DNA from: Sphingomonadales bacterium
GTDB taxonomy: Bacteria > Pseudomonadota > Alphaproteobacteria > Sphingomonadales > Kordiimonadaceae
Direction: 5' to 3'
Assembly: GCA_011088215.1 (NCBI GenBank)
Contig: JAALKD010000006.1
Span: 29,391-93,390 of the forward strand
DNA length: 64,000 nucleotides
Numbering within the stretch: the first letter of the stretch is position 1; each line of letters opens with the position of its first letter. Made by a program: the position numbers and the translations under genes. The notes beneath the pieces were generated by a model, which worked only from the letters and a program-made list of their open reading frames with translations, searched no databases and was not told where the DNA came from. This document shows, piece after piece, positions 1 through 64,000 of this stretch.

Positions 1-678
1 ACCTTATCGAAACCATGCGGCTTCAAGGCGGCGATGTGTTCCTTAAGGGTCGCCATATATCCCGTGTCTTGGCCAGTGCCAGGTATTTCGGCGTTGCAGT
101 TGGCAGGCAGGATATTGCTGCAGCTATAGATCAAGGCAGTTGACCAGCATACCCGTGCCCTTGCGAACGCGCGCGGCGGGCGGGAAACTGAAGGGCAGAT
201 TTATAAAATACGCATGACCATTGACTTAGCAGGCCATATCTCTGCGACGGTTTCCGGGATGGAGGCCTCTCCCGCTGAGTCATTGGTGGTTGGGTTGGCC
301 CAAAATAGAATTGATAGCCTAGATCCGGTACGCTGGCACAAATCAAGCAGGCGCTCGCTGTATGACCGCGCGTCTGTCGTTGCGCGCGAGCGGGGACTGG
401 CGGACATCCTGTTTTTGAACCAACGCAGCGAGCTGGCTGAGGGGGCCATCAGCAATATTTTTATCGAAACCGCTGACGGCTGGTATACGCCGCCGCTGCA
501 AAGCGGCGCTTTGCCGGGCGTACTGCGGGCAGAAATGGTTGAGGCAGAGTTTCCGGGACTGAAAGAAAAAACCCTCTTTTTACCGGACATAAGAAAGGCC
601 AAAAGGCTTTATATCGGAAATGCTCTGCGCGGGTTGCGGGCAGTTCGAATTCAGGATGCTGATCAATTGATCTTATAA
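1..678 (+). pseudogene. Class IV aminotransferase / aminodeoxychorismate lyase-like (PabC domain), C-terminal part, truncated by window edge, with an apparent frameshift at about 130-143
   Basis: Frame 3 reads LIETMRLQGGDVFLKGRHISRVLASARYFGVAVGRQDIAAAIDQGS* (TGA 141-143); homologous continuation is in frame 1 (AVDQHTRALANARGGRETEGQIYKIRMTIDLAGHI...EGAISNIFIE...GALPGVLR). LIETMRL, EGAISNIF and LPGVLR are typical of class IV aminotransferases. Could also be a sequencing error in an intact gene. Confidence 0.6.
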
Positions 679-884
679 ATAATATATTATCGAATCAGCC
701 CTGATATCTTTTGGTAGCTGACAAATTTCGGCACCTTGGCTGCGAATCATATGCCCATAATGCGTGCTTTGGTCTCGATTCATAAAAATCGACGGTGTTA
801 ATACTTTATTCGGAAGTGTTTTTTACAATTTTCTTTCGACATCATCTTTGACGTCGCGGTTAATTTTCTGGACAGGGATATTTT

Positions 885-1079
885 ATGAGTTCGAGTTCTG
901 CGTCACCCCGAAGAACTATCAATACGCATGCGTCGGGGGTATCGGACCAAACCAGAGCTTTGGCCAAACGCTTATCCGAGCATATGGGATTGAGCGGAGC
1001 GATTGAGATCAGTACGGAAAATCAGTGGCATGGCATTGTTTCCGTGCTTATGGAAATGAAACAGCAACGTAGAAAATAA
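885..1079 (+). CDS. Small hypothetical protein (64 aa)
   Basis: ORF with ATG start in an otherwise non-coding gap; no recognised family. Confidence 0.35.
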   Translation: MSSSSASPRRTINTHASGVSDQTRALAKRLSEHMGLSGAIEISTENQWHGIVSVLMEMKQQRRK

Positions 1080-1170
1080 ACCTTAGTTTTCATTTGGGTT
1101 CACTTTCTTACTATTCCTTACCTTTCAATTTGATTGACCGGAAACGTGCTTTTTAAGCGGTGGAATTCCT

Positions 1171-1199
1171 TTGACTTATACACAATTTATGTTACACTA
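1171..1199 (+). promoter_or_regulatory. Candidate sigma70-type promoter (TTGACT-N17-TACACT)
   Basis: TTGACT at 1171-1176, TACACT at 1194-1199, 17-nt spacer, in intergenic DNA upstream of the TonB operon. Confidence 0.3.
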
Positions 1200-1676
1200 T
1201 TACATAGTATTGACTGACCATTAGGGCCGCAATTGATGCCAAATCGATCGATTCACAGGAAAGAAAATAAGAAAAGTAAAATTTTTGCTTGGAATCGGGC
1301 AAGATTCTTGGATGATAGGTTTTGAGCTGGGTCATTCGCTTCAGCTTAAGTTCGCAAAATTGCGGACGGGGGAAAATCAGATTGCTTGCTGCCATGTGTT
1401 TTACACAAGGCCAAAAGTGACAGAAGCGACGCAAAGAAATTTGCATCTGACTTGGACAATTGGGAGACTACGGGAAAACCATTAATTGGGCATGTAACCA
1501 GACCGGGCTGTTTTGAAGTCAGGTATCGGGCACATGTTGAACATCTTCCAGTTTATTAGGGGTAAAGGTTCGGAGTGAGAATTAACTCTCCAAATCTTTA
1601 TAAGGTAAAAACAGCCGGCTAGGCATTCAGAGTACTGGAGACCAAAGTGGCATTATTGAACCCATGTGGGCAGAAA

Positions 1677-2453
1677 ATGGATAAGGCTAAAGTGAAACGG
1701 ATAGCTGTCACAACAGCAGCGGCCGCCTCGATCCTTCTAGGGGCGACCATTGCTAACGCACAAGACGAGCGCCTGAAGTCGATCGTAGACGAGGTGAACG
1801 CAGCAAATAAACTAGCAGTAGCATCACAGCAGACAATCGACGGCGTTGCAGACGCAACCCAGCGTATCTTCGGTGATTACCGCGGAGTTTTAAAAACCAA
1901 CGCCGGTCTTCGGGCATATAACGCCCAGCAAAACCGCGTTATCGTCAAACAGCTCGAAGAAATTGAGAAGATCAAAACTTCTATTGGTCAGATCGATGAA
2001 ATCAAGCGGCAGATTACACCGCTAATGCTGGACATGATTGATAACCTCTCTGAGTTTATCGACAATGATGTTCCGTTCTTGATGGACGAACGCCGCGACC
2101 GCATCGATAGTTTGCGTGAGGCGATGGATAACCCCAACATCAGTGACCCTGAGCGATTCCGCATCGTGCTGGCAGCTTATACAGCTGAAGTACAGTATGG
2201 TCGCACGCTGGTTGCTTACGAGGGCCCGCTTGCAGATGGCCGTACGGTCAACTTTGTGCGCCTAGGTCGAATTGGTTTTTACTATCAAACCAGTGACACG
2301 ACTGAAACCAAAGCGTGGGACGTTGCTTCTGGGTCCTGGCAGGATCTTGGCTCAGAATTTACGACACCAATTCGCCAGTTAATCCGGATGGCACAAAAGC
2401 GGACTCAGTCTGATGTGACTGTTCTGCCAATCGCTGCTGCACAGGGGAATTAA
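1677..2453 (+). CDS. DUF3450-like periplasmic protein of TonB locus
   Basis: Signal peptide, coiled-coil protein; first gene of ExbB/ExbD/TonB cluster, the usual DUF3450 context. Start chosen at MDKAKVKR. Confidence 0.8.
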   Translation: MDKAKVKRIAVTTAAAASILLGATIANAQDERLKSIVDEVNAANKLAVASQQTIDGVADATQRIFGDYRGVLKTNAGLRAYNAQQNRVIVKQLEEIEKIKTSIGQIDEIKRQITPLMLDMIDNLSEFIDNDVPFLMDERRDRIDSLREAMDNPNISDPERFRIVLAAYTAEVQYGRTLVAYEGPLADGRTVNFVRLGRIGFYYQTSDTTETKAWDVASGSWQDLGSEFTTPIRQLIRMAQKRTQSDVTVLPIAAAQGN

Positions 2454-2454
2454 G

Positions 2455-3807
2455 ATGAAAAAGATTATTACATCCGCTGCGCTTTTGGCACTTGGCCTGT
2501 CGTCAGTTGTGACTGCCCAGGATTCTGACATGAGCGCGCTCCTCAATAAAGTTCGTGAGGGCCGTATCACTGAAGATGCTGGTCATAAACAGCGTGAAGC
2601 TGAGTTTTTGTCACGCAAGGACCAGCAGGAACAGCTGTTAGCGCAAGAACGCCAGGAGCAAGCGCGCCTGGAACGTGAGAGTGCACGCTTAGAGGAAGCC
2701 CGCCGTAATAATGAGGCGGAAATTACTCGTCAGCTAGAAACACAGCGTGAACGTCTTGGACAGCTTTCCGAGTTGTTTGGTGTTCTTCAGCAAGCCGCTG
2801 GTGATGCCCGCGCAATTATTTCAGCGTCGCATGTGTCTATCGATAACGCTGACCGTATGGGTGAAATTGATACCCTGGTTGCCAAAGCGTCTGAATCTTC
2901 TGAGCTGCCAACTCTGGCGGAAATCAGGGCATGGCCAGCACAAATGATGCTGGAAATGGTTGGTTCAGGTGAAGTGAAAAAGTTTAGCCATGATGTTCGG
3001 TTGAATGATGGCACGTTGCAAACAATGGATGTTACCCGCATCGGTGACTTCGGTCTTGTTGGTGAGGGTAAATTCCTGCAGTTGCGTGCAAACGGCGAAG
3101 TTGCTGAACTTCAGCGTCAGCCGTCCGGTCGTTTCACTGGCACTATTCCGGGCTTTGAAGCTGCGGGCAGTGGCATCGTGGCACTGGGCGTTGATCCAAC
3201 ACGGGGTCAGCTGTTGAACCTGGAGGTCCAGAAGCCAGACGTTTATGAACGCCTTGAGCAAGGTGGTTTCATTGGATACCTGACACTATCACTTGGTGTC
3301 ATTGGTGTGTTGCTTGCGATCTTCCAGTGGGTTTACCTCTTTATGGTAAACGGCAAGGTGAAGAAGCAGGTTAAATCTGAAGTTGCCAATGTTAACAACC
3401 CTCTTGGTCGTGTGCTTGCAGTCTATGACCAGAACCGGTCTGTTGATGTGGAGACTCTGGAGCTGAAACTGGATGAAGCGATCCTGAAGGAAACGCCGGC
3501 ACTTGAACGGTTCCTGACGGCGATCAAGCTGATTTCAGCTGTGGCACCTTTGTTCGGCCTCCTTGGTACAGTGACTGGTATGATCGAAACCTTCCAGGCG
3601 ATTACCTTGTTTGGTACCGGTGATCCATCGCAGATGGCAGGCGGTATTTCCGCGGCTTTGATGACAACAGTGGAAGGTCTGGTTGTAGCCATTCCAACAT
3701 TGATGTTGCACAGCTTCGTGTCAGGTTCGTCTAAGGGTGTGGTTCACATTCTGGAAGAGCAGTCTGCAGGTATCATTGCGGTGCACGCAGAGAAAGAGCA
3801 CGCATAA
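2455..3807 (+). CDS. MotA/TolQ/ExbB proton channel protein with long periplasmic coiled-coil N-terminus (TtpC-like)
   Basis: Signal peptide and Glu/Arg-rich coiled coil, C-terminal ExbB motif APLFGLLGTVTGMIETFQAI...GGISAALMTTVEGLVVAIP. Confidence 0.88.
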   Translation: MKKIITSAALLALGLSSVVTAQDSDMSALLNKVREGRITEDAGHKQREAEFLSRKDQQEQLLAQERQEQARLERESARLEEARRNNEAEITRQLETQRERLGQLSELFGVLQQAAGDARAIISASHVSIDNADRMGEIDTLVAKASESSELPTLAEIRAWPAQMMLEMVGSGEVKKFSHDVRLNDGTLQTMDVTRIGDFGLVGEGKFLQLRANGEVAELQRQPSGRFTGTIPGFEAAGSGIVALGVDPTRGQLLNLEVQKPDVYERLEQGGFIGYLTLSLGVIGVLLAIFQWVYLFMVNGKVKKQVKSEVANVNNPLGRVLAVYDQNRSVDVETLELKLDEAILKETPALERFLTAIKLISAVAPLFGLLGTVTGMIETFQAITLFGTGDPSQMAGGISAALMTTVEGLVVAIPTLMLHSFVSGSSKGVVHILEEQSAGIIAVHAEKEHA

Positions 3808-4334
3808 TGCTGGCAATTAGTGAAGCATTTGACGCAATCCGAGCATTCATAGAACGGGGTGGTGACATCTTGTACTTGGTGCTCGTGGTTACGTTTATAA
3901 TGTGGGTGCTGATCATCGAACGTATCTGGTTCTATTCGCTTGAATATAAAAAGCAAAAGAACCGGGTTATCGGAACCTGGGAATCTCGGGCCGAACGAAA
4001 ATCATGGTATGCGCATAAAATCCGCATCGCCATGATTTCCGAGATCAATTACAATTTGTTTCAAGGGGTGAACCTGATCAAAACACTGGTTGCCCTTTGT
4101 CCGCTTATTGGACTTTTGGGAACCGTGACCGGGATGATCGATGTGTTCGATGTTATGGGATCACAGGGCAGTTCAAACGCACGCGCCATGGCGGCGGGTG
4201 TGTCCAAGGCAACCATTCCGACAATGGCGGGTATGGTTGCGGCACTGTCTGGTGTGTTTCTTAGCACCTATATTGAAAAACGAGCCAAGCGTGAATCTGA
4301 GCGTCTCGAAGACAGCTTGACGATGGACCACTAG
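3807..4334 (+). CDS. exbB: ExbB-family proton channel subunit
   Basis: CPLIGLLGTVTGMIDVFDVM...AAGVSKATIPTMAGMVAAL; start overlaps previous stop (TAATG). Confidence 0.88.
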   Translation: MLAISEAFDAIRAFIERGGDILYLVLVVTFIMWVLIIERIWFYSLEYKKQKNRVIGTWESRAERKSWYAHKIRIAMISEINYNLFQGVNLIKTLVALCPLIGLLGTVTGMIDVFDVMGSQGSSNARAMAAGVSKATIPTMAGMVAALSGVFLSTYIEKRAKRESERLEDSLTMDH

Positions 4335-4355
4335 GTTTAAGACTGGAGTTAACCA

Positions 4356-4775
4356 ATGCGTAAATTCTCTAAGGGAGAGGACGAAGCAGAAGTCAATATG
4401 ACGCCGATGCTCGACATCGTGTTCATCATGCTGATTTTCTTTATCGTGACAGCCTCTTTCGTCAAAGAATCCGGTCTTGAGGTCAACAAGCCGGAGGATG
4501 ACAATACTCAAAATGATCCACCGCCACCGGACGATGAAAAGCGGGCTATCGCTTTTATTATCGATGAGAATAACCGGATTACACATGACTTTGTTCGTGT
4601 GGATATCTCGTCAGTTTCATCGATCATCAAGAAGGAAAGCGTGGAACGTCCAAAAGCACCTGTTGTTATTCAGGCTGCGGATGGGTCTCATCTCGGGTTG
4701 TCTGTCCGCATCTATGATGCCGCCAGAGACGTTGGGGTCAGTGACAGTCAAATTGTACTGACACCGAAAAAATAA
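4356..4775 (+). CDS. exbD: Biopolymer transporter ExbD (copy 1)
   Basis: NMTPMLDIVFIMLIFFIVTASF transmembrane motif with conserved Asp. Confidence 0.9.
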   Translation: MRKFSKGEDEAEVNMTPMLDIVFIMLIFFIVTASFVKESGLEVNKPEDDNTQNDPPPPDDEKRAIAFIIDENNRITHDFVRVDISSVSSIIKKESVERPKAPVVIQAADGSHLGLSVRIYDAARDVGVSDSQIVLTPKK

Positions 4776-4779
4776 TACC

Positions 4780-4800
4780 CGGCGGGGCAGTGCCCCGCCG
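4780..4800 (+). promoter_or_regulatory. Strong GC-rich intra-operon hairpin between two exbD genes
   Basis: CGGCGGGGCA-G-TGCCCCGCCG, perfect 10-nt arms, no following U-run. Confidence 0.6.
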
Positions 4801-4883
4801 TTCAGGCTAATGCCCGCATGGGTGTTGGACAGGGTTTTGAGGGGCTAGGCACCTGTATAGTGGCAGGTGAAGTGGAGAATAGA

Positions 4884-5282
4884 ATGCGTAATCATTCGCA
4901 ACAGGACGAAGATACAGAGATAAACATGACGCCGATGCTGGACATCGTGTTCATCATGTTGATCTTTTTCATCGTGACCGCGGTTTTTGTAAAAGAGGCT
5001 GGCGTTAATGTACTTAAACCGTCTGCCGAAACTGCCTTGCTGCAAAAACAAGTCAGTATTTTGATTGCGGTTACGTCCGATGATGTAATTTTCATCAATC
5101 GTGAACCAACTAAGATTGAGGCACTAAGAACTGCGGTTGAAAAGCTGCACGCTGAGAACCCTAAGGGATCAGTTGCCATTCAGGGCGACGAAGAAGCAAA
5201 CGCGGTTCTAGTTATGCAAGTTTATGATGCTATTCGCGACGCTGGTGTCGAGGTAATAGCAATAGCTACGGAGACGAACTAA
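4884..5282 (+). CDS. exbD: Biopolymer transporter ExbD (copy 2)
   Basis: INMTPMLDIVFIMLIFFIVTAVF; start at MRNHSQQ preceded by GGAG. Confidence 0.88.
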   Translation: MRNHSQQDEDTEINMTPMLDIVFIMLIFFIVTAVFVKEAGVNVLKPSAETALLQKQVSILIAVTSDDVIFINREPTKIEALRTAVEKLHAENPKGSVAIQGDEEANAVLVMQVYDAIRDAGVEVIAIATETN

Positions 5283-5902
5283 TGATTGCTCGGGTCGCCA
5301 CATCATTGGCCGCTGCATCGGGTGTAACCTTTGGCCTGTTTCTCGTGATGAACTATCTGGTCGCGGGTGACGGCGAAGTGAACCTTGATGAAAGTGATAG
5401 GGCCAGATTTATTGATGTCGTTCAGGATATTGATGATCAGCCGCCAGAACGCATGGAACGCGAAGTGGAAAAGCCACCGGAAGTGGAAGCCCCACCGCCG
5501 GAAATCGATACGCCGCAATTAGATGTTCAAGGTCCTGACAAGCTTAACTTGTCCATTGGCCGTGCGAACTCTGGTGCTAACATCGACCTGGGTCAGATCA
5601 ATCTGGGTGCGTCAACAGATGGTGATTATCTGCCGCTTGTTCGGGTGCAGCCGCAATATCCTCGCCGGGCACAAGAGCGCGGCATCGAGGGCTATGCTAT
5701 TGTTGAGCTGACAGTTGCTGCCGACGGCACTGTTCCAACCGAATCGATTATAGTGATTGAAGCAGAGCCAAAAGGCTATTTTGAGCGGGCAGCGATTAAA
5801 GCAGCTCAGAAGTTCAAATATAAGCCGAAGATCATTAACGGTGAAGGCCAGGCAGTGACCGGCGTTCGCTATCGGTTCAGCTTTAATTTGGCAGAGAAGT
5901 AG
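5282..5902 (+). CDS. tonB: Energy transducer TonB (copy 1)
   Basis: N-terminal TM, Pro/Glu-rich linker, C-terminal TonB domain YPRRAQERGIEGYAIVELTV...YKPKIINGEGQAVTGVRYRFSF. Confidence 0.9.
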   Translation: MIARVATSLAAASGVTFGLFLVMNYLVAGDGEVNLDESDRARFIDVVQDIDDQPPERMEREVEKPPEVEAPPPEIDTPQLDVQGPDKLNLSIGRANSGANIDLGQINLGASTDGDYLPLVRVQPQYPRRAQERGIEGYAIVELTVAADGTVPTESIIVIEAEPKGYFERAAIKAAQKFKYKPKIINGEGQAVTGVRYRFSFNLAEK

Positions 5903-5917
5903 AGACAAACGAAAGAG

Positions 5918-7327
5918 ATGATCATGGTACAGTATTTTAAATCCATTCCCATGGCTTTGGCGGCAGCAGCTGTATTGGCTGTGATGCCGGTTCCCGAGGG
6001 AACGCAGCTTTCTGCGACAGCAACCGCGCAGGAAGCGCCGAAGAAGAAGCAGAAAACGCGTAAAGTTGAATCAATTCCTCATTCCTTTCAGAAAAAACTC
6101 GAGAAGATACAGCTGACTCTGTCGCCGGAAGAAATGACCGAAGCGGATTTGGAAGCAACCAAAAGTGAACGTTTGGCTAGAGCTGAAGAATTGATGACCG
6201 ATGCCTTAGGCAGTCGTGGTTTGAATGATTACGCGCGCTCAATCGTTTGGCAATACCGTGCTCAGGTAGCCTTCGAGAAGGAAGACACGATGGGGGCTAT
6301 CAACGCCTTTGAGCGGGTGCTTGACTTTAAGGACAGTATTCCTGTTGCGCAAGAACATGGCATTATGTTCAACTTATCTCAGCTTTACTATCAGGTAGAG
6401 CAGCTAGATAAAGCGATTGATTACGTCACTCGATGGGAAAAAGCTGTGTCTGAAGTTGACCCGGCGCTTATCGGTATAACCCAGAAGGTCTTTATTTCGC
6501 AGCTCTATTATACCAATGAGGATTTTCCAAATTCCCTGAAGTATATTGATGTTGCCATTTCTGATGCCCAGCTGGTCGATACTGCCGAGGTTAAGGAAAA
6601 TTGGTATGGTCTGAAGCTTTCCGCACATTATGAGTTGGGCGATTTTCCGGCAGTTCGCGATACGCTTGTTACGCTTATCCTGAATTGGCCAACACCGCGC
6701 TATTGGCTCCAGCTCGCCAGTGTGTACCAGGAATTGGACGACGAAGAGACATTTTTCTCTTTGATGGAAGCGGCCTACAAGCAGGGCTTCTTGGATGATA
6801 GAGACGCCCAGATCATTAATGTCGCCCAAATTCAAATGAGTCGTGACGCACCGATCAAGTGTGCATGGATTGTTGATCGCGCACTGAAAGAAAACCTGGT
6901 TGAAGATGATGCAGATAGCCAGAGGCTATTGGGTCAGTGTTATCTTGCTGCCTCAGAATTCCGCAAGGCGCTTGATCCGCTTTCAAAAGCAGCGGCAGAG
7001 AATAGTGATGGTGACCTTTGGCTTCAGATTGGTCAGGTGCAAATGCAGATTGACCGATACGACGATGCGGAAAAGTCTTTCGCCAAGATGGCAACTGCAT
7101 TTGAAGACGACACCGAAAATGCCAAGAAAAATGCTAGCAAGCTTTTAGCCGGTGTCATGATGCGCGGCCAAGCCTTGACAGAATTGAAACGGTTTAAGGA
7201 CGCGAAAGACGCTTTCAGAAAAGCTTCCAGGCTTGCGAAAACCGAAAAGGATCGCCGTCAGGTCGCCAGTTGGCGTAAATATATGAACGGTGAGGAAGCC
7301 CGCGAGAAGTTGCTTACTGGTAGGTAA
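5918..7327 (+). CDS. Tetratricopeptide-repeat periplasmic protein
   Basis: Signal peptide, multiple TPR-like helical repeats; last gene of TonB operon. Confidence 0.8.
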   Translation: MIMVQYFKSIPMALAAAAVLAVMPVPEGTQLSATATAQEAPKKKQKTRKVESIPHSFQKKLEKIQLTLSPEEMTEADLEATKSERLARAEELMTDALGSRGLNDYARSIVWQYRAQVAFEKEDTMGAINAFERVLDFKDSIPVAQEHGIMFNLSQLYYQVEQLDKAIDYVTRWEKAVSEVDPALIGITQKVFISQLYYTNEDFPNSLKYIDVAISDAQLVDTAEVKENWYGLKLSAHYELGDFPAVRDTLVTLILNWPTPRYWLQLASVYQELDDEETFFSLMEAAYKQGFLDDRDAQIINVAQIQMSRDAPIKCAWIVDRALKENLVEDDADSQRLLGQCYLAASEFRKALDPLSKAAAENSDGDLWLQIGQVQMQIDRYDDAEKSFAKMATAFEDDTENAKKNASKLLAGVMMRGQALTELKRFKDAKDAFRKASRLAKTEKDRRQVASWRKYMNGEEAREKLLTGR

Positions 7328-7360
7328 GCCTACACCTAGTAACCGGGTATAAATATTCTG

Positions 7361-7392
7361 ACGGTGTCACTATAGCGGTGGCACCGTTTTTC
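7361..7392 (+). terminator. Rho-independent terminator after TPR gene
   Basis: ACGGTGTCAC-N6-GTGGCACCGT followed by TTTTT. Confidence 0.7.
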
Positions 7393-7491
7393 TATTGAGG
7401 CCGCTTCATTGGTGCGGTTTTTATATGCGGTGCCCCCCCCAAGAGACAGGGAATAGCTTGAAACTTTGCGCTGTGGTTTTATTGTTGGCGC

Positions 7492-7797
7492 ATGATGTGG
7501 TTTGTTTTTCTTTCTGTAGCCATTGCGTTGGGCGTTCTTGTAATGATGCACGACGAAATCAGCACGGGCTTTTATCGTTGGACTGATTATATCGTCACGT
7601 CACCGCTGCTGTTTGTTACCGGCGCCATTTTATATTATCTCGCTGGACTTGTTCCGTTACCGCTCAACCTATGGCTGGGCCTGCTTCTACCGCTCAAGAC
7701 GGTATTGGTCTTTGGGGTTATGGTAATGACGTGGGGCGGCACGCTCACGTTTGGTAGTCTTCTCATTCGTTTGGTCGGCCACAAAAAACAGCCCTAA
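7492..7797 (+). CDS. Hypothetical membrane protein
   Basis: 101-aa ORF with several hydrophobic segments. Confidence 0.55.
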   Translation: MMWFVFLSVAIALGVLVMMHDEISTGFYRWTDYIVTSPLLFVTGAILYYLAGLVPLPLNLWLGLLLPLKTVLVFGVMVMTWGGTLTFGSLLIRLVGHKKQP

Positions 7798-7849
7798 CCT
7801 TCTCCTTCTCGCCCAACCCTCTCGATTTGTCTTTAAAGTACGATATAGA

Positions 7850-7904
7850 TGTTACTATATAACTTTACATATAACTAAAGTTTCAATATAGTTATATAGT
7901 AACA
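7850..7904. promoter_or_regulatory. Inverted repeat (15-bp perfect arms) immediately upstream of tonB copy 2
   Basis: TGTTACTATATAACT (7850-7864) and AGTTATATAGTAACA (7890-7904), 25-nt spacer. Confidence 0.65.
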
Positions 7905-7916
7905 AAATGGAGAGGA

Positions 7917-8537
7917 ATGATGAAACCAATAAGATTATATGCAGCAGGACCGTTGGCGGCTGTTTGTACCAGCGGTTTGTTTCTGGTCATGCAAGGACTG
8001 GTCGGCGGCGAGGGAGAGGTGCAAATTGAACCTGATAAGCAAAGATTGATTCCGGTAATACAGGACGTTGATTTCAAGCCACCCGAGCGCATGATACGGA
8101 CTGTCGAAAAGCCTCCTGAGCCGGAGCCCCAGCCGCCTATGGTTAAAGAGCCACCGGTTAATACGGGAGAGCCGGGAAAGATGAATATTTCTATTCCAGG
8201 CGTTAAAACAGGACCTGGAGCCAACCTGATTACCATTAACCTGGGCTCAAATTCTGATGGCGATTATTTGCCTTTGGTACGGGTGCAGCCTCAGTATCCG
8301 CGCCGTGCGCAGGAACGCGGGATAGAGGGCTTTGCTGTTGTTGAACTAACCGTCAACCCGGATGGGTCAGTACCCGCAGAGTCGGTTGTCGTTGTGGAGG
8401 CTGAACCCGCTGGATACTTCGAAGCTAATTCCATTAAGGCCGCGCAAAAGTTCAAATACAAGCCCAAGGTGGTGAACGGCCAGGGTCAGACCGTAACCGG
8501 CGTGCGTTACAAATTCAGTTTCAATATGGCGAAGTAA
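7917..8537 (+). CDS. tonB: Energy transducer TonB (copy 2)
   Basis: Closely similar C-terminal domain to copy 1: GDYLPLVRVQPQYPRRAQERGIEGFAVVELTV...FKYKPKVVNGQGQTVTGVRYKFSF. Confidence 0.9.
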   Translation: MMKPIRLYAAGPLAAVCTSGLFLVMQGLVGGEGEVQIEPDKQRLIPVIQDVDFKPPERMIRTVEKPPEPEPQPPMVKEPPVNTGEPGKMNISIPGVKTGPGANLITINLGSNSDGDYLPLVRVQPQYPRRAQERGIEGFAVVELTVNPDGSVPAESVVVVEAEPAGYFEANSIKAAQKFKYKPKVVNGQGQTVTGVRYKFSFNMAK

Positions 8538-8538
8538 A

Positions 8539-8937
8539 ATGCGCTGCACGGGCCGAAAACTGCAATCAGGCGCAGTACCAAACATGACGCCGATGCTGGA
8601 CATCGTGTTTATCCTGATAATATTCTTTGTAGTGACGGCCAGTTTTATCCAGGAACGCGGCCTGGAGGTTAACAGGCCGCAAGGTATACCGCCGCCACCC
8701 TTGACGCCGCAGGAAGGCTTGCTCTTACATTTGGCACCCGGCCATCGCATTTTGTTCCGTGGCTACGCTATCGACGTATCCGCAGCCACGGCGCTGATGA
8801 AAAAGTTTCACGTGGAGCATCAGGACCAGGTAATTTTGGTGAAACTGCAGTCTGGCGCAAAGCTCGGGCAGTTGGTCGATTTACTTGATCATGGGCGCAT
8901 GGCGGGATTACCGGTTGGCAGCATCGCCGTTCAATAA
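8539..8937 (+). CDS. exbD: Biopolymer transporter ExbD (copy 3)
   Basis: NMTPMLDIVFILIIFFVVTASFIQERGLEVNRP. Confidence 0.87.
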   Translation: MRCTGRKLQSGAVPNMTPMLDIVFILIIFFVVTASFIQERGLEVNRPQGIPPPPLTPQEGLLLHLAPGHRILFRGYAIDVSAATALMKKFHVEHQDQVILVKLQSGAKLGQLVDLLDHGRMAGLPVGSIAVQ

Positions 8938-8953
8938 ACACGCAGCGGAAAAC

Positions 8954-8981
8954 AAAAAGGCGGACCAAAGTCCGCCTTTTT
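8954..8981. terminator. Bidirectional Rho-independent terminator
   Basis: AAAAAGGCGGAC-CAAA-GTCCGCCTTTTT between convergent genes. Confidence 0.85.
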
Positions 8982-9012
8982 ACTTGGTCACCGTCTGGGC
9001 CAGTAGACCTGG

Positions 9013-10290
9013 TTAGTCGGCTTCGACTGCGTTGTTAATTTTATCCCGTAGCTCATTCCTGAGCGGATAAATACCGGACGGCAGGATGTTGGTCATGAAA
9101 ATGGCAACAACATCACTGGTTGGATCAATCCAGAAGATAGTATTGGCCATTCCACCCCAGAAGTATTCGCCAACATTAGCATGGCCGCCTTGTTTTTCGC
9201 CGTCTTGAACAACAGCGAAACCTAGGCCAAAGCCCAATCCCTGCTTGCCGCCAGCGATGCCTGTCAGATTGTCGGGCAGATGGTCACGGCGCATCAACTC
9301 AACAGTTTCTGCCTTGACCAGCCGTACGCCGTTCAGTTCGCCGCCATTGGCGACCATTTGGGCAAACTTCCAGTAATCCATTGTTGTCGAAACCAGGCCG
9401 CCACCGCCGCTTTCAGACTTTGGCTTGACTGTGAAGTCCCCGAAAAAGTCACCGCGGTAGGCAACCAGGCCCTTGTCTTTTTCGGGAGCATAAATTTCCG
9501 AGAAGCGATCCAGTTGATCGGGTCGTACCGAAAAACCGGTGTCTTTCATGCCCAACGGCGCAAAAATACGTTCCTGAAAAAAATCACCTAGTGACTCACC
9601 CGAAAGCACCTCGATCAACCGGCCTTGCACGTCAACCGATAGCGAATATACCCACGCCGCACCGGGCTGATACAGCAGCGGTAGTTTACCAAGCTTTTCA
9701 GTTTGTTGCGCCAGCGTCAATTTGGGGTCGAATACGCCGGCTTTGCCGTACAGCTGGTCAACCGGTGTGTTGCCGAATACGCCGTAGGTCAGGCCGGCCG
9801 TATGGGTTAGCAAGTCGCGGATTGTCGATGGTCGTTCTGCTGGGACCGTTTGCAACGAGCCGTCTTGGTTTACACCGCTAAAAACGCGTTGGTTCGCAAA
9901 AGATGGCAGATACTTCGATACTGGGTCATCCAGCCCAAACTTGCCTTCTTCATATAGCATCATCAGCGCGATACCGGTTATTGGCTTGGTCATGGAATAG
10001 ATGCGGAACACCGCGTCTTCGGACATTTTTGTCCCGGCTTCCTTGTTGATTTGGCCGTAAGTCTCGAAATGTGCAATTTTGCCGTCGCGGGCCACCAGCG
10101 TTGTTGCGCCGACAAGCCTCCCGCTTTTCACATAGCCGTCGATATGCGACTTCAGCGCTGCCAGCCCCTGGTCGGACAAGCCAACCGTTGCTGCTGTTGC
10201 TGCACGGTCATTTGCTGGAACCGCGGGTGCCATCGCGCCTACAAGCGCAAAAGCTACCGCTGTCAGCACCACTTGTGTTTTCTTGAACAT
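9013..10290 (-). CDS. Serine hydrolase / class C beta-lactamase-family protein
   Basis: Signal peptide; FRIYSMTKPITGIALM (SxxK), DLLTHTAGLTYG motifs. Confidence 0.88.
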   Translation of the reverse strand: MFKKTQVVLTAVAFALVGAMAPAVPANDRAATAATVGLSDQGLAALKSHIDGYVKSGRLVGATTLVARDGKIAHFETYGQINKEAGTKMSEDAVFRIYSMTKPITGIALMMLYEEGKFGLDDPVSKYLPSFANQRVFSGVNQDGSLQTVPAERPSTIRDLLTHTAGLTYGVFGNTPVDQLYGKAGVFDPKLTLAQQTEKLGKLPLLYQPGAAWVYSLSVDVQGRLIEVLSGESLGDFFQERIFAPLGMKDTGFSVRPDQLDRFSEIYAPEKDKGLVAYRGDFFGDFTVKPKSESGGGGLVSTTMDYWKFAQMVANGGELNGVRLVKAETVELMRRDHLPDNLTGIAGGKQGLGFGLGFAVVQDGEKQGGHANVGEYFWGGMANTIFWIDPTSDVVAIFMTNILPSGIYPLRNELRDKINNAVEAD

Positions 10291-10555
10291 TTTTATTTTC
10301 TCCCTCGCTGTCACTTAGTGCAGTTAACGCCCACGTCAACGCACCGCGCGCTCAATTGACACTTTTATCATATAAATCACCAGATGGTGCAATAGACCGC
10401 GTGAACCCAATGTGAACACTCTGTTGTGTCCCTGTGATTGATTGCTGTTTGCCGCCAAACAAAAGCCTGCTTGGTGGTTGCAGTTTTTGTCGGCTCGATT
10501 TACCGTCTTGCCGTGGATCGGTTGTTCCGTATCCGCCCTAATTATGGAGGTTGTT

Positions 10556-11989
10556 ATGGTTGCAGGTCTTACCAGTTTGTTGGACGGGTATTTGGTTAAT
10601 GGTGACGGGCTTGCGGTTGATAACCCGGCAACCGGCGACCATGTTGCAACCGTGCGCGACTACTCAGACAGCGAGGTTTCCGACTGTGTTGTGGCTGCCA
10701 CCGCCGCCTTCCCGGCGTGGGCAAAAAAGACGGCGAAAGAACGCTCGGTTATTCTACGGCGCTGGTATGAGCTGATGCTGGCGCACCAGGAAGAACTGGC
10801 ACAGTTGATCACTGCCGAATGCGGCAAACCGTTGGCTGAAGCACGCGGCGAAGTGATGTACGGCGCATCTTTCCTCGAATGGTTCGCGGAAGAGGCAAAA
10901 CGTGCATACGGCGACGTGGTTCCAACCCATAACGCGAGTGCGCGTATCATCGTCATCAAACAGCCCATTGGTGTGGTGTCTGCCATCACGCCCTGGAACT
11001 TCCCGGTTGCCATGATCACGCGCAAGGCAGCACCTGCACTTGCAGCGGGCTGCCCAATGATTGTTAAACCTGCTGAGGCAACCCCCTTGTCTGCTTTGGC
11101 TCTGGAGAAATTGGCGCGAGAGGCCGGCATCCCAGAAGGCGTGTTCAAAATCGTGACCACACGCAAGCCCGCTGAAACTGGCAAAGTACTGACCACTCAC
11201 CCGGACATTAAGAAGATATCCTTCACTGGCTCCACGGCGGTTGGCAAAATTCTCATGCGTCAGGCGGCCGACACGGTCAAGAAAGCCAGCATGGAGCTTG
11301 GCGGCAACGCACCTTTCATAGTCTTTGACGATGCCGATATTGACGCCGCACTTGATGGTGCCATGGCATCCAAATACCGCAATGCGGGGCAAACCTGTGT
11401 GTGTGCAAACCGGTTTTTCGTACAAAGCGGCGTTTACGACCAGTTTGTTGAGAAATTTTCTGCCCGTGTCGCAGCGCTGTCAATCGGTGACGGTGCAGCA
11501 GACGGCACTGAAGTCGGGCCACTAATCAATACTGCAGCGATCGACAAGGTCGAGCAGCTTGTTGCCACCGCCACTGCCGCGGGTGCCAAAGCTATGGTCG
11601 GTGGTAACCGCTCTGAACTGGGTGGCAACTTTTATCAGCCCACAGTGCTAGCGGATGCGCGCGCGGATATGGCGATAGCACAAGCCGAGATTTTCGGGCC
11701 GGTTGCTCCGGTATTCAAATTTAACACCGAGGCCGAGGTGGTAGAACTTGCCAACGACACGCCGTATGGCTTGGCCGCTTATTTTTACGCACGCGACCTG
11801 GGTCGGGTCTGGCGAGTGGCCGAGGCGCTGGAATATGGCATGGTCGGTATCAATGAAGGTATCCTGTCCACCGAGGTGGCCCCGTTTGGTGGGGTCAAGG
11901 AATCCGGAATTGGCCGTGAAGGCTCGCGTTATGGCCTCGATGAATATCTGGAAATAAAATATTGCCTGATGGGCGGACTGTCGACCTAA
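10556..11989 (+). CDS. gabD: NAD(P)-dependent succinate-semialdehyde dehydrogenase family
   Basis: ALDH motifs: ITPWNFPVAMITRKAAPALAAGC, FTGSTAVGK, MELGGNAPFIVFDDAD, GQTCVCANR, EIFGPVAPV. Confidence 0.87.
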   Translation: MVAGLTSLLDGYLVNGDGLAVDNPATGDHVATVRDYSDSEVSDCVVAATAAFPAWAKKTAKERSVILRRWYELMLAHQEELAQLITAECGKPLAEARGEVMYGASFLEWFAEEAKRAYGDVVPTHNASARIIVIKQPIGVVSAITPWNFPVAMITRKAAPALAAGCPMIVKPAEATPLSALALEKLAREAGIPEGVFKIVTTRKPAETGKVLTTHPDIKKISFTGSTAVGKILMRQAADTVKKASMELGGNAPFIVFDDADIDAALDGAMASKYRNAGQTCVCANRFFVQSGVYDQFVEKFSARVAALSIGDGAADGTEVGPLINTAAIDKVEQLVATATAAGAKAMVGGNRSELGGNFYQPTVLADARADMAIAQAEIFGPVAPVFKFNTEAEVVELANDTPYGLAAYFYARDLGRVWRVAEALEYGMVGINEGILSTEVAPFGGVKESGIGREGSRYGLDEYLEIKYCLMGGLST

Positions 11990-11996
11990 CCGTATC

Positions 11997-14396
11997 TTAC
12001 AGTGCGAAATTTTTTCGCAGTTCGGCGATCAGATCTTCGCTTTCCAAGGTGTGCTTTGCTTCACTGTCAATGATCGCCAACGCTAGTTTGCGGCGCAAGT
12101 GACTGGCTTCAATGTTGTCCTTAAGTCCGGGCGCGCTGGCGGCATCAGTTAAGAAATCAACCAGTCGGTTGGCGGCGTGAATGCGGCCCCATATATAATC
12201 GTTTTCCCGCGCTTTCCGGCTGAAAAACGCCCCAAAGTTAAATAGCTTTGCGCCCATTAATCGTTGACCGTCTTCGGGGCAATCAACCTCGGCGCAATCA
12301 ATAGGGCTGATCCGGTCAACTCGAATTTCGTCGATTTCCATCAGGTCGGTATGGGCTGTCATCGGTAGCGTTAGAACGTCATAAAAGGAAAAGCCTACAT
12401 AGGCGTGAAACAGCGTTTTGCGGGTTGCCTCATCCTCGATGGCATTAATCGCCTGCGCCAGCATTTCATCCTCTTCAAAGTCCAGGTCTTCCAGCTCCAT
12501 CACCTTGGCTACAATCGCCATCAACTCTTCTGTGTCGCCGCTAAGAGGGGCGTCTTTGTAAAAGTCGGTTTGCCAGCGCTGGCGGTAGCGGGCAATGCTG
12601 TCATAGATGTGTGCTTTCAAGTTGGCAAAAGAAGCCAATGACGCCTGGGCTGGTTCCTGCTGCAGCTGCCGGTTTAGGCGTTTGATCAAAAAACGCATAC
12701 GCCGCACCCGGTAGTCCACATCATATTTGCGGAAAAAGGGAATGGCTTGCCTGCAAGCGTCGTCGCCGGATTCGATGAAACCATTTTGGACGGCCCACTG
12801 GGAAAGCTGCGCCAATGTTGGCACAGCTGATTGTTCCAAATCTTGGTCTTGTTTGCTCCGATCCTGGTGCCACTCCTTCAGGAATTTGCTCAGGCGTTCC
12901 AGCGAATGCACGGCCTTTGCCTCGGCGTAGCTGCCGTAGCCGAACCCGGCCTCGTGGCGCGCCTGTTCGTGGGCACGTTCGCGCCAACTGGCCAGCATCG
13001 CTGTGGACATCTTTTGGCCAGGCGCCAAAATCAGAATTTGATCGACCAGTTGGGAAACATCTTGTTCGATGCGTTTCAAAATAATCTCAAAACGTCGCGC
13101 GCGCCGGTTTTGTTCCTCAATTTCCTGAAGGTCGCCCAATATGGGTTCGTCACGTGGAATTTCAGCGAGCGAGGACAGGATAGTGCGGAAAAACCCTGGT
13201 ATTGGCTTATTGCCTTCATCGCCTGTGTCGTTGTTGTTTGGGTGGGCTTGCGCGTCTGTTTGTATTTCCGGGCGAGGGTCGACAAAAATAATCCTTCGAT
13301 CCACTTCACGGTGGGCGGGTCGGTCGATCACTGCATCAATCGCACTGGCAAACGGTTTGTTATTGGTAACACCGCCGTCGATGAAGCTCATGTTTTCAAC
13401 GTCACCAATGTCTTCCGACAAATGGTCAAAGTTCTTCGCCATAAAGTCAGCTTCGTGCGGCCAACTGGCACCGCATTTTTTCAGGTAAGTTTTCAGATCA
13501 CTAAGCCGCATGGGCGGGAAAGCGCCAGGAAAGCTGGATGTGGCGCGGGCCGCGAAACCCAGACCAGGGATATTGGTGTCGTCGAAGTCGCTACTGCGAG
13601 CGGAGCGACGCCCCTGAATGTGGCTGAATTTCAAGCTGACTTTATGCTGCTTTTCGCGGATTGTTGCCGGGTCGTGCATGCCGACGGATTGGCTTTGGCC
13701 ATAAAAATTGGTCAGGCTGACAAACAGATCTAGCTGGTGGCCAGTTGGCAGCAGGCTGGAGCCGGGTGCCGCCTCGCCCATATTGTGGTTGGCATCAATC
13801 ATCCATTCCAGCATGCGCGTGCCGGAAAAGGGCGGCTCGAACCAGCGAGACCTTATGAAACGGGAAAGCTTTCTTTTTGCCTCTGCATAGGGGTGTTCGC
13901 CTTTCCAGATTCGCTTGCCGAACAGCCAAATCAGTGGATACATATAGACCTTGCTCCAACGCTCTGCCAGCGTTTCGCGTTCCATTAATTCTTCAATGTC
14001 ACCTAGCTTCATCCACATATCGCGCAGGGGATCAAAATCCAGATCGTAGGCCAGCGCCCGCCCGAGGAAGATACCGTTGATTCCGCCCGCTGAAGCGCCG
14101 GAAATCACGTCAACGATCACCCGCATGTCAACGCTTTCACCGATCATCCGAAGCAAATCGAAATAGTGGCTTTCCGTGTCAGTGGAATAACCGCGGTCGG
14201 GTGCGCGGACGCTGTAGGAAACCGAAGAGTCGGCTTTTTCTTCGGCAGATAGGCTGTGATAAACCTTGGATGCACGCACCAACTTCAACACTTCATGCGA
14301 CACGCCGTTCATGTAAACGGCAAGCGAGGCTCCACCGAAGCAAACCAATGCTAATCGAACTTCCAGTTCTCGCATTCCGACAACCTTTTCAGTCAA
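11997..14396 (-). CDS. Patatin-like phospholipase (DUF3376-type)
   Basis: FGGASLAVYMNGVSHEV, ISGASAGGINGIFLG (GxSxG), FIDGGVTNNKPF (catalytic Asp). Confidence 0.88.
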   Translation of the reverse strand: MTEKVVGMRELEVRLALVCFGGASLAVYMNGVSHEVLKLVRASKVYHSLSAEEKADSSVSYSVRAPDRGYSTDTESHYFDLLRMIGESVDMRVIVDVISGASAGGINGIFLGRALAYDLDFDPLRDMWMKLGDIEELMERETLAERWSKVYMYPLIWLFGKRIWKGEHPYAEAKRKLSRFIRSRWFEPPFSGTRMLEWMIDANHNMGEAAPGSSLLPTGHQLDLFVSLTNFYGQSQSVGMHDPATIREKQHKVSLKFSHIQGRRSARSSDFDDTNIPGLGFAARATSSFPGAFPPMRLSDLKTYLKKCGASWPHEADFMAKNFDHLSEDIGDVENMSFIDGGVTNNKPFASAIDAVIDRPAHREVDRRIIFVDPRPEIQTDAQAHPNNNDTGDEGNKPIPGFFRTILSSLAEIPRDEPILGDLQEIEEQNRRARRFEIILKRIEQDVSQLVDQILILAPGQKMSTAMLASWRERAHEQARHEAGFGYGSYAEAKAVHSLERLSKFLKEWHQDRSKQDQDLEQSAVPTLAQLSQWAVQNGFIESGDDACRQAIPFFRKYDVDYRVRRMRFLIKRLNRQLQQEPAQASLASFANLKAHIYDSIARYRQRWQTDFYKDAPLSGDTEELMAIVAKVMELEDLDFEEDEMLAQAINAIEDEATRKTLFHAYVGFSFYDVLTLPMTAHTDLMEIDEIRVDRISPIDCAEVDCPEDGQRLMGAKLFNFGAFFSRKARENDYIWGRIHAANRLVDFLTDAASAPGLKDNIEASHLRRKLALAIIDSEAKHTLESEDLIAELRKNFAL

Positions 14397-14455
14397 AATC
14401 TGACACCTAGTGTGCCGCTATTTTGGCGAAACCTAAAGAAAATTATAAAGGTGGC

Positions 14456-15019
14456 TCAAATGTTTGACGCAGACTGCATCAAAATTACTATTCGTTGCTT
14501 GCCCTGTTTTCTGTCGTCAACAATGGTCAGGTCAGACGGCAGATCAATCGTTTCGTCGGCCGCCAGTTCGCAAACAATGCAGGTGTCATCTTTCAGCCAG
14601 CTGCCTTTAATCAGGCGGTCCAAAGTTGGTCGCAAAAGACTCTTTCGGTATGGGGGGTCTATAAAGATGAAATCAAATGCTGTTTTTGATGGCCCAACGG
14701 TAGTTGCATCAGCCGCCGTGGTCGTGGTGTCCGGCGTGGCATCCAAAGACGCGATGTTTGAACGCAGGCAATTAAGCGAGCCGCGCGCTTTCTCCACGAA
14801 AGTCACGTGCACTGCACCGCGTGACAGTGCCTCCAGCCCTAAAGCGCCGGTGCCAGCGTATATGTCGGCCACCTGCGCGCCAGCCATTGCCGGATAGCGC
14901 GGGTGTCCGAGTATGGAAAATAACCGTTCGCGCATGCGGTCTGTGGTTGGCCGCACGTCAAGGCCGTCCGGAACTGACAAACGGCGACCCCGAAAACGAC
15001 CGGCGATAATTCGGGTCAT
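14456..15019 (-). CDS. rsmD: 16S rRNA (guanine(966)-N(2))-methyltransferase
   Basis: MTRIIAGRFRGRRLSVPDGLDVRPTTDRMRERLFSIL...DIYAGTGALGLEALSRGA...FIDPPY. Confidence 0.95.
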   Translation of the reverse strand: MTRIIAGRFRGRRLSVPDGLDVRPTTDRMRERLFSILGHPRYPAMAGAQVADIYAGTGALGLEALSRGAVHVTFVEKARGSLNCLRSNIASLDATPDTTTTAADATTVGPSKTAFDFIFIDPPYRKSLLRPTLDRLIKGSWLKDDTCIVCELAADETIDLPSDLTIVDDRKQGKQRIVILMQSASNI

Positions 15020-16176
15020 TTTTTCGATGCCTGGCCTCGACGGCCTTGGCCTTTGGAAACTTGGCCTTTGCGTGCGCCAGCCTTCGAGGTATTGGGGCCT
15101 GTCTTACCGGTTCTATTGTTGCTCGGTTTCTGGCTGTATCGCCCACTTGGTTTTGCGCCGCGCTCCGTATCCCTGTCGGCTGCTGTTTTTCGCCGGTCCG
15201 GTCTGCGGGCTTCATCCTGTCCGCCTGCGGACTTGCGCCGCCGTACCGCACCGGGTTTGTTGCCAGTTGGTTTTTTTGCCTTGGCCCACTTTGAAGTGTC
15301 GCGCACTACTTTGACCGCTGCAACGCTTTGCGGTGCATCAGCGAAAAACTCAGGTAGTGCTTCGCGCAGCTGTTTGTCGTTAACTGGTGCAACAACCGCT
15401 GAGGGTAGGGTGCCTAGTGCAAAAGGGCCATAATGGGTTCGGATAAGCCGGTTAACCGTTAGCCCCAGATGCTCCATTACCCGGCGAACCTCACGGTTTT
15501 TTCCTTCGCGAATAGCGACAGTTAACCATGTATTGGCTGATGATCTGCTGCTTGCGTCTTGTTCTTTTTGCGCGCGTTTGGACAGCCGCTCCAGCCTGGC
15601 GTCCACTTCGCCGTAATGAATGCCGTCGATGGTGATGCCACCCGCCAGCTTTGCCAGTGCTTTTTCTTCAACTCGGCCATATACGCGAACCCGGTATCGG
15701 CGCACCAAAGCGTTCGCGGGAAGTTCCATCCAGCGGGCCAACGCGCCGTCGTTGGTTAGCAAGAGCAAGCCTTCGGTGTTCATGTCCAGCCGCCCGATTG
15801 AAATAACCCGGCCAATATGTTTGGGAAGGCGATCAAACACTGTACGGCGGCCCTCTGGGTCTTTGGTGGTTGTCAGTGTGCCTTTGGTTTTATGCATGCG
15901 CCAAACCTTTGTGGCATCTGCACGCTCCACTGCTTCGCCGTCAACACGAATGCCTTCCAGGCTTTTGATCAACACAGCCGGTGTTGTCAGGGTTTGTCCG
16001 TCCAGGGATATGCGGCCTGCTTCAATCATGCGTTCAACATCACGGCGCGATGCTACACCTGCTCGGGCCAACGCTTTGGCAATACGTTCACCTTTGTCGG
16101 CGTTGTCGGGGCTGTTACTGCCCGGATCGGAGTTTTGTGCCCCCGAAATGCTCGTTGTTTTATCTTTTTCAGTCAT
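15016..16176 (-). CDS. 23S rRNA pseudouridine synthase (RluB/RsuA family)
   Basis: S4-like N-terminus, GRLDMNTEGLLLLTNDG, EGKNREVRRVMEHLGLTVNRLIRTHYGPF; low-complexity basic C-tail. Confidence 0.93.
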   Translation of the reverse strand: MTEKDKTTSISGAQNSDPGSNSPDNADKGERIAKALARAGVASRRDVERMIEAGRISLDGQTLTTPAVLIKSLEGIRVDGEAVERADATKVWRMHKTKGTLTTTKDPEGRRTVFDRLPKHIGRVISIGRLDMNTEGLLLLTNDGALARWMELPANALVRRYRVRVYGRVEEKALAKLAGGITIDGIHYGEVDARLERLSKRAQKEQDASSRSSANTWLTVAIREGKNREVRRVMEHLGLTVNRLIRTHYGPFALGTLPSAVVAPVNDKQLREALPEFFADAPQSVAAVKVVRDTSKWAKAKKPTGNKPGAVRRRKSAGGQDEARRPDRRKTAADRDTERGAKPSGRYSQKPSNNRTGKTGPNTSKAGARKGQVSKGQGRRGQASKK

Positions 16177-16269
16177 GCGGCGCACCATAGTGCCAGCGCG
16201 GGGCTGAGACAAGTTAATACAATTCACTACCTTGACGTCAGATAAATTCGCTTTATTAAACAACTTATC

Positions 16270-16722
16270 ATGATTGATGATTTTCCCTTCATGCGGCAGG
16301 CGCTTCAGGAAGCACGTCTAGCCGCGGTTCGCGGCGAGGTGCCTGTTGGTGCTATTATTGTTGGCCCAAAGGGTCGTATTATTGCGGCTGGGGGCAACGA
16401 AGTGATTGGTGCGGTTGACCCTACCGGCCACGCAGAAATTGTTGCGATCCGCAAAGCAGCTGACATTATGCAGTCTGAACGCCTTGAGGGTTGCGATATG
16501 TATGTGACCCTGGAGCCATGCGCCATGTGCGCCCAGGCGATTGCCTTCGCTCGCATCCGCCGCCTCTATTACGGCGCAGAAGACCCCAAAGGCGGCGGCG
16601 TTACGGTGGGGGCAAAAATATTTGACCAGCCGACTACCCATCACAAGCCTGAAATATACGGCGGCATTCTGGAAGAAGAGTCTGCCCAATTGCTTAGAGA
16701 CTTTTTCGCAGAACGGCGTTAA
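16270..16722 (+). CDS. tadA: tRNA-specific adenosine deaminase
   Basis: HAEIVAIRKA and EPCAMCAQAIAFARI zinc motifs. Confidence 0.94.
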   Translation: MIDDFPFMRQALQEARLAAVRGEVPVGAIIVGPKGRIIAAGGNEVIGAVDPTGHAEIVAIRKAADIMQSERLEGCDMYVTLEPCAMCAQAIAFARIRRLYYGAEDPKGGGVTVGAKIFDQPTTHHKPEIYGGILEEESAQLLRDFFAERR

Positions 16723-16731
16723 TCTCTTCCG

Positions 16732-18024
16732 ATGGAAGCAGAGATCCTCGATCAAATAACCGGTTATTTCCTGCAAAGCTGGGCTTGGGTACAAACCAAC
16801 TTTCTTGAGCCCGAGCGATTACTTGAGCTCGTGATCATCGGTGTGGCAATTCTGTCGTCAAACTTCACCTGTAAATGGATACATCACGGCATCCTGCTGG
16901 TAGCAGGTGATCATCCACTGGTCCAAAAAGCTGATCGACGGTTCCTTCATCCGGTTCTGACGGCTCTTATTTCCATATTGCTTATCGTGACCGCGCGACT
17001 GCTGCTTGAGCCCTTCATGGCGACATATTTGTTGAATGTGGCTGCTAGCTTGCTGACGGCTTGGCTGGTGATCAGGTTGGCTGTGGGGCTCCTGGCGAAT
17101 CGCGAGCTGGCGCGCATGATAGCAGGCGGTGCCTGGACACTGGCCGCCCTCAACATAATGGGTTTGCTTGACCCAATTACCACGGTGCTTGACGAGGCGC
17201 AGTTGCCGTTGGGCGAAGTGAATATCAGTATTCTGGATATTCTGACCGGTATTGTCAGCTTCGGCTTCCTGATGTGGTTGGCTTTTGCTCTGTCTGCTTT
17301 GCTGGAACGCCGTCTGGTGAAAGCAGAAGGCGTGCCGCCGAGCATTCGTGCGCTGATGACCAAGCTGGGAAAAATCCTGCTGGTTTCGGTTGCGTTTTTG
17401 ATTTCTCTTAATGCCACCGGCATCGACCTGACGGCTCTTGCGGTCTTTGGTGGTGCGCTGGGCGTTGGTATCGGTTTCGGCCTGCAGAAAGTGGTCGGTA
17501 ACTTTATCTCCGGCATTATCCTGTTGGTGGACCGCTCGATCAAACCGGGTGATGTTATTGAAACCGGCGGTACTTACGGTACCATCAACAGGCTTGCGGC
17601 GCGCTATACGTCGGTGATTACCCGTGACGGTACCGAGTTTCTAATTCCCAATGAAGATATGATTACCCAGCCCGTGACCAATTGGTCACATACCCATAGG
17701 TTGGTACGGCGCAGAATTCCGGTTCAGGTATCCTACCAAAGCGACGTGAAACATGCGATGGATATTATGGTTGAGGCGGCACTTAGCCAATCAAGGGTTT
17801 TAAAAGTGCCGGAGCCCAGAACTCTGATGAAAGGCTTCGGCGAGAGCGGCGTTGACCTGGAATTGCGGCTGTGGATCGAAGACCCGCAGCACGGCGTGTC
17901 CAACATCGCCAGCGACGTTATGATTTCAATTTGGGACAAATTTCACGAGGAGGGCATTGAGTTCCCCTACCCAACCCGTGTTGTCCATGTCAAAAACGGT
18001 GACCTCAAACCGACAAAAGAATGA
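16732..18024 (+). CDS. Mechanosensitive ion channel (MscS family)
   Basis: ALAVFGGALGVGIGFGLQKVVGNFISGIILLVDRSIKPGDVIE. Confidence 0.93.
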   Translation: MEAEILDQITGYFLQSWAWVQTNFLEPERLLELVIIGVAILSSNFTCKWIHHGILLVAGDHPLVQKADRRFLHPVLTALISILLIVTARLLLEPFMATYLLNVAASLLTAWLVIRLAVGLLANRELARMIAGGAWTLAALNIMGLLDPITTVLDEAQLPLGEVNISILDILTGIVSFGFLMWLAFALSALLERRLVKAEGVPPSIRALMTKLGKILLVSVAFLISLNATGIDLTALAVFGGALGVGIGFGLQKVVGNFISGIILLVDRSIKPGDVIETGGTYGTINRLAARYTSVITRDGTEFLIPNEDMITQPVTNWSHTHRLVRRRIPVQVSYQSDVKHAMDIMVEAALSQSRVLKVPEPRTLMKGFGESGVDLELRLWIEDPQHGVSNIASDVMISIWDKFHEEGIEFPYPTRVVHVKNGDLKPTKE

Positions 18025-18063
18025 GTAGGGAGTATCCAACATAGACTGTTAGGGGAGAAGAAA

Positions 18064-18471
18064 ATGTCTATTGGAAAATTTGTTCTTAATGTTGTTGTAG
18101 CGTTTGTCGCGTATGGAGTTTTGTACACTTTGGGTCAAATGGCCTTCGCTGACCAGTTCAGCGCCACGGTGGCTGCCACAAATCCGGAGGGTCTAGGCGC
18201 GCTGGCTTATCATGGTGTGCAAACTATTGTGGTGGTTTGGCTGTTCAACAAAGCCGTTGGTTCTGGTGACATGAAAGCTGGTGCAATGTTCGGCGCGATG
18301 GTTGGTCTTTATTTGTTGGCTTCAGACGCCGTTTGGTTCGAAACGCTGAAAGACTTTCCTGGCGATGCCAGAATGGTTCTGGGTGTAATGCACCTGGTGG
18401 TCGGCGCGATTGTCGGTGTATTGCTCGCTTTCATGCAAGGTAAAGGCTGGGGATCAGCCGCTGAGGCTTAG
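18064..18471 (+). CDS. Hypothetical membrane protein
   Basis: 135-aa ORF with four hydrophobic segments and good SD (GGGGAG). Confidence 0.7.
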   Translation: MSIGKFVLNVVVAFVAYGVLYTLGQMAFADQFSATVAATNPEGLGALAYHGVQTIVVVWLFNKAVGSGDMKAGAMFGAMVGLYLLASDAVWFETLKDFPGDARMVLGVMHLVVGAIVGVLLAFMQGKGWGSAAEA

Positions 18472-18485
18472 GCGAAGTGAGCCAA

Positions 18486-19340
18486 TTAATTATCAGTAAA
18501 TTTAAAATAGGCGTCGATTAGACGTTTGGCGACGGGTCCAACGGTTCCGTCGCCTATTTTCTCACCGTCTAGTTTGGTGATTGGAGTTGTACAGCTGGTG
18601 GCGCTGGTGATAAATATTTCCCGAGCATTTTTGGCTTGTTCGACGCTGATTTTGGCATCTTTGATGCTGATTTGCAGCTTTTCAGCAATGGTTTTTATGC
18701 GTGCGCGGGTAATTCCACCCAGAATATTGTCAGTTATCGGGCGGGTGACAATGTCACCATCTTCGGTAACCGCCCATATATTTGTGCTACTACCCTCGGT
18801 GATATAGCCGTCGCTGTCGACCAGAACAGCTTCAAAGACACCCGCTTCGCGCGCTGATTGCTTGGCCATAATGTTTGGCAGTAATCCGGTGCTTTTTATA
18901 TCACAGCGCCCCCAGCGATTGTCGGGTTGGGTAATACCGGTCACGCCGGCAAGCGCGCGCTGTAGCACTTTGTCGAAGTCAAACCGTTTGCAGGTTACAA
19001 ACAGCGTTGCTGGAATATCGTTGGCAGGGAAAGCATGGTCCCTGGGGGCCACGCCGCGGGTAACCTGGATGTAAAGAAAGGCATCGGAAAACCGGTTCCT
19101 ACGGATAACTTCGCTCAGCACAACATCCAGTGCCTTGCGGCCCATGGGCGGGGTGATCGCCAGTTCGCCCATCGAGCGCCATAATCGATCCAGGTGCGGC
19201 CCCGCGTCAACCATCTTGCAGCGACGCACCGCGATGCCTTCGTAAACACCGTCTGCGAACTGGAAGCCGCGATCGTTGATATGAACCAAGGCGTCTCGGG
19301 TAGGGACATAGGCACCGTTTACATAGGCGGTTCGTGACAT
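18486..19340 (-). CDS. D-amino-acid aminotransferase-like class IV aminotransferase
   Basis: YVNGAYVPTRDALVHINDRGFQFADGVYEGIAV...ITEGSSTNIWAV...ILGGITRARI. Confidence 0.92.
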   Translation of the reverse strand: MSRTAYVNGAYVPTRDALVHINDRGFQFADGVYEGIAVRRCKMVDAGPHLDRLWRSMGELAITPPMGRKALDVVLSEVIRRNRFSDAFLYIQVTRGVAPRDHAFPANDIPATLFVTCKRFDFDKVLQRALAGVTGITQPDNRWGRCDIKSTGLLPNIMAKQSAREAGVFEAVLVDSDGYITEGSSTNIWAVTEDGDIVTRPITDNILGGITRARIKTIAEKLQISIKDAKISVEQAKNAREIFITSATSCTTPITKLDGEKIGDGTVGPVAKRLIDAYFKFTDN

Positions 19341-19352
19341 TTGCGGTGGTCC

Positions 19353-20573
19353 TTATTGTGGCGCAGGGGGTTGCAAAGGTTTGATCAAGATCATCAACAG
19401 CAATGATGGCAAAATAATAGCGAAAACCGCCGTAGTTAAGGCAGCCAGCCCTAAGGTGATGAAAGGCGCAACCACGGCGGTACCACCAGCGGCGACAGCA
19501 GTTATGAAAAAGATCAACAGAGCTGAGGCACGGTCATCGTCTCCGTCTGCTGCGGACAACGCGCGTACAAACCCGGGGCCGCCGCGCACGCCGAGTCCGA
19601 TGTTTAAAATCCAAAACAGCCCCTTCAGGTGGCCGGCATCATTCGCGCCGAACAAAGCGTACCCAAGCAATACAGTACCGCCCAGCAGCGCGAGAATTGT
19701 GCCTGCCCAAATCACCCGCTCGACACCGTACCATTTAACCAAATGCCCTGACAGGTTGGCAGCAACAATGAAAACCGAAACACCAACGATTCGCATGATG
19801 ATGAAGTCGGCGATGGTGCCACCCATTGTTTCTACAATCACTGCGGGGCCGGAGAAAACGAAGGTCAGTAATCCGCCCAAAACCAGGGCATGTCCTACAG
19901 CATAGCGAAGGTAAGTGGCGTTTTTCAGCAGTTTTTTATAACTGCCTGGGCCGCTGTTTTCCTTGGTGCCGATGCTGGGCAACAACTTGGGTCGAGCCAG
20001 CATTACGGCGCACAGCCCGGCCACCAAAACCGCGGTCAGCGTGAAAGAAGCTTGCCAGCCATATTGGCTGAAAAGCCACGCCCCCAGAATCGGTGCAAGG
20101 CCTGGCGTCAATGCCTCAATACTGCCCATAGCACCGATCGCCCTGATGCTGCCCAGCTCAGAAAATAAACTGCGAATCAAACCCGGTGCCAGCACTGCGG
20201 GCCCGCTCGCTGCTGCGCCCTGCAGGAAGCGGATAATATTCAGCGTTTCGATGGAGGTCGACAGTGATGCTGCCCCTGACGTTATGGCAAAAAGCGCGAG
20301 CGACCCGATAAACAACCGTCGGCGGCCAATGTAACCTGCGAGGCTGCCAAAAACCAATAGCCCGATGGAGGTGCCTGCTACGTATAGTGCCATCACCAGC
20401 TGCGATGCTGCTATTGTAGTGCCAAATATTTCCGGCATGGACGGCACTGCGGGCAATACAAGATCGGTTCCCGCGAGGCCGAGCACCGTACCACTAATAA
20501 TAGCAGCACACGCCAATAAAGCTTGTGCTTTCCCAGGCCTGGAAGATGTTTCGTTTGTGCGTTGCCCAGTCAT
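19353..20573 (-). CDS. MFS transporter (Bcr/CflA-like drug efflux)
   Basis: 12-TM-like protein, DLVLPAVPSMPEIFGTT...QLVMALYVAGTSIGLLVFGSLAGYIGRR. Confidence 0.87.
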   Translation of the reverse strand: MTGQRTNETSSRPGKAQALLACAAIISGTVLGLAGTDLVLPAVPSMPEIFGTTIAASQLVMALYVAGTSIGLLVFGSLAGYIGRRRLFIGSLALFAITSGAASLSTSIETLNIIRFLQGAAASGPAVLAPGLIRSLFSELGSIRAIGAMGSIEALTPGLAPILGAWLFSQYGWQASFTLTAVLVAGLCAVMLARPKLLPSIGTKENSGPGSYKKLLKNATYLRYAVGHALVLGGLLTFVFSGPAVIVETMGGTIADFIIMRIVGVSVFIVAANLSGHLVKWYGVERVIWAGTILALLGGTVLLGYALFGANDAGHLKGLFWILNIGLGVRGGPGFVRALSAADGDDDRASALLIFFITAVAAGGTAVVAPFITLGLAALTTAVFAIILPSLLLMILIKPLQPPAPQ

Positions 20574-20655
20574 TAAGAATGCCTGCCTTGCTTTGCCGTT
20601 TGTTAGTGGCCAAGCAATATCTCAAACTAAGGGTCAGGGAAAGCGCTGTATTGGA

Positions 20656-21576
20656 TCAATCCGCAAATTCTTCGGCGTTGCCAGCGGCTTGTTTTTCAAC
20701 GATGCAATCATGAAATTTATGGATCAGTTCCGAGACCGCTTCTGGCGCTTCTTTCTGAGGAAAGTGGCCAATCTCGGGCAGCCTGGCCAGCTTGGCCTTG
20801 GGTGCCAGCTTGGCAAAACCATCAGCCGCGTGAGCACCAGACACCGGGTCAGCAAGGCCGTTGATCATCATCATAGGCAATTTCGCCTCTCGGATTGCAC
20901 CAATCCAGCGCGCTGCATGCTCGCGCCGTTCGGCCATGTAACGAATGCGTCGCGGCATCGCGCTGCGCCCGTTAACGCCCAAAATCACCGGCCACATTTC
21001 GTCCAGCTGATCGCCTTCCGGTTTGGTGTCATTGCCGAAAACGTCTGCTAGACCGTTTAGCATTTTTTTGCGTGGCACGATTTTGGCAAACAGCGGCCCA
21101 AGAGTGCCTGCCAATAGTTTTTGGGCGGCGCGTGGACGGTGCAGGTCGGGGATGATGCCGCCGTTCAGGAAAATTATGCTTTTGATCTTGAAAGACAGCG
21201 CGCTTTCATTGTGCCGTGCTAACAGTTCTTGCGCTACCGTGTCGCCTAGGTCGTGCGCCACGATATGGGCATCTGGCATGTTGCGATGCTTCATCAGCGC
21301 TTCGATCATGTCAGCCTGCTCGACAACCGAACAGGGTTTCTTGCTGGCGTTTAGTGACAGGCCGTAATCCAACAAGTCAGGTAGGATCATGTGAAAGCGA
21401 TTGACGAAGTTGCGCGAAATCCAGCACCAGTCCCAGGACGATGTTGGGAAGCCGTGGATCATCAATAAGGGCTCGCCTTCGCCGCCACGTTGATAGTGAA
21501 CATGGTGGTCGCGCCATTCGAAGTATTTGCCGCATTGGCACCATTTCGCATAAGAAATGGGCGCTGGTTCAATCAT
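20656..21576 (-). CDS. Alpha/beta hydrolase (haloalkane dehalogenase-like)
   Basis: LLMIHGFPTSSWDWCWI, HIVAHDLGDTVAQELLAR. Confidence 0.87.
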   Translation of the reverse strand: MIEPAPISYAKWCQCGKYFEWRDHHVHYQRGGEGEPLLMIHGFPTSSWDWCWISRNFVNRFHMILPDLLDYGLSLNASKKPCSVVEQADMIEALMKHRNMPDAHIVAHDLGDTVAQELLARHNESALSFKIKSIIFLNGGIIPDLHRPRAAQKLLAGTLGPLFAKIVPRKKMLNGLADVFGNDTKPEGDQLDEMWPVILGVNGRSAMPRRIRYMAERREHAARWIGAIREAKLPMMMINGLADPVSGAHAADGFAKLAPKAKLARLPEIGHFPQKEAPEAVSELIHKFHDCIVEKQAAGNAEEFAD

Positions 21577-22017
21577 TTATTTGTCCACTCAACCTTGATG
21601 GTTGGCATCTTGTTCAGGATTTGCGGCGGTTGCGGCGATAAAAATGCGGGGGTTTGTCACTGGTCCATTTGACAAAGGTCCGAATATCATCGTTTGCCAA
21701 CAACGCTTCAATCAATAAGGTCGCGTGCCAACTGTTCATCGTTAAGTAGGGCGTGAACCTTGCAGTGGCAAATCGTACGTAATGTAACTATCTTGAATTG
21801 GTTGTGCGGTTGGGAAATAAGGCGCTGTTTTTACATCGGTTTTTCAAATGCCCTGTTGTGCAGCAGGCGCAAATTTATTCCTGAATTGTTTTTGGTATTG
21901 TCCGGGACAAGGGGAATTTCCGGCAACTTCGTCATTGTTACTTGCGGCTCTCAAATATGTGGCATATTCACTAATTATAGTATCCTGTGTCCCTCACAAA
22001 AACGAAAAGAAATCGTA

Positions 22018-23241
22018 GTGCCAAAGTCATATATCACTCATCTTGAATGCAGCATAACAGGACGTGCCGATTATAAAGCGGGTGCTGTGCACGGTCTATC
22101 GGAAGCGGGCAGGCCACTAATGGCACGCTATGATCTGGAGGGGCTGAAAAAGGAAGCGGACCGCGACGAAATTTGGGACCGCCCTGGCGGCTTCTGGAAA
22201 TGGCGTGAATTGTTGCCTGTACAAAAAGACGAAAATGTCATTGCACTGGGCGAGACATCAACGCCGATTTTGGCCTGCGCTAAAACCGCTACGCTTGTAG
22301 GCCACGACGGCGAGCTGATGGTGAAAGATGAAGGCCGATTGCCGACAGCAAGCTTTAAGGCACGCGGCCTTGGTGTTGCTGTTTCCATGTCGAAGGAACT
22401 TGGCCTGAACAGGTTGGCGATGCCTACCAACGGAAACGCTGGATCGGCACTGGCGGCCTATGCAAGCCGCGCAAATATGGAAACTTTCATTTTCTGCCCG
22501 GACGAAACGCCATTGATCAACGTGACAGAGACATCGCTGCAGGGCGGTAAAATATGGCGGGTTAACGGCATGATCGATGATTGCGGCAAAATCGTTGCGG
22601 CAGGCAAGGAAAGCATGGGTTGGTTTGACCTTTCTACACTGAAAGAACCCTACCGGCTGGAGGGCAAGAAAACTCTTGGCCTTGAACTCGCTGCGCAATA
22701 TGGATGGGAACTGCCGGATGTTATTTTCTTCCCCACTGGTGGCGGCACTGCGGTTGTTGGCATGTGGAAAGCGTTCGATGAAATGGAAGCACTGGGCTGG
22801 ATCGGGCCTAAGCGTCCAAAGATGATTGTAGTGCAGTCGCATGGCTGCGCGCCGCTGGCACGCGCCTACGACGCTGGTGAAAAGCACGCGGCGCGCTGGG
22901 AGAACGCGGCCACTTTGGCATCGGGCATACGAGTGCCGCAGGCGGTGGGCGACTTTATCGTGCTCGACATTGCGCGCGCGTCCGGCGGCAGGGTTGTTGC
23001 GGTTGACGATGATGAGCTGATGGAATTGTGGGGCGAAAGTAGCAGACTCGAAGGCATGTTGCTGTGCCCAGAAGGTGCGGCTGCCCTGTTGGCACTTAAA
23101 AACGGTGCTCGTGAGGGTTGGATCGCGCCCGATGACAAGGTGCTTGTGGTTAACAGCGGCAACGGTTTGAAATACGAGATGCCAGACATCGCCGGTGCGC
23201 TGGATATTTCAAAGCCAATTGATTTTGATGCACTAACTTAA
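22018..23241 (+). CDS. thrC: Threonine synthase-like PLP enzyme
   Basis: LGETSTPIL...DEGRLPTASFKARGLGVAVS (PLP Lys), TNGNAGSALAAYA, FPTGGGTAVVGMWKAF. GTG start chosen; upstream ORF extension looks non-coding. Confidence 0.85.
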   Translation: MPKSYITHLECSITGRADYKAGAVHGLSEAGRPLMARYDLEGLKKEADRDEIWDRPGGFWKWRELLPVQKDENVIALGETSTPILACAKTATLVGHDGELMVKDEGRLPTASFKARGLGVAVSMSKELGLNRLAMPTNGNAGSALAAYASRANMETFIFCPDETPLINVTETSLQGGKIWRVNGMIDDCGKIVAAGKESMGWFDLSTLKEPYRLEGKKTLGLELAAQYGWELPDVIFFPTGGGTAVVGMWKAFDEMEALGWIGPKRPKMIVVQSHGCAPLARAYDAGEKHAARWENAATLASGIRVPQAVGDFIVLDIARASGGRVVAVDDDELMELWGESSRLEGMLLCPEGAAALLALKNGAREGWIAPDDKVLVVNSGNGLKYEMPDIAGALDISKPIDFDALT

Positions 23242-23340
23242 GTGCGCTTGTCTGGTCTTGTATGTCAGGCTAGTCTTATGAAGGAATTACGTTATTGGCA
23301 TGGTGGATGCCGATGCAAGTGGGGAAGGTGGGCCGCTATT

Positions 23341-25971
23341 ATGCGTGAACAAACAAATTTCAAATCATTGTCGGGGATTGGTTTCCTGATTGCCGGTGTT
23401 TTAGCGGTGTTGGCAGGGCCAACGGTGGCCGTTGCCGAGCCACTAGAGTATTTTCTGGTAGACGGTGTGTCTTATGACCAAACGGTTCTGAAGCCAACCG
23501 AGGTTTTGGGCCACGACATCGGGGACCAACCGGCACGCCATGATTTGATGGTTAGCTACATTCGCCAGCTCGCAGATAATAATCCGCGCATGAATGCAGA
23601 AGTAATTGGCTATAGCCACGAAAATCGCCCGATCCTGTTCATAACGGTCAGTTCGCCCGAGAATCTGGCACGCCTCGACAGTATTAAGGCTAATCATTTG
23701 TTGCGCAGTGACCCAGCGCGCACTGCCGAGGCATCCGACGATTTACCTGTTGTAACCTGGGTGAATTACGGCGTTCACGGCGCTGAAGCCAGTGGCATGG
23801 ATTCCGCGCTACCAACCCTGTACCATCTGGCCGCGGCGCAGGACGCCGCAACTCGCTCGCAGCTAGATAACAGCGTCATTTTGATAACGGCTGTGTTCAA
23901 CCCTGACGGCCATTCACGGCGTATTAGCTGGATTAGCCAATATGGGTCTGATGTGCGCATCACTGATCCTGCCCACGAGATTCACCACCAATATTGGCCC
24001 GGCGGTCGCACCAACCATTACTGGTTTGACCTGAACCGCCAATGGTTGCTGCAAACCCAGCCGGAAAGCCGGGCATGGCTGACCAAGTGGCACGAATGGC
24101 GCCCGCAGGTGTCGGCGGACATGCATGAAATGGGTGGCAACAGCACGTATTATTTCCATCCGGGTGTACCAACACGCAAATACCCGTTGGTACCGTCGAA
24201 GGCACGCGAACTGCTGGTAGAAATTGCTGATTTCCATCGATCGTTTATGGACAGCGAGGGAAAACTGTATTTTTCCGAAGAGGGTTTCGATAATTATTAT
24301 GTGGGCAAGGGCTCAACCTACCCGCAGATCAACGGGTCACTTGGTATTTTGTTTGAAGCCGGTGCACAGATGGGTATTGCCCGCGAAAGCGCACAGGGTA
24401 TTAAAACGTTCGCTAACAACATTCGCACCCATTCCCGCACCAGTCTGACAACCATTGAAGGCGCCGCGGAAATGCGGCTGAAGCTGCATGCTTTCCAGCG
24501 TGAATTTTACCGCGAGGCAGCAGGTCTTGCGCGCGCCGACAGGGTGAAGGCCTATGTGTTTCGTGCGCTGGAAGACCCGACACGGGTGAACATGTTTCTT
24601 GACTTGCTGGCTCGTCACCGGGTGGAAGTGCACCAGGTTTCGGGTTCTGTGCGCGCAGGCGACAAGACATATGGTGAAGACAGTTTCATTGTTAATTTGA
24701 ACCAGGCGCAGTACCGCATGGCCAAGGCTTTGTTTAATCGCATTACCGAGTTTCCCGATAAAGTATTTTATGATGTTTCGGGTTGGACCATGCCGCTGGC
24801 TTACGGCTTGGAGTATGACGAAGTAACAACGAACCCGCGCGGCAAGATGGGTGCGCCTGCACAAGCTAGTTTTGCAGCAGCCAGCGCGCCAGAGCGCGCG
24901 CCTTATGCTTATGTGTTCCGCTGGTCGGATTATTACGCGCCGCGTGCGGTCAACAGACTGCTGTCCGCTGGCGTCATGGCGAGAGTGGCAAAGAACCCGA
25001 TCAGCGTGCAAACAACGCGCGGGCTCGTGGCGTTTGAACGCGGAACAATCATTGTGCCGCGTGATCTGCAAACCGTGTCACTGGATACTATACACGGTAT
25101 TATGGAACAGATAGCGGTGGAGGATGGCATTACCGTGCATGCTGCCACATCAGGTCATACTGTGCAGGCAGGTTCTGATTTGGGCGGTCGCAATTCGGTG
25201 TCTGATTTAAAAGCGCCTAAAATACTGCTGATAACTGGTCCTGGGTTGACACCCTACGATGCGGGCGAGGTATGGCATTTGCTGGACCACCGGATGAAAA
25301 TACCAGTGACCATGGTGCGCAAGGAGCGGCTGAGTCGCATTGATCTAACGCGCTACAGCCACATGATTTTAGTGGGCGGAAGCGGCGGTCGGTTGTCTTC
25401 CACTATGGCTGATACGGTGGAAGACTGGGTTAAAGCAGGCGGTACTTTTATCGCCCACCGGCATGGTGCCAACTGGGCGGCGAAAAAGCTGTTCGCATCG
25501 AAATCAAAGAAGAAGAAGTCTGATGATGACACGATGCCACGGCTTTCATATGCAGTAAAAGGCCAGAAGGATGCCGAACATGTGATCGGTGGGGCGCTGT
25601 TTGAGAGTGATCTGGATATTACTCACCCACTGGGCTTTGGTTTTGTGCGTCGGCTTGTGACCACTAACCGCAATACCAGTTATGTATTGCCGACGCCGAA
25701 GGATCCGTACGCGCAAGTGGCGGTTTATACCGAGCAGCCGCTGCTGTCAGGCTATGCTTCTGGCAAGCGTATCAACCAGATCAAGGGTACGCCGATGATG
25801 ACCGCAGAGCGGCGCGGCGCGGGATCGGTTATTCTGTTTGCTGATAATCCCAACTTCCGGGCTACGTATGTGGGAGCAGAAAAACTGTTTCTGAATGCAT
25901 TGTTTTTCTCAACCGCCTTTGATCGTTCGCGCGGCGATGAAGACGCTGAGGCGCAGGCTATCGAAGAATAG
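23341..25971 (+). CDS. M14-family zinc carboxypeptidase-like secreted peptidase
   Basis: Signal peptide; NYGVHGAEASGMDSAL, NPDGHSRRI, ADMHEMGG motifs. Confidence 0.85.
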   Translation: MREQTNFKSLSGIGFLIAGVLAVLAGPTVAVAEPLEYFLVDGVSYDQTVLKPTEVLGHDIGDQPARHDLMVSYIRQLADNNPRMNAEVIGYSHENRPILFITVSSPENLARLDSIKANHLLRSDPARTAEASDDLPVVTWVNYGVHGAEASGMDSALPTLYHLAAAQDAATRSQLDNSVILITAVFNPDGHSRRISWISQYGSDVRITDPAHEIHHQYWPGGRTNHYWFDLNRQWLLQTQPESRAWLTKWHEWRPQVSADMHEMGGNSTYYFHPGVPTRKYPLVPSKARELLVEIADFHRSFMDSEGKLYFSEEGFDNYYVGKGSTYPQINGSLGILFEAGAQMGIARESAQGIKTFANNIRTHSRTSLTTIEGAAEMRLKLHAFQREFYREAAGLARADRVKAYVFRALEDPTRVNMFLDLLARHRVEVHQVSGSVRAGDKTYGEDSFIVNLNQAQYRMAKALFNRITEFPDKVFYDVSGWTMPLAYGLEYDEVTTNPRGKMGAPAQASFAAASAPERAPYAYVFRWSDYYAPRAVNRLLSAGVMARVAKNPISVQTTRGLVAFERGTIIVPRDLQTVSLDTIHGIMEQIAVEDGITVHAATSGHTVQAGSDLGGRNSVSDLKAPKILLITGPGLTPYDAGEVWHLLDHRMKIPVTMVRKERLSRIDLTRYSHMILVGGSGGRLSSTMADTVEDWVKAGGTFIAHRHGANWAAKKLFASKSKKKKSDDDTMPRLSYAVKGQKDAEHVIGGALFESDLDITHPLGFGFVRRLVTTNRNTSYVLPTPKDPYAQVAVYTEQPLLSGYASGKRINQIKGTPMMTAERRGAGSVILFADNPNFRATYVGAEKLFLNALFFSTAFDRSRGDEDAEAQAIEE

Positions 25972-25982
25972 GGTAGCAGCGA

Positions 25983-26765
25983 TTACTTCAGGTTGTTTTC
26001 TATTCGGCTAAGGCCGGGTAGTGCGAAAAGATGATCAAATTCACCAGCGTCTATCGCATTCTTGATCTCTGTTGCTAAAGCCTCGACTTTGTCTTTGTGC
26101 CGCTTGTGGACCAGGTGGAAAAAGGGTATTTTTTCCCAGCTTGTTTGCCGGACCGTATTTTGACTGTTGCCCTGTGATTGCATTATCGGATGGGCCCGAA
26201 CGCTGTCGGTTGCGAAGACTTCAAAACGTCCGCGCATAAGAAGCTCTTGCACTGGAACGCCTCTGGGAATTTCTTTTGGAATAGCCCCCAGAGCCAGTAG
26301 GTTTTTTTCGATCCAATAAAACCCCGCCGGATATCCAACGGTTCTGTCCTTCATATCTTTGGGCGTACCGTTGAAGGGATTGTCGGGGCTGGCCAATAAA
26401 ACTGCTTCGAGTTGAAAGAGCGGAATTGGCACTTCAATAAGACCCAAATGAGATTGATCTGCGAAGCCTTTAGCTCTCATCCAGTCACCATCCAATACGC
26501 CAGTGGCCAGCATCATTTCGGCGCGTTTGGGCGCCAGAGAAATTGATACAGCGCAGAAGCCCGCCCGTCTATATATTGACGTGACAAGACTTTCAAAAAG
26601 GGGATGAAAATCGGCTACACCATCATCTGCGCCGAGCTTTAAGCAGCTAGAGCTATTCTCGTCGGCGATTGTTGAAATCGGCAAAGCGAGCATAAGAAAG
26701 GATGAAAACATCAACCGTTTGAAAACAAGCTTAGCTAGGCTTTCGATGTCTCTTCTCGCAACCAT
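25983..26765 (-). CDS. Orphan solute-binding-protein-like periplasmic protein
   Basis: Signal peptide, SBP_bac_3-like fold features; no transporter genes adjacent. Confidence 0.65.
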   Translation of the reverse strand: MVARRDIESLAKLVFKRLMFSSFLMLALPISTIADENSSSCLKLGADDGVADFHPLFESLVTSIYRRAGFCAVSISLAPKRAEMMLATGVLDGDWMRAKGFADQSHLGLIEVPIPLFQLEAVLLASPDNPFNGTPKDMKDRTVGYPAGFYWIEKNLLALGAIPKEIPRGVPVQELLMRGRFEVFATDSVRAHPIMQSQGNSQNTVRQTSWEKIPFFHLVHKRHKDKVEALATEIKNAIDAGEFDHLFALPGLSRIENNLK

Positions 26766-27655
26766 TCTATGAAATCTTGTACACGTTCATTCTTAATTTT
26801 GTCTTTAGGATAAACGATGTGGTGGGCGAAGTTAACAGGCACTGCTTCGCCGAACGGTTTAATCAATCTGCCTGCCTTAATGTCTTCTTCGGCAATAGCA
26901 GACCGTGCCAGCGCAACACCACGCCCGGCAACCGCTGCTTCAATGGCCAATGCGTTGTTGTTGAAGTGAACGGCGGGCATGCCGTCGGGCGCGGTCACAC
27001 CCGCTGCTTTCAGCCACATGGTCCAGTTGGGCGCGCTTTCATCCTCGATGGAGCTGTCATCATGGATGAGGGTATGTTTTAGCACTGCGCAGGGTGTGGC
27101 GGCCTCGCCGTCAAAAAGGCCGGGCGCGCACACTGGAAACAGGGTTTCGCGCAGCAATTCTTCTGACAGGAGCCCGTCATAGTTGCCGCGGCCATAACGG
27201 ATGGCGACATCAGTGTCTTCGGCTTTAAAATCAGTAACTTGCATGGTTGCACTTATTTTTACGATGGCATCGGGGCGACGCTCATAATAGCTGGCAAGCC
27301 GTGGGACCAACCATTTGCTGGCAAAGGATGGTGACACGCTGACTTTCAGGACTGTTGAGTTTTTGGAGCCTGCGATGATATCCACTGCTTCCTCAAGCCG
27401 CTCGAAGCCTTCCTTCAGCGGTAACAGTGATAACTGTGCCGCTTCGGTTAGCACCAATGATCGGTTGGTGCGCCTAAACAAGTCTACGCCCAGAAAATCC
27501 TCCAGAGAGCGGATTTGCTGACTGATCGCAGCGGGCGTTACTGACAAATCGTCAGCAGCAAGCTTAAAACTCATGTGCCGAGCGGCGGCATCAAAGGCCC
27601 TTAGGGCATTCAGGGGAAGAAGGGAGCGTTTCATCGGGCTCAAGCCTTTCTGCAC
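26735..27655 (-). CDS. LysR-family transcriptional regulator (GcvA-like)
   Basis: LNALRAFDAAARHMSFKLAADDLSVTPAAISQQIRSLEDFLGVDLFRR. Confidence 0.93.
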   Translation of the reverse strand: MQKGLSPMKRSLLPLNALRAFDAAARHMSFKLAADDLSVTPAAISQQIRSLEDFLGVDLFRRTNRSLVLTEAAQLSLLPLKEGFERLEEAVDIIAGSKNSTVLKVSVSPSFASKWLVPRLASYYERRPDAIVKISATMQVTDFKAEDTDVAIRYGRGNYDGLLSEELLRETLFPVCAPGLFDGEAATPCAVLKHTLIHDDSSIEDESAPNWTMWLKAAGVTAPDGMPAVHFNNNALAIEAAVAGRGVALARSAIAEEDIKAGRLIKPFGEAVPVNFAHHIVYPKDKIKNERVQDFIEWLREETSKA

Positions 27656-27778
27656 GGTTGGGCCGGGTCGTCGGACATTAGAAAATCTATCGTGCCCAGC
27701 CTAGATGGTTGTTAGGGAAACGCAAAACAATAGTTGGTGAAAAAAATAGCGCAGGAAATGCCTTAATGGCTGTCGCGG

Positions 27779-28531
27779 TTAGTTTGCCGAGAGAATTTTA
27801 TTATTCTCGCCCAGTGTCAGGTGAATGCCGCACTCGGTCTTGGTTTGGCCGCGCCAGCGGCCCGCCCTCTCGCTTTCACCGTTTTCGACACGGTCGGTGC
27901 AAGGCATGCATCCAATGGATGGAAAACCTTCCGCCACCAGCGGGTGCTGAGGCAGGCTGTGGGCATCTCGGTATTCGACTACATCGTCTTTGGTCCAAAA
28001 GGCCAGCGGATTAACCTTAACCCGACCGTCGGATGCCTCAAAATGTGGCAACAGCGAACGCACCCCGCCCTGGAACCGTTTGCGTCCGGACGCCCAACCT
28101 TCAAAACCTTCCAGTGCGTCTGCCAAGGGGACTACCTTGCGGATGTAACAGCAGGCGTTGGTATCACTGGTCCAAAGCGCGCCCTTGGGGTCTTTGGCGT
28201 TCAGCGCGTTCACGTCGGGCGATAGGCTGCGCACATCATTGAGGCCAAGCTGATCGATCAATTGGTCGCGGTAGCGTTTGGTCTCGCCGAACAGCTTGCC
28301 GGTATCAAGGAACAAAACCGGGATGTCTTTGGAGACCTGCGCCGCCAAATGTAATAGCACAGCTGATTCTGCCCCAAAAGAGGAGACAAGCGCGAACCGC
28401 CGGCCGAAATATTTGAGTGCACCATCGATGACATCTTGTGGCGACGCGCTGGCATAGCGCGCATCCAAATAGTCAACTGCAGTCAGCGTATCGAAATAAT
28501 TCGCGTCTTTTATGGCGGCAACAGCGCTCAC
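27779..28531 (-). CDS. cysH: Adenylylsulfate (APS)-type assimilatory sulfate reductase
   Basis: SSFGAESAVLLHL, CCYIRKV and GCMPCT cysteine pairs, C-terminal TECGIHL. Confidence 0.93.
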   Translation of the reverse strand: MSAVAAIKDANYFDTLTAVDYLDARYASASPQDVIDGALKYFGRRFALVSSFGAESAVLLHLAAQVSKDIPVLFLDTGKLFGETKRYRDQLIDQLGLNDVRSLSPDVNALNAKDPKGALWTSDTNACCYIRKVVPLADALEGFEGWASGRKRFQGGVRSLLPHFEASDGRVKVNPLAFWTKDDVVEYRDAHSLPQHPLVAEGFPSIGCMPCTDRVENGESERAGRWRGQTKTECGIHLTLGENNKILSAN

Positions 28532-29049
28532 GATGCTTCCCTGTGCCCTTCAATCGTGTGGCCAGCTGTGTGGCGCGCATGGGCGATAGATGTCTGGCCG
28601 CCGAAGTCACTTTGGTAAAAGCCGGGAAAACGACTAAGTGCCGCCTCGAAAGCTGCCTTGCGTTCGTCGGTGACATCAACGGTGTCGAAGCCGGCGCGCA
28701 GTAAAAATAACGCTTGGTCCGGAATCACTGGACCGATGGCGCGAATTTCACCTTTAAAGCCGAAGTCTTTCCGAAGTCGCACCGCAAGAGAGAAACCTCT
28801 GCCGTCGCCGAAAGCGGGAAATTCAATAACCACGAAAGCCAGTTTATCCGCAATCGCATCTAATTCAGCGTAAGGCGTATCAGTCGTGATAACCGCGCCA
28901 ATGCCGCCAGCGGTTTCAAAAAATACGCTGTCCTCGGCAAGTAAACGTTCAACGGTTACGGCGACATTTTCGCCTTCCTTGGGCTGTGCGCCCTCGGCCA
29001 ACAGGGTGAAACCTGTGGGTTGTATGCCTGTAAGATTAATCAGTACCAT
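28528..29049 (-). CDS. DUF934 protein (sulfite-reductase associated)
   Basis: Position between cysI and cysH; ELDAIADKLAFVVIEFPAFGDGRGFSLAVRLR. Confidence 0.87.
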   Translation of the reverse strand: MVLINLTGIQPTGFTLLAEGAQPKEGENVAVTVERLLAEDSVFFETAGGIGAVITTDTPYAELDAIADKLAFVVIEFPAFGDGRGFSLAVRLRKDFGFKGEIRAIGPVIPDQALFLLRAGFDTVDVTDERKAAFEAALSRFPGFYQSDFGGQTSIAHARHTAGHTIEGHREAS

Positions 29050-30691
29050 AAACCGCCTCCTTAAAAACATCTGGTCCCAACCGCCTGTAAGCGCTTAGGA
29101 AACTTTCATCGCCCTCGCGTTCGCCCAGATAAACAGCGACCACTTTCTCAACAGCATCAACGATGCCGACCTCGTTAAACCCTGGGCCCAAAATCGCGGC
29201 CTTTGACGCATCTTCTGCGCCAGAGCCACCCAACAAAAGCTGATAATTTTCCTCGCCGCGCCGGTCGACACCAAGAATGCCAATGTGACCTGCATGGTGG
29301 TGCCCGCATGAATTGATGCCGCCCGAGATTTTGATCTTCAACGGGCCGATGTCCATCAGCCGCTTTATGTCGTCAAACCGTTCAGTGATCGTCTGAGCGA
29401 TGGGGATGGACCGCGTGTTCGCCAGCGCGCAATAGTCAAGCCCGGGGCAAGCGATAATATCGGTCAACAGTCCGGCATTGGGTGTACCCAGGCCTGCTTG
29501 GTCCAGTTTGGTCCAAAGGGCAGGCAGGTCGCTTTTCGCTACATGGGGCAAAATCAGGTTTTGTTCATGGCTAACGCGAATTTCGCTCTGGCTATAGGCG
29601 TCAGCCAATTCTGCGACCAAGTCCATCTGTTCGTCGGTCGCATCACCCGGAATGCCGCCGTGCGGCTTCAGCGAGATAGTCACATGCACGTGGCCCGGCA
29701 CTTTGTGCGCGCCGGTGTTATTCGCCAGCCACGCCTTAAAAATGAAGTTCGCATTTGCCAGCTCGTCCACTTCGGTCGCAGCATCCGCCAAAACTGGCAG
29801 CGGTGGCGGCGCGAAGAAAGCTTTGATGCGGGCAACTTCCTCGTCCGGCACATCAATCGGTACATGGCGAATTTTTTCCCACTCGGCATCGACCTGACGC
29901 CGGTATTCATCAATGCCCATAGCGTCGATAAGAATTTTGATCCGCGCTTTATACTTATTGTCGCGGCGGCCTTGCTCGTTATAAACCCGCAGCATAGCTT
30001 CCAGGTAACTGAGCATGTCAGAAATCGGCAAAAAATCGCGCATGGATTTCGCAATCACCGGTGTGCGGCCCATGCCGCCACCAGCAAGCACTTCAAAACC
30101 AACCTCGCCGACCTCGTTCTGTTTCAGGACCAGTCCAATGTCGTGCCATTTAACGGCGGCGCGGTCTTCGGCGGCACCGGTGATGGCAATTTTAAACTTG
30201 CGTGGCAGGAACGAAAATTCTGGATGAAACGAAGACCACTGACGGATCAGTTCTGCGTATGGGCGCGGGTCGGCAACTTCGTCAGCGACTGCGCCGGCAA
30301 ACTGGTCGGTGGTGACATTGCGGATACAGTTGCCTGATGTTTGGATGGCATGCATCTCAACGTCGGCAAGTTCCTGCAGAATGTCGGGTGTTTCAGACAG
30401 CTTGGGCCAGTTATATTGAATGTTCTGGCGTGTGGTGAAATGGCCGTAACCTTTGTCATATTTTCGTGCAACATGCGCCAGCTTGCGCATTTGGTTAGCT
30501 GACAACGTGCCGTAAGGAATGGCCACGCGTAGCATATAGGCATGCAGCTGCAGGTAAAGGCCGTTCATCAGGCGCAGTGGGCGAAATTCTTCTTCGGTCA
30601 GTTCGCCTGTCATACGGCGATCTACCTGATCGCGAAACTCCGCCACACGGGCGTTGACCATGGCATGGTCATAGGTGTCATAAGCATACAT
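29036..30691 (-). CDS. cysI: Sulfite reductase hemoprotein (nitrite/sulfite reductase family)
   Basis: GYGHFTTRQNIQYNWPKL, TSGNCIRNVTTDQFAG, ACPGLDYCALANTRS, SGGINSCGHHHAGHIGILG. Confidence 0.94.
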   Translation of the reverse strand: MYAYDTYDHAMVNARVAEFRDQVDRRMTGELTEEEFRPLRLMNGLYLQLHAYMLRVAIPYGTLSANQMRKLAHVARKYDKGYGHFTTRQNIQYNWPKLSETPDILQELADVEMHAIQTSGNCIRNVTTDQFAGAVADEVADPRPYAELIRQWSSFHPEFSFLPRKFKIAITGAAEDRAAVKWHDIGLVLKQNEVGEVGFEVLAGGGMGRTPVIAKSMRDFLPISDMLSYLEAMLRVYNEQGRRDNKYKARIKILIDAMGIDEYRRQVDAEWEKIRHVPIDVPDEEVARIKAFFAPPPLPVLADAATEVDELANANFIFKAWLANNTGAHKVPGHVHVTISLKPHGGIPGDATDEQMDLVAELADAYSQSEIRVSHEQNLILPHVAKSDLPALWTKLDQAGLGTPNAGLLTDIIACPGLDYCALANTRSIPIAQTITERFDDIKRLMDIGPLKIKISGGINSCGHHHAGHIGILGVDRRGEENYQLLLGGSGAEDASKAAILGPGFNEVGIVDAVEKVVAVYLGEREGDESFLSAYRRLGPDVFKEAVYGTD

Positions 30692-30694
30692 GGC

Positions 30695-31018
30695 TTATTG
30701 CTCCCAGTTCGGTGAAACTTGATAGCCCAGGTCGGCGCGAACACTGGGGCCGCGGGCCTGCATGGCAAACTTGATGTGTGCTGGTGCGGTGACACCGCCT
30801 GACGTATCGGCGACAACCGGGGTTACGCTAACCACCAAATTGGCTAGGTCTGCAGCTTGCGCGACGGTCATCAATGTATCCAGTTCGGCTTCATTTTGAG
30901 CAACAGCGGCGTCGGCGGCATTGTTGGACCATGTGCCGATCGAGGTCAGAAATACAGCGCGACCGTCGTCAAGGCGGTTTGCCAGAATTAATTGGGGGCC
31001 GGTGATTTTCTTGGCCAT
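30695..31018 (-). CDS. DUF2849 protein (sulfite-reductase associated)
   Basis: ANRLDDGRAVFLT...; position between cysG and cysI. Confidence 0.87.
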   Translation of the reverse strand: MAKKITGPQLILANRLDDGRAVFLTSIGTWSNNAADAAVAQNEAELDTLMTVAQAADLANLVVSVTPVVADTSGGVTAPAHIKFAMQARGPSVRADLGYQVSPNWEQ

Positions 31019-31044
31019 CGCAGTTTCCTTTAGTTGTTTGGCCT

Positions 31045-32463
31045 TTAGCCGTTTTGAGCGCGCAGCAGCGGCTCATGTTCAAATTGGTTCAAATCAAGCG
31101 CGTTCTCAACAACGTCGCCGATCAGTAATAAGGCGGGGCTTTTCACCGCGTTAGACGCCACCAACTCAGGCAGAGTGGCAAGCGTGCCATAAAAACGCCG
31201 TTCGTTTGCACGTGTACCGTTTTCCACTACAGCAACCGGCGTTGACGATCTGACGCCTTGTTCGATAAGACCTGCGGATATGCGCGGCGCGCCTTTAACG
31301 CCCATATAGACCGCCAGCGTCTGGCCTTCACCCGACAAGCGTGCCCAATCCTTGAAGGCACCGTCTTTAAGATGCCCGGTTACCATTGTCAGGCTTGACG
31401 ATGACTTGCGGTCGGTCAAAGGAATTTGCGTGCTTGCAGCAATGCCTTGGTAAGCGCTGATGCCGGGTACAATCTCTGTGTGAATATCGTTGGCACGCAG
31501 TGCGTCCAGTTCTTCGCTAGCGCGGGCGAATAGCAAAGGGTCGCCGCCCTTCAGGCGCACAACACGTTTGCCTGCGAGCGCTTCATCCACAAGTATTCGG
31601 CAGATGCCTTCCTGGCCAACGCCGTGCTCACCTTCGCGTTTGCCAACAAAAACCAAGTCAGCATCGCGTCTCGCCAATGCCAGCACATCGCGGCTAACCA
31701 GTCTATCATAGACAATGACGTCTGCCTGTTGCAGTGCTCGGTGTGCCTTGATGGTTAATAAGTCTGGGTCACCCGGGCCAGCGCCAACAATTTGAACCTG
31801 ACCAGTGGTGGCACCCACCCTGTGGGTACGGGCGGCCTCAACAACTAGCCTCTCGACCTCACCTTGGTCCATGTCAGCGTAACGACCAGCGTTGTCATAA
31901 AGCCGGTCCCAAAACAGGCGACGGCGCGTTGCATCTGGAATGATTGATTTGATCCGTCCGCGCATATTACCTGCTGCGCTGGCCAATACGCCCAACGACG
32001 GTGGCAGGATACGTTCCAGGCTACTTCGCAGACGGCGGACAAACACCGGCGCAGACCCGCCGGAGGAAAAAGCCACCTGAAGCGGCCCGCGGGTAAATTG
32101 CGCCGGTGTAATAAAGTTACTTTTGGCAGGTTTGTCGATTACGTTGACCGGAAGTTTGCGGGTGCTTGCCAAGCGCAGCACACGTTCTTCGGTTATGTCG
32201 TCTTCAACGCCGATATAAACCAGTGACTTGTCTGTAAGGTCGTCTTGGTTAAACGGCCTATCTTGAATGGTAAGGGCCCGGTTGTCTGTTAGTTCTGGTG
32301 TCAAGCCAGCAGACTGCGCCGCATCCAGCGTGCCGTGGCCCACCAGCGTAAGGCGCACGCCCGTGTCCATGAATAGGGCAAGTTTCGCCATGGCAGCCGA
32401 GGTGGCACCAACAATTAGGATGTGGTGTTTTTCAGCGGTCAAATAAACCGGAATATTCGTCAT
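31045..32463 (-). CDS. cysG: Siroheme synthase / uroporphyrinogen-III C-methyltransferase
   Basis: N-terminal ILIVGATSAAMAKLALF dehydrogenase domain, VQIVGAGPGDPDLLTIKAHRALQQADVIVYDRLVS, RLKGGDPLLFARASEE. Confidence 0.94.
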   Translation of the reverse strand: MTNIPVYLTAEKHHILIVGATSAAMAKLALFMDTGVRLTLVGHGTLDAAQSAGLTPELTDNRALTIQDRPFNQDDLTDKSLVYIGVEDDITEERVLRLASTRKLPVNVIDKPAKSNFITPAQFTRGPLQVAFSSGGSAPVFVRRLRSSLERILPPSLGVLASAAGNMRGRIKSIIPDATRRRLFWDRLYDNAGRYADMDQGEVERLVVEAARTHRVGATTGQVQIVGAGPGDPDLLTIKAHRALQQADVIVYDRLVSRDVLALARRDADLVFVGKREGEHGVGQEGICRILVDEALAGKRVVRLKGGDPLLFARASEELDALRANDIHTEIVPGISAYQGIAASTQIPLTDRKSSSSLTMVTGHLKDGAFKDWARLSGEGQTLAVYMGVKGAPRISAGLIEQGVRSSTPVAVVENGTRANERRFYGTLATLPELVASNAVKSPALLLIGDVVENALDLNQFEHEPLLRAQNG

Positions 32464-32777
32464 GGCCCGTAACTCCTCCACAGCTTGCCGCTTAAAATCC
32501 CAATTTCGGGTTAGGGAAACTATCCATCGATGCAACAGATAAGGTGTAGAAACCAGTTCTACAAACGAGAAGAAGTTATCATAAACAGTAGAAAATTTTT
32601 CCTCAAATAAGCTCACATGCTTGTGATTAAGGAAATATTTTTCCAAAAAATAGATATTTTAGCCAAAAATTGTAATTTTTATACATTTAATGAAATCTCC
32701 ATCTCAGAACGGACGAGCGGGCAGAATTGTTAGCTTTTCTAATCTAGAGCCGCTGAACTAAGGTTCAAAAATTCCTC

Positions 32778-32806
32778 TTGACGAGGGAAGTTTCCGTGCC
32801 TATATG
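32778..32806 (+). promoter_or_regulatory. Candidate sigma70-type promoter (TTGACG-N17-TATATG)
   Basis: Upstream of the 32875-33850 operon; 17-nt spacer. Confidence 0.45.
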
Positions 32807-32874
32807 TAATCTAGAGGTGTCATTATGATAACTATAGGTTCATCGGTATAGCCCGAATAAGAAAGAAGAAGATC

Positions 32875-33384
32875 ATGTTCGATTTTAAAAAAGAAACAGG
32901 TGCGCAGCTTAACGATCGTTTTTTGAATCGCACCGCGTTGTCATTATTGATGTTGGCAGTTGTATATACATTGGAGGTATCTCGGTCACTCGCGGCAAAC
33001 GATATCGCAGCCATAATGAACAGGGCTGGAGGCATCTTGTCATTAATATTGCTGATCAATCTTTTGCCGGTTACGATCAAGCTGATGTGGTTCAAATACA
33101 AGCGCAAGCCTGGTTGTAATGATCCCAATGGTTTCGTCGCCAGTACGTTCAAGGAAGCGGCAGTAAGAGGCTTTACCACCAGTTTTATCGCAATGCTTGT
33201 TGCGCTAGAACTTAGTAGAGATGTCTTGTCCGTTTGGTCAGCAACTGTTTTTCTACACATCATTCTGGCTTTGACGCTTGGGGTTCTCAGTATTTCATTC
33301 CTGCTGGCCAACCGAGAGACGGAGCCGGGTGATGATTTTGGCGACGACCTCGCTGACGAATTTGACAAGGAACCTAGCGCATGA
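32875..33384 (+). CDS. Hypothetical membrane protein
   Basis: ORF with four hydrophobic segments; overlaps next ORF by ATGA. Confidence 0.75.
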   Translation: MFDFKKETGAQLNDRFLNRTALSLLMLAVVYTLEVSRSLAANDIAAIMNRAGGILSLILLINLLPVTIKLMWFKYKRKPGCNDPNGFVASTFKEAAVRGFTTSFIAMLVALELSRDVLSVWSATVFLHIILALTLGVLSISFLLANRETEPGDDFGDDLADEFDKEPSA

Positions 33385-33593
33385 GCGGCGAACTGGATAA
33401 CCGGATCAGGGTTTTCCGCGCTGAGCACCGCATGAGCCAGGGCGAGCTTGCGGATGCAATCGGCGTGTCGCGCAAAACTATCAGTACTATCGAAGTTGGG
33501 CGGTTTGTGCCGTCTACGGTCATCGCCCTGAAGCTTGCGCAGTTTTTCAAGGCACCGGTTGAGGAAATATTCTCTCTTCAATCTAAAAAATGA
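33381..33593 (+). CDS. XRE-family HTH regulator
   Basis: RIRVFRAEHRMSQGELADAIGVSRKTISTIEVGRFVPS. Confidence 0.93.
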   Translation: MSGELDNRIRVFRAEHRMSQGELADAIGVSRKTISTIEVGRFVPSTVIALKLAQFFKAPVEEIFSLQSKK

Positions 33594-33850
33594 ACACCAA
33601 AACAAGCATCAGAAGGAGAAATGAAATGACGAACAAAGCAACTACGAAACAAACCATTGGAAACGCGGTTATCTGGGCGGCGATGATGATCGCTTCGGCG
33701 CTGGTCATTCCGGATAGCAAGGCACAAACAACGATGTTGTTTCTGATGATTGCAGGTTGGATTGCAAGCAGCGGCCTTTTTGGCGGTGTGGCGCAGTCAG
33801 CGCGCGCTGAATGTGCTGCGGTCAAGCAATTGTTCACGCGTCGCACATAG
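33590..33850 (+). CDS. Hypothetical membrane protein
   Basis: Two hydrophobic segments; overlaps XRE stop by ATGA. Confidence 0.65.
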   Translation: MNTKTSIRRRNEMTNKATTKQTIGNAVIWAAMMIASALVIPDSKAQTTMLFLMIAGWIASSGLFGGVAQSARAECAAVKQLFTRRT

Positions 33851-33877
33851 CAGTTTTTGTCATTCAACTGATTCAGG

Positions 33878-33901
33878 GCCGCAAGCCATAAAGCTTGCGG
33901 C
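33878..33901 (+). terminator. Terminator-like hairpin
   Basis: GCCGCAAGC-CATAAA-GCTTGCGGC followed by TTAATTATT. Confidence 0.6.
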
Positions 33902-33926
33902 TTAATTATTAGACCGTCCCACCCTA

Positions 33927-34364
33927 CTAGAAGCTGAAGGGGTCAGCCGAAGTAATCGCATCTGGCAGCCAGGTTTCATGAATGTTAAACCATACGAACG
34001 GCTGTTGCTTGCTTAAAAGCGCGGTCGAAATACGCGCGGTGTTGGACTTTTCTGAAGACTTGGCCCCGCTTTGCCACTCCTCGTAGCTGACAAGCAAAGT
34101 ATCAACACCCTCGTGCACAATCTTTACGTCGCGAATGTCTATGCGAAACGCTTGGTTGTTGGAGTGTGCCTGGGCAAATCCCGCCAAAAGCGTGCTGCGG
34201 TCCAGTGTATTTCCATCAGGGAAAGTAATATGCATATCAGAGTGTAAGCGAGCGCCGAAGTTTGCCTCCAACGCTTCTTTTTCTATGGTGCCGTTAAACC
34301 AGCGTACGAAAAAACGATGTAATTCTTCGACTTCAGCACGAACATCATTTTCCAGTATGGTCAT
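33927..34364 (-). CDS. DUF4440/SnoaL-like hypothetical protein
   Basis: 145-aa ORF: VEELHRFFVRWFNGTIEKEALE...NIHETWL. Confidence 0.65.
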   Translation of the reverse strand: MTILENDVRAEVEELHRFFVRWFNGTIEKEALEANFGARLHSDMHITFPDGNTLDRSTLLAGFAQAHSNNQAFRIDIRDVKIVHEGVDTLLVSYEEWQSGAKSSEKSNTARISTALLSKQQPFVWFNIHETWLPDAITSADPFSF

Positions 34365-34387
34365 TCCATTGATCCACTTGTTCAGTC

Positions 34388-35794
34388 CTAGCCTGCGATG
34401 GCTTTCAGTAACACATACCAGTGCGCCAGGTTATCATAGAACGACTGCACCAATATGCGCTCATTCAGGCCGTGCGCGAAAGTGTCATTGGGCTTGGAAT
34501 AACCACCATTAACACCGTAGCTGGGGATGCCTGCTGCGCGGAAATGCATACCGTCGGTGCCGCCAGACGACATGGACGGAATGATATCCAGCCCAGGAAA
34601 TTTGTTGTCGACAGCTTTGCGCAGCGCCGCAAGTACATCATCGCGTAGCGGCGATGGGTCTGTCTCGGTAGGGTCGGAAATCAGGTTGAAGGAAACGCCG
34701 TCGTTGCCCACCACTTGCTTCAGCACTGCTTCGGTTGCCCCCACGCCTTCGCCGGGAAATATGCGGCAGTTAACTGTTGCAGTTGCCGATTGGGGCAGGG
34801 CGTTTTCCGCATGCCCTCCGCGCAGCATGGTTGCCACACAGGTAGTACCAGTTGTACCGACATAAGAACTACTGGACCGCAGTTTCTTGATCGCCCATTC
34901 GTCGGTTGGGTCATCAGCAAAGCGCACCATCGCCTTGCCCATATCGCCGGCTGTTTTTGCGCCGGTGCCCCTGAAATAGGTGCGGGTTAGTTCGTTGTAG
35001 CGCACGGGAAATTTATGGTTCTGAATTTTAACCAACGCAGCAGCAAGGTCATAAATTGCGTTGTCGTCGCGCGGCCTACTTGAGTGGCCGCCGGGGTTAG
35101 TGACTGTCAGTTCCCAAGTGGCATAGGTTTTTTCCGCTGCTTGCATACCAAAACTCGCGGGCGTGCTACCGTCCAAAGGCAGTGTGGCACCGCCCGCATC
35201 AGCGTTAAGGACAAATTCGCTGTCGGTCAGCTTTCGGTATTCTTTCACAAGTGCGCGGGTGGTCAGCATGCCGGTTTCTTCGTCGCCCGAGAAGGCGATG
35301 ATCAGGTCGCGGTTTGGCACCCAGCCTTCTGCTTTCAGGCGCAGAAAATTAATAGTGACAGCCGTCATACCCAGCTTGTCATCTGCGGTACCCCGACCGA
35401 AGAAATACCCGTTTTCCTGAATTAGGGTAAAGGGGTCACGCTCCCAATCTTTGGGGTCGGCCTCGACAACATCCATATGCGCCGATATGCTGATCGGCCG
35501 TTTGCCGGACGAGCCATCACCGCGGTAGCGCACCACAAGGCCCGCTGTGCCACTCAGCTCAAAAACTGTGATGTCTTCATCAGCGAAGCCGCCCGCCTTG
35601 AACTGTTCGGCCAGATAGCGTGCCAGCTTTGGGGTCTCTCCGTGGTTTGCTGTCGAGCGCATCTCAACGGCTGTTTTATATATCTCTAGCGCCTTGGCAC
35701 CAAACGGCATGCCCGCATGAGCGTCCTCGCCCAAAGCTTGCGGTGCAAGCATCAAAGCCGCCAGCGCTGTGCTGATGATCAGTTTTTTAGTCAT
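34388..35794 (-). CDS. M20 family metallopeptidase (secreted)
   Basis: Signal peptide; SAHMDVVEADPKDWERDPF, GRGTADDKLGM, FSGDEETG. Confidence 0.93.
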   Translation of the reverse strand: MTKKLIISTALAALMLAPQALGEDAHAGMPFGAKALEIYKTAVEMRSTANHGETPKLARYLAEQFKAGGFADEDITVFELSGTAGLVVRYRGDGSSGKRPISISAHMDVVEADPKDWERDPFTLIQENGYFFGRGTADDKLGMTAVTINFLRLKAEGWVPNRDLIIAFSGDEETGMLTTRALVKEYRKLTDSEFVLNADAGGATLPLDGSTPASFGMQAAEKTYATWELTVTNPGGHSSRPRDDNAIYDLAAALVKIQNHKFPVRYNELTRTYFRGTGAKTAGDMGKAMVRFADDPTDEWAIKKLRSSSSYVGTTGTTCVATMLRGGHAENALPQSATATVNCRIFPGEGVGATEAVLKQVVGNDGVSFNLISDPTETDPSPLRDDVLAALRKAVDNKFPGLDIIPSMSSGGTDGMHFRAAGIPSYGVNGGYSKPNDTFAHGLNERILVQSFYDNLAHWYVLLKAIAG

Positions 35795-35830
35795 GTATTA
35801 GGTCCACCCTCATCTGTGTTTAGATTGTAA

Positions 35831-37927
35831 TTAGTCTTTCAATTTCTTCAGTGCATAAACTGCTTGCAAAGCATCGGTATAGGCGCGCTGTTTCAGGTTC
35901 GCGGCCGCTGAGTGCCCGCCTTCGGTGTTTTCATAATAAAGCACTGGTTTATCGTATTCCATCAGTCGGGCCGCCATTTTGCGGCCATGGCCCGGGTGTA
36001 CCCGGTCATCTTTGGTCGACGTGTAGATAAACATTTCAGGATACTCGGCTGCCGGGTCCACATTCTGGTACGGCGAATAGGCACGTATATAGGCCCGCTC
36101 TGCAGGAACGTCCGGGTCACCGTATTCACCCATCCAGGAGGCACCCGCCAAAAGCGTATGATAGCGCATCATGTCTAGCAGCGGCACGGCGCAAATAACG
36201 GCGTTAAAAAGTTCGGGTCGTTGTGTAACCACAGCGCCGACGAGTAAGCCGCCGTTGGAGCCACCCCTTATGCCCAGATGTTTGACTGACGTTAGTCCGG
36301 TTGAAATCAGGTTTTCGGCAACAGCGATGAAGTCATCAAATGCAAGCTGGCGGTTTTCCTTCAATACAGCTTGGTGCCAGGCAGGGCCAAACTCGCCGCC
36401 GCCGCGAATATTGGCGATCACGTATGCGCCGCCATTTTCCAGCCATAGCTTGCCGAAACCGGCCAGATAGGCTGGGGTCATCGAAATCTCGAACCCACCG
36501 TAGCCATACAGCATGGTCGGTGTGGTGCCGTCCATTTCAGTGTCAGCTTTGCGGATCAGGAAATAGGGTATCCGGGTGCCATCGATGCTGACGGCAAATT
36601 TTTGCTCTGTAACCAAACCGTCAGCTTCAAAGCGGGCAGGCAGTGACTGGATTGCCTCGGGTTCGCCCCCGCGCTCAACCGCGTAAAGTGTGTCAGGCTG
36701 CAGGAAGTTTTCATAGTTCAGGAATGCCGCATCCGTCCATTCATCAGCACTGACAACATTGAGCGACCCGTTCTCGGGCACAGCAATTTCTGTAACGTCC
36801 CAGCCTTTGTTGGACGGTATAGCGGAATATAGCTTACCGGTTACATCTTCCAGCACGCTAATAAACATGCGGTCCTTGCCTATTTGAACGTCATCGATTG
36901 AACTGCTTGCGGTTGGTGTGAAAATAACTTTCAAATTTGCGCCCGATGTTCCGCCATATGCATCAGCGATATTAACCGACACAAGTGCGCCTGCAGGGAT
37001 ATCACGGCCTGAAATGCGCCAGCCTTTGCGCAGCTGGATGACAACGTCATGACCAAAAATACCTTTGAAATCGATGGCACGAGGCAGGTCCAGCCTGCGC
37101 ATTTCCTCTGCCTCAACATCATAAATATGAAGAATGTTGGTAAAAAAATCAGGGGCCTGGCGCACACCCACATAGGTGCTGTCTGCGCGGTGGCTGGCGA
37201 AGGGAAAACTGCCCACGTCGCTGTGGTCGCCCTCGTGAATCATTTTGGACGTATCCAGATCGTAGCCGCGCTTCCAAATGCGAACCTGATTGGGATAGCC
37301 GGAATCGGTCACGGTGCCCTGGCCAAAATCGGTGCCGATCATTATGGTATCGGGGTCCACCCACACCAATTCCTGCTTGGCTTCGTCGGTTATGAAGGTG
37401 CCAGCAAAACGTTTCATCACAGCGTCATACTCGCGGGTAACAACCGCGTCGCCGCCGCCGCGCGATAGTTCAACCAAACAGCGACCAAAGTCGGGCGCCA
37501 GACATTTGCGCCCTTTCAGAACCCAGTTTTCATCTTCGTCGTGCGCCACCTGATCCAGATCCATCAGCGTGACCCAGCGAGGCTTGCCCGCTTTGTATGA
37601 ACGAAGCGATGCTCGCCGCCATATGCCGCGCACGTTTTTTTCGTCCTGCCAAAAATTATGAACCGATCCGCCTAAGAGCCGCCCGTAGGCAATTTTGTCA
37701 TCGGCGTTATAATCGCGCAGCGCGCCTTCCATCAGACCCGTGAATCGGTCGTCTGCTTCCAGGACGCCAAGCGAGTGTTTATTGCGTTCGCCGACCCATT
37801 CCAGCGCTCGCTGGCCTTCGACGTCTTCAAGCCAGATATATGGGTCTTGGTCCTGCGCTGTCCCCGCGCTGGTTATCGCTGCACTCATTACTATTCCCAA
37901 TGTTAATTTTAGTATTATCGCTTTCAT
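35831..37927 (-). CDS. S9 prolyl oligopeptidase family serine peptidase
   Basis: DPYIWLEDVEGQRALEWV...; LYGYGGFEISMTPAY; GIRGGSNGGLLVGAV; STKDDRVHPGH. Confidence 0.94.
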   Translation of the reverse strand: MKAIILKLTLGIVMSAAITSAGTAQDQDPYIWLEDVEGQRALEWVGERNKHSLGVLEADDRFTGLMEGALRDYNADDKIAYGRLLGGSVHNFWQDEKNVRGIWRRASLRSYKAGKPRWVTLMDLDQVAHDEDENWVLKGRKCLAPDFGRCLVELSRGGGDAVVTREYDAVMKRFAGTFITDEAKQELVWVDPDTIMIGTDFGQGTVTDSGYPNQVRIWKRGYDLDTSKMIHEGDHSDVGSFPFASHRADSTYVGVRQAPDFFTNILHIYDVEAEEMRRLDLPRAIDFKGIFGHDVVIQLRKGWRISGRDIPAGALVSVNIADAYGGTSGANLKVIFTPTASSSIDDVQIGKDRMFISVLEDVTGKLYSAIPSNKGWDVTEIAVPENGSLNVVSADEWTDAAFLNYENFLQPDTLYAVERGGEPEAIQSLPARFEADGLVTEQKFAVSIDGTRIPYFLIRKADTEMDGTTPTMLYGYGGFEISMTPAYLAGFGKLWLENGGAYVIANIRGGGEFGPAWHQAVLKENRQLAFDDFIAVAENLISTGLTSVKHLGIRGGSNGGLLVGAVVTQRPELFNAVICAVPLLDMMRYHTLLAGASWMGEYGDPDVPAERAYIRAYSPYQNVDPAAEYPEMFIYTSTKDDRVHPGHGRKMAARLMEYDKPVLYYENTEGGHSAAANLKQRAYTDALQAVYALKKLKD

Positions 37928-37965
37928 TGGTCGGTCCTTGGTTGTTGTTCCGAGCCGTTCAGATA

Positions 37966-38742
37966 CTAAAAACTGTCCTTGCGCTTGCGCACCTCAGCAA
38001 ACACGGCGGGTAGGGGCGCGCCGATAAGGTTGATGGTTTCCTGAATATTGTCACTCATGGGACGTAAAAACGGGTTGGTCGCTTTTTCCAGGCCAATGGA
38101 TGTTGGCACAGTGGGAATGCCGCTGCGGCGTTTTTCTTCCACGTCCTTCATTCTAGTGATTAGGTCACTGTTGCCCGGCTCAACTGTAAGGGCGAATTTG
38201 CCGTTAGCCAGGGTATATTCGTGGGCGCAATAAACTTGTGTTTCGTCAGGCAATTGCATCAGTTTTGAAAGGCTTGACCACATTTGGTCGGGCGTGCCTT
38301 CAAACAAGCGGCCGCAGCCCATGGCAAACAGGGTATCGCCGCACAATAGCGCGTTGCTGCCCGCAAAGTGATAGGCAATGTGGCCGCTGGTGTGGCCGGG
38401 TACAAACAAAACATCTGCTGCCGCGTTGCCCAGATAAACCTGATCGCCTTCACCGACCGCTATGTCGATGCCCGGAATACGGTCGCGGTCAGCGGCGGGG
38501 CCGATAATTTTCAGGTCAAACCGCTCCTTGAGGGCCAAATTTGCCCCTACATGGTCCCAGTGGTGGTGAGTGTTGAATATATAGGTGGGTTGCCAGCCAC
38601 GGGCACCAAGCGCTTCGACAGTTTCGTCTTCCAGTGCCGGGTCAATGATCGCCGTCTCGCCAGAGACTGGGTCATGCACCAGATACAGGTAGTTATCCTG
38701 CAGCACAGGAACTTGTGCGATTTCAATTTTTGCTGTGCTCAT
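37966..38742 (-). CDS. gloB: Hydroxyacylglutathione hydrolase
   Basis: FNTHHHWDHVGANL, FVPGHTSGHIAYHF, CAHEYTLAN. Confidence 0.94.
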   Translation of the reverse strand: MSTAKIEIAQVPVLQDNYLYLVHDPVSGETAIIDPALEDETVEALGARGWQPTYIFNTHHHWDHVGANLALKERFDLKIIGPAADRDRIPGIDIAVGEGDQVYLGNAAADVLFVPGHTSGHIAYHFAGSNALLCGDTLFAMGCGRLFEGTPDQMWSSLSKLMQLPDETQVYCAHEYTLANGKFALTVEPGNSDLITRMKDVEEKRRSGIPTVPTSIGLEKATNPFLRPMSDNIQETINLIGAPLPAVFAEVRKRKDSF

Positions 38743-38957
38743 GATTTCGCTTATCTACCCCAAAACTGTTGCACGTGAAGCAATAGTATAGCGGGCAAAG
38801 CAAAGCGCGGCGAGTCTGAAACACACGGACCTTGCTGCCGCTCGGCTTTTCAAATTCATTTGTTTCAGTTTCGCAACTTGTTTTCAACCCGACACTAAAA
38901 TGCAAACGTTACTTAGACGCTTGGGTTTTTTCACCACTAATGCTAGGACCTGAGCAA

Positions 38958-39623
38958 ATGACCGCACCTGTGTGGTTGCGAACCAGGCAATGGTTGAGAA
39001 GAGTGGGAACTGTAGTGAAAAAAGTACTCCATGTAGGCTGCGGGACGGCAACAATTGAGAGAATGCCTGAGGGCTTTCAAGATGGTTCCTGGACAGAATC
39101 ACGATATGACATTAGTCCAGATTGCAATCCGGATTTTGTAGGTGATATGCTTGATATGAGCGCCGTCCCAGATGGCTCGATGGATGCCTTGTATTCTTCT
39201 CACAATGTGGAGCATGTTTTTTTTCACGAGGTGCCGCAGATGTTGCGTGAATTTCGACGTGTACTCAAAGATGATGGGTTTTGCGTCATCACGTGCCCTG
39301 ATATTCAGGAAATTGCCCGTTTTATGGCTGAGGGGCAGCTGGATGACCCACTTTATCATTCGCCAATAGGACCAATTTCGCCACTTGATATAATGTACGG
39401 CCATAGCGCTTCGATAGAGCGCGGCAGGGTATACATGGCTCATAAAACCGGTTTTAGTTTGAAATTATTGGCAAAACGATTAGGTCAGGCGGGCTTTGGA
39501 CAGTATCACGGAATGCGAAATAGGCCCGGCCGCGATTTGTGGTTTGTAGCCACCAAAAACGAGGTCGGCCAAGAGATGGTGAAGCGTATTTTTGAGAAGT
39601 ACATACCTTCTGAATTGACATAA
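38958..39623 (+). CDS. SAM-dependent methyltransferase
   Basis: KVLHVGCGTA, GSMDALYSSHNVEHVF, EFRRVLKDDGFCVITCPD. Confidence 0.87.
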   Translation: MTAPVWLRTRQWLRRVGTVVKKVLHVGCGTATIERMPEGFQDGSWTESRYDISPDCNPDFVGDMLDMSAVPDGSMDALYSSHNVEHVFFHEVPQMLREFRRVLKDDGFCVITCPDIQEIARFMAEGQLDDPLYHSPIGPISPLDIMYGHSASIERGRVYMAHKTGFSLKLLAKRLGQAGFGQYHGMRNRPGRDLWFVATKNEVGQEMVKRIFEKYIPSELT

Positions 39624-39688
39624 ATTTCGGATACTTAATATGGATGAATAGACTGCCAAGACACATCGTTGCCAAAATTTTACAAGCG

Positions 39689-41265
39689 TTAGGTATCCTG
39701 GAGGGGTTTCTTGTAATTGATAGCCTGTTGAAACTTGGATTTAACTTCACCTGCGCCCACCAGTTTCCAGCGCCCTTGTTGGTTAAACAAGCCTGCCATA
39801 GGTCGAAAGTCGCAAGTATTTTTACAAGCTGCAAAGGCGAGCAGCAAGCCTATCTGGTCAGTGTAGAAAAGCCGTAACCCTTTGTCGCGGCATAACTTGA
39901 TTTGTTCGGTCAGATAATTTGCCAACATCCAGGCAAAATCCCGGTTTGTGGGAGTATTGGCTATCGCAAATGAATTGGCTGAGATTGCCTCCCATAGCAT
40001 CCGAGTAGACGTCCATTCTGGGGAATCAGTTTGCTGGTTAACTGAATAGCTCGGTTTCCATCATTCCATAAAGCAGCCAGCGAAGTACGGATAACCCCGT
40101 CGATGTCAGAGATAGCAACTTTGCCGTAGTGTTCCAGATAGCGCGGTAGATAAAGATAACGCGCACCGGCGCAATAACCGGCATACAGATGAGGTGCCTC
40201 CTCCAGTCCCGCCTGTTGATCCACACTGTAATTGATTTGCAAGCCATAAGTTGTCTCTAAGCTCGACAAATGGATTTGCTCTGGCTCGAAGTTGACACAG
40301 TGAATATGGATCAAGCCGCCTGGATTCCAGTAAGCGAAAGATTCCAATAGTTTCTCGCCGTACAGGTCCAGATACCGCGCGTCGATGGACAATAGAAGGA
40401 CACCTTCTTCGGGCGTAGGGTGATTGAAATGATGGATGACTGATTTTTCAAGATTGGTGAAGCTTTTTGATGGGATGTTCTGTAAATCGGACAAAGGAAC
40501 AAAGTTCTCAAGCCTTCAAAACAAAACCAGTATTTTCCCGGGCAACTGCTGTGCTTTAAGCATCCAGGTGATTGCTTCTTCAATCCGGTTGTCCAGAGTC
40601 ACCTTGAGCCCACGGTAAAAGGCTATATTTTTGGTATTTTCGCCAATTTTTTTGGCTAGTCGGTCAATGTCTATCTCAAACAGGTTAATGTCGCCGGCGC
40701 TGAGGGCGTTAACTTCAAATTTCTTCACCAGCAGTCTGTAGTTGGCCAGCATAAGCCAGTCGCAAATAATGTTGGTTTGCCATTGCCGACTTGAAAATGT
40801 GTCAAGGGCTGCGCGGGCAATTCTCTGCAACAAAGGCCAGTTGGGTAGTGCCCTGAAAATATTCCCGAGTTCAAACAAGATGGTCTGACTGCGACAGGTT
40901 TTTAGAAGCTGCGGTAGCAACGGCGTTAACAATTGAATGGCGACAGGTTGTTCGCTTGATAGCCGCATCAGGATACCGGCAGCAGCAACCAGTGTTTCCG
41001 GTGCATTGTTGTCGCGGTCGCAGGCCGTCTGTACCTCGGATTGTATTTCCATGGTCTGCTTCGCTGATAGGCTGTTTTGCCATCGAAAGTAGGGGATGCG
41101 CTGCACATGCGGGCCATCAGACGCAGCCTCTGCGGTGTGGAATTCCTCCACCAGCTCGGCCAAATTAACGTTTGTGCGGTCCGCGTTAAGAATGGATGTA
41201 ATAAACCTAGCGTCGACTGGTGCCATAGATTTGTCCACGTATTTTTTTATGATGCGTTGGTGCAA
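39689..41265 (-). pseudogene. Decayed glycosyltransferase-like ORF (three fragments: 41265-40516, 40515-39961, about 40040-39689)
   Basis: Fragments 1 and 2 share a frame and are separated by a TGA (40516-40518); fragment 2 (SIDARYLDLYGEKLL...VAISDIDGVIRTSLAALW) continues after an apparent -1 shift near 40015-40050 into SPEWTSTRMLWEAISANSFAIANT...FYTDQIGLLLAF. Confidence 0.55.
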
Positions 41266-41280
41266 GCATCGGAATAATCG

Positions 41281-42132
41281 TTATTGTGTCATGCTTTCCA
41301 GGTATGGGTGGAAGGCCATCGCTGACAGGCCGACGCCTGACACTTTGTCGTCAACCCTGATCGCTGCCGTTTGGATACCAACAATGTTCCACTGATCTTT
41401 TTTCAATCGCAAGATAGGTCCACCAGAATCGCCGCTCAGTGCGATGCAGTTGGTAAATAAAATTCTGCCGCTATTGGCGGTGGCAACAATTTTGCAGTTT
41501 TCCTCAAGCGATAAAACATGCTTTCGATCGCCGGGATAGCCCGCCGTTGTGACCAGTTCGTCGATGCCAATACCAGGGGCAGTTCGGCCGGTGGTTTTTA
41601 TTTCTTGTTGCTGGCGGATTGTGCGATCAAACCATTCCGAAGGCAAGGTCAGAAAACCAAGGTCGTCTCCGAGCGGTTTCTCGAGCGTTAACAGCGCCCA
41701 ATCGTGCATGGCGTTGGTCTTGTCATTCCATTTATCGCCATCAAAACCAGTGCCCACGCGGTAGGATTGCACCTTGGAATGGCCGCGAAATTCGCCTTTG
41801 GAATAGCCTGCCAGGAAATGCACAGTGGACGGAACCACCATTTTCTTCATACGCCGAGAATACAAACAGTGCGCTGCCGTCAGCACCACATTGGCAGCAA
41901 CCAACGTGCCGCTGCAGTGCGTGGTTCCGCCGATGTTGACCCGGCCAATGGCTTGCCAGGGGTGATCGGTATTTTCCACGACGCGCCGGTTAAAGCTGGT
42001 GACATTATTTTTTGGCCGCAAATGCGGCGGCAGGTCTTTGCGAATGGACTGTGCTTGCTCAGCGGCCGCATAGGATGACAATAGGAAACATGCACCTATT
42101 AAAGAAAACAAAAATTGCTGCAATCGCTTCAT
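41281..42132 (-). CDS. Trypsin-like serine protease (secreted)
   Basis: Signal peptide; VLTAAHC, HDWALLTLEKPL, ALSGDSGGPIL catalytic triad motifs. Confidence 0.92.
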   Translation of the reverse strand: MKRLQQFLFSLIGACFLLSSYAAAEQAQSIRKDLPPHLRPKNNVTSFNRRVVENTDHPWQAIGRVNIGGTTHCSGTLVAANVVLTAAHCLYSRRMKKMVVPSTVHFLAGYSKGEFRGHSKVQSYRVGTGFDGDKWNDKTNAMHDWALLTLEKPLGDDLGFLTLPSEWFDRTIRQQQEIKTTGRTAPGIGIDELVTTAGYPGDRKHVLSLEENCKIVATANSGRILFTNCIALSGDSGGPILRLKKDQWNIVGIQTAAIRVDDKVSGVGLSAMAFHPYLESMTQ

Positions 42133-42216
42133 GAATAGCTCTTTGTCTAATTCTATGATTGGCCGGCAGGTTAGAGTATGCGTGCTTGTTTTGCTACGCC
42201 AGATTGGGGTGTGGCT

Positions 42217-42244
42217 AAAAAAACAGGCCACACAAGGTGGCCTG
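42217..42244 (-). terminator. Rho-independent terminator for hisI (minus strand)
   Basis: Minus strand CAGGCCAC-CTTGT-GTGGCCTG-TTTTTTT. Confidence 0.78.
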
Positions 42245-42423
42245 AAGATATTTTATTAAGAGGATCGTAAATTCCAACCCGGGTTGGGTTGGGGGTCCTT
42301 AGCTGTCGTGTCACAAGTGTTTGTAACATGTTATAGGGTAACGCTTGCGGTTGGTGGCGCCAGCGTGATGCGGTGAATGGAACAGCCTATGAGATAGAAT
42401 GTTATTAAACAACATTTTTGTGA

Positions 42424-42843
42424 TCAGAGACTAGTCAAGGTTACCTTGCCATTGACGATGGCATTTGGTCCCACGGGAATTTCGCGAAAAAAGCAACTTT
42501 CATGGCCCACATGACAGCATTTCCCTCCTTTTTGCTCAACCGCGAGCCATAGGCTGTCCTGGTCGCAATCGATCCGGAAGCTTTTGACCAACTGATATTC
42601 ACCCGAGGTTGCCCCCTTGTGCCAGAGCTCTTGACGGGAGCGGCTGAAATAGTGGGCTTCGCAGGTTTCAATGGTTTTCTGGATTGCTTCGGCATTCATC
42701 CAAGCCTGCATCAGGGCCTTACCTGTGGCAGCGCATGTGGTGAAAACCGGGATCAGGCCACGTTCGTCAAATTTGGGAGCGAAACCGATTCCGGTTTCAA
42801 CCGCCGCGCTGTCAGACCTGTTTGCAAATTTAATTTCAGCCAT
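42424..42843 (-). CDS. hisI: Phosphoribosyl-AMP cyclohydrolase
   Basis: [52 protein letters not shown]. Confidence 0.94.
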
Positions 42844-42919
42844 AGCGCTGCCTCCATAAATAAAGCGGTATATTCGGGCGAACATACCGCTTCATCAAGC
42901 TTTAAATTAGCACTTGGCT

Positions 42920-43549
42920 TTAACCGCGGATCAAGTCCCAGAAACGACGTTCCTGCGCTTCTTCCTTGAACACGCCGCGGAACTGGCGGGTGATGGTGTA
43001 AACACCGTCATGCTTCACACCCCTGCAGGTCATGCACTGGTGTGTAGCGTCAACTACAACCGCAACTCCTTTTGGGTCCAGATGTTCGTCGATGGCGTCG
43101 GCGATCTGTGCGGTCATGGTTTCCTGGGTTTGTAGGCGATTGGCAAAGGCCTCAACCACACGTGCAAGTTTGGAAATACCGACAACGCTGCCATTTGGCA
43201 TATAGGCGACATGTGCGGTTCCCTGCACGGGTACCATATGGTGCTCGCAGTGGCTTTCTACCTTGATGCCGCGTAGCACAACCATATCGTCGTAGCCGGC
43301 GACTTCACCAAAAGTGCGCGACAAAATCTCGCCTACGTCTTTGCTATAGCCGTTAAAAAACTCTTCGTAAGCTTTGACAACACGCTTTGGCGTGTCCAAG
43401 AGGCCTTCTCTGGTGGGGTCATCGCCTGCCCATCTAATCAGGGTGCGAACCGCGGCTTCTGCTTCTGCCCGGGTGGGGCTTTCGGCGGCGTCCTGCGGGA
43501 TTACCTTCAGTTCAGGGCAACCTTCTGCCCTTTCAAGTACGGCATCCAT
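42920..43549 (-). CDS. folE: GTP cyclohydrolase I
   Basis: [49 protein letters not shown]. Confidence 0.96.
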
Positions 43550-43822
43550 TCGGATTTCCTTTCTAAATATAATCTTATATCGGTGTCTTCAGTATAGGTG
43601 CGTCAATATATAGATGGCTGTAGCGGCCATTTAGTTCCCGAAATTTTATTTCAGCCATCGTCCATGCATAGCATACAACGGAAACAGATGTTGATATGGC
43701 AAGATTAAGGGATTATTCAAGCAAACTTCAAGTTTTGCCGGTTTAACTCTTAGGTGATGCCACCAAGCGTATTACGTGGCAGCATTGGGCCCGGATCAAA
43801 TAAAGGCTGAAAAGAAAGCGGT

Positions 43823-43981
43823 ATGAGTGAGCTATGTAACACCGAAATTCTGCGGCTAACCCCCTGTATCCCGCACTAGGCAAAGCTTGAATCGCCAGAG
43901 GTTACCGCGGTGAAAACCAGCCGGGTGTGCGGCAGCCAATTGACCGCGGACGCTGTTATTCAAAAAGGCGTGATCAACTAA
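43823..43981 (+). pseudogene. Truncated 5' remnant of a nifU-like gene
   Basis: MSELCNTEILRLTPCIPH*AKLESPEVTAVKTSRVCGSQLTADAVIQKGVIN*, aligning gap-free with the first ~52 codons of the intact gene at 46243; internal TAG, then truncation. Confidence 0.85.
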
Positions 43982-43990
43982 TTAACCCGC

Positions 43991-46072
43991 TCAAGAGCAT
44001 GTGAGTTCCCCCGATGTTTCGTCAATTCCTACCGCCTGGCCGGTCGGACAGGCGGCATAACCATTGGGGCTAGGGTCTTCGCTGAGGAAACCGGATGTGT
44101 CAATGCTTGAGCCGGGAAACAAATCGAATTCGCTCTCGTTTGGCGCGCCTTGCCAGAAGTTTCCTCGCGCGGAAATGTTGACGGGATGATTGCTAGTGAT
44201 ATCCATACCATTGAAGAAGATTCGGTTTCCAGCACTGGAGCCTAAGCTGCCGCCGCCCAAGTCAATCACTCTCGCGCCGGTGCCGGGCGGCTGAATTGTT
44301 AGCGGGAAGTTGGTGAAGTTGAATGCAGTGCCGTTACCGACAACAGTGTTGCCGCTTGCACTGAAAAACAAGTCGGCGGCATTTATCACGTCAGTAGTAA
44401 CGGCGGCCCTTCCGTGATTGATGAATTGATTGCCGATCAGGTTAATGGTTGTATCTGTCCGAGATGCAACTGTAACGCTGGAACTCCCATCGCTCCCCAG
44501 AATATTGTTATTTGTCAAATTGATCTCAATCGGGACGTTTTCGGATTGTGCGAATATGGTGACGCCCGAACCCTGACCAGTGTATGTCGAGTTTGACACG
44601 TTGATTATGGTTGCGATGCCCGGTGTAACCACTTCCCCGAACACACCAACGCTTATTCCTACCCCTGATTGATTATCGTTTGAAGTTTCGTCAAAAAAGA
44701 CCCCAACAGTTTCAATAATCACATCGTCAATGTTAACATATTCAGACGGTTCAAGACTCACCCTGATGCCAGGGCTTCCTTCGCCGCGCAAATGTAATCC
44801 AGAGATGAAGTTGTTCCCTTCAGCAAAAACGACACCTTCGGGAACCGTTGGACCCTCGAAATCGGTAACTCGCAACATGGGTCGATCGCCCGGGGCGATC
44901 AGGAATGTGCCGAGTGCTTCTAGGCCAGAGGCCTCGCCGATTAGGCTTTGACCTTGAAGCAGCGGATGGACGCCGAAGTACTCATCATTTCCGGCGTATA
45001 AGAAGATGACATCACCTTCTTCAGTTGGATTGAAGGCAGTGCCATCTGATGTTCGGAACCCGTTGTAGCGGTTTTCAAATGTCCCGTCGCCGCCTTCCGG
45101 CGCGGAATTGTCGATGAAACGGTATACAGTGTCGGAAACCTGTTCTTGTGTGACAGTCACCTGTTGGCTGATGCGGGCCGTATCTGCAACGCTTGTAATC
45201 ACATCGGCGCTGCGCCTCACCCATTCTGTCATTCGCTTGTTCAGGCCATGCCGGGTACTAGTTGTTTTGCTTTTGCCGAATGGTATGCTTAGGCGAATAC
45301 CACCGGAGAAGAGACTTCCGCGCGTGTCATCGTCTGAGAATTCGCCCGTCAGTGTAATGTTTGCGCCTTTCAGGGCCGAAATGTCGTCGGCGACATTCCA
45401 TTCAAGTCTTCCTTTTGGCCCTTTCAAACCAACTTGATTATCGTTGAAATTAAAATATCCGGCAAAGGCCCGAATACCGGAGAAAATCTCGTAGCCAACT
45501 TCTGCATCCCAGCCATCGTTGGCACGCTCAGAGGTCTGCGTGGTAAGGACCGTGTCGACTTGGGTCACATTTGCAAACAAGGAGTTGCCGGACAGGAATA
45601 GGTCACTGCCTTCGAAACTCGTGGTTTGTCCCACAGTGGTATCAATTGACGAAAGTCTACGGGTTTCATCAAAGGCCGAATAATAGTTGAAGCGCAGGTC
45701 CCACTTTTCGCTCATTAATTCAGCACCAAAAGTAGCCTGGTCAAAATTACTGTCGTTCGCCGTACGACGATGGTCATAGAAGCCGTAAGCTCCGATAATG
45801 AAGCGATCGTTGACAATATGGCATATGCCAGCACCGATGCTGCCTTCGAGATTTTCGCGGCTATCAACAAGACCGCGAGCATCCAGAAACAGAAGTGTGT
45901 TTTTACTTTGGGCCAGCGGCACAATAAATTCGAGCTCGCCAAAGGTTTTGTCGCTGGAGACGTTTCCATTAGCATATGAATGGATGTCATATAGGTTGTC
46001 ATCAGCCTGTACGCCGTGAGAGGCAAGTACCGAAACACAAGCAACGATAGATAAACTTGATAACGCTCGCAT
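43991..46072 (-). CDS. Inverse-autotransporter-like outer membrane beta-barrel with right-handed beta-helix passenger
   Basis: Signal peptide; GSIGAGICHIVNDRFIIGAYGFYDHRRTANDSNFDQATFGAELMSEKWDLRFNYYSAF is intimin/invasin-type beta-domain-like; C-terminal region has repeated N/G-rich beta-helix-like strands. Confidence 0.78.
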   Translation of the reverse strand: MRALSSLSIVACVSVLASHGVQADDNLYDIHSYANGNVSSDKTFGELEFIVPLAQSKNTLLFLDARGLVDSRENLEGSIGAGICHIVNDRFIIGAYGFYDHRRTANDSNFDQATFGAELMSEKWDLRFNYYSAFDETRRLSSIDTTVGQTTSFEGSDLFLSGNSLFANVTQVDTVLTTQTSERANDGWDAEVGYEIFSGIRAFAGYFNFNDNQVGLKGPKGRLEWNVADDISALKGANITLTGEFSDDDTRGSLFSGGIRLSIPFGKSKTTSTRHGLNKRMTEWVRRSADVITSVADTARISQQVTVTQEQVSDTVYRFIDNSAPEGGDGTFENRYNGFRTSDGTAFNPTEEGDVIFLYAGNDEYFGVHPLLQGQSLIGEASGLEALGTFLIAPGDRPMLRVTDFEGPTVPEGVVFAEGNNFISGLHLRGEGSPGIRVSLEPSEYVNIDDVIIETVGVFFDETSNDNQSGVGISVGVFGEVVTPGIATIINVSNSTYTGQGSGVTIFAQSENVPIEINLTNNNILGSDGSSSVTVASRTDTTINLIGNQFINHGRAAVTTDVINAADLFFSASGNTVVGNGTAFNFTNFPLTIQPPGTGARVIDLGGGSLGSSAGNRIFFNGMDITSNHPVNISARGNFWQGAPNESEFDLFPGSSIDTSGFLSEDPSPNGYAACPTGQAVGIDETSGELTCS

Positions 46073-46242
46073 ATCGCAGATTCCCCAATCATGCATTTTT
46101 TGTGTAATCACAACATTTATTGAATAGCGTTGCTCAGTTAGTCAAGGACAATGCGCCCACCGATTGAGAAAATTGTTTTTACTTGGAAACCATATGGGAT
46201 TTGCTTAGATAAAGGCCTGATTGAAAGAGCAATTGATGACCG

Positions 46243-46683
46243 ATGAGTGAGCTATACAATACTGATATCCTGCGGCTAACCACCCGTATCCCGCATCAAA
46301 CAAGGCTTGAATCACCGGATGTTACGGCGGTGAAAACCAGCCGGGTGTGCGGCAGCCGATTGACTGCAGACGCCGTTATTCAAAAAGGCGCGATAACCGC
46401 GTTCGGGCAAGAGGTTAAGGCCTGCGCGCTGGGTCAGGCGGCAGCGGCTATTGTCGGCGAACATGTGGTTGGATTGACGGAAAATGAGCTTTCCGGCGTG
46501 GCTGACCAATTTCGGACCATGATTAAAACCGGCGAAACCAAGTTCCCTGAAAAATGGTCTAAGCTAGCGTTGTTGGCCCCGGTAAAGGACCACCCTGGCC
46601 GCCAGGGCAGCGTTATGTTGTCGTTCCAAGTGCTGGAGCAAATATTTGCCGATGCTCGTAAATCCAACGAATCAGCGGCCTGA
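46243..46683 (+). CDS. NifU/IscU-like iron-sulfur cluster assembly scaffold protein
   Basis: VKTSRVCGSRLTADAVIQKGAITAFGQEVKACALGQAAAAIVGEHV Cys pattern. Confidence 0.85.
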   Translation: MSELYNTDILRLTTRIPHQTRLESPDVTAVKTSRVCGSRLTADAVIQKGAITAFGQEVKACALGQAAAAIVGEHVVGLTENELSGVADQFRTMIKTGETKFPEKWSKLALLAPVKDHPGRQGSVMLSFQVLEQIFADARKSNESAA

Positions 46684-47558
46684 TGCGTGCGACAGACGCA
46701 GAAAAGGCGCTTGCAGCTGACATTTGGCAGCACTTTCACGATCAAAACTATGAACAGGCCCAAGCTTTGCTCGCGCACGCGCTTGAGACCAGCGAGCACC
46801 CTCGATTCAAGCGTATCCAGGCACGCTTTTACCTGTTTGAAGGCCGTGAGGGTGACGCAGCGACCATCATCAAAGAGATTTTGCCCAAGGTCTGGACACC
46901 GGGCTCATGGGAACTGGCGCTGGTAAGGAGCGGCGCGTGCCGGGCCAAAGTATTGAAAAAACAGAAAGTTTTATATTTTCCGTTGCGAAAGTGTGGTTCG
47001 ACCAGCCTTTTGAATATGATGAAAATACTCACCGGCGAGGATGCGCGCGGTGAGCATGTTCACCAAGAAGACGACACAAGAAAGCCAGTTAATTTGGCTA
47101 CTATGGGTGCGGATTATCCCGGATATTTTTCATGCACTGCAGTGCGCGATCCAATTGATAGGCTGTTGTCCTATTTCCACGGTAATATAGTTGGCAGGGA
47201 CCACCTGATGGTGGAATATGGTGGCAAGACAGAATTTTACGGTCTGCCAACCAAACCTGGCCTGGACTATTTTCTGGTAAATTTTGTGCGTTATAGGCAG
47301 GTTTTTATCTCTGTTCGCGATCATACCGAGCCACTGGTCTCGTCTATCGGCGCAAACCCTGCAGTTTTTAATTGGATTGGTGGTTTGGGCCAGTTGTCTG
47401 ATCTTGCCGCTAAGCTGTCTGCGCACGCAGGCATTGAATTACCCTTGTTGCAGGACATGGTGTCTGCAGAAAAACCCGGTAAGGTGGCCCACGATATGCC
47501 GATCGCAGTTCAGGCGTTATATGCCGAGGACTATGAAGCTTACGGTGTGTTTTTCTAG
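46683..47558 (+). CDS. Sulfotransferase family protein
   Basis: KVLYFPLRKCGSTSLLNMM (5' phosphosulfate-binding-like loop), CTAVRDPIDRLLSYFHGNI; start overlaps nifU-like stop (TGATG). Confidence 0.82.
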   Translation: MRATDAEKALAADIWQHFHDQNYEQAQALLAHALETSEHPRFKRIQARFYLFEGREGDAATIIKEILPKVWTPGSWELALVRSGACRAKVLKKQKVLYFPLRKCGSTSLLNMMKILTGEDARGEHVHQEDDTRKPVNLATMGADYPGYFSCTAVRDPIDRLLSYFHGNIVGRDHLMVEYGGKTEFYGLPTKPGLDYFLVNFVRYRQVFISVRDHTEPLVSSIGANPAVFNWIGGLGQLSDLAAKLSAHAGIELPLLQDMVSAEKPGKVAHDMPIAVQALYAEDYEAYGVFF

Positions 47559-47589
47559 CGTGGTGGGCCGTATGGAAATCGTTTCTAAC

Positions 47590-48348
47590 CTAAATATATT
47601 GGCTAGCCCATGCCGATAGTACTCGTGCTGCATACTTGCCGTCCGCCGGGTTTTTCATCAGCAAATGATCGGCTTTATCAAGCGATACATAGCTTTTTGG
47701 ATGCTTCGCGGCTTCATAAATTTTGCGTGCGTGATCGATGCTTACGGTCTCGTCAATCGGCGAATGCATCACCAACAACGGCTTTTTCAGCGAGCCAATA
47801 TGGTCAGCAACATTCTGACCGCGCGCATCTTCGATAAATTGCTTTTTCATCTTGAACGGACGGCCCGCCAGCATAACTTCGGCTTCGCCGTCGGCCTCGA
47901 TAGTGTCGATGTCGTTGGCAAATTGCTTTAGCACATTTACGCTGTCAAAGGGTGCACCGATGGTGGCAACAGCGCGCACCTCAGGTACGTATTTTGCCGC
48001 AACCAGCGTGGCTGCGCCGCCCAGGCTGTGGCCGATCATGATCGATGGCGCGCTAATGGCGTCGCGCATATAATCGGCGGCGGTTATCAGGTCCTGCACG
48101 TTCGAGGAAAAATTGGTGTTGGCAAAATCACCGTTGGAAAGCCCAAGGCCGGTAAAATCAAAGCGGAAAAGACCAATGCCATCGTCGGCTAGTGCGCGCG
48201 CGATACGGTTGATCGCGTTGAGGTCTTTGCCGCAGGTGAAACAGTGAGCGAACAAAGCGCAGGCCTGCATGTCGCCGTCGGGCATATCCAGCTTTGCGGC
48301 AAGATCAAAGCCTTGCGACCCTTTGAAGATAATTTTTTCAGATTTCAT
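47590..48348 (-). CDS. Alpha/beta hydrolase
   Basis: ALFAHCFTCGKDLNAINRIA, FDFTGLGLS, MIGHSLGGAATLVAA. Confidence 0.9.
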   Translation of the reverse strand: MKSEKIIFKGSQGFDLAAKLDMPDGDMQACALFAHCFTCGKDLNAINRIARALADDGIGLFRFDFTGLGLSNGDFANTNFSSNVQDLITAADYMRDAISAPSIMIGHSLGGAATLVAAKYVPEVRAVATIGAPFDSVNVLKQFANDIDTIEADGEAEVMLAGRPFKMKKQFIEDARGQNVADHIGSLKKPLLVMHSPIDETVSIDHARKIYEAAKHPKSYVSLDKADHLLMKNPADGKYAARVLSAWASQYI

Positions 48349-48528
48349 CCTACGGCCCTTTCGCTGCATTAGCTGATCCTAACAAGACACCCCGATAATG
48401 GGACCAAGATGGACGGCATTCAAGGATCATTAATCATCCGCGCGTAATTGTGATTACATTGGTTTGATCGGCGTCAAAGACGCCAGTACATTTGGGTCTT
48501 AAAGTAACTTCTTCATTGTTCGAAGGAG

Positions 48529-49122
48529 ATGATTGTGAGCAAAAATATTGTCATCGTCCAAGGCCATCCCGATGCCGGTGGCAAGCATTTTTGCCATGCA
48601 TTGGCTGATGCTTATGCGGCAGGTGCAAAAGAAGCGGGCCATGTTGTGACCATGCTTGATGTCGGCGCGCTGGAGTTTCCGGTCCTGCGCAGCGCTGATG
48701 ACTGGAACAAAGGCGAGACACCGCCCGCAATCAAAGGACCGCAGCAACAAATTCTGGGTGCGGACCATTTGGTGTTTTTCTATCCGTTGTGGTTGGGGAC
48801 AATGCCCGCTCTGCTTAAAGCTTTTCTGGAGCAAATATTTAGGCCAACTCTTGTGTCTGGCGGCGGCGGCAACCACGGCTTGATGGCAAAATTGCTTAAG
48901 GGTAAATCTGTTCGCATTGTTGTAACAATGGGAATGCCTGCGCTGTTGTATAGCTTGTTTTTCCGCGCACACAGCCTGAAATCGTTAAAGCGAAATATAC
49001 TGGGTTTTGTCGGCGCCGGGCCGATACGCACTACGATGATAGGTCTTGTAGACAGCATTAAACCAGCGCGCGCCACGAAGCTTTTTGCTCAAATGGAAAA
49101 ACTTGGCCGGGTAGCGCGCTAA
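48529..49122 (+). CDS. NAD(P)H oxidoreductase (flavodoxin-fold quinone reductase family)
   Basis: VIVQGHPDAGGKHFCHALADAYAAGAKEAGH, HLVFFYPLWLGTMPALLKAFLEQIFRP. Confidence 0.9.
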   Translation: MIVSKNIVIVQGHPDAGGKHFCHALADAYAAGAKEAGHVVTMLDVGALEFPVLRSADDWNKGETPPAIKGPQQQILGADHLVFFYPLWLGTMPALLKAFLEQIFRPTLVSGGGGNHGLMAKLLKGKSVRIVVTMGMPALLYSLFFRAHSLKSLKRNILGFVGAGPIRTTMIGLVDSIKPARATKLFAQMEKLGRVAR

Positions 49123-49229
49123 CCCCGCTATCAGCACGAAACGGTGACCATATTTCATTGATTGTTACTGGCGACTTGGTGCGGCAAATGTTTTAACATG
49201 TCAAATGCACTGACAAGGGAGTGGCAGTA

Positions 49230-50741
49230 ATGGACATGGGGCAGATTTCAAATTTCGTAATTGGGCTTTTGGAAGTCCTGTCGCTGATATTTATATTTGC
49301 GGTTGGTGCAGGGCTCTTATGGGCAACGGTTCTGTATGTTCACGATAAATACCAAACCGAAAGTACGCTCAGACGCAACTACCCGGTTATAGCCCGATTT
49401 CGTTATCTTTTTGAGCATTTAGGTGAATTTTTTCGTCAGTATTTTTTTGCGCTGGACCGCGAGGAAATGCCATTTAACCGGGCCGAACGATCGTGGGTAT
49501 ACCGTGCGGCAAAAAATGTAGATTCCACCGTTGCTTTTGGCTCCACCCGTGACCTTCGCCCTACCGGCACAGTCTATTTTGTCAATTGTCCGTTCCCGAC
49601 CCTGGAAGCGGACGCGAAAGAGCCTTGCGAGGTTACCATTGGCCCCTATGCCCGCCAACCATACGCGACCGACAGCATCTTCAATGTCTCGGGCATGAGT
49701 TACGGTGCGATCTCCATTCCGGCGGTGCGTGCGCTGTCGGCTGGGGCCAAGAAAGCGGGCATTTGGATGAACACCGGTGAGGGCGGTCTGTCTCCCTACC
49801 ACTTGGAAGGTGGGGCCGACATTGTTTTCCAGATAGGCACCGGCAAGTTCGGGGTACGCAAACCTGAGGGTGGGTTTGACGAAGAAAAGCTGAAGGCTGT
49901 GGCAGCACACGATGCAGTCAAAATGTTTGAAATCAAACTCAGCCAAGGGGCGAAGCCGGGCAAAGGTGGTATTCTACCGGGGGCAAAGGTCACCGAAGAA
50001 ATTGCTAAAATTCGTGGTTTGACTGTAGGCGAAGCTGCGATCAGCCCCAACCGCCACCCAGAAGTTAACAGCATCGATGATCTGCTGGACATGATCCAAT
50101 ATGTGCGAGAGACCACCGGCAAGCCGGTTGGCTTCAAAGCAGTTATTGGGGCATACGGCTTTTTTGAAAACCTGTGCGAACTGATCCATGAACGTGGCAT
50201 TGAAAGCGCACCCGATTTTATCACAATCGACAGTGCTGACGGCGGCACCGGTGCTGCGCCCATGAGCCTGATCGACAATATGGGCATGCCGATCCGCGAA
50301 AGCCTGCCGCTTGTTGTTAATATTCTGGTCAAGCACGGCCTGCGTGAGCGGGTAAAAGTCTGTGCCAGTGGCAAGATGATCAACCCGTCTGAGGTGGCGT
50401 GGGCTTATTGCGCCGGAGCTGATTTTGTGAACTCTGCGCGCGGGTTCATGTTCTCGCTTGGCTGTATTCAGGCGCTGCAGTGTAATAAAAATACCTGTCC
50501 AACCGGCATCACCACCCACGACCCTAAGCTGCAGTATGGCCTGGACCCGATGAACAAGGCAGAACGCGTAGCGTCTTATGCCAAGAACATGAAGAAAGAG
50601 GTAGGCATTCTCGCCCACAGTTGCGGCGTAGACGAGCCAAGACTGTTGAAACGCTTTCATGCACGTATTGTATTGGGCGATGGCCGCAGTGTGTCGATGG
50701 ACGAGCTGTATCCGACAACGGAGAAGACCGCTGCTGGGTAG
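49230..50741 (+). CDS. FMN-binding glutamate synthase family protein
   Basis: MSYGAISIPAVRALSAGAKKAGIWMNTGEGGLSPYHLEGG, DGGTGAAPMSLIDNMGMP. Confidence 0.92.
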   Translation: MDMGQISNFVIGLLEVLSLIFIFAVGAGLLWATVLYVHDKYQTESTLRRNYPVIARFRYLFEHLGEFFRQYFFALDREEMPFNRAERSWVYRAAKNVDSTVAFGSTRDLRPTGTVYFVNCPFPTLEADAKEPCEVTIGPYARQPYATDSIFNVSGMSYGAISIPAVRALSAGAKKAGIWMNTGEGGLSPYHLEGGADIVFQIGTGKFGVRKPEGGFDEEKLKAVAAHDAVKMFEIKLSQGAKPGKGGILPGAKVTEEIAKIRGLTVGEAAISPNRHPEVNSIDDLLDMIQYVRETTGKPVGFKAVIGAYGFFENLCELIHERGIESAPDFITIDSADGGTGAAPMSLIDNMGMPIRESLPLVVNILVKHGLRERVKVCASGKMINPSEVAWAYCAGADFVNSARGFMFSLGCIQALQCNKNTCPTGITTHDPKLQYGLDPMNKAERVASYAKNMKKEVGILAHSCGVDEPRLLKRFHARIVLGDGRSVSMDELYPTTEKTAAG

Positions 50742-50802
50742 ATTGATACTACCGCAGATTAGGTGGTAAGGTCGCCCTGACTTAATGTTAGGGGAGCCCA
50801 CC

Positions 50803-51258
50803 ATGGACTATGGAACTTATTATAGCATCATCAATTATCTTGTTATGCCTGCGTGGCTGTTGCTGGTAATCCTGCCAAAACACGATATTACGGCGAAGAT
50901 CGTCCACAGCGGGATTTATCCAGTCGTTTTCGGATTTTTTTATCTGGTTCTGTGGGTGCGCGCGCTCGCGTTTGGCGAGTCCGCCGAAGGCGGTGGGTTT
51001 GCCACACTAGAGACTGTCATGACTGCCTTCACTCACCCCAACGTCGCCTTGATGGGCTGGGCGCATTATCTGGTGTTTGATCTGTTCGTCGGCGCCTGGA
51101 TTGGCCGCGATTCTGCAAAACGCAGCGTGAACCACTTTATGGTGGTGCCATGCCTTATCTTTGCGTTCCTCGCTGGTCCCATCGGCTTGCTGCTGTATTT
51201 GGCGCTTAGGCAAGTGACAAGTAAGGGCAGTGCGATGGCCTTGGATGAGGCAACATAA
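50803..51258 (+). CDS. ABA4-like (DUF4281) membrane protein
   Basis: GWAHYLVFDLFVGAWIGRDSAKRSVNHFMVVPCLIFAFLAGPIGLLLYLALR. Confidence 0.87.
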   Translation: MDYGTYYSIINYLVMPAWLLLVILPKHDITAKIVHSGIYPVVFGFFYLVLWVRALAFGESAEGGGFATLETVMTAFTHPNVALMGWAHYLVFDLFVGAWIGRDSAKRSVNHFMVVPCLIFAFLAGPIGLLLYLALRQVTSKGSAMALDEAT

Positions 51259-51261
51259 AAT

Positions 51262-51293
51262 AACCCGCCGATCAAGATCTAGATCAGCGGGTT
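51262..51293. terminator. Hairpin between convergent genes
   Basis: AACCCGC-cGATC...GATCa-GCGGGTT. Confidence 0.55.
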
Positions 51294-51323
51294 GATGGAC
51301 AGTTTGTTGACCTATCTTGGCAG

Positions 51324-52805
51324 TCAGGCTTTCAGCGCATCCAATGCGGTTTTAACGCGCGCAGCATAGTCGGGGTCGGCGGCAGCATACTGCGCCAGCA
51401 TGCGCTCTTGTGCGCTGGCGGATGCTTGGCTCAGGCCGCCGGCAATGTTGCCAGCCAATTGGTTCTTCTGGTCGTCAGACATAATCCTGAACAGTTCGCC
51501 GGCCTGGGTGAAATTATCCTCGTCTTGGCTTTCGTGGTGGCCAACCCATGCGTCTTCCTCAAGCGGCATAAGTGGCTCGGCAACTGATGGGTTTGGCACA
51601 GGTGCCCCCTCTGCGGCTCGGTCATTGGGATAAAAGTTTGCCCCGCTGCCCTGATTGGCTGCCTGACCGGTCACCGGACAATGCACCATGCCTGCCATGG
51701 CTCCATCACGTTGGTAATGGTTTACTGGGCACCTGGGTGCATTGACCGGCAACTGTTGGTGATTAACGCCGACCCGGTAACGCTGCGCATCCGGATATGC
51801 GAGCAGGCGTGCTTGCAGCATTTTGTCAGGCGAGGCACCAAGACCCAGCACAAGGTTTGACGGACTGAACGCAGACTGTTCAGTTTCCGCAAAATAGTTG
51901 GTCACATTGCGGTTCAGTTCCATCTTGCCAATCTCGACAAGCGGGAAGTCTGCATGCGGCCATACCTTGGTAAGGTCAAACGGGTTATAGCGATATGTTT
52001 TCGCTTCCGCTTCGGTCATCACTTGAATCTTGACCGTCCAGCTTGGAAAGTCGCCTGCATCAATAGCGGTCACAAGGTCTTCCTGTGCGCCGTGGGCAGA
52101 CATTTTTGATGCTTCGTCACCGGTTAGTGTTTTAACACCCTGGTCGGTCTTCAAGTGAAACTTTACCCAAACCCGTTCACCTGCCGCATTCCAGAAGCTA
52201 AGGGTGTGTGACCCGTAGCCGTTCATGTGACGCAGCGACAATGGAATGCCGCGGTCAGACATTAGAATGGTAGACTGGTGAAGGGATTGTGGGTGGTTTG
52301 CCCAATATTCAAATACCGCAGCAGGGTCGGGCAGGTTTGTGCGCGGATTCTTTTTCTGGCTATGGACAAAATCCGGAAACTTTGACGGGTCGCGCAGAAA
52401 GAATACAGGTGTGTTGTTGCCGACGAGGTCGAAGTTACCTTCTTCGGTGTAGAACTTAACGGCAAAGCCGCGCGGATCGCGGGCATAATCGCTGCTGTCC
52501 TGGCCGCCGCCTACAGTTGAGAAGCGAACAAACACTTCGGCTTGCTTGCCTTCGCCTTGCAGGAAGTTGGCGATGGTCAGGTCGCTAAGGTCTTTTGTCA
52601 GCGTAAAGGTGCCGTATGCACCGTTGCCGCGGGCGTGGACAACGCGCTCGGGAATACGTTCGCGATTGAAGTGTGCCAGCTTTTCCATCAGGCGGTAATT
52701 GTCAAATGTCAGCGGCCCACGGGCGCCGGCTGAAATGCTGTTGTTGTCGTCTGCAACAGGGGCACCGCTTGCGGTGGTCAGGGTGGTTTTACGATCGTTT
52801 GTCAT
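51324..52805 (-). CDS. katA: Catalase (monofunctional heme, KatA-type)
   Basis: HFNRERIPERVVHARGNGAYGTF, VFVRFSTVGGGQDSSDYARDPRGFAVKFYTEEGNFDLVGNNTPVFF. Confidence 0.96.
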   Translation of the reverse strand: MTNDRKTTLTTASGAPVADDNNSISAGARGPLTFDNYRLMEKLAHFNRERIPERVVHARGNGAYGTFTLTKDLSDLTIANFLQGEGKQAEVFVRFSTVGGGQDSSDYARDPRGFAVKFYTEEGNFDLVGNNTPVFFLRDPSKFPDFVHSQKKNPRTNLPDPAAVFEYWANHPQSLHQSTILMSDRGIPLSLRHMNGYGSHTLSFWNAAGERVWVKFHLKTDQGVKTLTGDEASKMSAHGAQEDLVTAIDAGDFPSWTVKIQVMTEAEAKTYRYNPFDLTKVWPHADFPLVEIGKMELNRNVTNYFAETEQSAFSPSNLVLGLGASPDKMLQARLLAYPDAQRYRVGVNHQQLPVNAPRCPVNHYQRDGAMAGMVHCPVTGQAANQGSGANFYPNDRAAEGAPVPNPSVAEPLMPLEEDAWVGHHESQDEDNFTQAGELFRIMSDDQKNQLAGNIAGGLSQASASAQERMLAQYAAADPDYAARVKTALDALKA

Positions 52806-52874
52806 TGGTTGGTTCCTTTTCTTTCTGCTCGAGAAGAAGGTACCAATGGCGCATTCATTTGTAAAAACGATTGT

Positions 52875-52916
52875 TATTCTTATTATGATCGTAAAAAAAC
52901 GATCATAATAAGAATA
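52875..52916. promoter_or_regulatory. 18-bp perfect inverted repeat upstream of katA
   Basis: TATTCTTATTATGATCGT (52875-52892) / ACGATCATAATAAGAATA (52899-52916), loop A6. Confidence 0.75.
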
Positions 52917-52940
52917 TCTGCTGTAGAGCTGATGCAGGGG

Positions 52941-53768
52941 TTACTTGGGTGCAAGAAGACCTTGTCCTTCGCGGCGGTTCGCAGCTTGTGTTGTGATTGG
53001 CTTTCCCTCTGGATACAACAAGGTTGCTAACATGCCGGACTGTTCCATGTCTGCAATCCGGGCGTTCACATGTTCGATCAGGGCAAGTGTCTGGTCGTTT
53101 TTTTTACACATCAAGGCATCGTTGACTTGCTCAAATTGAAATTTGGCCGAGGATACCAACGGTTCCTTTTCAGGGTGCCGCGCCGCGTAGAGCTTATAGT
53201 CATAATCCATCATCAGTACCGCGTCGACACGGCCTTTTATCAGCATGGCGTGTGCTTGACCCGCATTCAGGGAATCGATTGTGTTGGTCAAATTGGGAAA
53301 AAGTTTTTTGACCCGTATACTGCCACCAACACCCAGGTCAATTGCAATGCGCTGTTCGTAAAGGTCTTCCATGCTTCTAACCAGGGCTTCCCCCTTGCGG
53401 GTGAAGGCGCGAATGTTGGCTGTGTTGAAGGGCTTCGAAATAATGACAGCCTCACGAGACACATTCGTGTCACGAAAGTAAGCTTCATCATAGTCACCAA
53501 CAAAAAAACAATCGGCATTCCCGTCAAAGAAATGGCGCATCGCACGCCGGAGAGGAACGATCTTCACGTTCATTTTCTCACCGTATGTCAGCAAAAGTTC
53601 GTCAACCAGCTTATTATACGGGCCTGGTTTTTTTTCGTCCAGAAGCCAGGGAACTTGCAGCGCGACAATATTCAGAGGCTCGAAGCCTTGTGCCTGTTGC
53701 TGGTCCTGCGCAGTGGCTGGCCCAAGAAATGTCATGGAAATTACGAGTAGTTGAATGCGCCTTAGCAT
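52941..53768 (-). CDS. Orphan transporter substrate-binding-domain protein
   Basis: Signal peptide, SBP_bac_3-like; VGDYDEAYFRDTNVSREAVIISKPF; no ABC genes adjacent. Confidence 0.7.
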   Translation of the reverse strand: MLRRIQLLVISMTFLGPATAQDQQQAQGFEPLNIVALQVPWLLDEKKPGPYNKLVDELLLTYGEKMNVKIVPLRRAMRHFFDGNADCFFVGDYDEAYFRDTNVSREAVIISKPFNTANIRAFTRKGEALVRSMEDLYEQRIAIDLGVGGSIRVKKLFPNLTNTIDSLNAGQAHAMLIKGRVDAVLMMDYDYKLYAARHPEKEPLVSSAKFQFEQVNDALMCKKNDQTLALIEHVNARIADMEQSGMLATLLYPEGKPITTQAANRREGQGLLAPK

Positions 53769-53998
53769 GGTGCCTGGCTCCGGTTGACTGATCTAACCGC
53801 GATGCCTGAGGGCGAACGCAGTTCTCGGCCCCCATACCTGCTAGTGAAAGAAACATAGACCATAACGTGGTAAAGTAAACAGAGCTCTAACATACCGAAG
53901 GAATCAGGCTCGAATTCCTGGTACCTTGGTTATTGAACTAGCCTTTCGTGAGCGCTGCGCCCATCTCGCTAGTCCAATTTCCGACTTATTGCTAGCCG

Positions 53999-55288
53999 CT
54001 AGTCACATTTGCGCGTCATAAAGTGGGTTATATTCTGTATGTTACCATCGGTTTTGGCGGGCTTGATGCTAAGCGCGCAGGCTATAATGCCATATACCTC
54101 AATGTTGTCGAATGGCTTTGTAAAGATGCCCTTTTTGAACGAGGGGCCTGCCGCAATGAAGGTGGCACGCATATCCGGGTGCAGGTTGTGATACCCGTGG
54201 GTTGCCTTTAAAAACGGTAGTACTGAAGGAGGGGGTGTCTGGTCTTCGGTGGCATAAATCACCCACCCGGGATCAGCAAGCAGCATCAGGTCAGGCTCGC
54301 GGTCAGGGTGATCAAAATGATACCCCTCGGGAAAGGCGCCTCGGCGCAGAACTTTAAGGTGCGGGTGCGCGCCGTTAAATTTTTGATAAGCATTTTCAAC
54401 GCCATCTTCGTCGCCGTATAAGTTTATGAAGGCAACATAGGCAGCGCCACGCGACCGGTTCCAATCAGGGGTGATAAAGGGCGTGACATCCATAATGGGA
54501 TCAAGGTTAATGATCCGCTCGGGCGACAGATCGGCCATGCCGTGGTCTGAAACGATGATAATATTGGTGCGTTCATAAAGGCTGCGATCCTTCAGCCCGT
54601 TGATAAGTCGCCCCATGATTTTGTCCATCATTTCTATTGCCTGCAGTTCCTGCGGCGAATTCACATGGTTCTGGTGAGCGGCATCATCAACTACCGAGAA
54701 ATAAAGCGTGCCAAGCCGTATGTTTTTACCGTCAGGCAAATCAAGCCATTCCAGTATTTGGTCAACGCGCGCTGCATAAACCTCGCTTTTGTGGCTTTTC
54801 TTATACGGGTTCCAATAAGTCGGTTGAACGCCGCCAATCGGTGCCTCGGCACCAAGCCACGTGTTTGTACCTGTTTTTACGCCTTGTTTTTCGGCGGTAA
54901 CCCAAATTGGTTCACCACCCCACCAGCGGGGGTCATTGATGTCCGAGCCGCGGTTCATCTCGCGACCAATTTTGCGGTCATAAATATAGTTGGAAATAAT
55001 GCCGTGGTTTTTTGGATGCAGGCCGGTAGCAAGGGAATATAGGTTGACAAATGTTTTTGACGGCATGGCCGGGGTCATGCCTTCTGCTCGAACGCCGCGT
55101 GCCGCAAGGGCGCGCATATTCGGCGCCGCAGCCCGATCAATCGCATCGGCGCGCAAGCCATCAATACCGACCAGAATAACGATTTGATCGTCAGCGCCCG
55201 CTGCTGTTTCTGTCGAGTTTGCGCTGACCGCGAAGAAAATTGCCATAATTAGGGCTATAGCACCCAAGGTATTGACTGATTTATACAT
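53999..55288 (-). CDS. Alkaline phosphatase family / ectonucleotide pyrophosphatase-like protein
   Basis: ILVGIDGLRADAIDRAAAPNMRALAARGVRAEGMTPAMPSKTFVNLYSLATGLHPKNHGII, IIVSDHGMADL. Confidence 0.93.
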   Translation of the reverse strand: MYKSVNTLGAIALIMAIFFAVSANSTETAAGADDQIVILVGIDGLRADAIDRAAAPNMRALAARGVRAEGMTPAMPSKTFVNLYSLATGLHPKNHGIISNYIYDRKIGREMNRGSDINDPRWWGGEPIWVTAEKQGVKTGTNTWLGAEAPIGGVQPTYWNPYKKSHKSEVYAARVDQILEWLDLPDGKNIRLGTLYFSVVDDAAHQNHVNSPQELQAIEMMDKIMGRLINGLKDRSLYERTNIIIVSDHGMADLSPERIINLDPIMDVTPFITPDWNRSRGAAYVAFINLYGDEDGVENAYQKFNGAHPHLKVLRRGAFPEGYHFDHPDREPDLMLLADPGWVIYATEDQTPPPSVLPFLKATHGYHNLHPDMRATFIAAGPSFKKGIFTKPFDNIEVYGIIACALSIKPAKTDGNIQNITHFMTRKCD

Positions 55289-55400
55289 GATGCCCCCGGT
55301 ATTGACTGCATAGTTTCCGTAGTGAATAGGTTATCCACGTGACAGAGGTATTAAGCATAGCAGCTTTCATGCAAAGCGCTCACGGGTTTTCAATAGATGA

Positions 55401-56816
55401 TTAGAGTTCGAGCGCCTTACCCATTTCGCGGATGCGGTCAATTTTTGCATTGAACGGCTGCCAGTTGTCGTCGTCCGCGATGGGTGTCCACAGGTTTTCC
55501 ACTTCCTCGATCAACAGAGTTTCCGGGCCTTCACCCAAAAAATACGCGGTATTCAGGGCTTGCGGGTTAGACGGTTGATAGCCGGACAGCGCAGCCACCA
55601 AGCCAGCGTAACTGTCCTTGCCGTATCGGTGGGCTTCCGGTCCATTTAGTGCACGTTCTGCGCTGGCGCTACCGCCGTACCAGTCAAAGAAAAACCGCTC
55701 GTAAGGGAAGTTCTCTTTGCCCATAAAATCATTCACGAGCGTTAACAGTGCGTCATCCTCGATGTCGCTTTTGGCCTTTACGCCCAACCGCGCTAACAGC
55801 TTCACCCGGATTGCATCCAGATACAGCCGGGGGAAATCCTCCAGCGCTTTTTTTAGGTCGTTTTCGCTGCAAAGGTCCGACAATGAACCCCCTAGTTGGT
55901 AAACATTCCAGTGTAGCGCATCGGGCTGACGTCCAAAGGCATACAGGCCGCTTTCATCGAAATAAGCAGCAGTGAAGGCAAGGTCCATGGTGGGCAGAAA
56001 GCGCCACGGGCCAAAGTCAAAAACCTCGCCGCTGATGTTGATATTGTCTGTGTTTAAAACGCCATGGACAAACCCTGCAGCCATAAGCTCTGCGGCTTGT
56101 GTGGCTACGCGCGCTGACACCAACGACAATAGTTCAAGCGCGCGGTCAGAGGCACTGCCAGTTGGGGTAACGCCGTAATAATGTTTCAGACAATAGTCCA
56201 CCAGTGCAGTTAGCCGTTCGGTATCAGAATAAAAGGCGTGCCGCTGGAAGGTGCCGATGCGGATGTGGCCGTGGTTCAGTCGCACCATAACCGCCGAGCG
56301 GGTCGGCGACGGCTCATCACCTCGGTGCAGGCTTTCACCGGTCTCGATGATCGAAAATGTTTTTGAGGTGTTAACACCCAGCGCTTCCAGCATTTCGGTG
56401 GCCAGAATTTCGCGGAAGCCACCTTTCAGGGTTAAGCGCCCGTCACCGGATCGGCTGTAAGGCGTCGTGCCGCTACCTTTGGTGCCAAGGTCCATCAAGC
56501 GGCCCGCCTTATCTTCCATTTGGGCAAACAGAAAACCGCGCCCGTCGCCTATCTCGGGATTGTAGTGCCTGAATTGGTGTCCGTGGTAACGCTGCGCCAA
56601 TGGCTCGGCTAGCGACCCCGGCAAGGGTTCAAATCCACCAAAATGCTGCAGCCACTCTTCGTCGTTCAGGCCGTCCAGTCCAATACTTTCCGCCGCGCGG
56701 TTGTTGCGGTAACGCAGGATGGTTTTCGGAAATTCAGCCGCCTTAACCGGGTCGGCGAAACCGTCCCCCAACTCCAGGAACGCCTGTTTGGGTGCGTAGG
56801 CTTTATTCAGCAGCAT
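55401..56816 (-). CDS. selO: SelO/YdiU-family protein (pseudokinase-fold AMPylase)
   Basis: LAQRYHGHQFRHYNPEIGDGRGFLFAQ, LGTKGSGTTPYSRSGDGRLTLKGGFREILATEMLEALGV. Confidence 0.94.
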   Translation of the reverse strand: MLLNKAYAPKQAFLELGDGFADPVKAAEFPKTILRYRNNRAAESIGLDGLNDEEWLQHFGGFEPLPGSLAEPLAQRYHGHQFRHYNPEIGDGRGFLFAQMEDKAGRLMDLGTKGSGTTPYSRSGDGRLTLKGGFREILATEMLEALGVNTSKTFSIIETGESLHRGDEPSPTRSAVMVRLNHGHIRIGTFQRHAFYSDTERLTALVDYCLKHYYGVTPTGSASDRALELLSLVSARVATQAAELMAAGFVHGVLNTDNINISGEVFDFGPWRFLPTMDLAFTAAYFDESGLYAFGRQPDALHWNVYQLGGSLSDLCSENDLKKALEDFPRLYLDAIRVKLLARLGVKAKSDIEDDALLTLVNDFMGKENFPYERFFFDWYGGSASAERALNGPEAHRYGKDSYAGLVAALSGYQPSNPQALNTAYFLGEGPETLLIEEVENLWTPIADDDNWQPFNAKIDRIREMGKALEL

Positions 56817-57411
56817 CGGCGGGCCACCCCCATGTTACGTGGTCAGCTGGATTGGGCCTTGGTCGTTCGGTCGGGCTTCTGCTGTGGCTTCCGAAAAACA
56901 TGAATCCTGCGATTTTCTCATCCGCTGTCATATTAAGCGCCCTCGCCACATATTTGCTGTAGCTGGCCCAGCCTGTTAGCCACTGTGCGCCGTAACCTAG
57001 CGCGGTGGCGGCAATGACCATATTCTGGCAGGCGGCACCGGTGGACAGCTTCTGCTCCCATTCAGGGATGGGGCGGCTTGTGTTTGGGGAATAGACAGCA
57101 ATGATTAGCGTCGGTGCCTGCGTAGCATATCCGCTCATTTTCTCGGCCACTTTGGGGCTGCTTTCAAACTCAGCAATCATGCCGTCGGTGATGGCTTTGC
57201 CAAGCTTGGCACGCTCTGGCCCTGTGAGCACAACAAAGCGCCAAGGTGCCAGCTTACCGTGGTCGGGCACCCGCATGCCAGCTGCCAAAATCTTCTCAAG
57301 CGCCTCTCTGTCAGGGCTGGGGTCTTGCATGTCGCGGGTTTTAACAGACCGGCGATGCATCAACAGGTCATAGGCTTCGGAACTGGGCGTATTGAAAGGC
57401 TTGTTGGCCAT
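56803..57411 (-). CDS. Nitroreductase family protein
   Basis: LMHRRSVKTRDMQDPSPDREALEKILAAGMRVPDHGKLAPWRFVVL. Confidence 0.93.
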   Translation of the reverse strand: MANKPFNTPSSEAYDLLMHRRSVKTRDMQDPSPDREALEKILAAGMRVPDHGKLAPWRFVVLTGPERAKLGKAITDGMIAEFESSPKVAEKMSGYATQAPTLIIAVYSPNTSRPIPEWEQKLSTGAACQNMVIAATALGYGAQWLTGWASYSKYVARALNMTADEKIAGFMFFGSHSRSPTERPRPNPADHVTWGWPADAAE

Positions 57412-57573
57412 AGGGGTCTTCACTTTCGTGCAGGGGTGTTCATATTCGTGTAGTTTAACGTAGTTGGCTTTTGCTATAATATAACACAATCACATTTTAT
57501 TTTATTTCTAATGCGGAATGTTCCGTTTATAGCATAGTGCCAACATGGGCATAAAAGGGTTGGGAGAAAAGAC

Positions 57574-58908
57574 ATGAATTCAAAAATATTTGGCGTGGGG
57601 CTGACGGCGTTGGCCTTGGTGGGTTGTTCGGCCTCAGAAGATACCAATCATGAGGCGCAGCAGAAGATTGTAGCAGAAGTGTCGATGCCCGCGGTCGGCG
57701 TAGCTGATGGTGCAGCAGTTGATGCAACAACAGGCATAAGTTTGCCTGCCGGTTTTAGCGCTACAATATTTGCCGACGAGGTTGGTCAAGTGCGTCATAT
57801 TGTTGCCGCCCCTAACGGTTGGGTATATGGGGCGCTGCGCGTGTCCATGCGCGGCAATGGTGTAGTGGCCCTTCGTGATACAGACGGCGACGGCGTTGCC
57901 GATCAGCGCGAATATTTCGGTCAAAGCATTCAGGGTAGCGGTATCGGTGTGAATAACGGTTACCTATACTTCTCCACTGATACAGCCATTATGCGCTGGC
58001 CCCTGCCGGAAAGCGGCGCTCCTACTGATGAGCCAACCGTAATCGCTGAGGGTTTTGTTTCCGAAACCCAGCATGCGTCCAAAAACTTCACGTTTGACGG
58101 CGAAGGCAACATGTATGTGAATGTGGGTGCGCCTTCCAATGCCTGCATGACAGAAATGCGCAAAAAGGGCTCGCCCGGCATGCGGCCTTGCCCCATTCTG
58201 GAAAAATACGCTGGTGTCTGGCGCTTTGACGCTGATACACCGGGGCAGGACCAAATGGCGGACGGTCATCGGTATGCCACTGGCATTCGTAATGCCCTTG
58301 CGCTGGATTGGAACACCCACGCGGACGCCCTTTATTTGGCGCAGCATGGCCGCGATCAGTTGGCCAGTTTTTTCCCCGAAATGTTCACCAACGAGCAAAG
58401 CGCCGAACTGCCATCGGAAGAATTTCACCGTCTAGATGACGGATACGATGTGGGCTGGCCATACAGCTACTATGATCATATGAAAGATGAGCGCATGGTA
58501 ATGCCCGAATATGGTGGTGATGGCCAAACGGTATCTAGCGAGGGCGAAAAACCCCTGTTTGGTTTCCCCGGCCACTGGGCACCAAACGGCATGATGTTCC
58601 TTGAGGGTGATGCGTTGCCCGCAGGTTACCGCAAGGGTGCCTTTATTGCTTTCCACGGTTCCTGGAACCGCGCGCCCATGCCACAGCAAGGCTATCGTGT
58701 TGTTTATCTTCCACTGAACGATGACGGCGCTGTTGCGGGTGATTGGGTAACATTCGCCAATGGCTTTGCAGGCCCGGAACCGGTTATGAGTCCCAGAAAT
58801 GCCGTTCATCGCCCCATGGGCTTGACGGAAGGGCCAGATGGCGCGATTTACATCTCAAGCCTGATGTCTGGCGGGCGCGTTTGGAAAGTTACCTATGAAG
58901 GTGAATAA
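57574..58908 (+). CDS. PQQ-dependent sugar/sorbosone dehydrogenase-family lipoprotein
   Basis: Lipobox LVGC; LPAGFSATIFADEVGQVRHI, GHWAPNGMMFLEGDALPAGYRKGAFIAFHGSWNR. Confidence 0.88.
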   Translation: MNSKIFGVGLTALALVGCSASEDTNHEAQQKIVAEVSMPAVGVADGAAVDATTGISLPAGFSATIFADEVGQVRHIVAAPNGWVYGALRVSMRGNGVVALRDTDGDGVADQREYFGQSIQGSGIGVNNGYLYFSTDTAIMRWPLPESGAPTDEPTVIAEGFVSETQHASKNFTFDGEGNMYVNVGAPSNACMTEMRKKGSPGMRPCPILEKYAGVWRFDADTPGQDQMADGHRYATGIRNALALDWNTHADALYLAQHGRDQLASFFPEMFTNEQSAELPSEEFHRLDDGYDVGWPYSYYDHMKDERMVMPEYGGDGQTVSSEGEKPLFGFPGHWAPNGMMFLEGDALPAGYRKGAFIAFHGSWNRAPMPQQGYRVVYLPLNDDGAVAGDWVTFANGFAGPEPVMSPRNAVHRPMGLTEGPDGAIYISSLMSGGRVWKVTYEGE

Positions 58909-59281
58909 ATTCTATTTGGCTGCGCTAGCGGGTGCAGTCTTTTCGACCTCGGTTTCTGCCCAAGATCCGCCGACCGGCAGATCACTTTACGAGGAAAACT
59001 GCGCCGTTTGCCATCAATATGATGGCGGCGGCGTACCGTTTATGCAACCGGAATTGTTTAGCAGTAAACGAGCAAATGCGCCCAAAGGCGGTGTGATTGA
59101 TATTATCCTGTTCGGCAGCGCAGCCGAAGGAACAGGGCAAAGCGGCTTCAGCAACGAAATGCCGGGCTTTGATTATTTAACCAATAGAGAAATAGCGTTG
59201 ATAGCGACATATGTACGGACCAATTTTGAAAACAATGGGGGCGCTGTCATTGCTGACGACGTCCAGCCTCGCCGCAAATAG
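58895..59281 (+). CDS. c-type cytochrome
   Basis: Signal peptide, ENCAVCHQYDG heme motif, downstream Met ligand region NEMPGFDYLT. Confidence 0.91.
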   Translation: MKVNKFYLAALAGAVFSTSVSAQDPPTGRSLYEENCAVCHQYDGGGVPFMQPELFSSKRANAPKGGVIDIILFGSAAEGTGQSGFSNEMPGFDYLTNREIALIATYVRTNFENNGGAVIADDVQPRRK

Positions 59282-61250
59282 CCAAGATGTAGACAACATT
59301 GATGAAATAACTGTGACCAGTTCTCGCTTGCCACTTCGTTCGGTGGGCCAGCTAGTTGTTGCGGTTGATGTTCGGGAACAAGCTACGTTGCGTCTTGATA
59401 GTGCACTCGGCTCAGTGCCGGGCGTTGGTCTGTTCAGGCGTGCTAACAGCTTCACCTCACACCCGACCACGCAGGGGCTTTCCATGCGCGGTGTTGGTGC
59501 CAACGGTGCCGGGCGTGTGCTGGTAACGCTGGACGGTGTTCCACAAAACGACCCATTTGGTGGCTGGGTATACTGGTCTGGTTATCAGGGCAATGCCGTG
59601 GGCCAAGCCACGGTTCGCCGGGGCGGTTCGCCGGGTGCGTTCGGAGCTCAGGCGCTTGCAGGCGCTGTTGACCTTCAGTCAATGCCCGGCAATCAAATTT
59701 CCGGTTTTTATGGCTCTGATAATAGCTTCGGCATAAACGGCAGCACTGTATTCTATGCGCCGCACGGTGACTTTACGTTAGACGGTGGCTATTTTGAAAC
59801 CGACGGTGATTTTCTGCTCGACGAAGCCGATCGTGGTACAGTCGATGCGCGCGCGGCAAGTGATGCTTATTCAATTGGCAGTTCCTACGCTCATAAGTTC
59901 TCTGTTGATACAACATTGACTGCCCGTGCGCGAGTGTACGGTGAAAACCGGGTAAATGGTTTTTCGCTGGCGGTGAATGAAACTGATGCCATCGATACAT
60001 CGCTGCGGTTGTTGCATCAGCCAGAAAGCGGCACAGCTTATGAGCTGACAGTTTATTATCGCGAGCGCGACTTTGCCAATACATTTGCCTCTGGCCGGGA
60101 TGATCGCACCACTGAACGCGCTGTGTTGGACCAGTTTGACGTGCCTGCGTGGGGCGCAGGCTTCCTTGCGCGCATCCAATCAGGCGGGTTCGAGTTTGGC
60201 CTCGATGGTCGGCGTATGAGCGGTGAGACCAACGAGCGGTTCCGCAACTTGGGCGCAGGCTTTACCCGCCAACGCCGTGCGGGCGGCGACCAATGGATAC
60301 TTGGCGGTTACGGCGAATATGCCGCATCTGGTGATTGGGGCAGGCTTTCGGCCACCTTCCGCTTGGATCGCTGGCGCACTTATAACGGTGAACGGCTAGA
60401 GACTAACATCGCAGATGGTTCACTGGTACGCCAAGACACGGTAGAAAACCGCGCAGACTGGATTGGCAGTGGCCGCATTGGCTATGAGCGCAACCTGACG
60501 GGTGCCATCAACTTGCGCGCTGCGGCGTTTAAAAGCTGGCGCTTGCCGACCCTCAATGAATATTACCGCCCGTTCCGAGTGGTGAATGACATCACCGAGG
60601 CCAATCCGGACTTGAGGCCTGAAACGCTTTACGGTGTTGAGTTGGGCTTTGATTATCAACCACTGAATACAGTTCGCGCGAGCGTGACTTTCTTCCGCAA
60701 CTGGCTCAATGACGGTGTCGGTAACGTGACCATTGGTTTCGGCCCCGGTTTCTTCCCGCTGGGTGGGTTTGTACCAGGCGGCGGCGTGCTCAGGCAGCGC
60801 GCTAACATCGACCGTACCACCATTGACGGCATTGAACTGGAAGGCCGCATCGAACTGGATGGCAGCCTGGAACTGAAAGGTCAGTATCTTTACGCCCGCT
60901 CGCGCATCACGGCCTTTAACGCCAACTCTGCACTTGTTGGCAACCGGCCTGTGCAGACACCGCGGCATAGTGCTACGGCGAGTGTCAACAAAACGCTTGA
61001 TAAAGGCTGGTGGCGGCTGGAAGCGCGCTATGCAGGCGGCCAGTTTGATGATGACCTGAACACCCGACGTCTGGACAGTATATTCACGGTGAATATGGGC
61101 GCAGCCTACACGCTCACCGATAATGTGCAGCTAACCGCCAATGTTGAAAATCTGTTCAACGCGCGTGTTGTGTCAGCCCTGTCATCTACTGGTCTTGAGA
61201 CCATCGCTCAGCGGCGTTACGGCCGGATAGGGGTATCTGCCAGCTTCTAG
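59235..61250 (+). CDS. TonB-dependent receptor
   Basis: Plug domain (ITVTSSRLP...LSMRGVGANGAGRVLVTLDGVPQNDPFGG...VRRGGSPGAFGAQALAGAVDLQS), C-terminal beta-strand ending in Phe. Confidence 0.93.
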   Translation: MGALSLLTTSSLAANSQDVDNIDEITVTSSRLPLRSVGQLVVAVDVREQATLRLDSALGSVPGVGLFRRANSFTSHPTTQGLSMRGVGANGAGRVLVTLDGVPQNDPFGGWVYWSGYQGNAVGQATVRRGGSPGAFGAQALAGAVDLQSMPGNQISGFYGSDNSFGINGSTVFYAPHGDFTLDGGYFETDGDFLLDEADRGTVDARAASDAYSIGSSYAHKFSVDTTLTARARVYGENRVNGFSLAVNETDAIDTSLRLLHQPESGTAYELTVYYRERDFANTFASGRDDRTTERAVLDQFDVPAWGAGFLARIQSGGFEFGLDGRRMSGETNERFRNLGAGFTRQRRAGGDQWILGGYGEYAASGDWGRLSATFRLDRWRTYNGERLETNIADGSLVRQDTVENRADWIGSGRIGYERNLTGAINLRAAAFKSWRLPTLNEYYRPFRVVNDITEANPDLRPETLYGVELGFDYQPLNTVRASVTFFRNWLNDGVGNVTIGFGPGFFPLGGFVPGGGVLRQRANIDRTTIDGIELEGRIELDGSLELKGQYLYARSRITAFNANSALVGNRPVQTPRHSATASVNKTLDKGWWRLEARYAGGQFDDDLNTRRLDSIFTVNMGAAYTLTDNVQLTANVENLFNARVVSALSSTGLETIAQRRYGRIGVSASF

Positions 61251-61346
61251 TTTTCGCATCTTATCGTGCTTGTTTTTCCAAATCAGGCGCGATAAACAGG
61301 TTTCATAAATATAAAAACGACCAACACGACAACTAGAGGATAAAAA

Positions 61347-61625
61347 ATGAAACCAACCAAAGCTATACTTGTGTCTTGTGCCGGGCTGATGCTCGGCGCT
61401 TGTTCTGTCTCCATTTCGGAAGACGGTCTGGAGCGTAACTACCGCGACTATGAAGACGACGACCGCATCACGGTTACCCTGCCGAACGGTGACCGGGACC
61501 GGTTTACCTGTCCGGAGGGCACTACGTCTTTTGTTATCAATCGCAAAGACGAAGGTCTGGGCATGGCATATGGTTGTCGAACAAATGGTTCACCGATGCC
61601 GACAATGGACGGTATTGACGGGTAA
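61347..61625 (+). CDS. Hypothetical lipoprotein
   Basis: Signal peptide with lipobox LGAC. Confidence 0.7.
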   Translation: MKPTKAILVSCAGLMLGACSVSISEDGLERNYRDYEDDDRITVTLPNGDRDRFTCPEGTTSFVINRKDEGLGMAYGCRTNGSPMPTMDGIDG

Positions 61626-61654
61626 GCCTCGCTTTCATTGAAGCGACAAACATA

Positions 61655-61679
61655 AAGCCGGGTGATTGCCCGGCTTTTC
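61655..61679 (+). terminator. Rho-independent terminator
   Basis: AAGCCGGG-TGATTG-CCCGGCTTTTCTTTTGG. Confidence 0.8.
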
Positions 61680-61745
61680 TTTTGGTTGTCGCCAACCTGT
61701 TTAGCTCTAGTTTCATTTATGAAAGCAAGCAGGAGGCGCAGACCA

Positions 61746-62036
61746 ATGTCAGTTTATATTATTTCTCAAATTACGGTTCATAACCGCGAAGAATATGACA
61801 CATACTCAGACCAGTTCATGGATGTGTTCACGCAGTTTGACGGTAAAATGCTGAGTGTTGATGAGGAACCCACAGTACTCCTCGGTGAATGGACCGCGAC
61901 CCGGTCCGTGTTGATCGAATTCCCGAGCGAGAAATCTGCAATGGCCTGGATGAATTCAGATGGTTACGTGGAAATTTCCAAGCACCGGAACGCAGGCGCA
62001 AATCTTAATTCAATTCTTGTGAAGGGGCTGGAATAG
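61746..62036 (+). CDS. DUF1330 family protein
   Basis: MSVYIISQITVHNREEYDTYSDQFM...LIEFPSEKSAMAWMNSDGY. Confidence 0.88.
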   Translation: MSVYIISQITVHNREEYDTYSDQFMDVFTQFDGKMLSVDEEPTVLLGEWTATRSVLIEFPSEKSAMAWMNSDGYVEISKHRNAGANLNSILVKGLE

Positions 62037-62074
62037 CCGTCACTGTGAGTGGGGTATGGCGAGACTGTGAGAAT

Positions 62075-62473
62075 TCACTGTCGGCGCTCGCTAAAAACCT
62101 CCTTGCGCCGAATCTGCTGTCCAACAACAAGTGCACCCAGCACTAATACAGTCATCAGGATGGGGTTGAGGCTGAAAATCGCGATTAATGAACCCGACCA
62201 AAATACAGCGCCAAACCCTGCGGCGGCGCGGAAATCAACATTCAGCCCCATCAACAGCAGTATGCCGAAAAGGAAACAGGTCTTAGACCAATAGTCCTTG
62301 TTAGCGTCGACCAGCATTTCTGTTGCGGTCACAGCAGTGCTGTAACTCGCAAAAACATTGATCCCGCCCGCGAACCAAAGCTTAAATGTCATGTTGACGA
62401 TGAGGTAGGCATAGCCTGCCACCAGAAGGTAAAAAAGCCAGTCAGTTCGTATGTTGTATCGCAGGCCAGTCAT
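62075..62473 (-). CDS. Hypothetical membrane protein, divergent from TetR gene
   Basis: 132-aa ORF with several hydrophobic segments. Confidence 0.72.
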   Translation of the reverse strand: MTGLRYNIRTDWLFYLLVAGYAYLIVNMTFKLWFAGGINVFASYSTAVTATEMLVDANKDYWSKTCFLFGILLLMGLNVDFRAAAGFGAVFWSGSLIAIFSLNPILMTVLVLGALVVGQQIRRKEVFSERRQ

Positions 62474-62511
62474 TGTCTTTGCTTCCTCATTGAGTTGATA
62501 TTTGGAATAAT

Positions 62512-62558
62512 ATATAACGCGTTATATCATTGGTTTCTCGTTTTTACAACATGTTATA
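62512..62558. promoter_or_regulatory. Two palindromic operator candidates in the divergent TetR promoter region
   Basis: ATATAACGCGTTATAT (62512-62527) and TACAACATGTTATA (62545-62558); centres 32 bp apart. Confidence 0.65.
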
Positions 62559-62577
62559 CTAATTTGATTGGATAGTG

Positions 62578-63228
62578 ATGTCGCGGCAAGATAAAAAACA
62601 GCAAAACCGAAGGCGTATTGCCGAAGCGGCGGAACAAATTATCCGCGAACAAGGCGTTGAACGGATGACGATGCGGCAGCTTGCAGATGTTGCGGGAGTG
62701 GCGCTGAAAACGCCGTACAATCTTTTCGGCTCCAAAACGGCTGTTTTGATTTCGCTTATGGGTGAGGCGATGGACTATCTGATCGCTGACCTTGGACAGA
62801 GCGCCGACGGTTCGGTTCTTACCGGGTTCGGAAGTAGCCTCGACCAAATTAGAGAGTTTTTTCTATCCGACGAAGCCTACTACCGTGTCATTTTTTGGGA
62901 AATCATGACCTCTGACCAGCCTGAGGCCAGAGCTTTGGCTCACACGCAGATCATCGACTTAATTACCGCGAGATTAGAGCAAGCGATAGAAGGTGGTGAA
63001 TTGAGTGCCGAGGCAAACCCAAACGTTCTCGGTCGGCAGCTCGGCCTGAATTTTCTTGCATTGCTGGGCATATGGGCCAGCGGGCATGTAACCATTTCGG
63101 AGGTCATGGATCAGACAAAGGCAGTCTGGGCGTCTTTGTTATCGAAAGACGCTACCCCTGCTGCTGCGGAAGATGTGGCGGAGCTTCTTGCCGCAGCGAC
63201 GGCGGGTGTTAGAAACAACATGCCGTGA
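62578..63228 (+). CDS. TetR-family transcriptional regulator
   Basis: RRRIAEAAEQIIREQGVERMTMRQLADVAGVALKTPYNLFGSKTAVL. Confidence 0.92.
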   Translation: MSRQDKKQQNRRRIAEAAEQIIREQGVERMTMRQLADVAGVALKTPYNLFGSKTAVLISLMGEAMDYLIADLGQSADGSVLTGFGSSLDQIREFFLSDEAYYRVIFWEIMTSDQPEARALAHTQIIDLITARLEQAIEGGELSAEANPNVLGRQLGLNFLALLGIWASGHVTISEVMDQTKAVWASLLSKDATPAAAEDVAELLAAATAGVRNNMP

Positions 63229-63269
63229 CGCTTACGTTGTGGGCCGAAGATTGTAATACAGCATTAAAA

Positions 63270-63293
63270 AAGCCGGGTTGATGCCCGGCTTTT
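63270..63293. terminator. Rho-independent terminator
   Basis: AAGCCGGG-TTGATG-CCCGGCTTTTCTTTTGG. Confidence 0.8.
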
Positions 63294-63325
63294 CTTTTGG
63301 TTTGTACAGTTCGAGCCGCTTCGAT

Positions 63326-64000
63326 TTACAAATCCTTCTGCGGACACATCAGGAATTTTTCGCCGGTTGTTTTGGCGTTGTAACGCTGAACTACATCAGC
63401 CTGTAGCGCCTGTGACAGAGAAATTTCGTCGGTATAATGGCTGGCGAAAGTAGTCTTCAGCTCTTTCGCTACACGCATACGCAAGCGGTTGGCAACTTCG
63501 TCGCCGACCCGCGCGAGGAAGTTTGGCAGCAACCATCCGCCAACACCCCAAGCCATGCCATAACCACGGTTTAGCGTTGTGGCAGATGTATCGAGGCCAC
63601 CGTACAGATAAACCTGTTTGTGTTTGATCGAGCCATATATGCTGTATGCGCCAGGTGTGCGGGCCGCCGCCGCTTCCATTGCGCTTAGAATATTTGACGC
63701 CAGATCGCCGCCGCCAGTTGCGTCAAACGCCAGCGTCGCGCCGGTAGCATGGATGGCATCAGTCAGGTCAGCCATGAAAGTGTCGCTGCTGCTGTTGACG
63801 ATATGCTTTGCACCGAGCCCTTCCAGAATCTCAACTTGCTCTTGCTTGCGTACTACGTTGACCAGTTCAACACCGTCGGCCTGGCAAATTTTGTTCAGCA
63901 TCTGGCCAAGGTTTGAAGCCGCCGCCGTATGAACCAGTGCTGTGTGGCCTTCAAGCTTCATAGTCTCGATCATGGAAAGGGCGGTTAGCGGGTTCACAAA
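63326..64000 (-). CDS. Zinc-binding dehydrogenase / quinone oxidoreductase-like, C-terminal part (continues beyond window)
   Basis: FVNPLTALSMIETMKLEGHTALVHTAAASNLGQMLNKICQADGVELVNVVRKQEQ MDR-type cofactor domain. Confidence 0.87.
   Translation of the reverse strand, partial: FVNPLTALSMIETMKLEGHTALVHTAAASNLGQMLNKICQADGVELVNVVRKQEQVEILEGLGAKHIVNSSSDTFMADLTDAIHATGATLAFDATGGGDLASNILSAMEAAAARTPGAYSIYGSIKHKQVYLYGGLDTSATTLNRGYGMAWGVGGWLLPNFLARVGDEVANRLRMRVAKELKTTFASHYTDEISLSQALQADVVQRYNAKTTGEKFLMCPQKDL

Follow-up and report, generated by a model that had tools for sequence, protein, structure and literature searches.

The stretch of DNA analysed here (hereafter the window) is 64,000 nucleotides long and belongs to a Kordiimonas-type genome, the only one representing its species; named records matching it include Kordiimonas marina and K. 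laminariae. It contains folE, encoding GTP cyclohydrolase I (42920-43549, minus strand; PF01227, E 1.7e-70). This is followed by an intergenic region of 273 nt (43550-43822), a truncated copy of the start of a nifU-like gene (43823-43978, plus strand), a gene for an inverse autotransporter (IAT) of 693 aa (43991-46072, minus strand), a gap of 170 nt (46073-46242), a complete nifU-like gene of 146 aa (46243-46683, plus strand) and a sulfotransferase-like gene (46683-47558, plus strand; PF03567, E 5.8e-10). The intact nifU-like gene encodes a putative SufU/IscU-type Fe-S scaffold. Its product matches 5uft (E 3.6e-20) and, at 50.7 bits and thus under the cut-off of 92.5, TIGR01994 (E 1.8e-13); judged by its sequence it is NifU-like in the wide sense and a relative of 5uft.

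Of the resident nifU-like gene, the truncated copy comprises codons 1-52. An earlier note, made by eye from the letters of the window, had reported that the start of this gene is present twice, with about 24 mismatches in 156 nt. Alignment of 43823-43978 with 46243-46398 gives exactly 24 (132/156 identical, same orientation), against a maximum of 57/156 in first-order Markov shuffles, and a gap-free match at 86% identity covers 43823-43974 and 46243-46394. The in-frame TAG and premature end described in the note were also seen. The TAG lies at codon 19 (43877-43879) and a TAA at codon 53 (43979-43981), and 12 nt separate the last duplicated codon from the stop codon of the IAT gene (43991-43993, minus strand). 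The similarity was also thought to continue upstream of the start (ATAAAGGC...), which did not survive testing (p = 0.47 for local alignment and 0.2-0.8 for alignments fixed at the start codon); the repeat ends at the start codon. A possible further piece of the remnant was considered at 44034-44057 (plus strand, antisense under the C-terminal tail of the IAT), where 19 of 24 nt resemble nifU codons 60-67. Compared with real windows of the 64-kb sequence this piece has a p of about 0.02 under the stricter schemes, but a p of 0.15-0.31 once long gaps are allowed, and we make no claim that the remnant continues under the 3′ end of the IAT gene.

Nineteen congeners were searched for the ancestral arrangement. 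In all 17 in which both folE and a nifU-like gene occur on the same contig, folE (76-94% identity) lies next to a single, divergently oriented nifU. Several further genera of the family share this order. The spacing between the two genes is 223-330 nt in the genomes measured and 273 nt between folE and the remnant here, whilst the intact nifU sits 2.4 kb beyond the ancestral place, behind the IAT. The nearest congener (locus L031, genome G015) shares 94% identity in folE, 92% in the hydrolase and 68% in the sulfotransferase. The region upstream of the remnant aligns to its counterpart in L031 with a local alignment score of 108, where the null maximum is 28. Given the ancestral spacing to folE and this L031-like upstream region, the remnant represents the start of the resident nifU in its original place, preceded by the ancestral divergent promoter region. 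Two nifU matches were found in the present genome only; no other searched genome gave a second match, and no relative showed the order folE-remnant-nifU free of an IAT.

The 170 nt preceding the intact nifU are of a different kind. They are single copy in the genome, matched neither the ancestral leader nor the upstream regions of other congeners, and presumably arrived with the IAT; homology to the ancestral leader was tried as a candidate and the alignment was not significant. A promoter scan of this new upstream region returned no more hits than it did in shuffles. Directly before the intact start, 46236-46250 reads ATGACCGATGAGTGA, a four-codon frame that overlaps the start and is similar to the MTEL-type start (ATGACCGAG) found in several congeners. 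On the far side of nifU, the sulfotransferase-like gene had been suggested to be part of the incoming DNA. Its nearest relative, however, occupies the same place in L031, the same source as for folE and the hydrolase, which marks it as a resident. A sulfotransferase is found behind nifU in about half of the congeners and is fast-evolving (35-68% identity) between conserved neighbours. The genes folE, nifU, sulfotransferase and hydrolase have all been kept beside the insert.

The IAT is the only gene of the insert. It is complete, with a signal peptide, a 12-strand barrel and a C-terminal passenger, and carries the N-terminal barrel domain of type Ve autotransporters (PF11924, E 2.2e-13, 50.9 bits against a cut-off of 22.3). 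A Foldseek search with the structure model returned the intimin/invasin barrels 4e1s (E 1.7e-10) and 4e1t as best matches. With a mean pLDDT of 59 the model is good for the barrel only, and the fold of the passenger therefore rests on profile matches, which are to right-handed beta-helix proteins (NosD, alginate epimerases). The Pfam Beta_helix model matches 8 of 13 aligned IAT relatives; the IAT of the present genome does not pass it. The protein shares with intimin and invasin an N-terminal 12-strand barrel of similar fold and a C-terminal passenger, but differs in that its passenger is predicted to be a right-handed beta-helix, whereas type Ve passengers are typically, though not by requirement, Ig-like or lectin-like (PMC6555100). 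Proteins with an intimin-type barrel and a beta-helix-like passenger are scattered among the Alphaproteobacteria, in 25 of 384 other genomes of the class (loci L059-L077 and L129), and by this difference in passengers the alphaproteobacterial group may form a distinct subclass, which we offer as a lead only.

That the IAT came from outside agrees with its distribution. As the earlier note had supposed, the gene is foreign here: in a profile search its domain was detected in the present genome and in none of the other 29 genomes of the family, and no congener has an IAT at the folE-nifU locus or anywhere else. Relatives from the class and order searches are 24-38% identical, the nearest (35%) coming from another family of the order. 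Neither a scan of genome contigs nor a plasmid search returned a relative. The GC content of the gene (50.3; GC3 52.3) lies inside the range of the neighbouring genes. Its last 20-odd residues (GYAACPTGQAVGIDETSGELTCS) are missing in the nearest relative. It is conceivable, albeit improbable, that the original stop of the IAT disappeared at the junction and that the tail GYAACPTGQAVGIDETSGELTCS is read from the antisense strand of a further nifU remnant; if so, overprinting of a captured gene fragment would have extended a surface protein by a new tail.

We then asked how the two copies are related. In a tree of the 156 nt the remnant and the intact copy are sisters (support 99/97) with L031 outside. 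A tree in which the intact copy is made to group with L031 is worse by 9.6 log units (AU p = 0.034), and one in which the remnant is made to do so by 10.1 (AU p = 0.020), although gene conversion between the copies could mimic or inflate this sister signal over so short a stretch. The remnant has the longer branch (0.157 vs 0.036). Between the copies dS is 0.40, compared with 0.99 between the intact gene and L031 over the same codons, which puts their divergence at roughly 40% of the dS distance to the nearest congener. Changes were then polarised on L031, an outgroup with a dS near 1, and next on L032. The remnant branch carries 10 nonsynonymous changes (one of them a stop) and 6 synonymous ones, and a neutral expectation is not rejected (P = 0.28). 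The intact branch carries 1 nonsynonymous and 7 synonymous changes and is far from neutral (P = 0.0008); the two patterns differ (Fisher p = 0.033). Judging from these substitutions, the remnant looks to be drifting neutrally and the intact copy to be under purifying selection. The divergence had been called mostly synonymous, which is true of the intact lineage but not of the remnant, and the argument built upon it, namely that the remnant is therefore no fresh duplication, fails once the changes are polarised. Moreover, the nonsynonymous drift by itself predicts almost all of the synonymous change in the remnant, so that little time remains for both copies to have been functional genes in separate lineages.

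Sisterhood of the copies, together with neutral change in one and purifying change in the other, points to a resident 5′ end that, through a duplication in this lineage, came to flank an incoming IAT on both sides. We hold with high confidence that an insertion-duplication took place in the lineage by some route free of a divergent nifU donor. More specifically, we infer a single such event in the present Kordiimonas lineage, with the IAT entering where the resident nifU-like gene begins, and give this a probability of about 0.72. Foreign DNA with the IAT gene would have joined the chromosome at the nifU start, leaving the first 156 nt doubled. The left copy would have retained the former promoter region but nothing beyond codon 52, becoming a pseudogene at once and drifting ever since. 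The right copy, complete from the original ATG, would have remained under purifying selection and would now be read from IAT-borne sequence. A nifU-like gene was found in 59 of 61 genomes of the order, and events breaking it were probably lost; selection may therefore have fixed a right-hand junction so near to the ATG.

The arrangement resembles the product of a Campbell-type single crossover, the principle of insertion duplication mutagenesis (PMC3936844). In both, inserted DNA lies between two copies of one gene piece (here the direct repeat of 132/156), the upstream copy is truncated and retains the native promoter, and the downstream copy is whole yet separated from that promoter. Both copies likewise stem from the same resident gene, as their sister relation indicates within the limits set by 156 nt and possible gene conversion. 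The present case differs in being natural and old, its copies having diverged by 15%, and in an insert devoid of plasmid backbone, integrase or transposase. By this route a circular molecule bearing the IAT gene and a promoterless 5′ piece of nifU would have integrated through one homologous crossover; no circular donor with a homologous piece was found in the plasmids or genomes searched. Alternatively, a copying fork could have jumped from nifU codon 52 to an IAT fragment and then back to the nifU start. Our confidence in any one specific route, be it Campbell integration, template switching or one-sided recombination with close kin, is low. A transposon or integrative element would be marked by a short target-site repeat, terminal inverted repeats or a recombinase; the repeat flanking this insert is 156 nt long, no terminal inverted repeats were reported, and the insert has no gene other than the IAT.

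The most serious competitor, which we nevertheless regard as unlikely, is homology-facilitated illegitimate (one-sided) recombination, the donor being a very close relative whose IAT already stood between nifU and its promoter. An illegitimate join at resident codon 52, paired with homologous exchange within nifU or beyond it, would yield the same product, and amounts to the replacement envisaged in the earlier note limited to close relatives. Some support comes from the intact side having slightly, though not significantly, more synonymous changes (7 vs 6) and from the IAT-side leader ATGACCGATGAG, which resembles the start ATGACCGAG of several congeners. As in that process, unrelated DNA was gained here beside a homologous stretch, one junction being free of homology. 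However, such recombination is usually accompanied by deletion of resident DNA similar in size to the insert (PMC3240628), and here that hallmark is absent, with all downstream genes kept. It also requires an unseen donor closer than any genome compared, and no congener has an IAT. A microhomology of 3-10 nt is a further criterion for the illegitimate junction, which in this case is too diverged for reading.

Far less probable is the original form of that proposal, in which a block of IAT, nifU and sulfotransferase from a divergent relative replaced the resident nifU start. The 15% difference between the copies and the foreignness of the IAT to the family would fit, and the remnant is indeed the resident start beside folE. 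Import of a divergent nifU, though, is at odds with the sister relation of the copies (99/97) and with the neutral remnant branch. Moreover, nifU from codon 53 on groups with L031 (SH-aLRT 97), the sulfotransferase has the same affinity as its neighbours, and the codon-position GC of the block resembles theirs. Equally remote is a tandem duplication of nifU that came first, followed by IAT insertion and loss of most of the left copy. The end state would be the same, and the level of divergence does not time the two steps separately, yet this needs more steps, its intermediate is seen in no relative, and a plain tandem copy usually carries some upstream sequence, whilst the similarity here stops at the start codon.

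The locus clearly illustrates an insertion scar of an ordinary type. In this well-resolved natural case, a lone foreign gene entered the chromosome next to a conserved housekeeping gene with no help from mobile-element machinery, and the cost was a doubled gene start and an altered upstream region. The case further shows that, where a by-eye comparison of a pseudogene with its source seems mostly synonymous, the changes need polarising before one argues for import from a relative. In a different family of the order (locus L055, genome G041), the space between folE and nifU has also received an insertion, a complete cysS-like (cysteinyl-tRNA synthetase) frame within 1.6 kb between the two genes. 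Lastly, elsewhere in the window, 4386-8679 holds three copies of a diverged direct repeat of about 100 nt (73-76% identical), which suggests repeated or paralogous genes.
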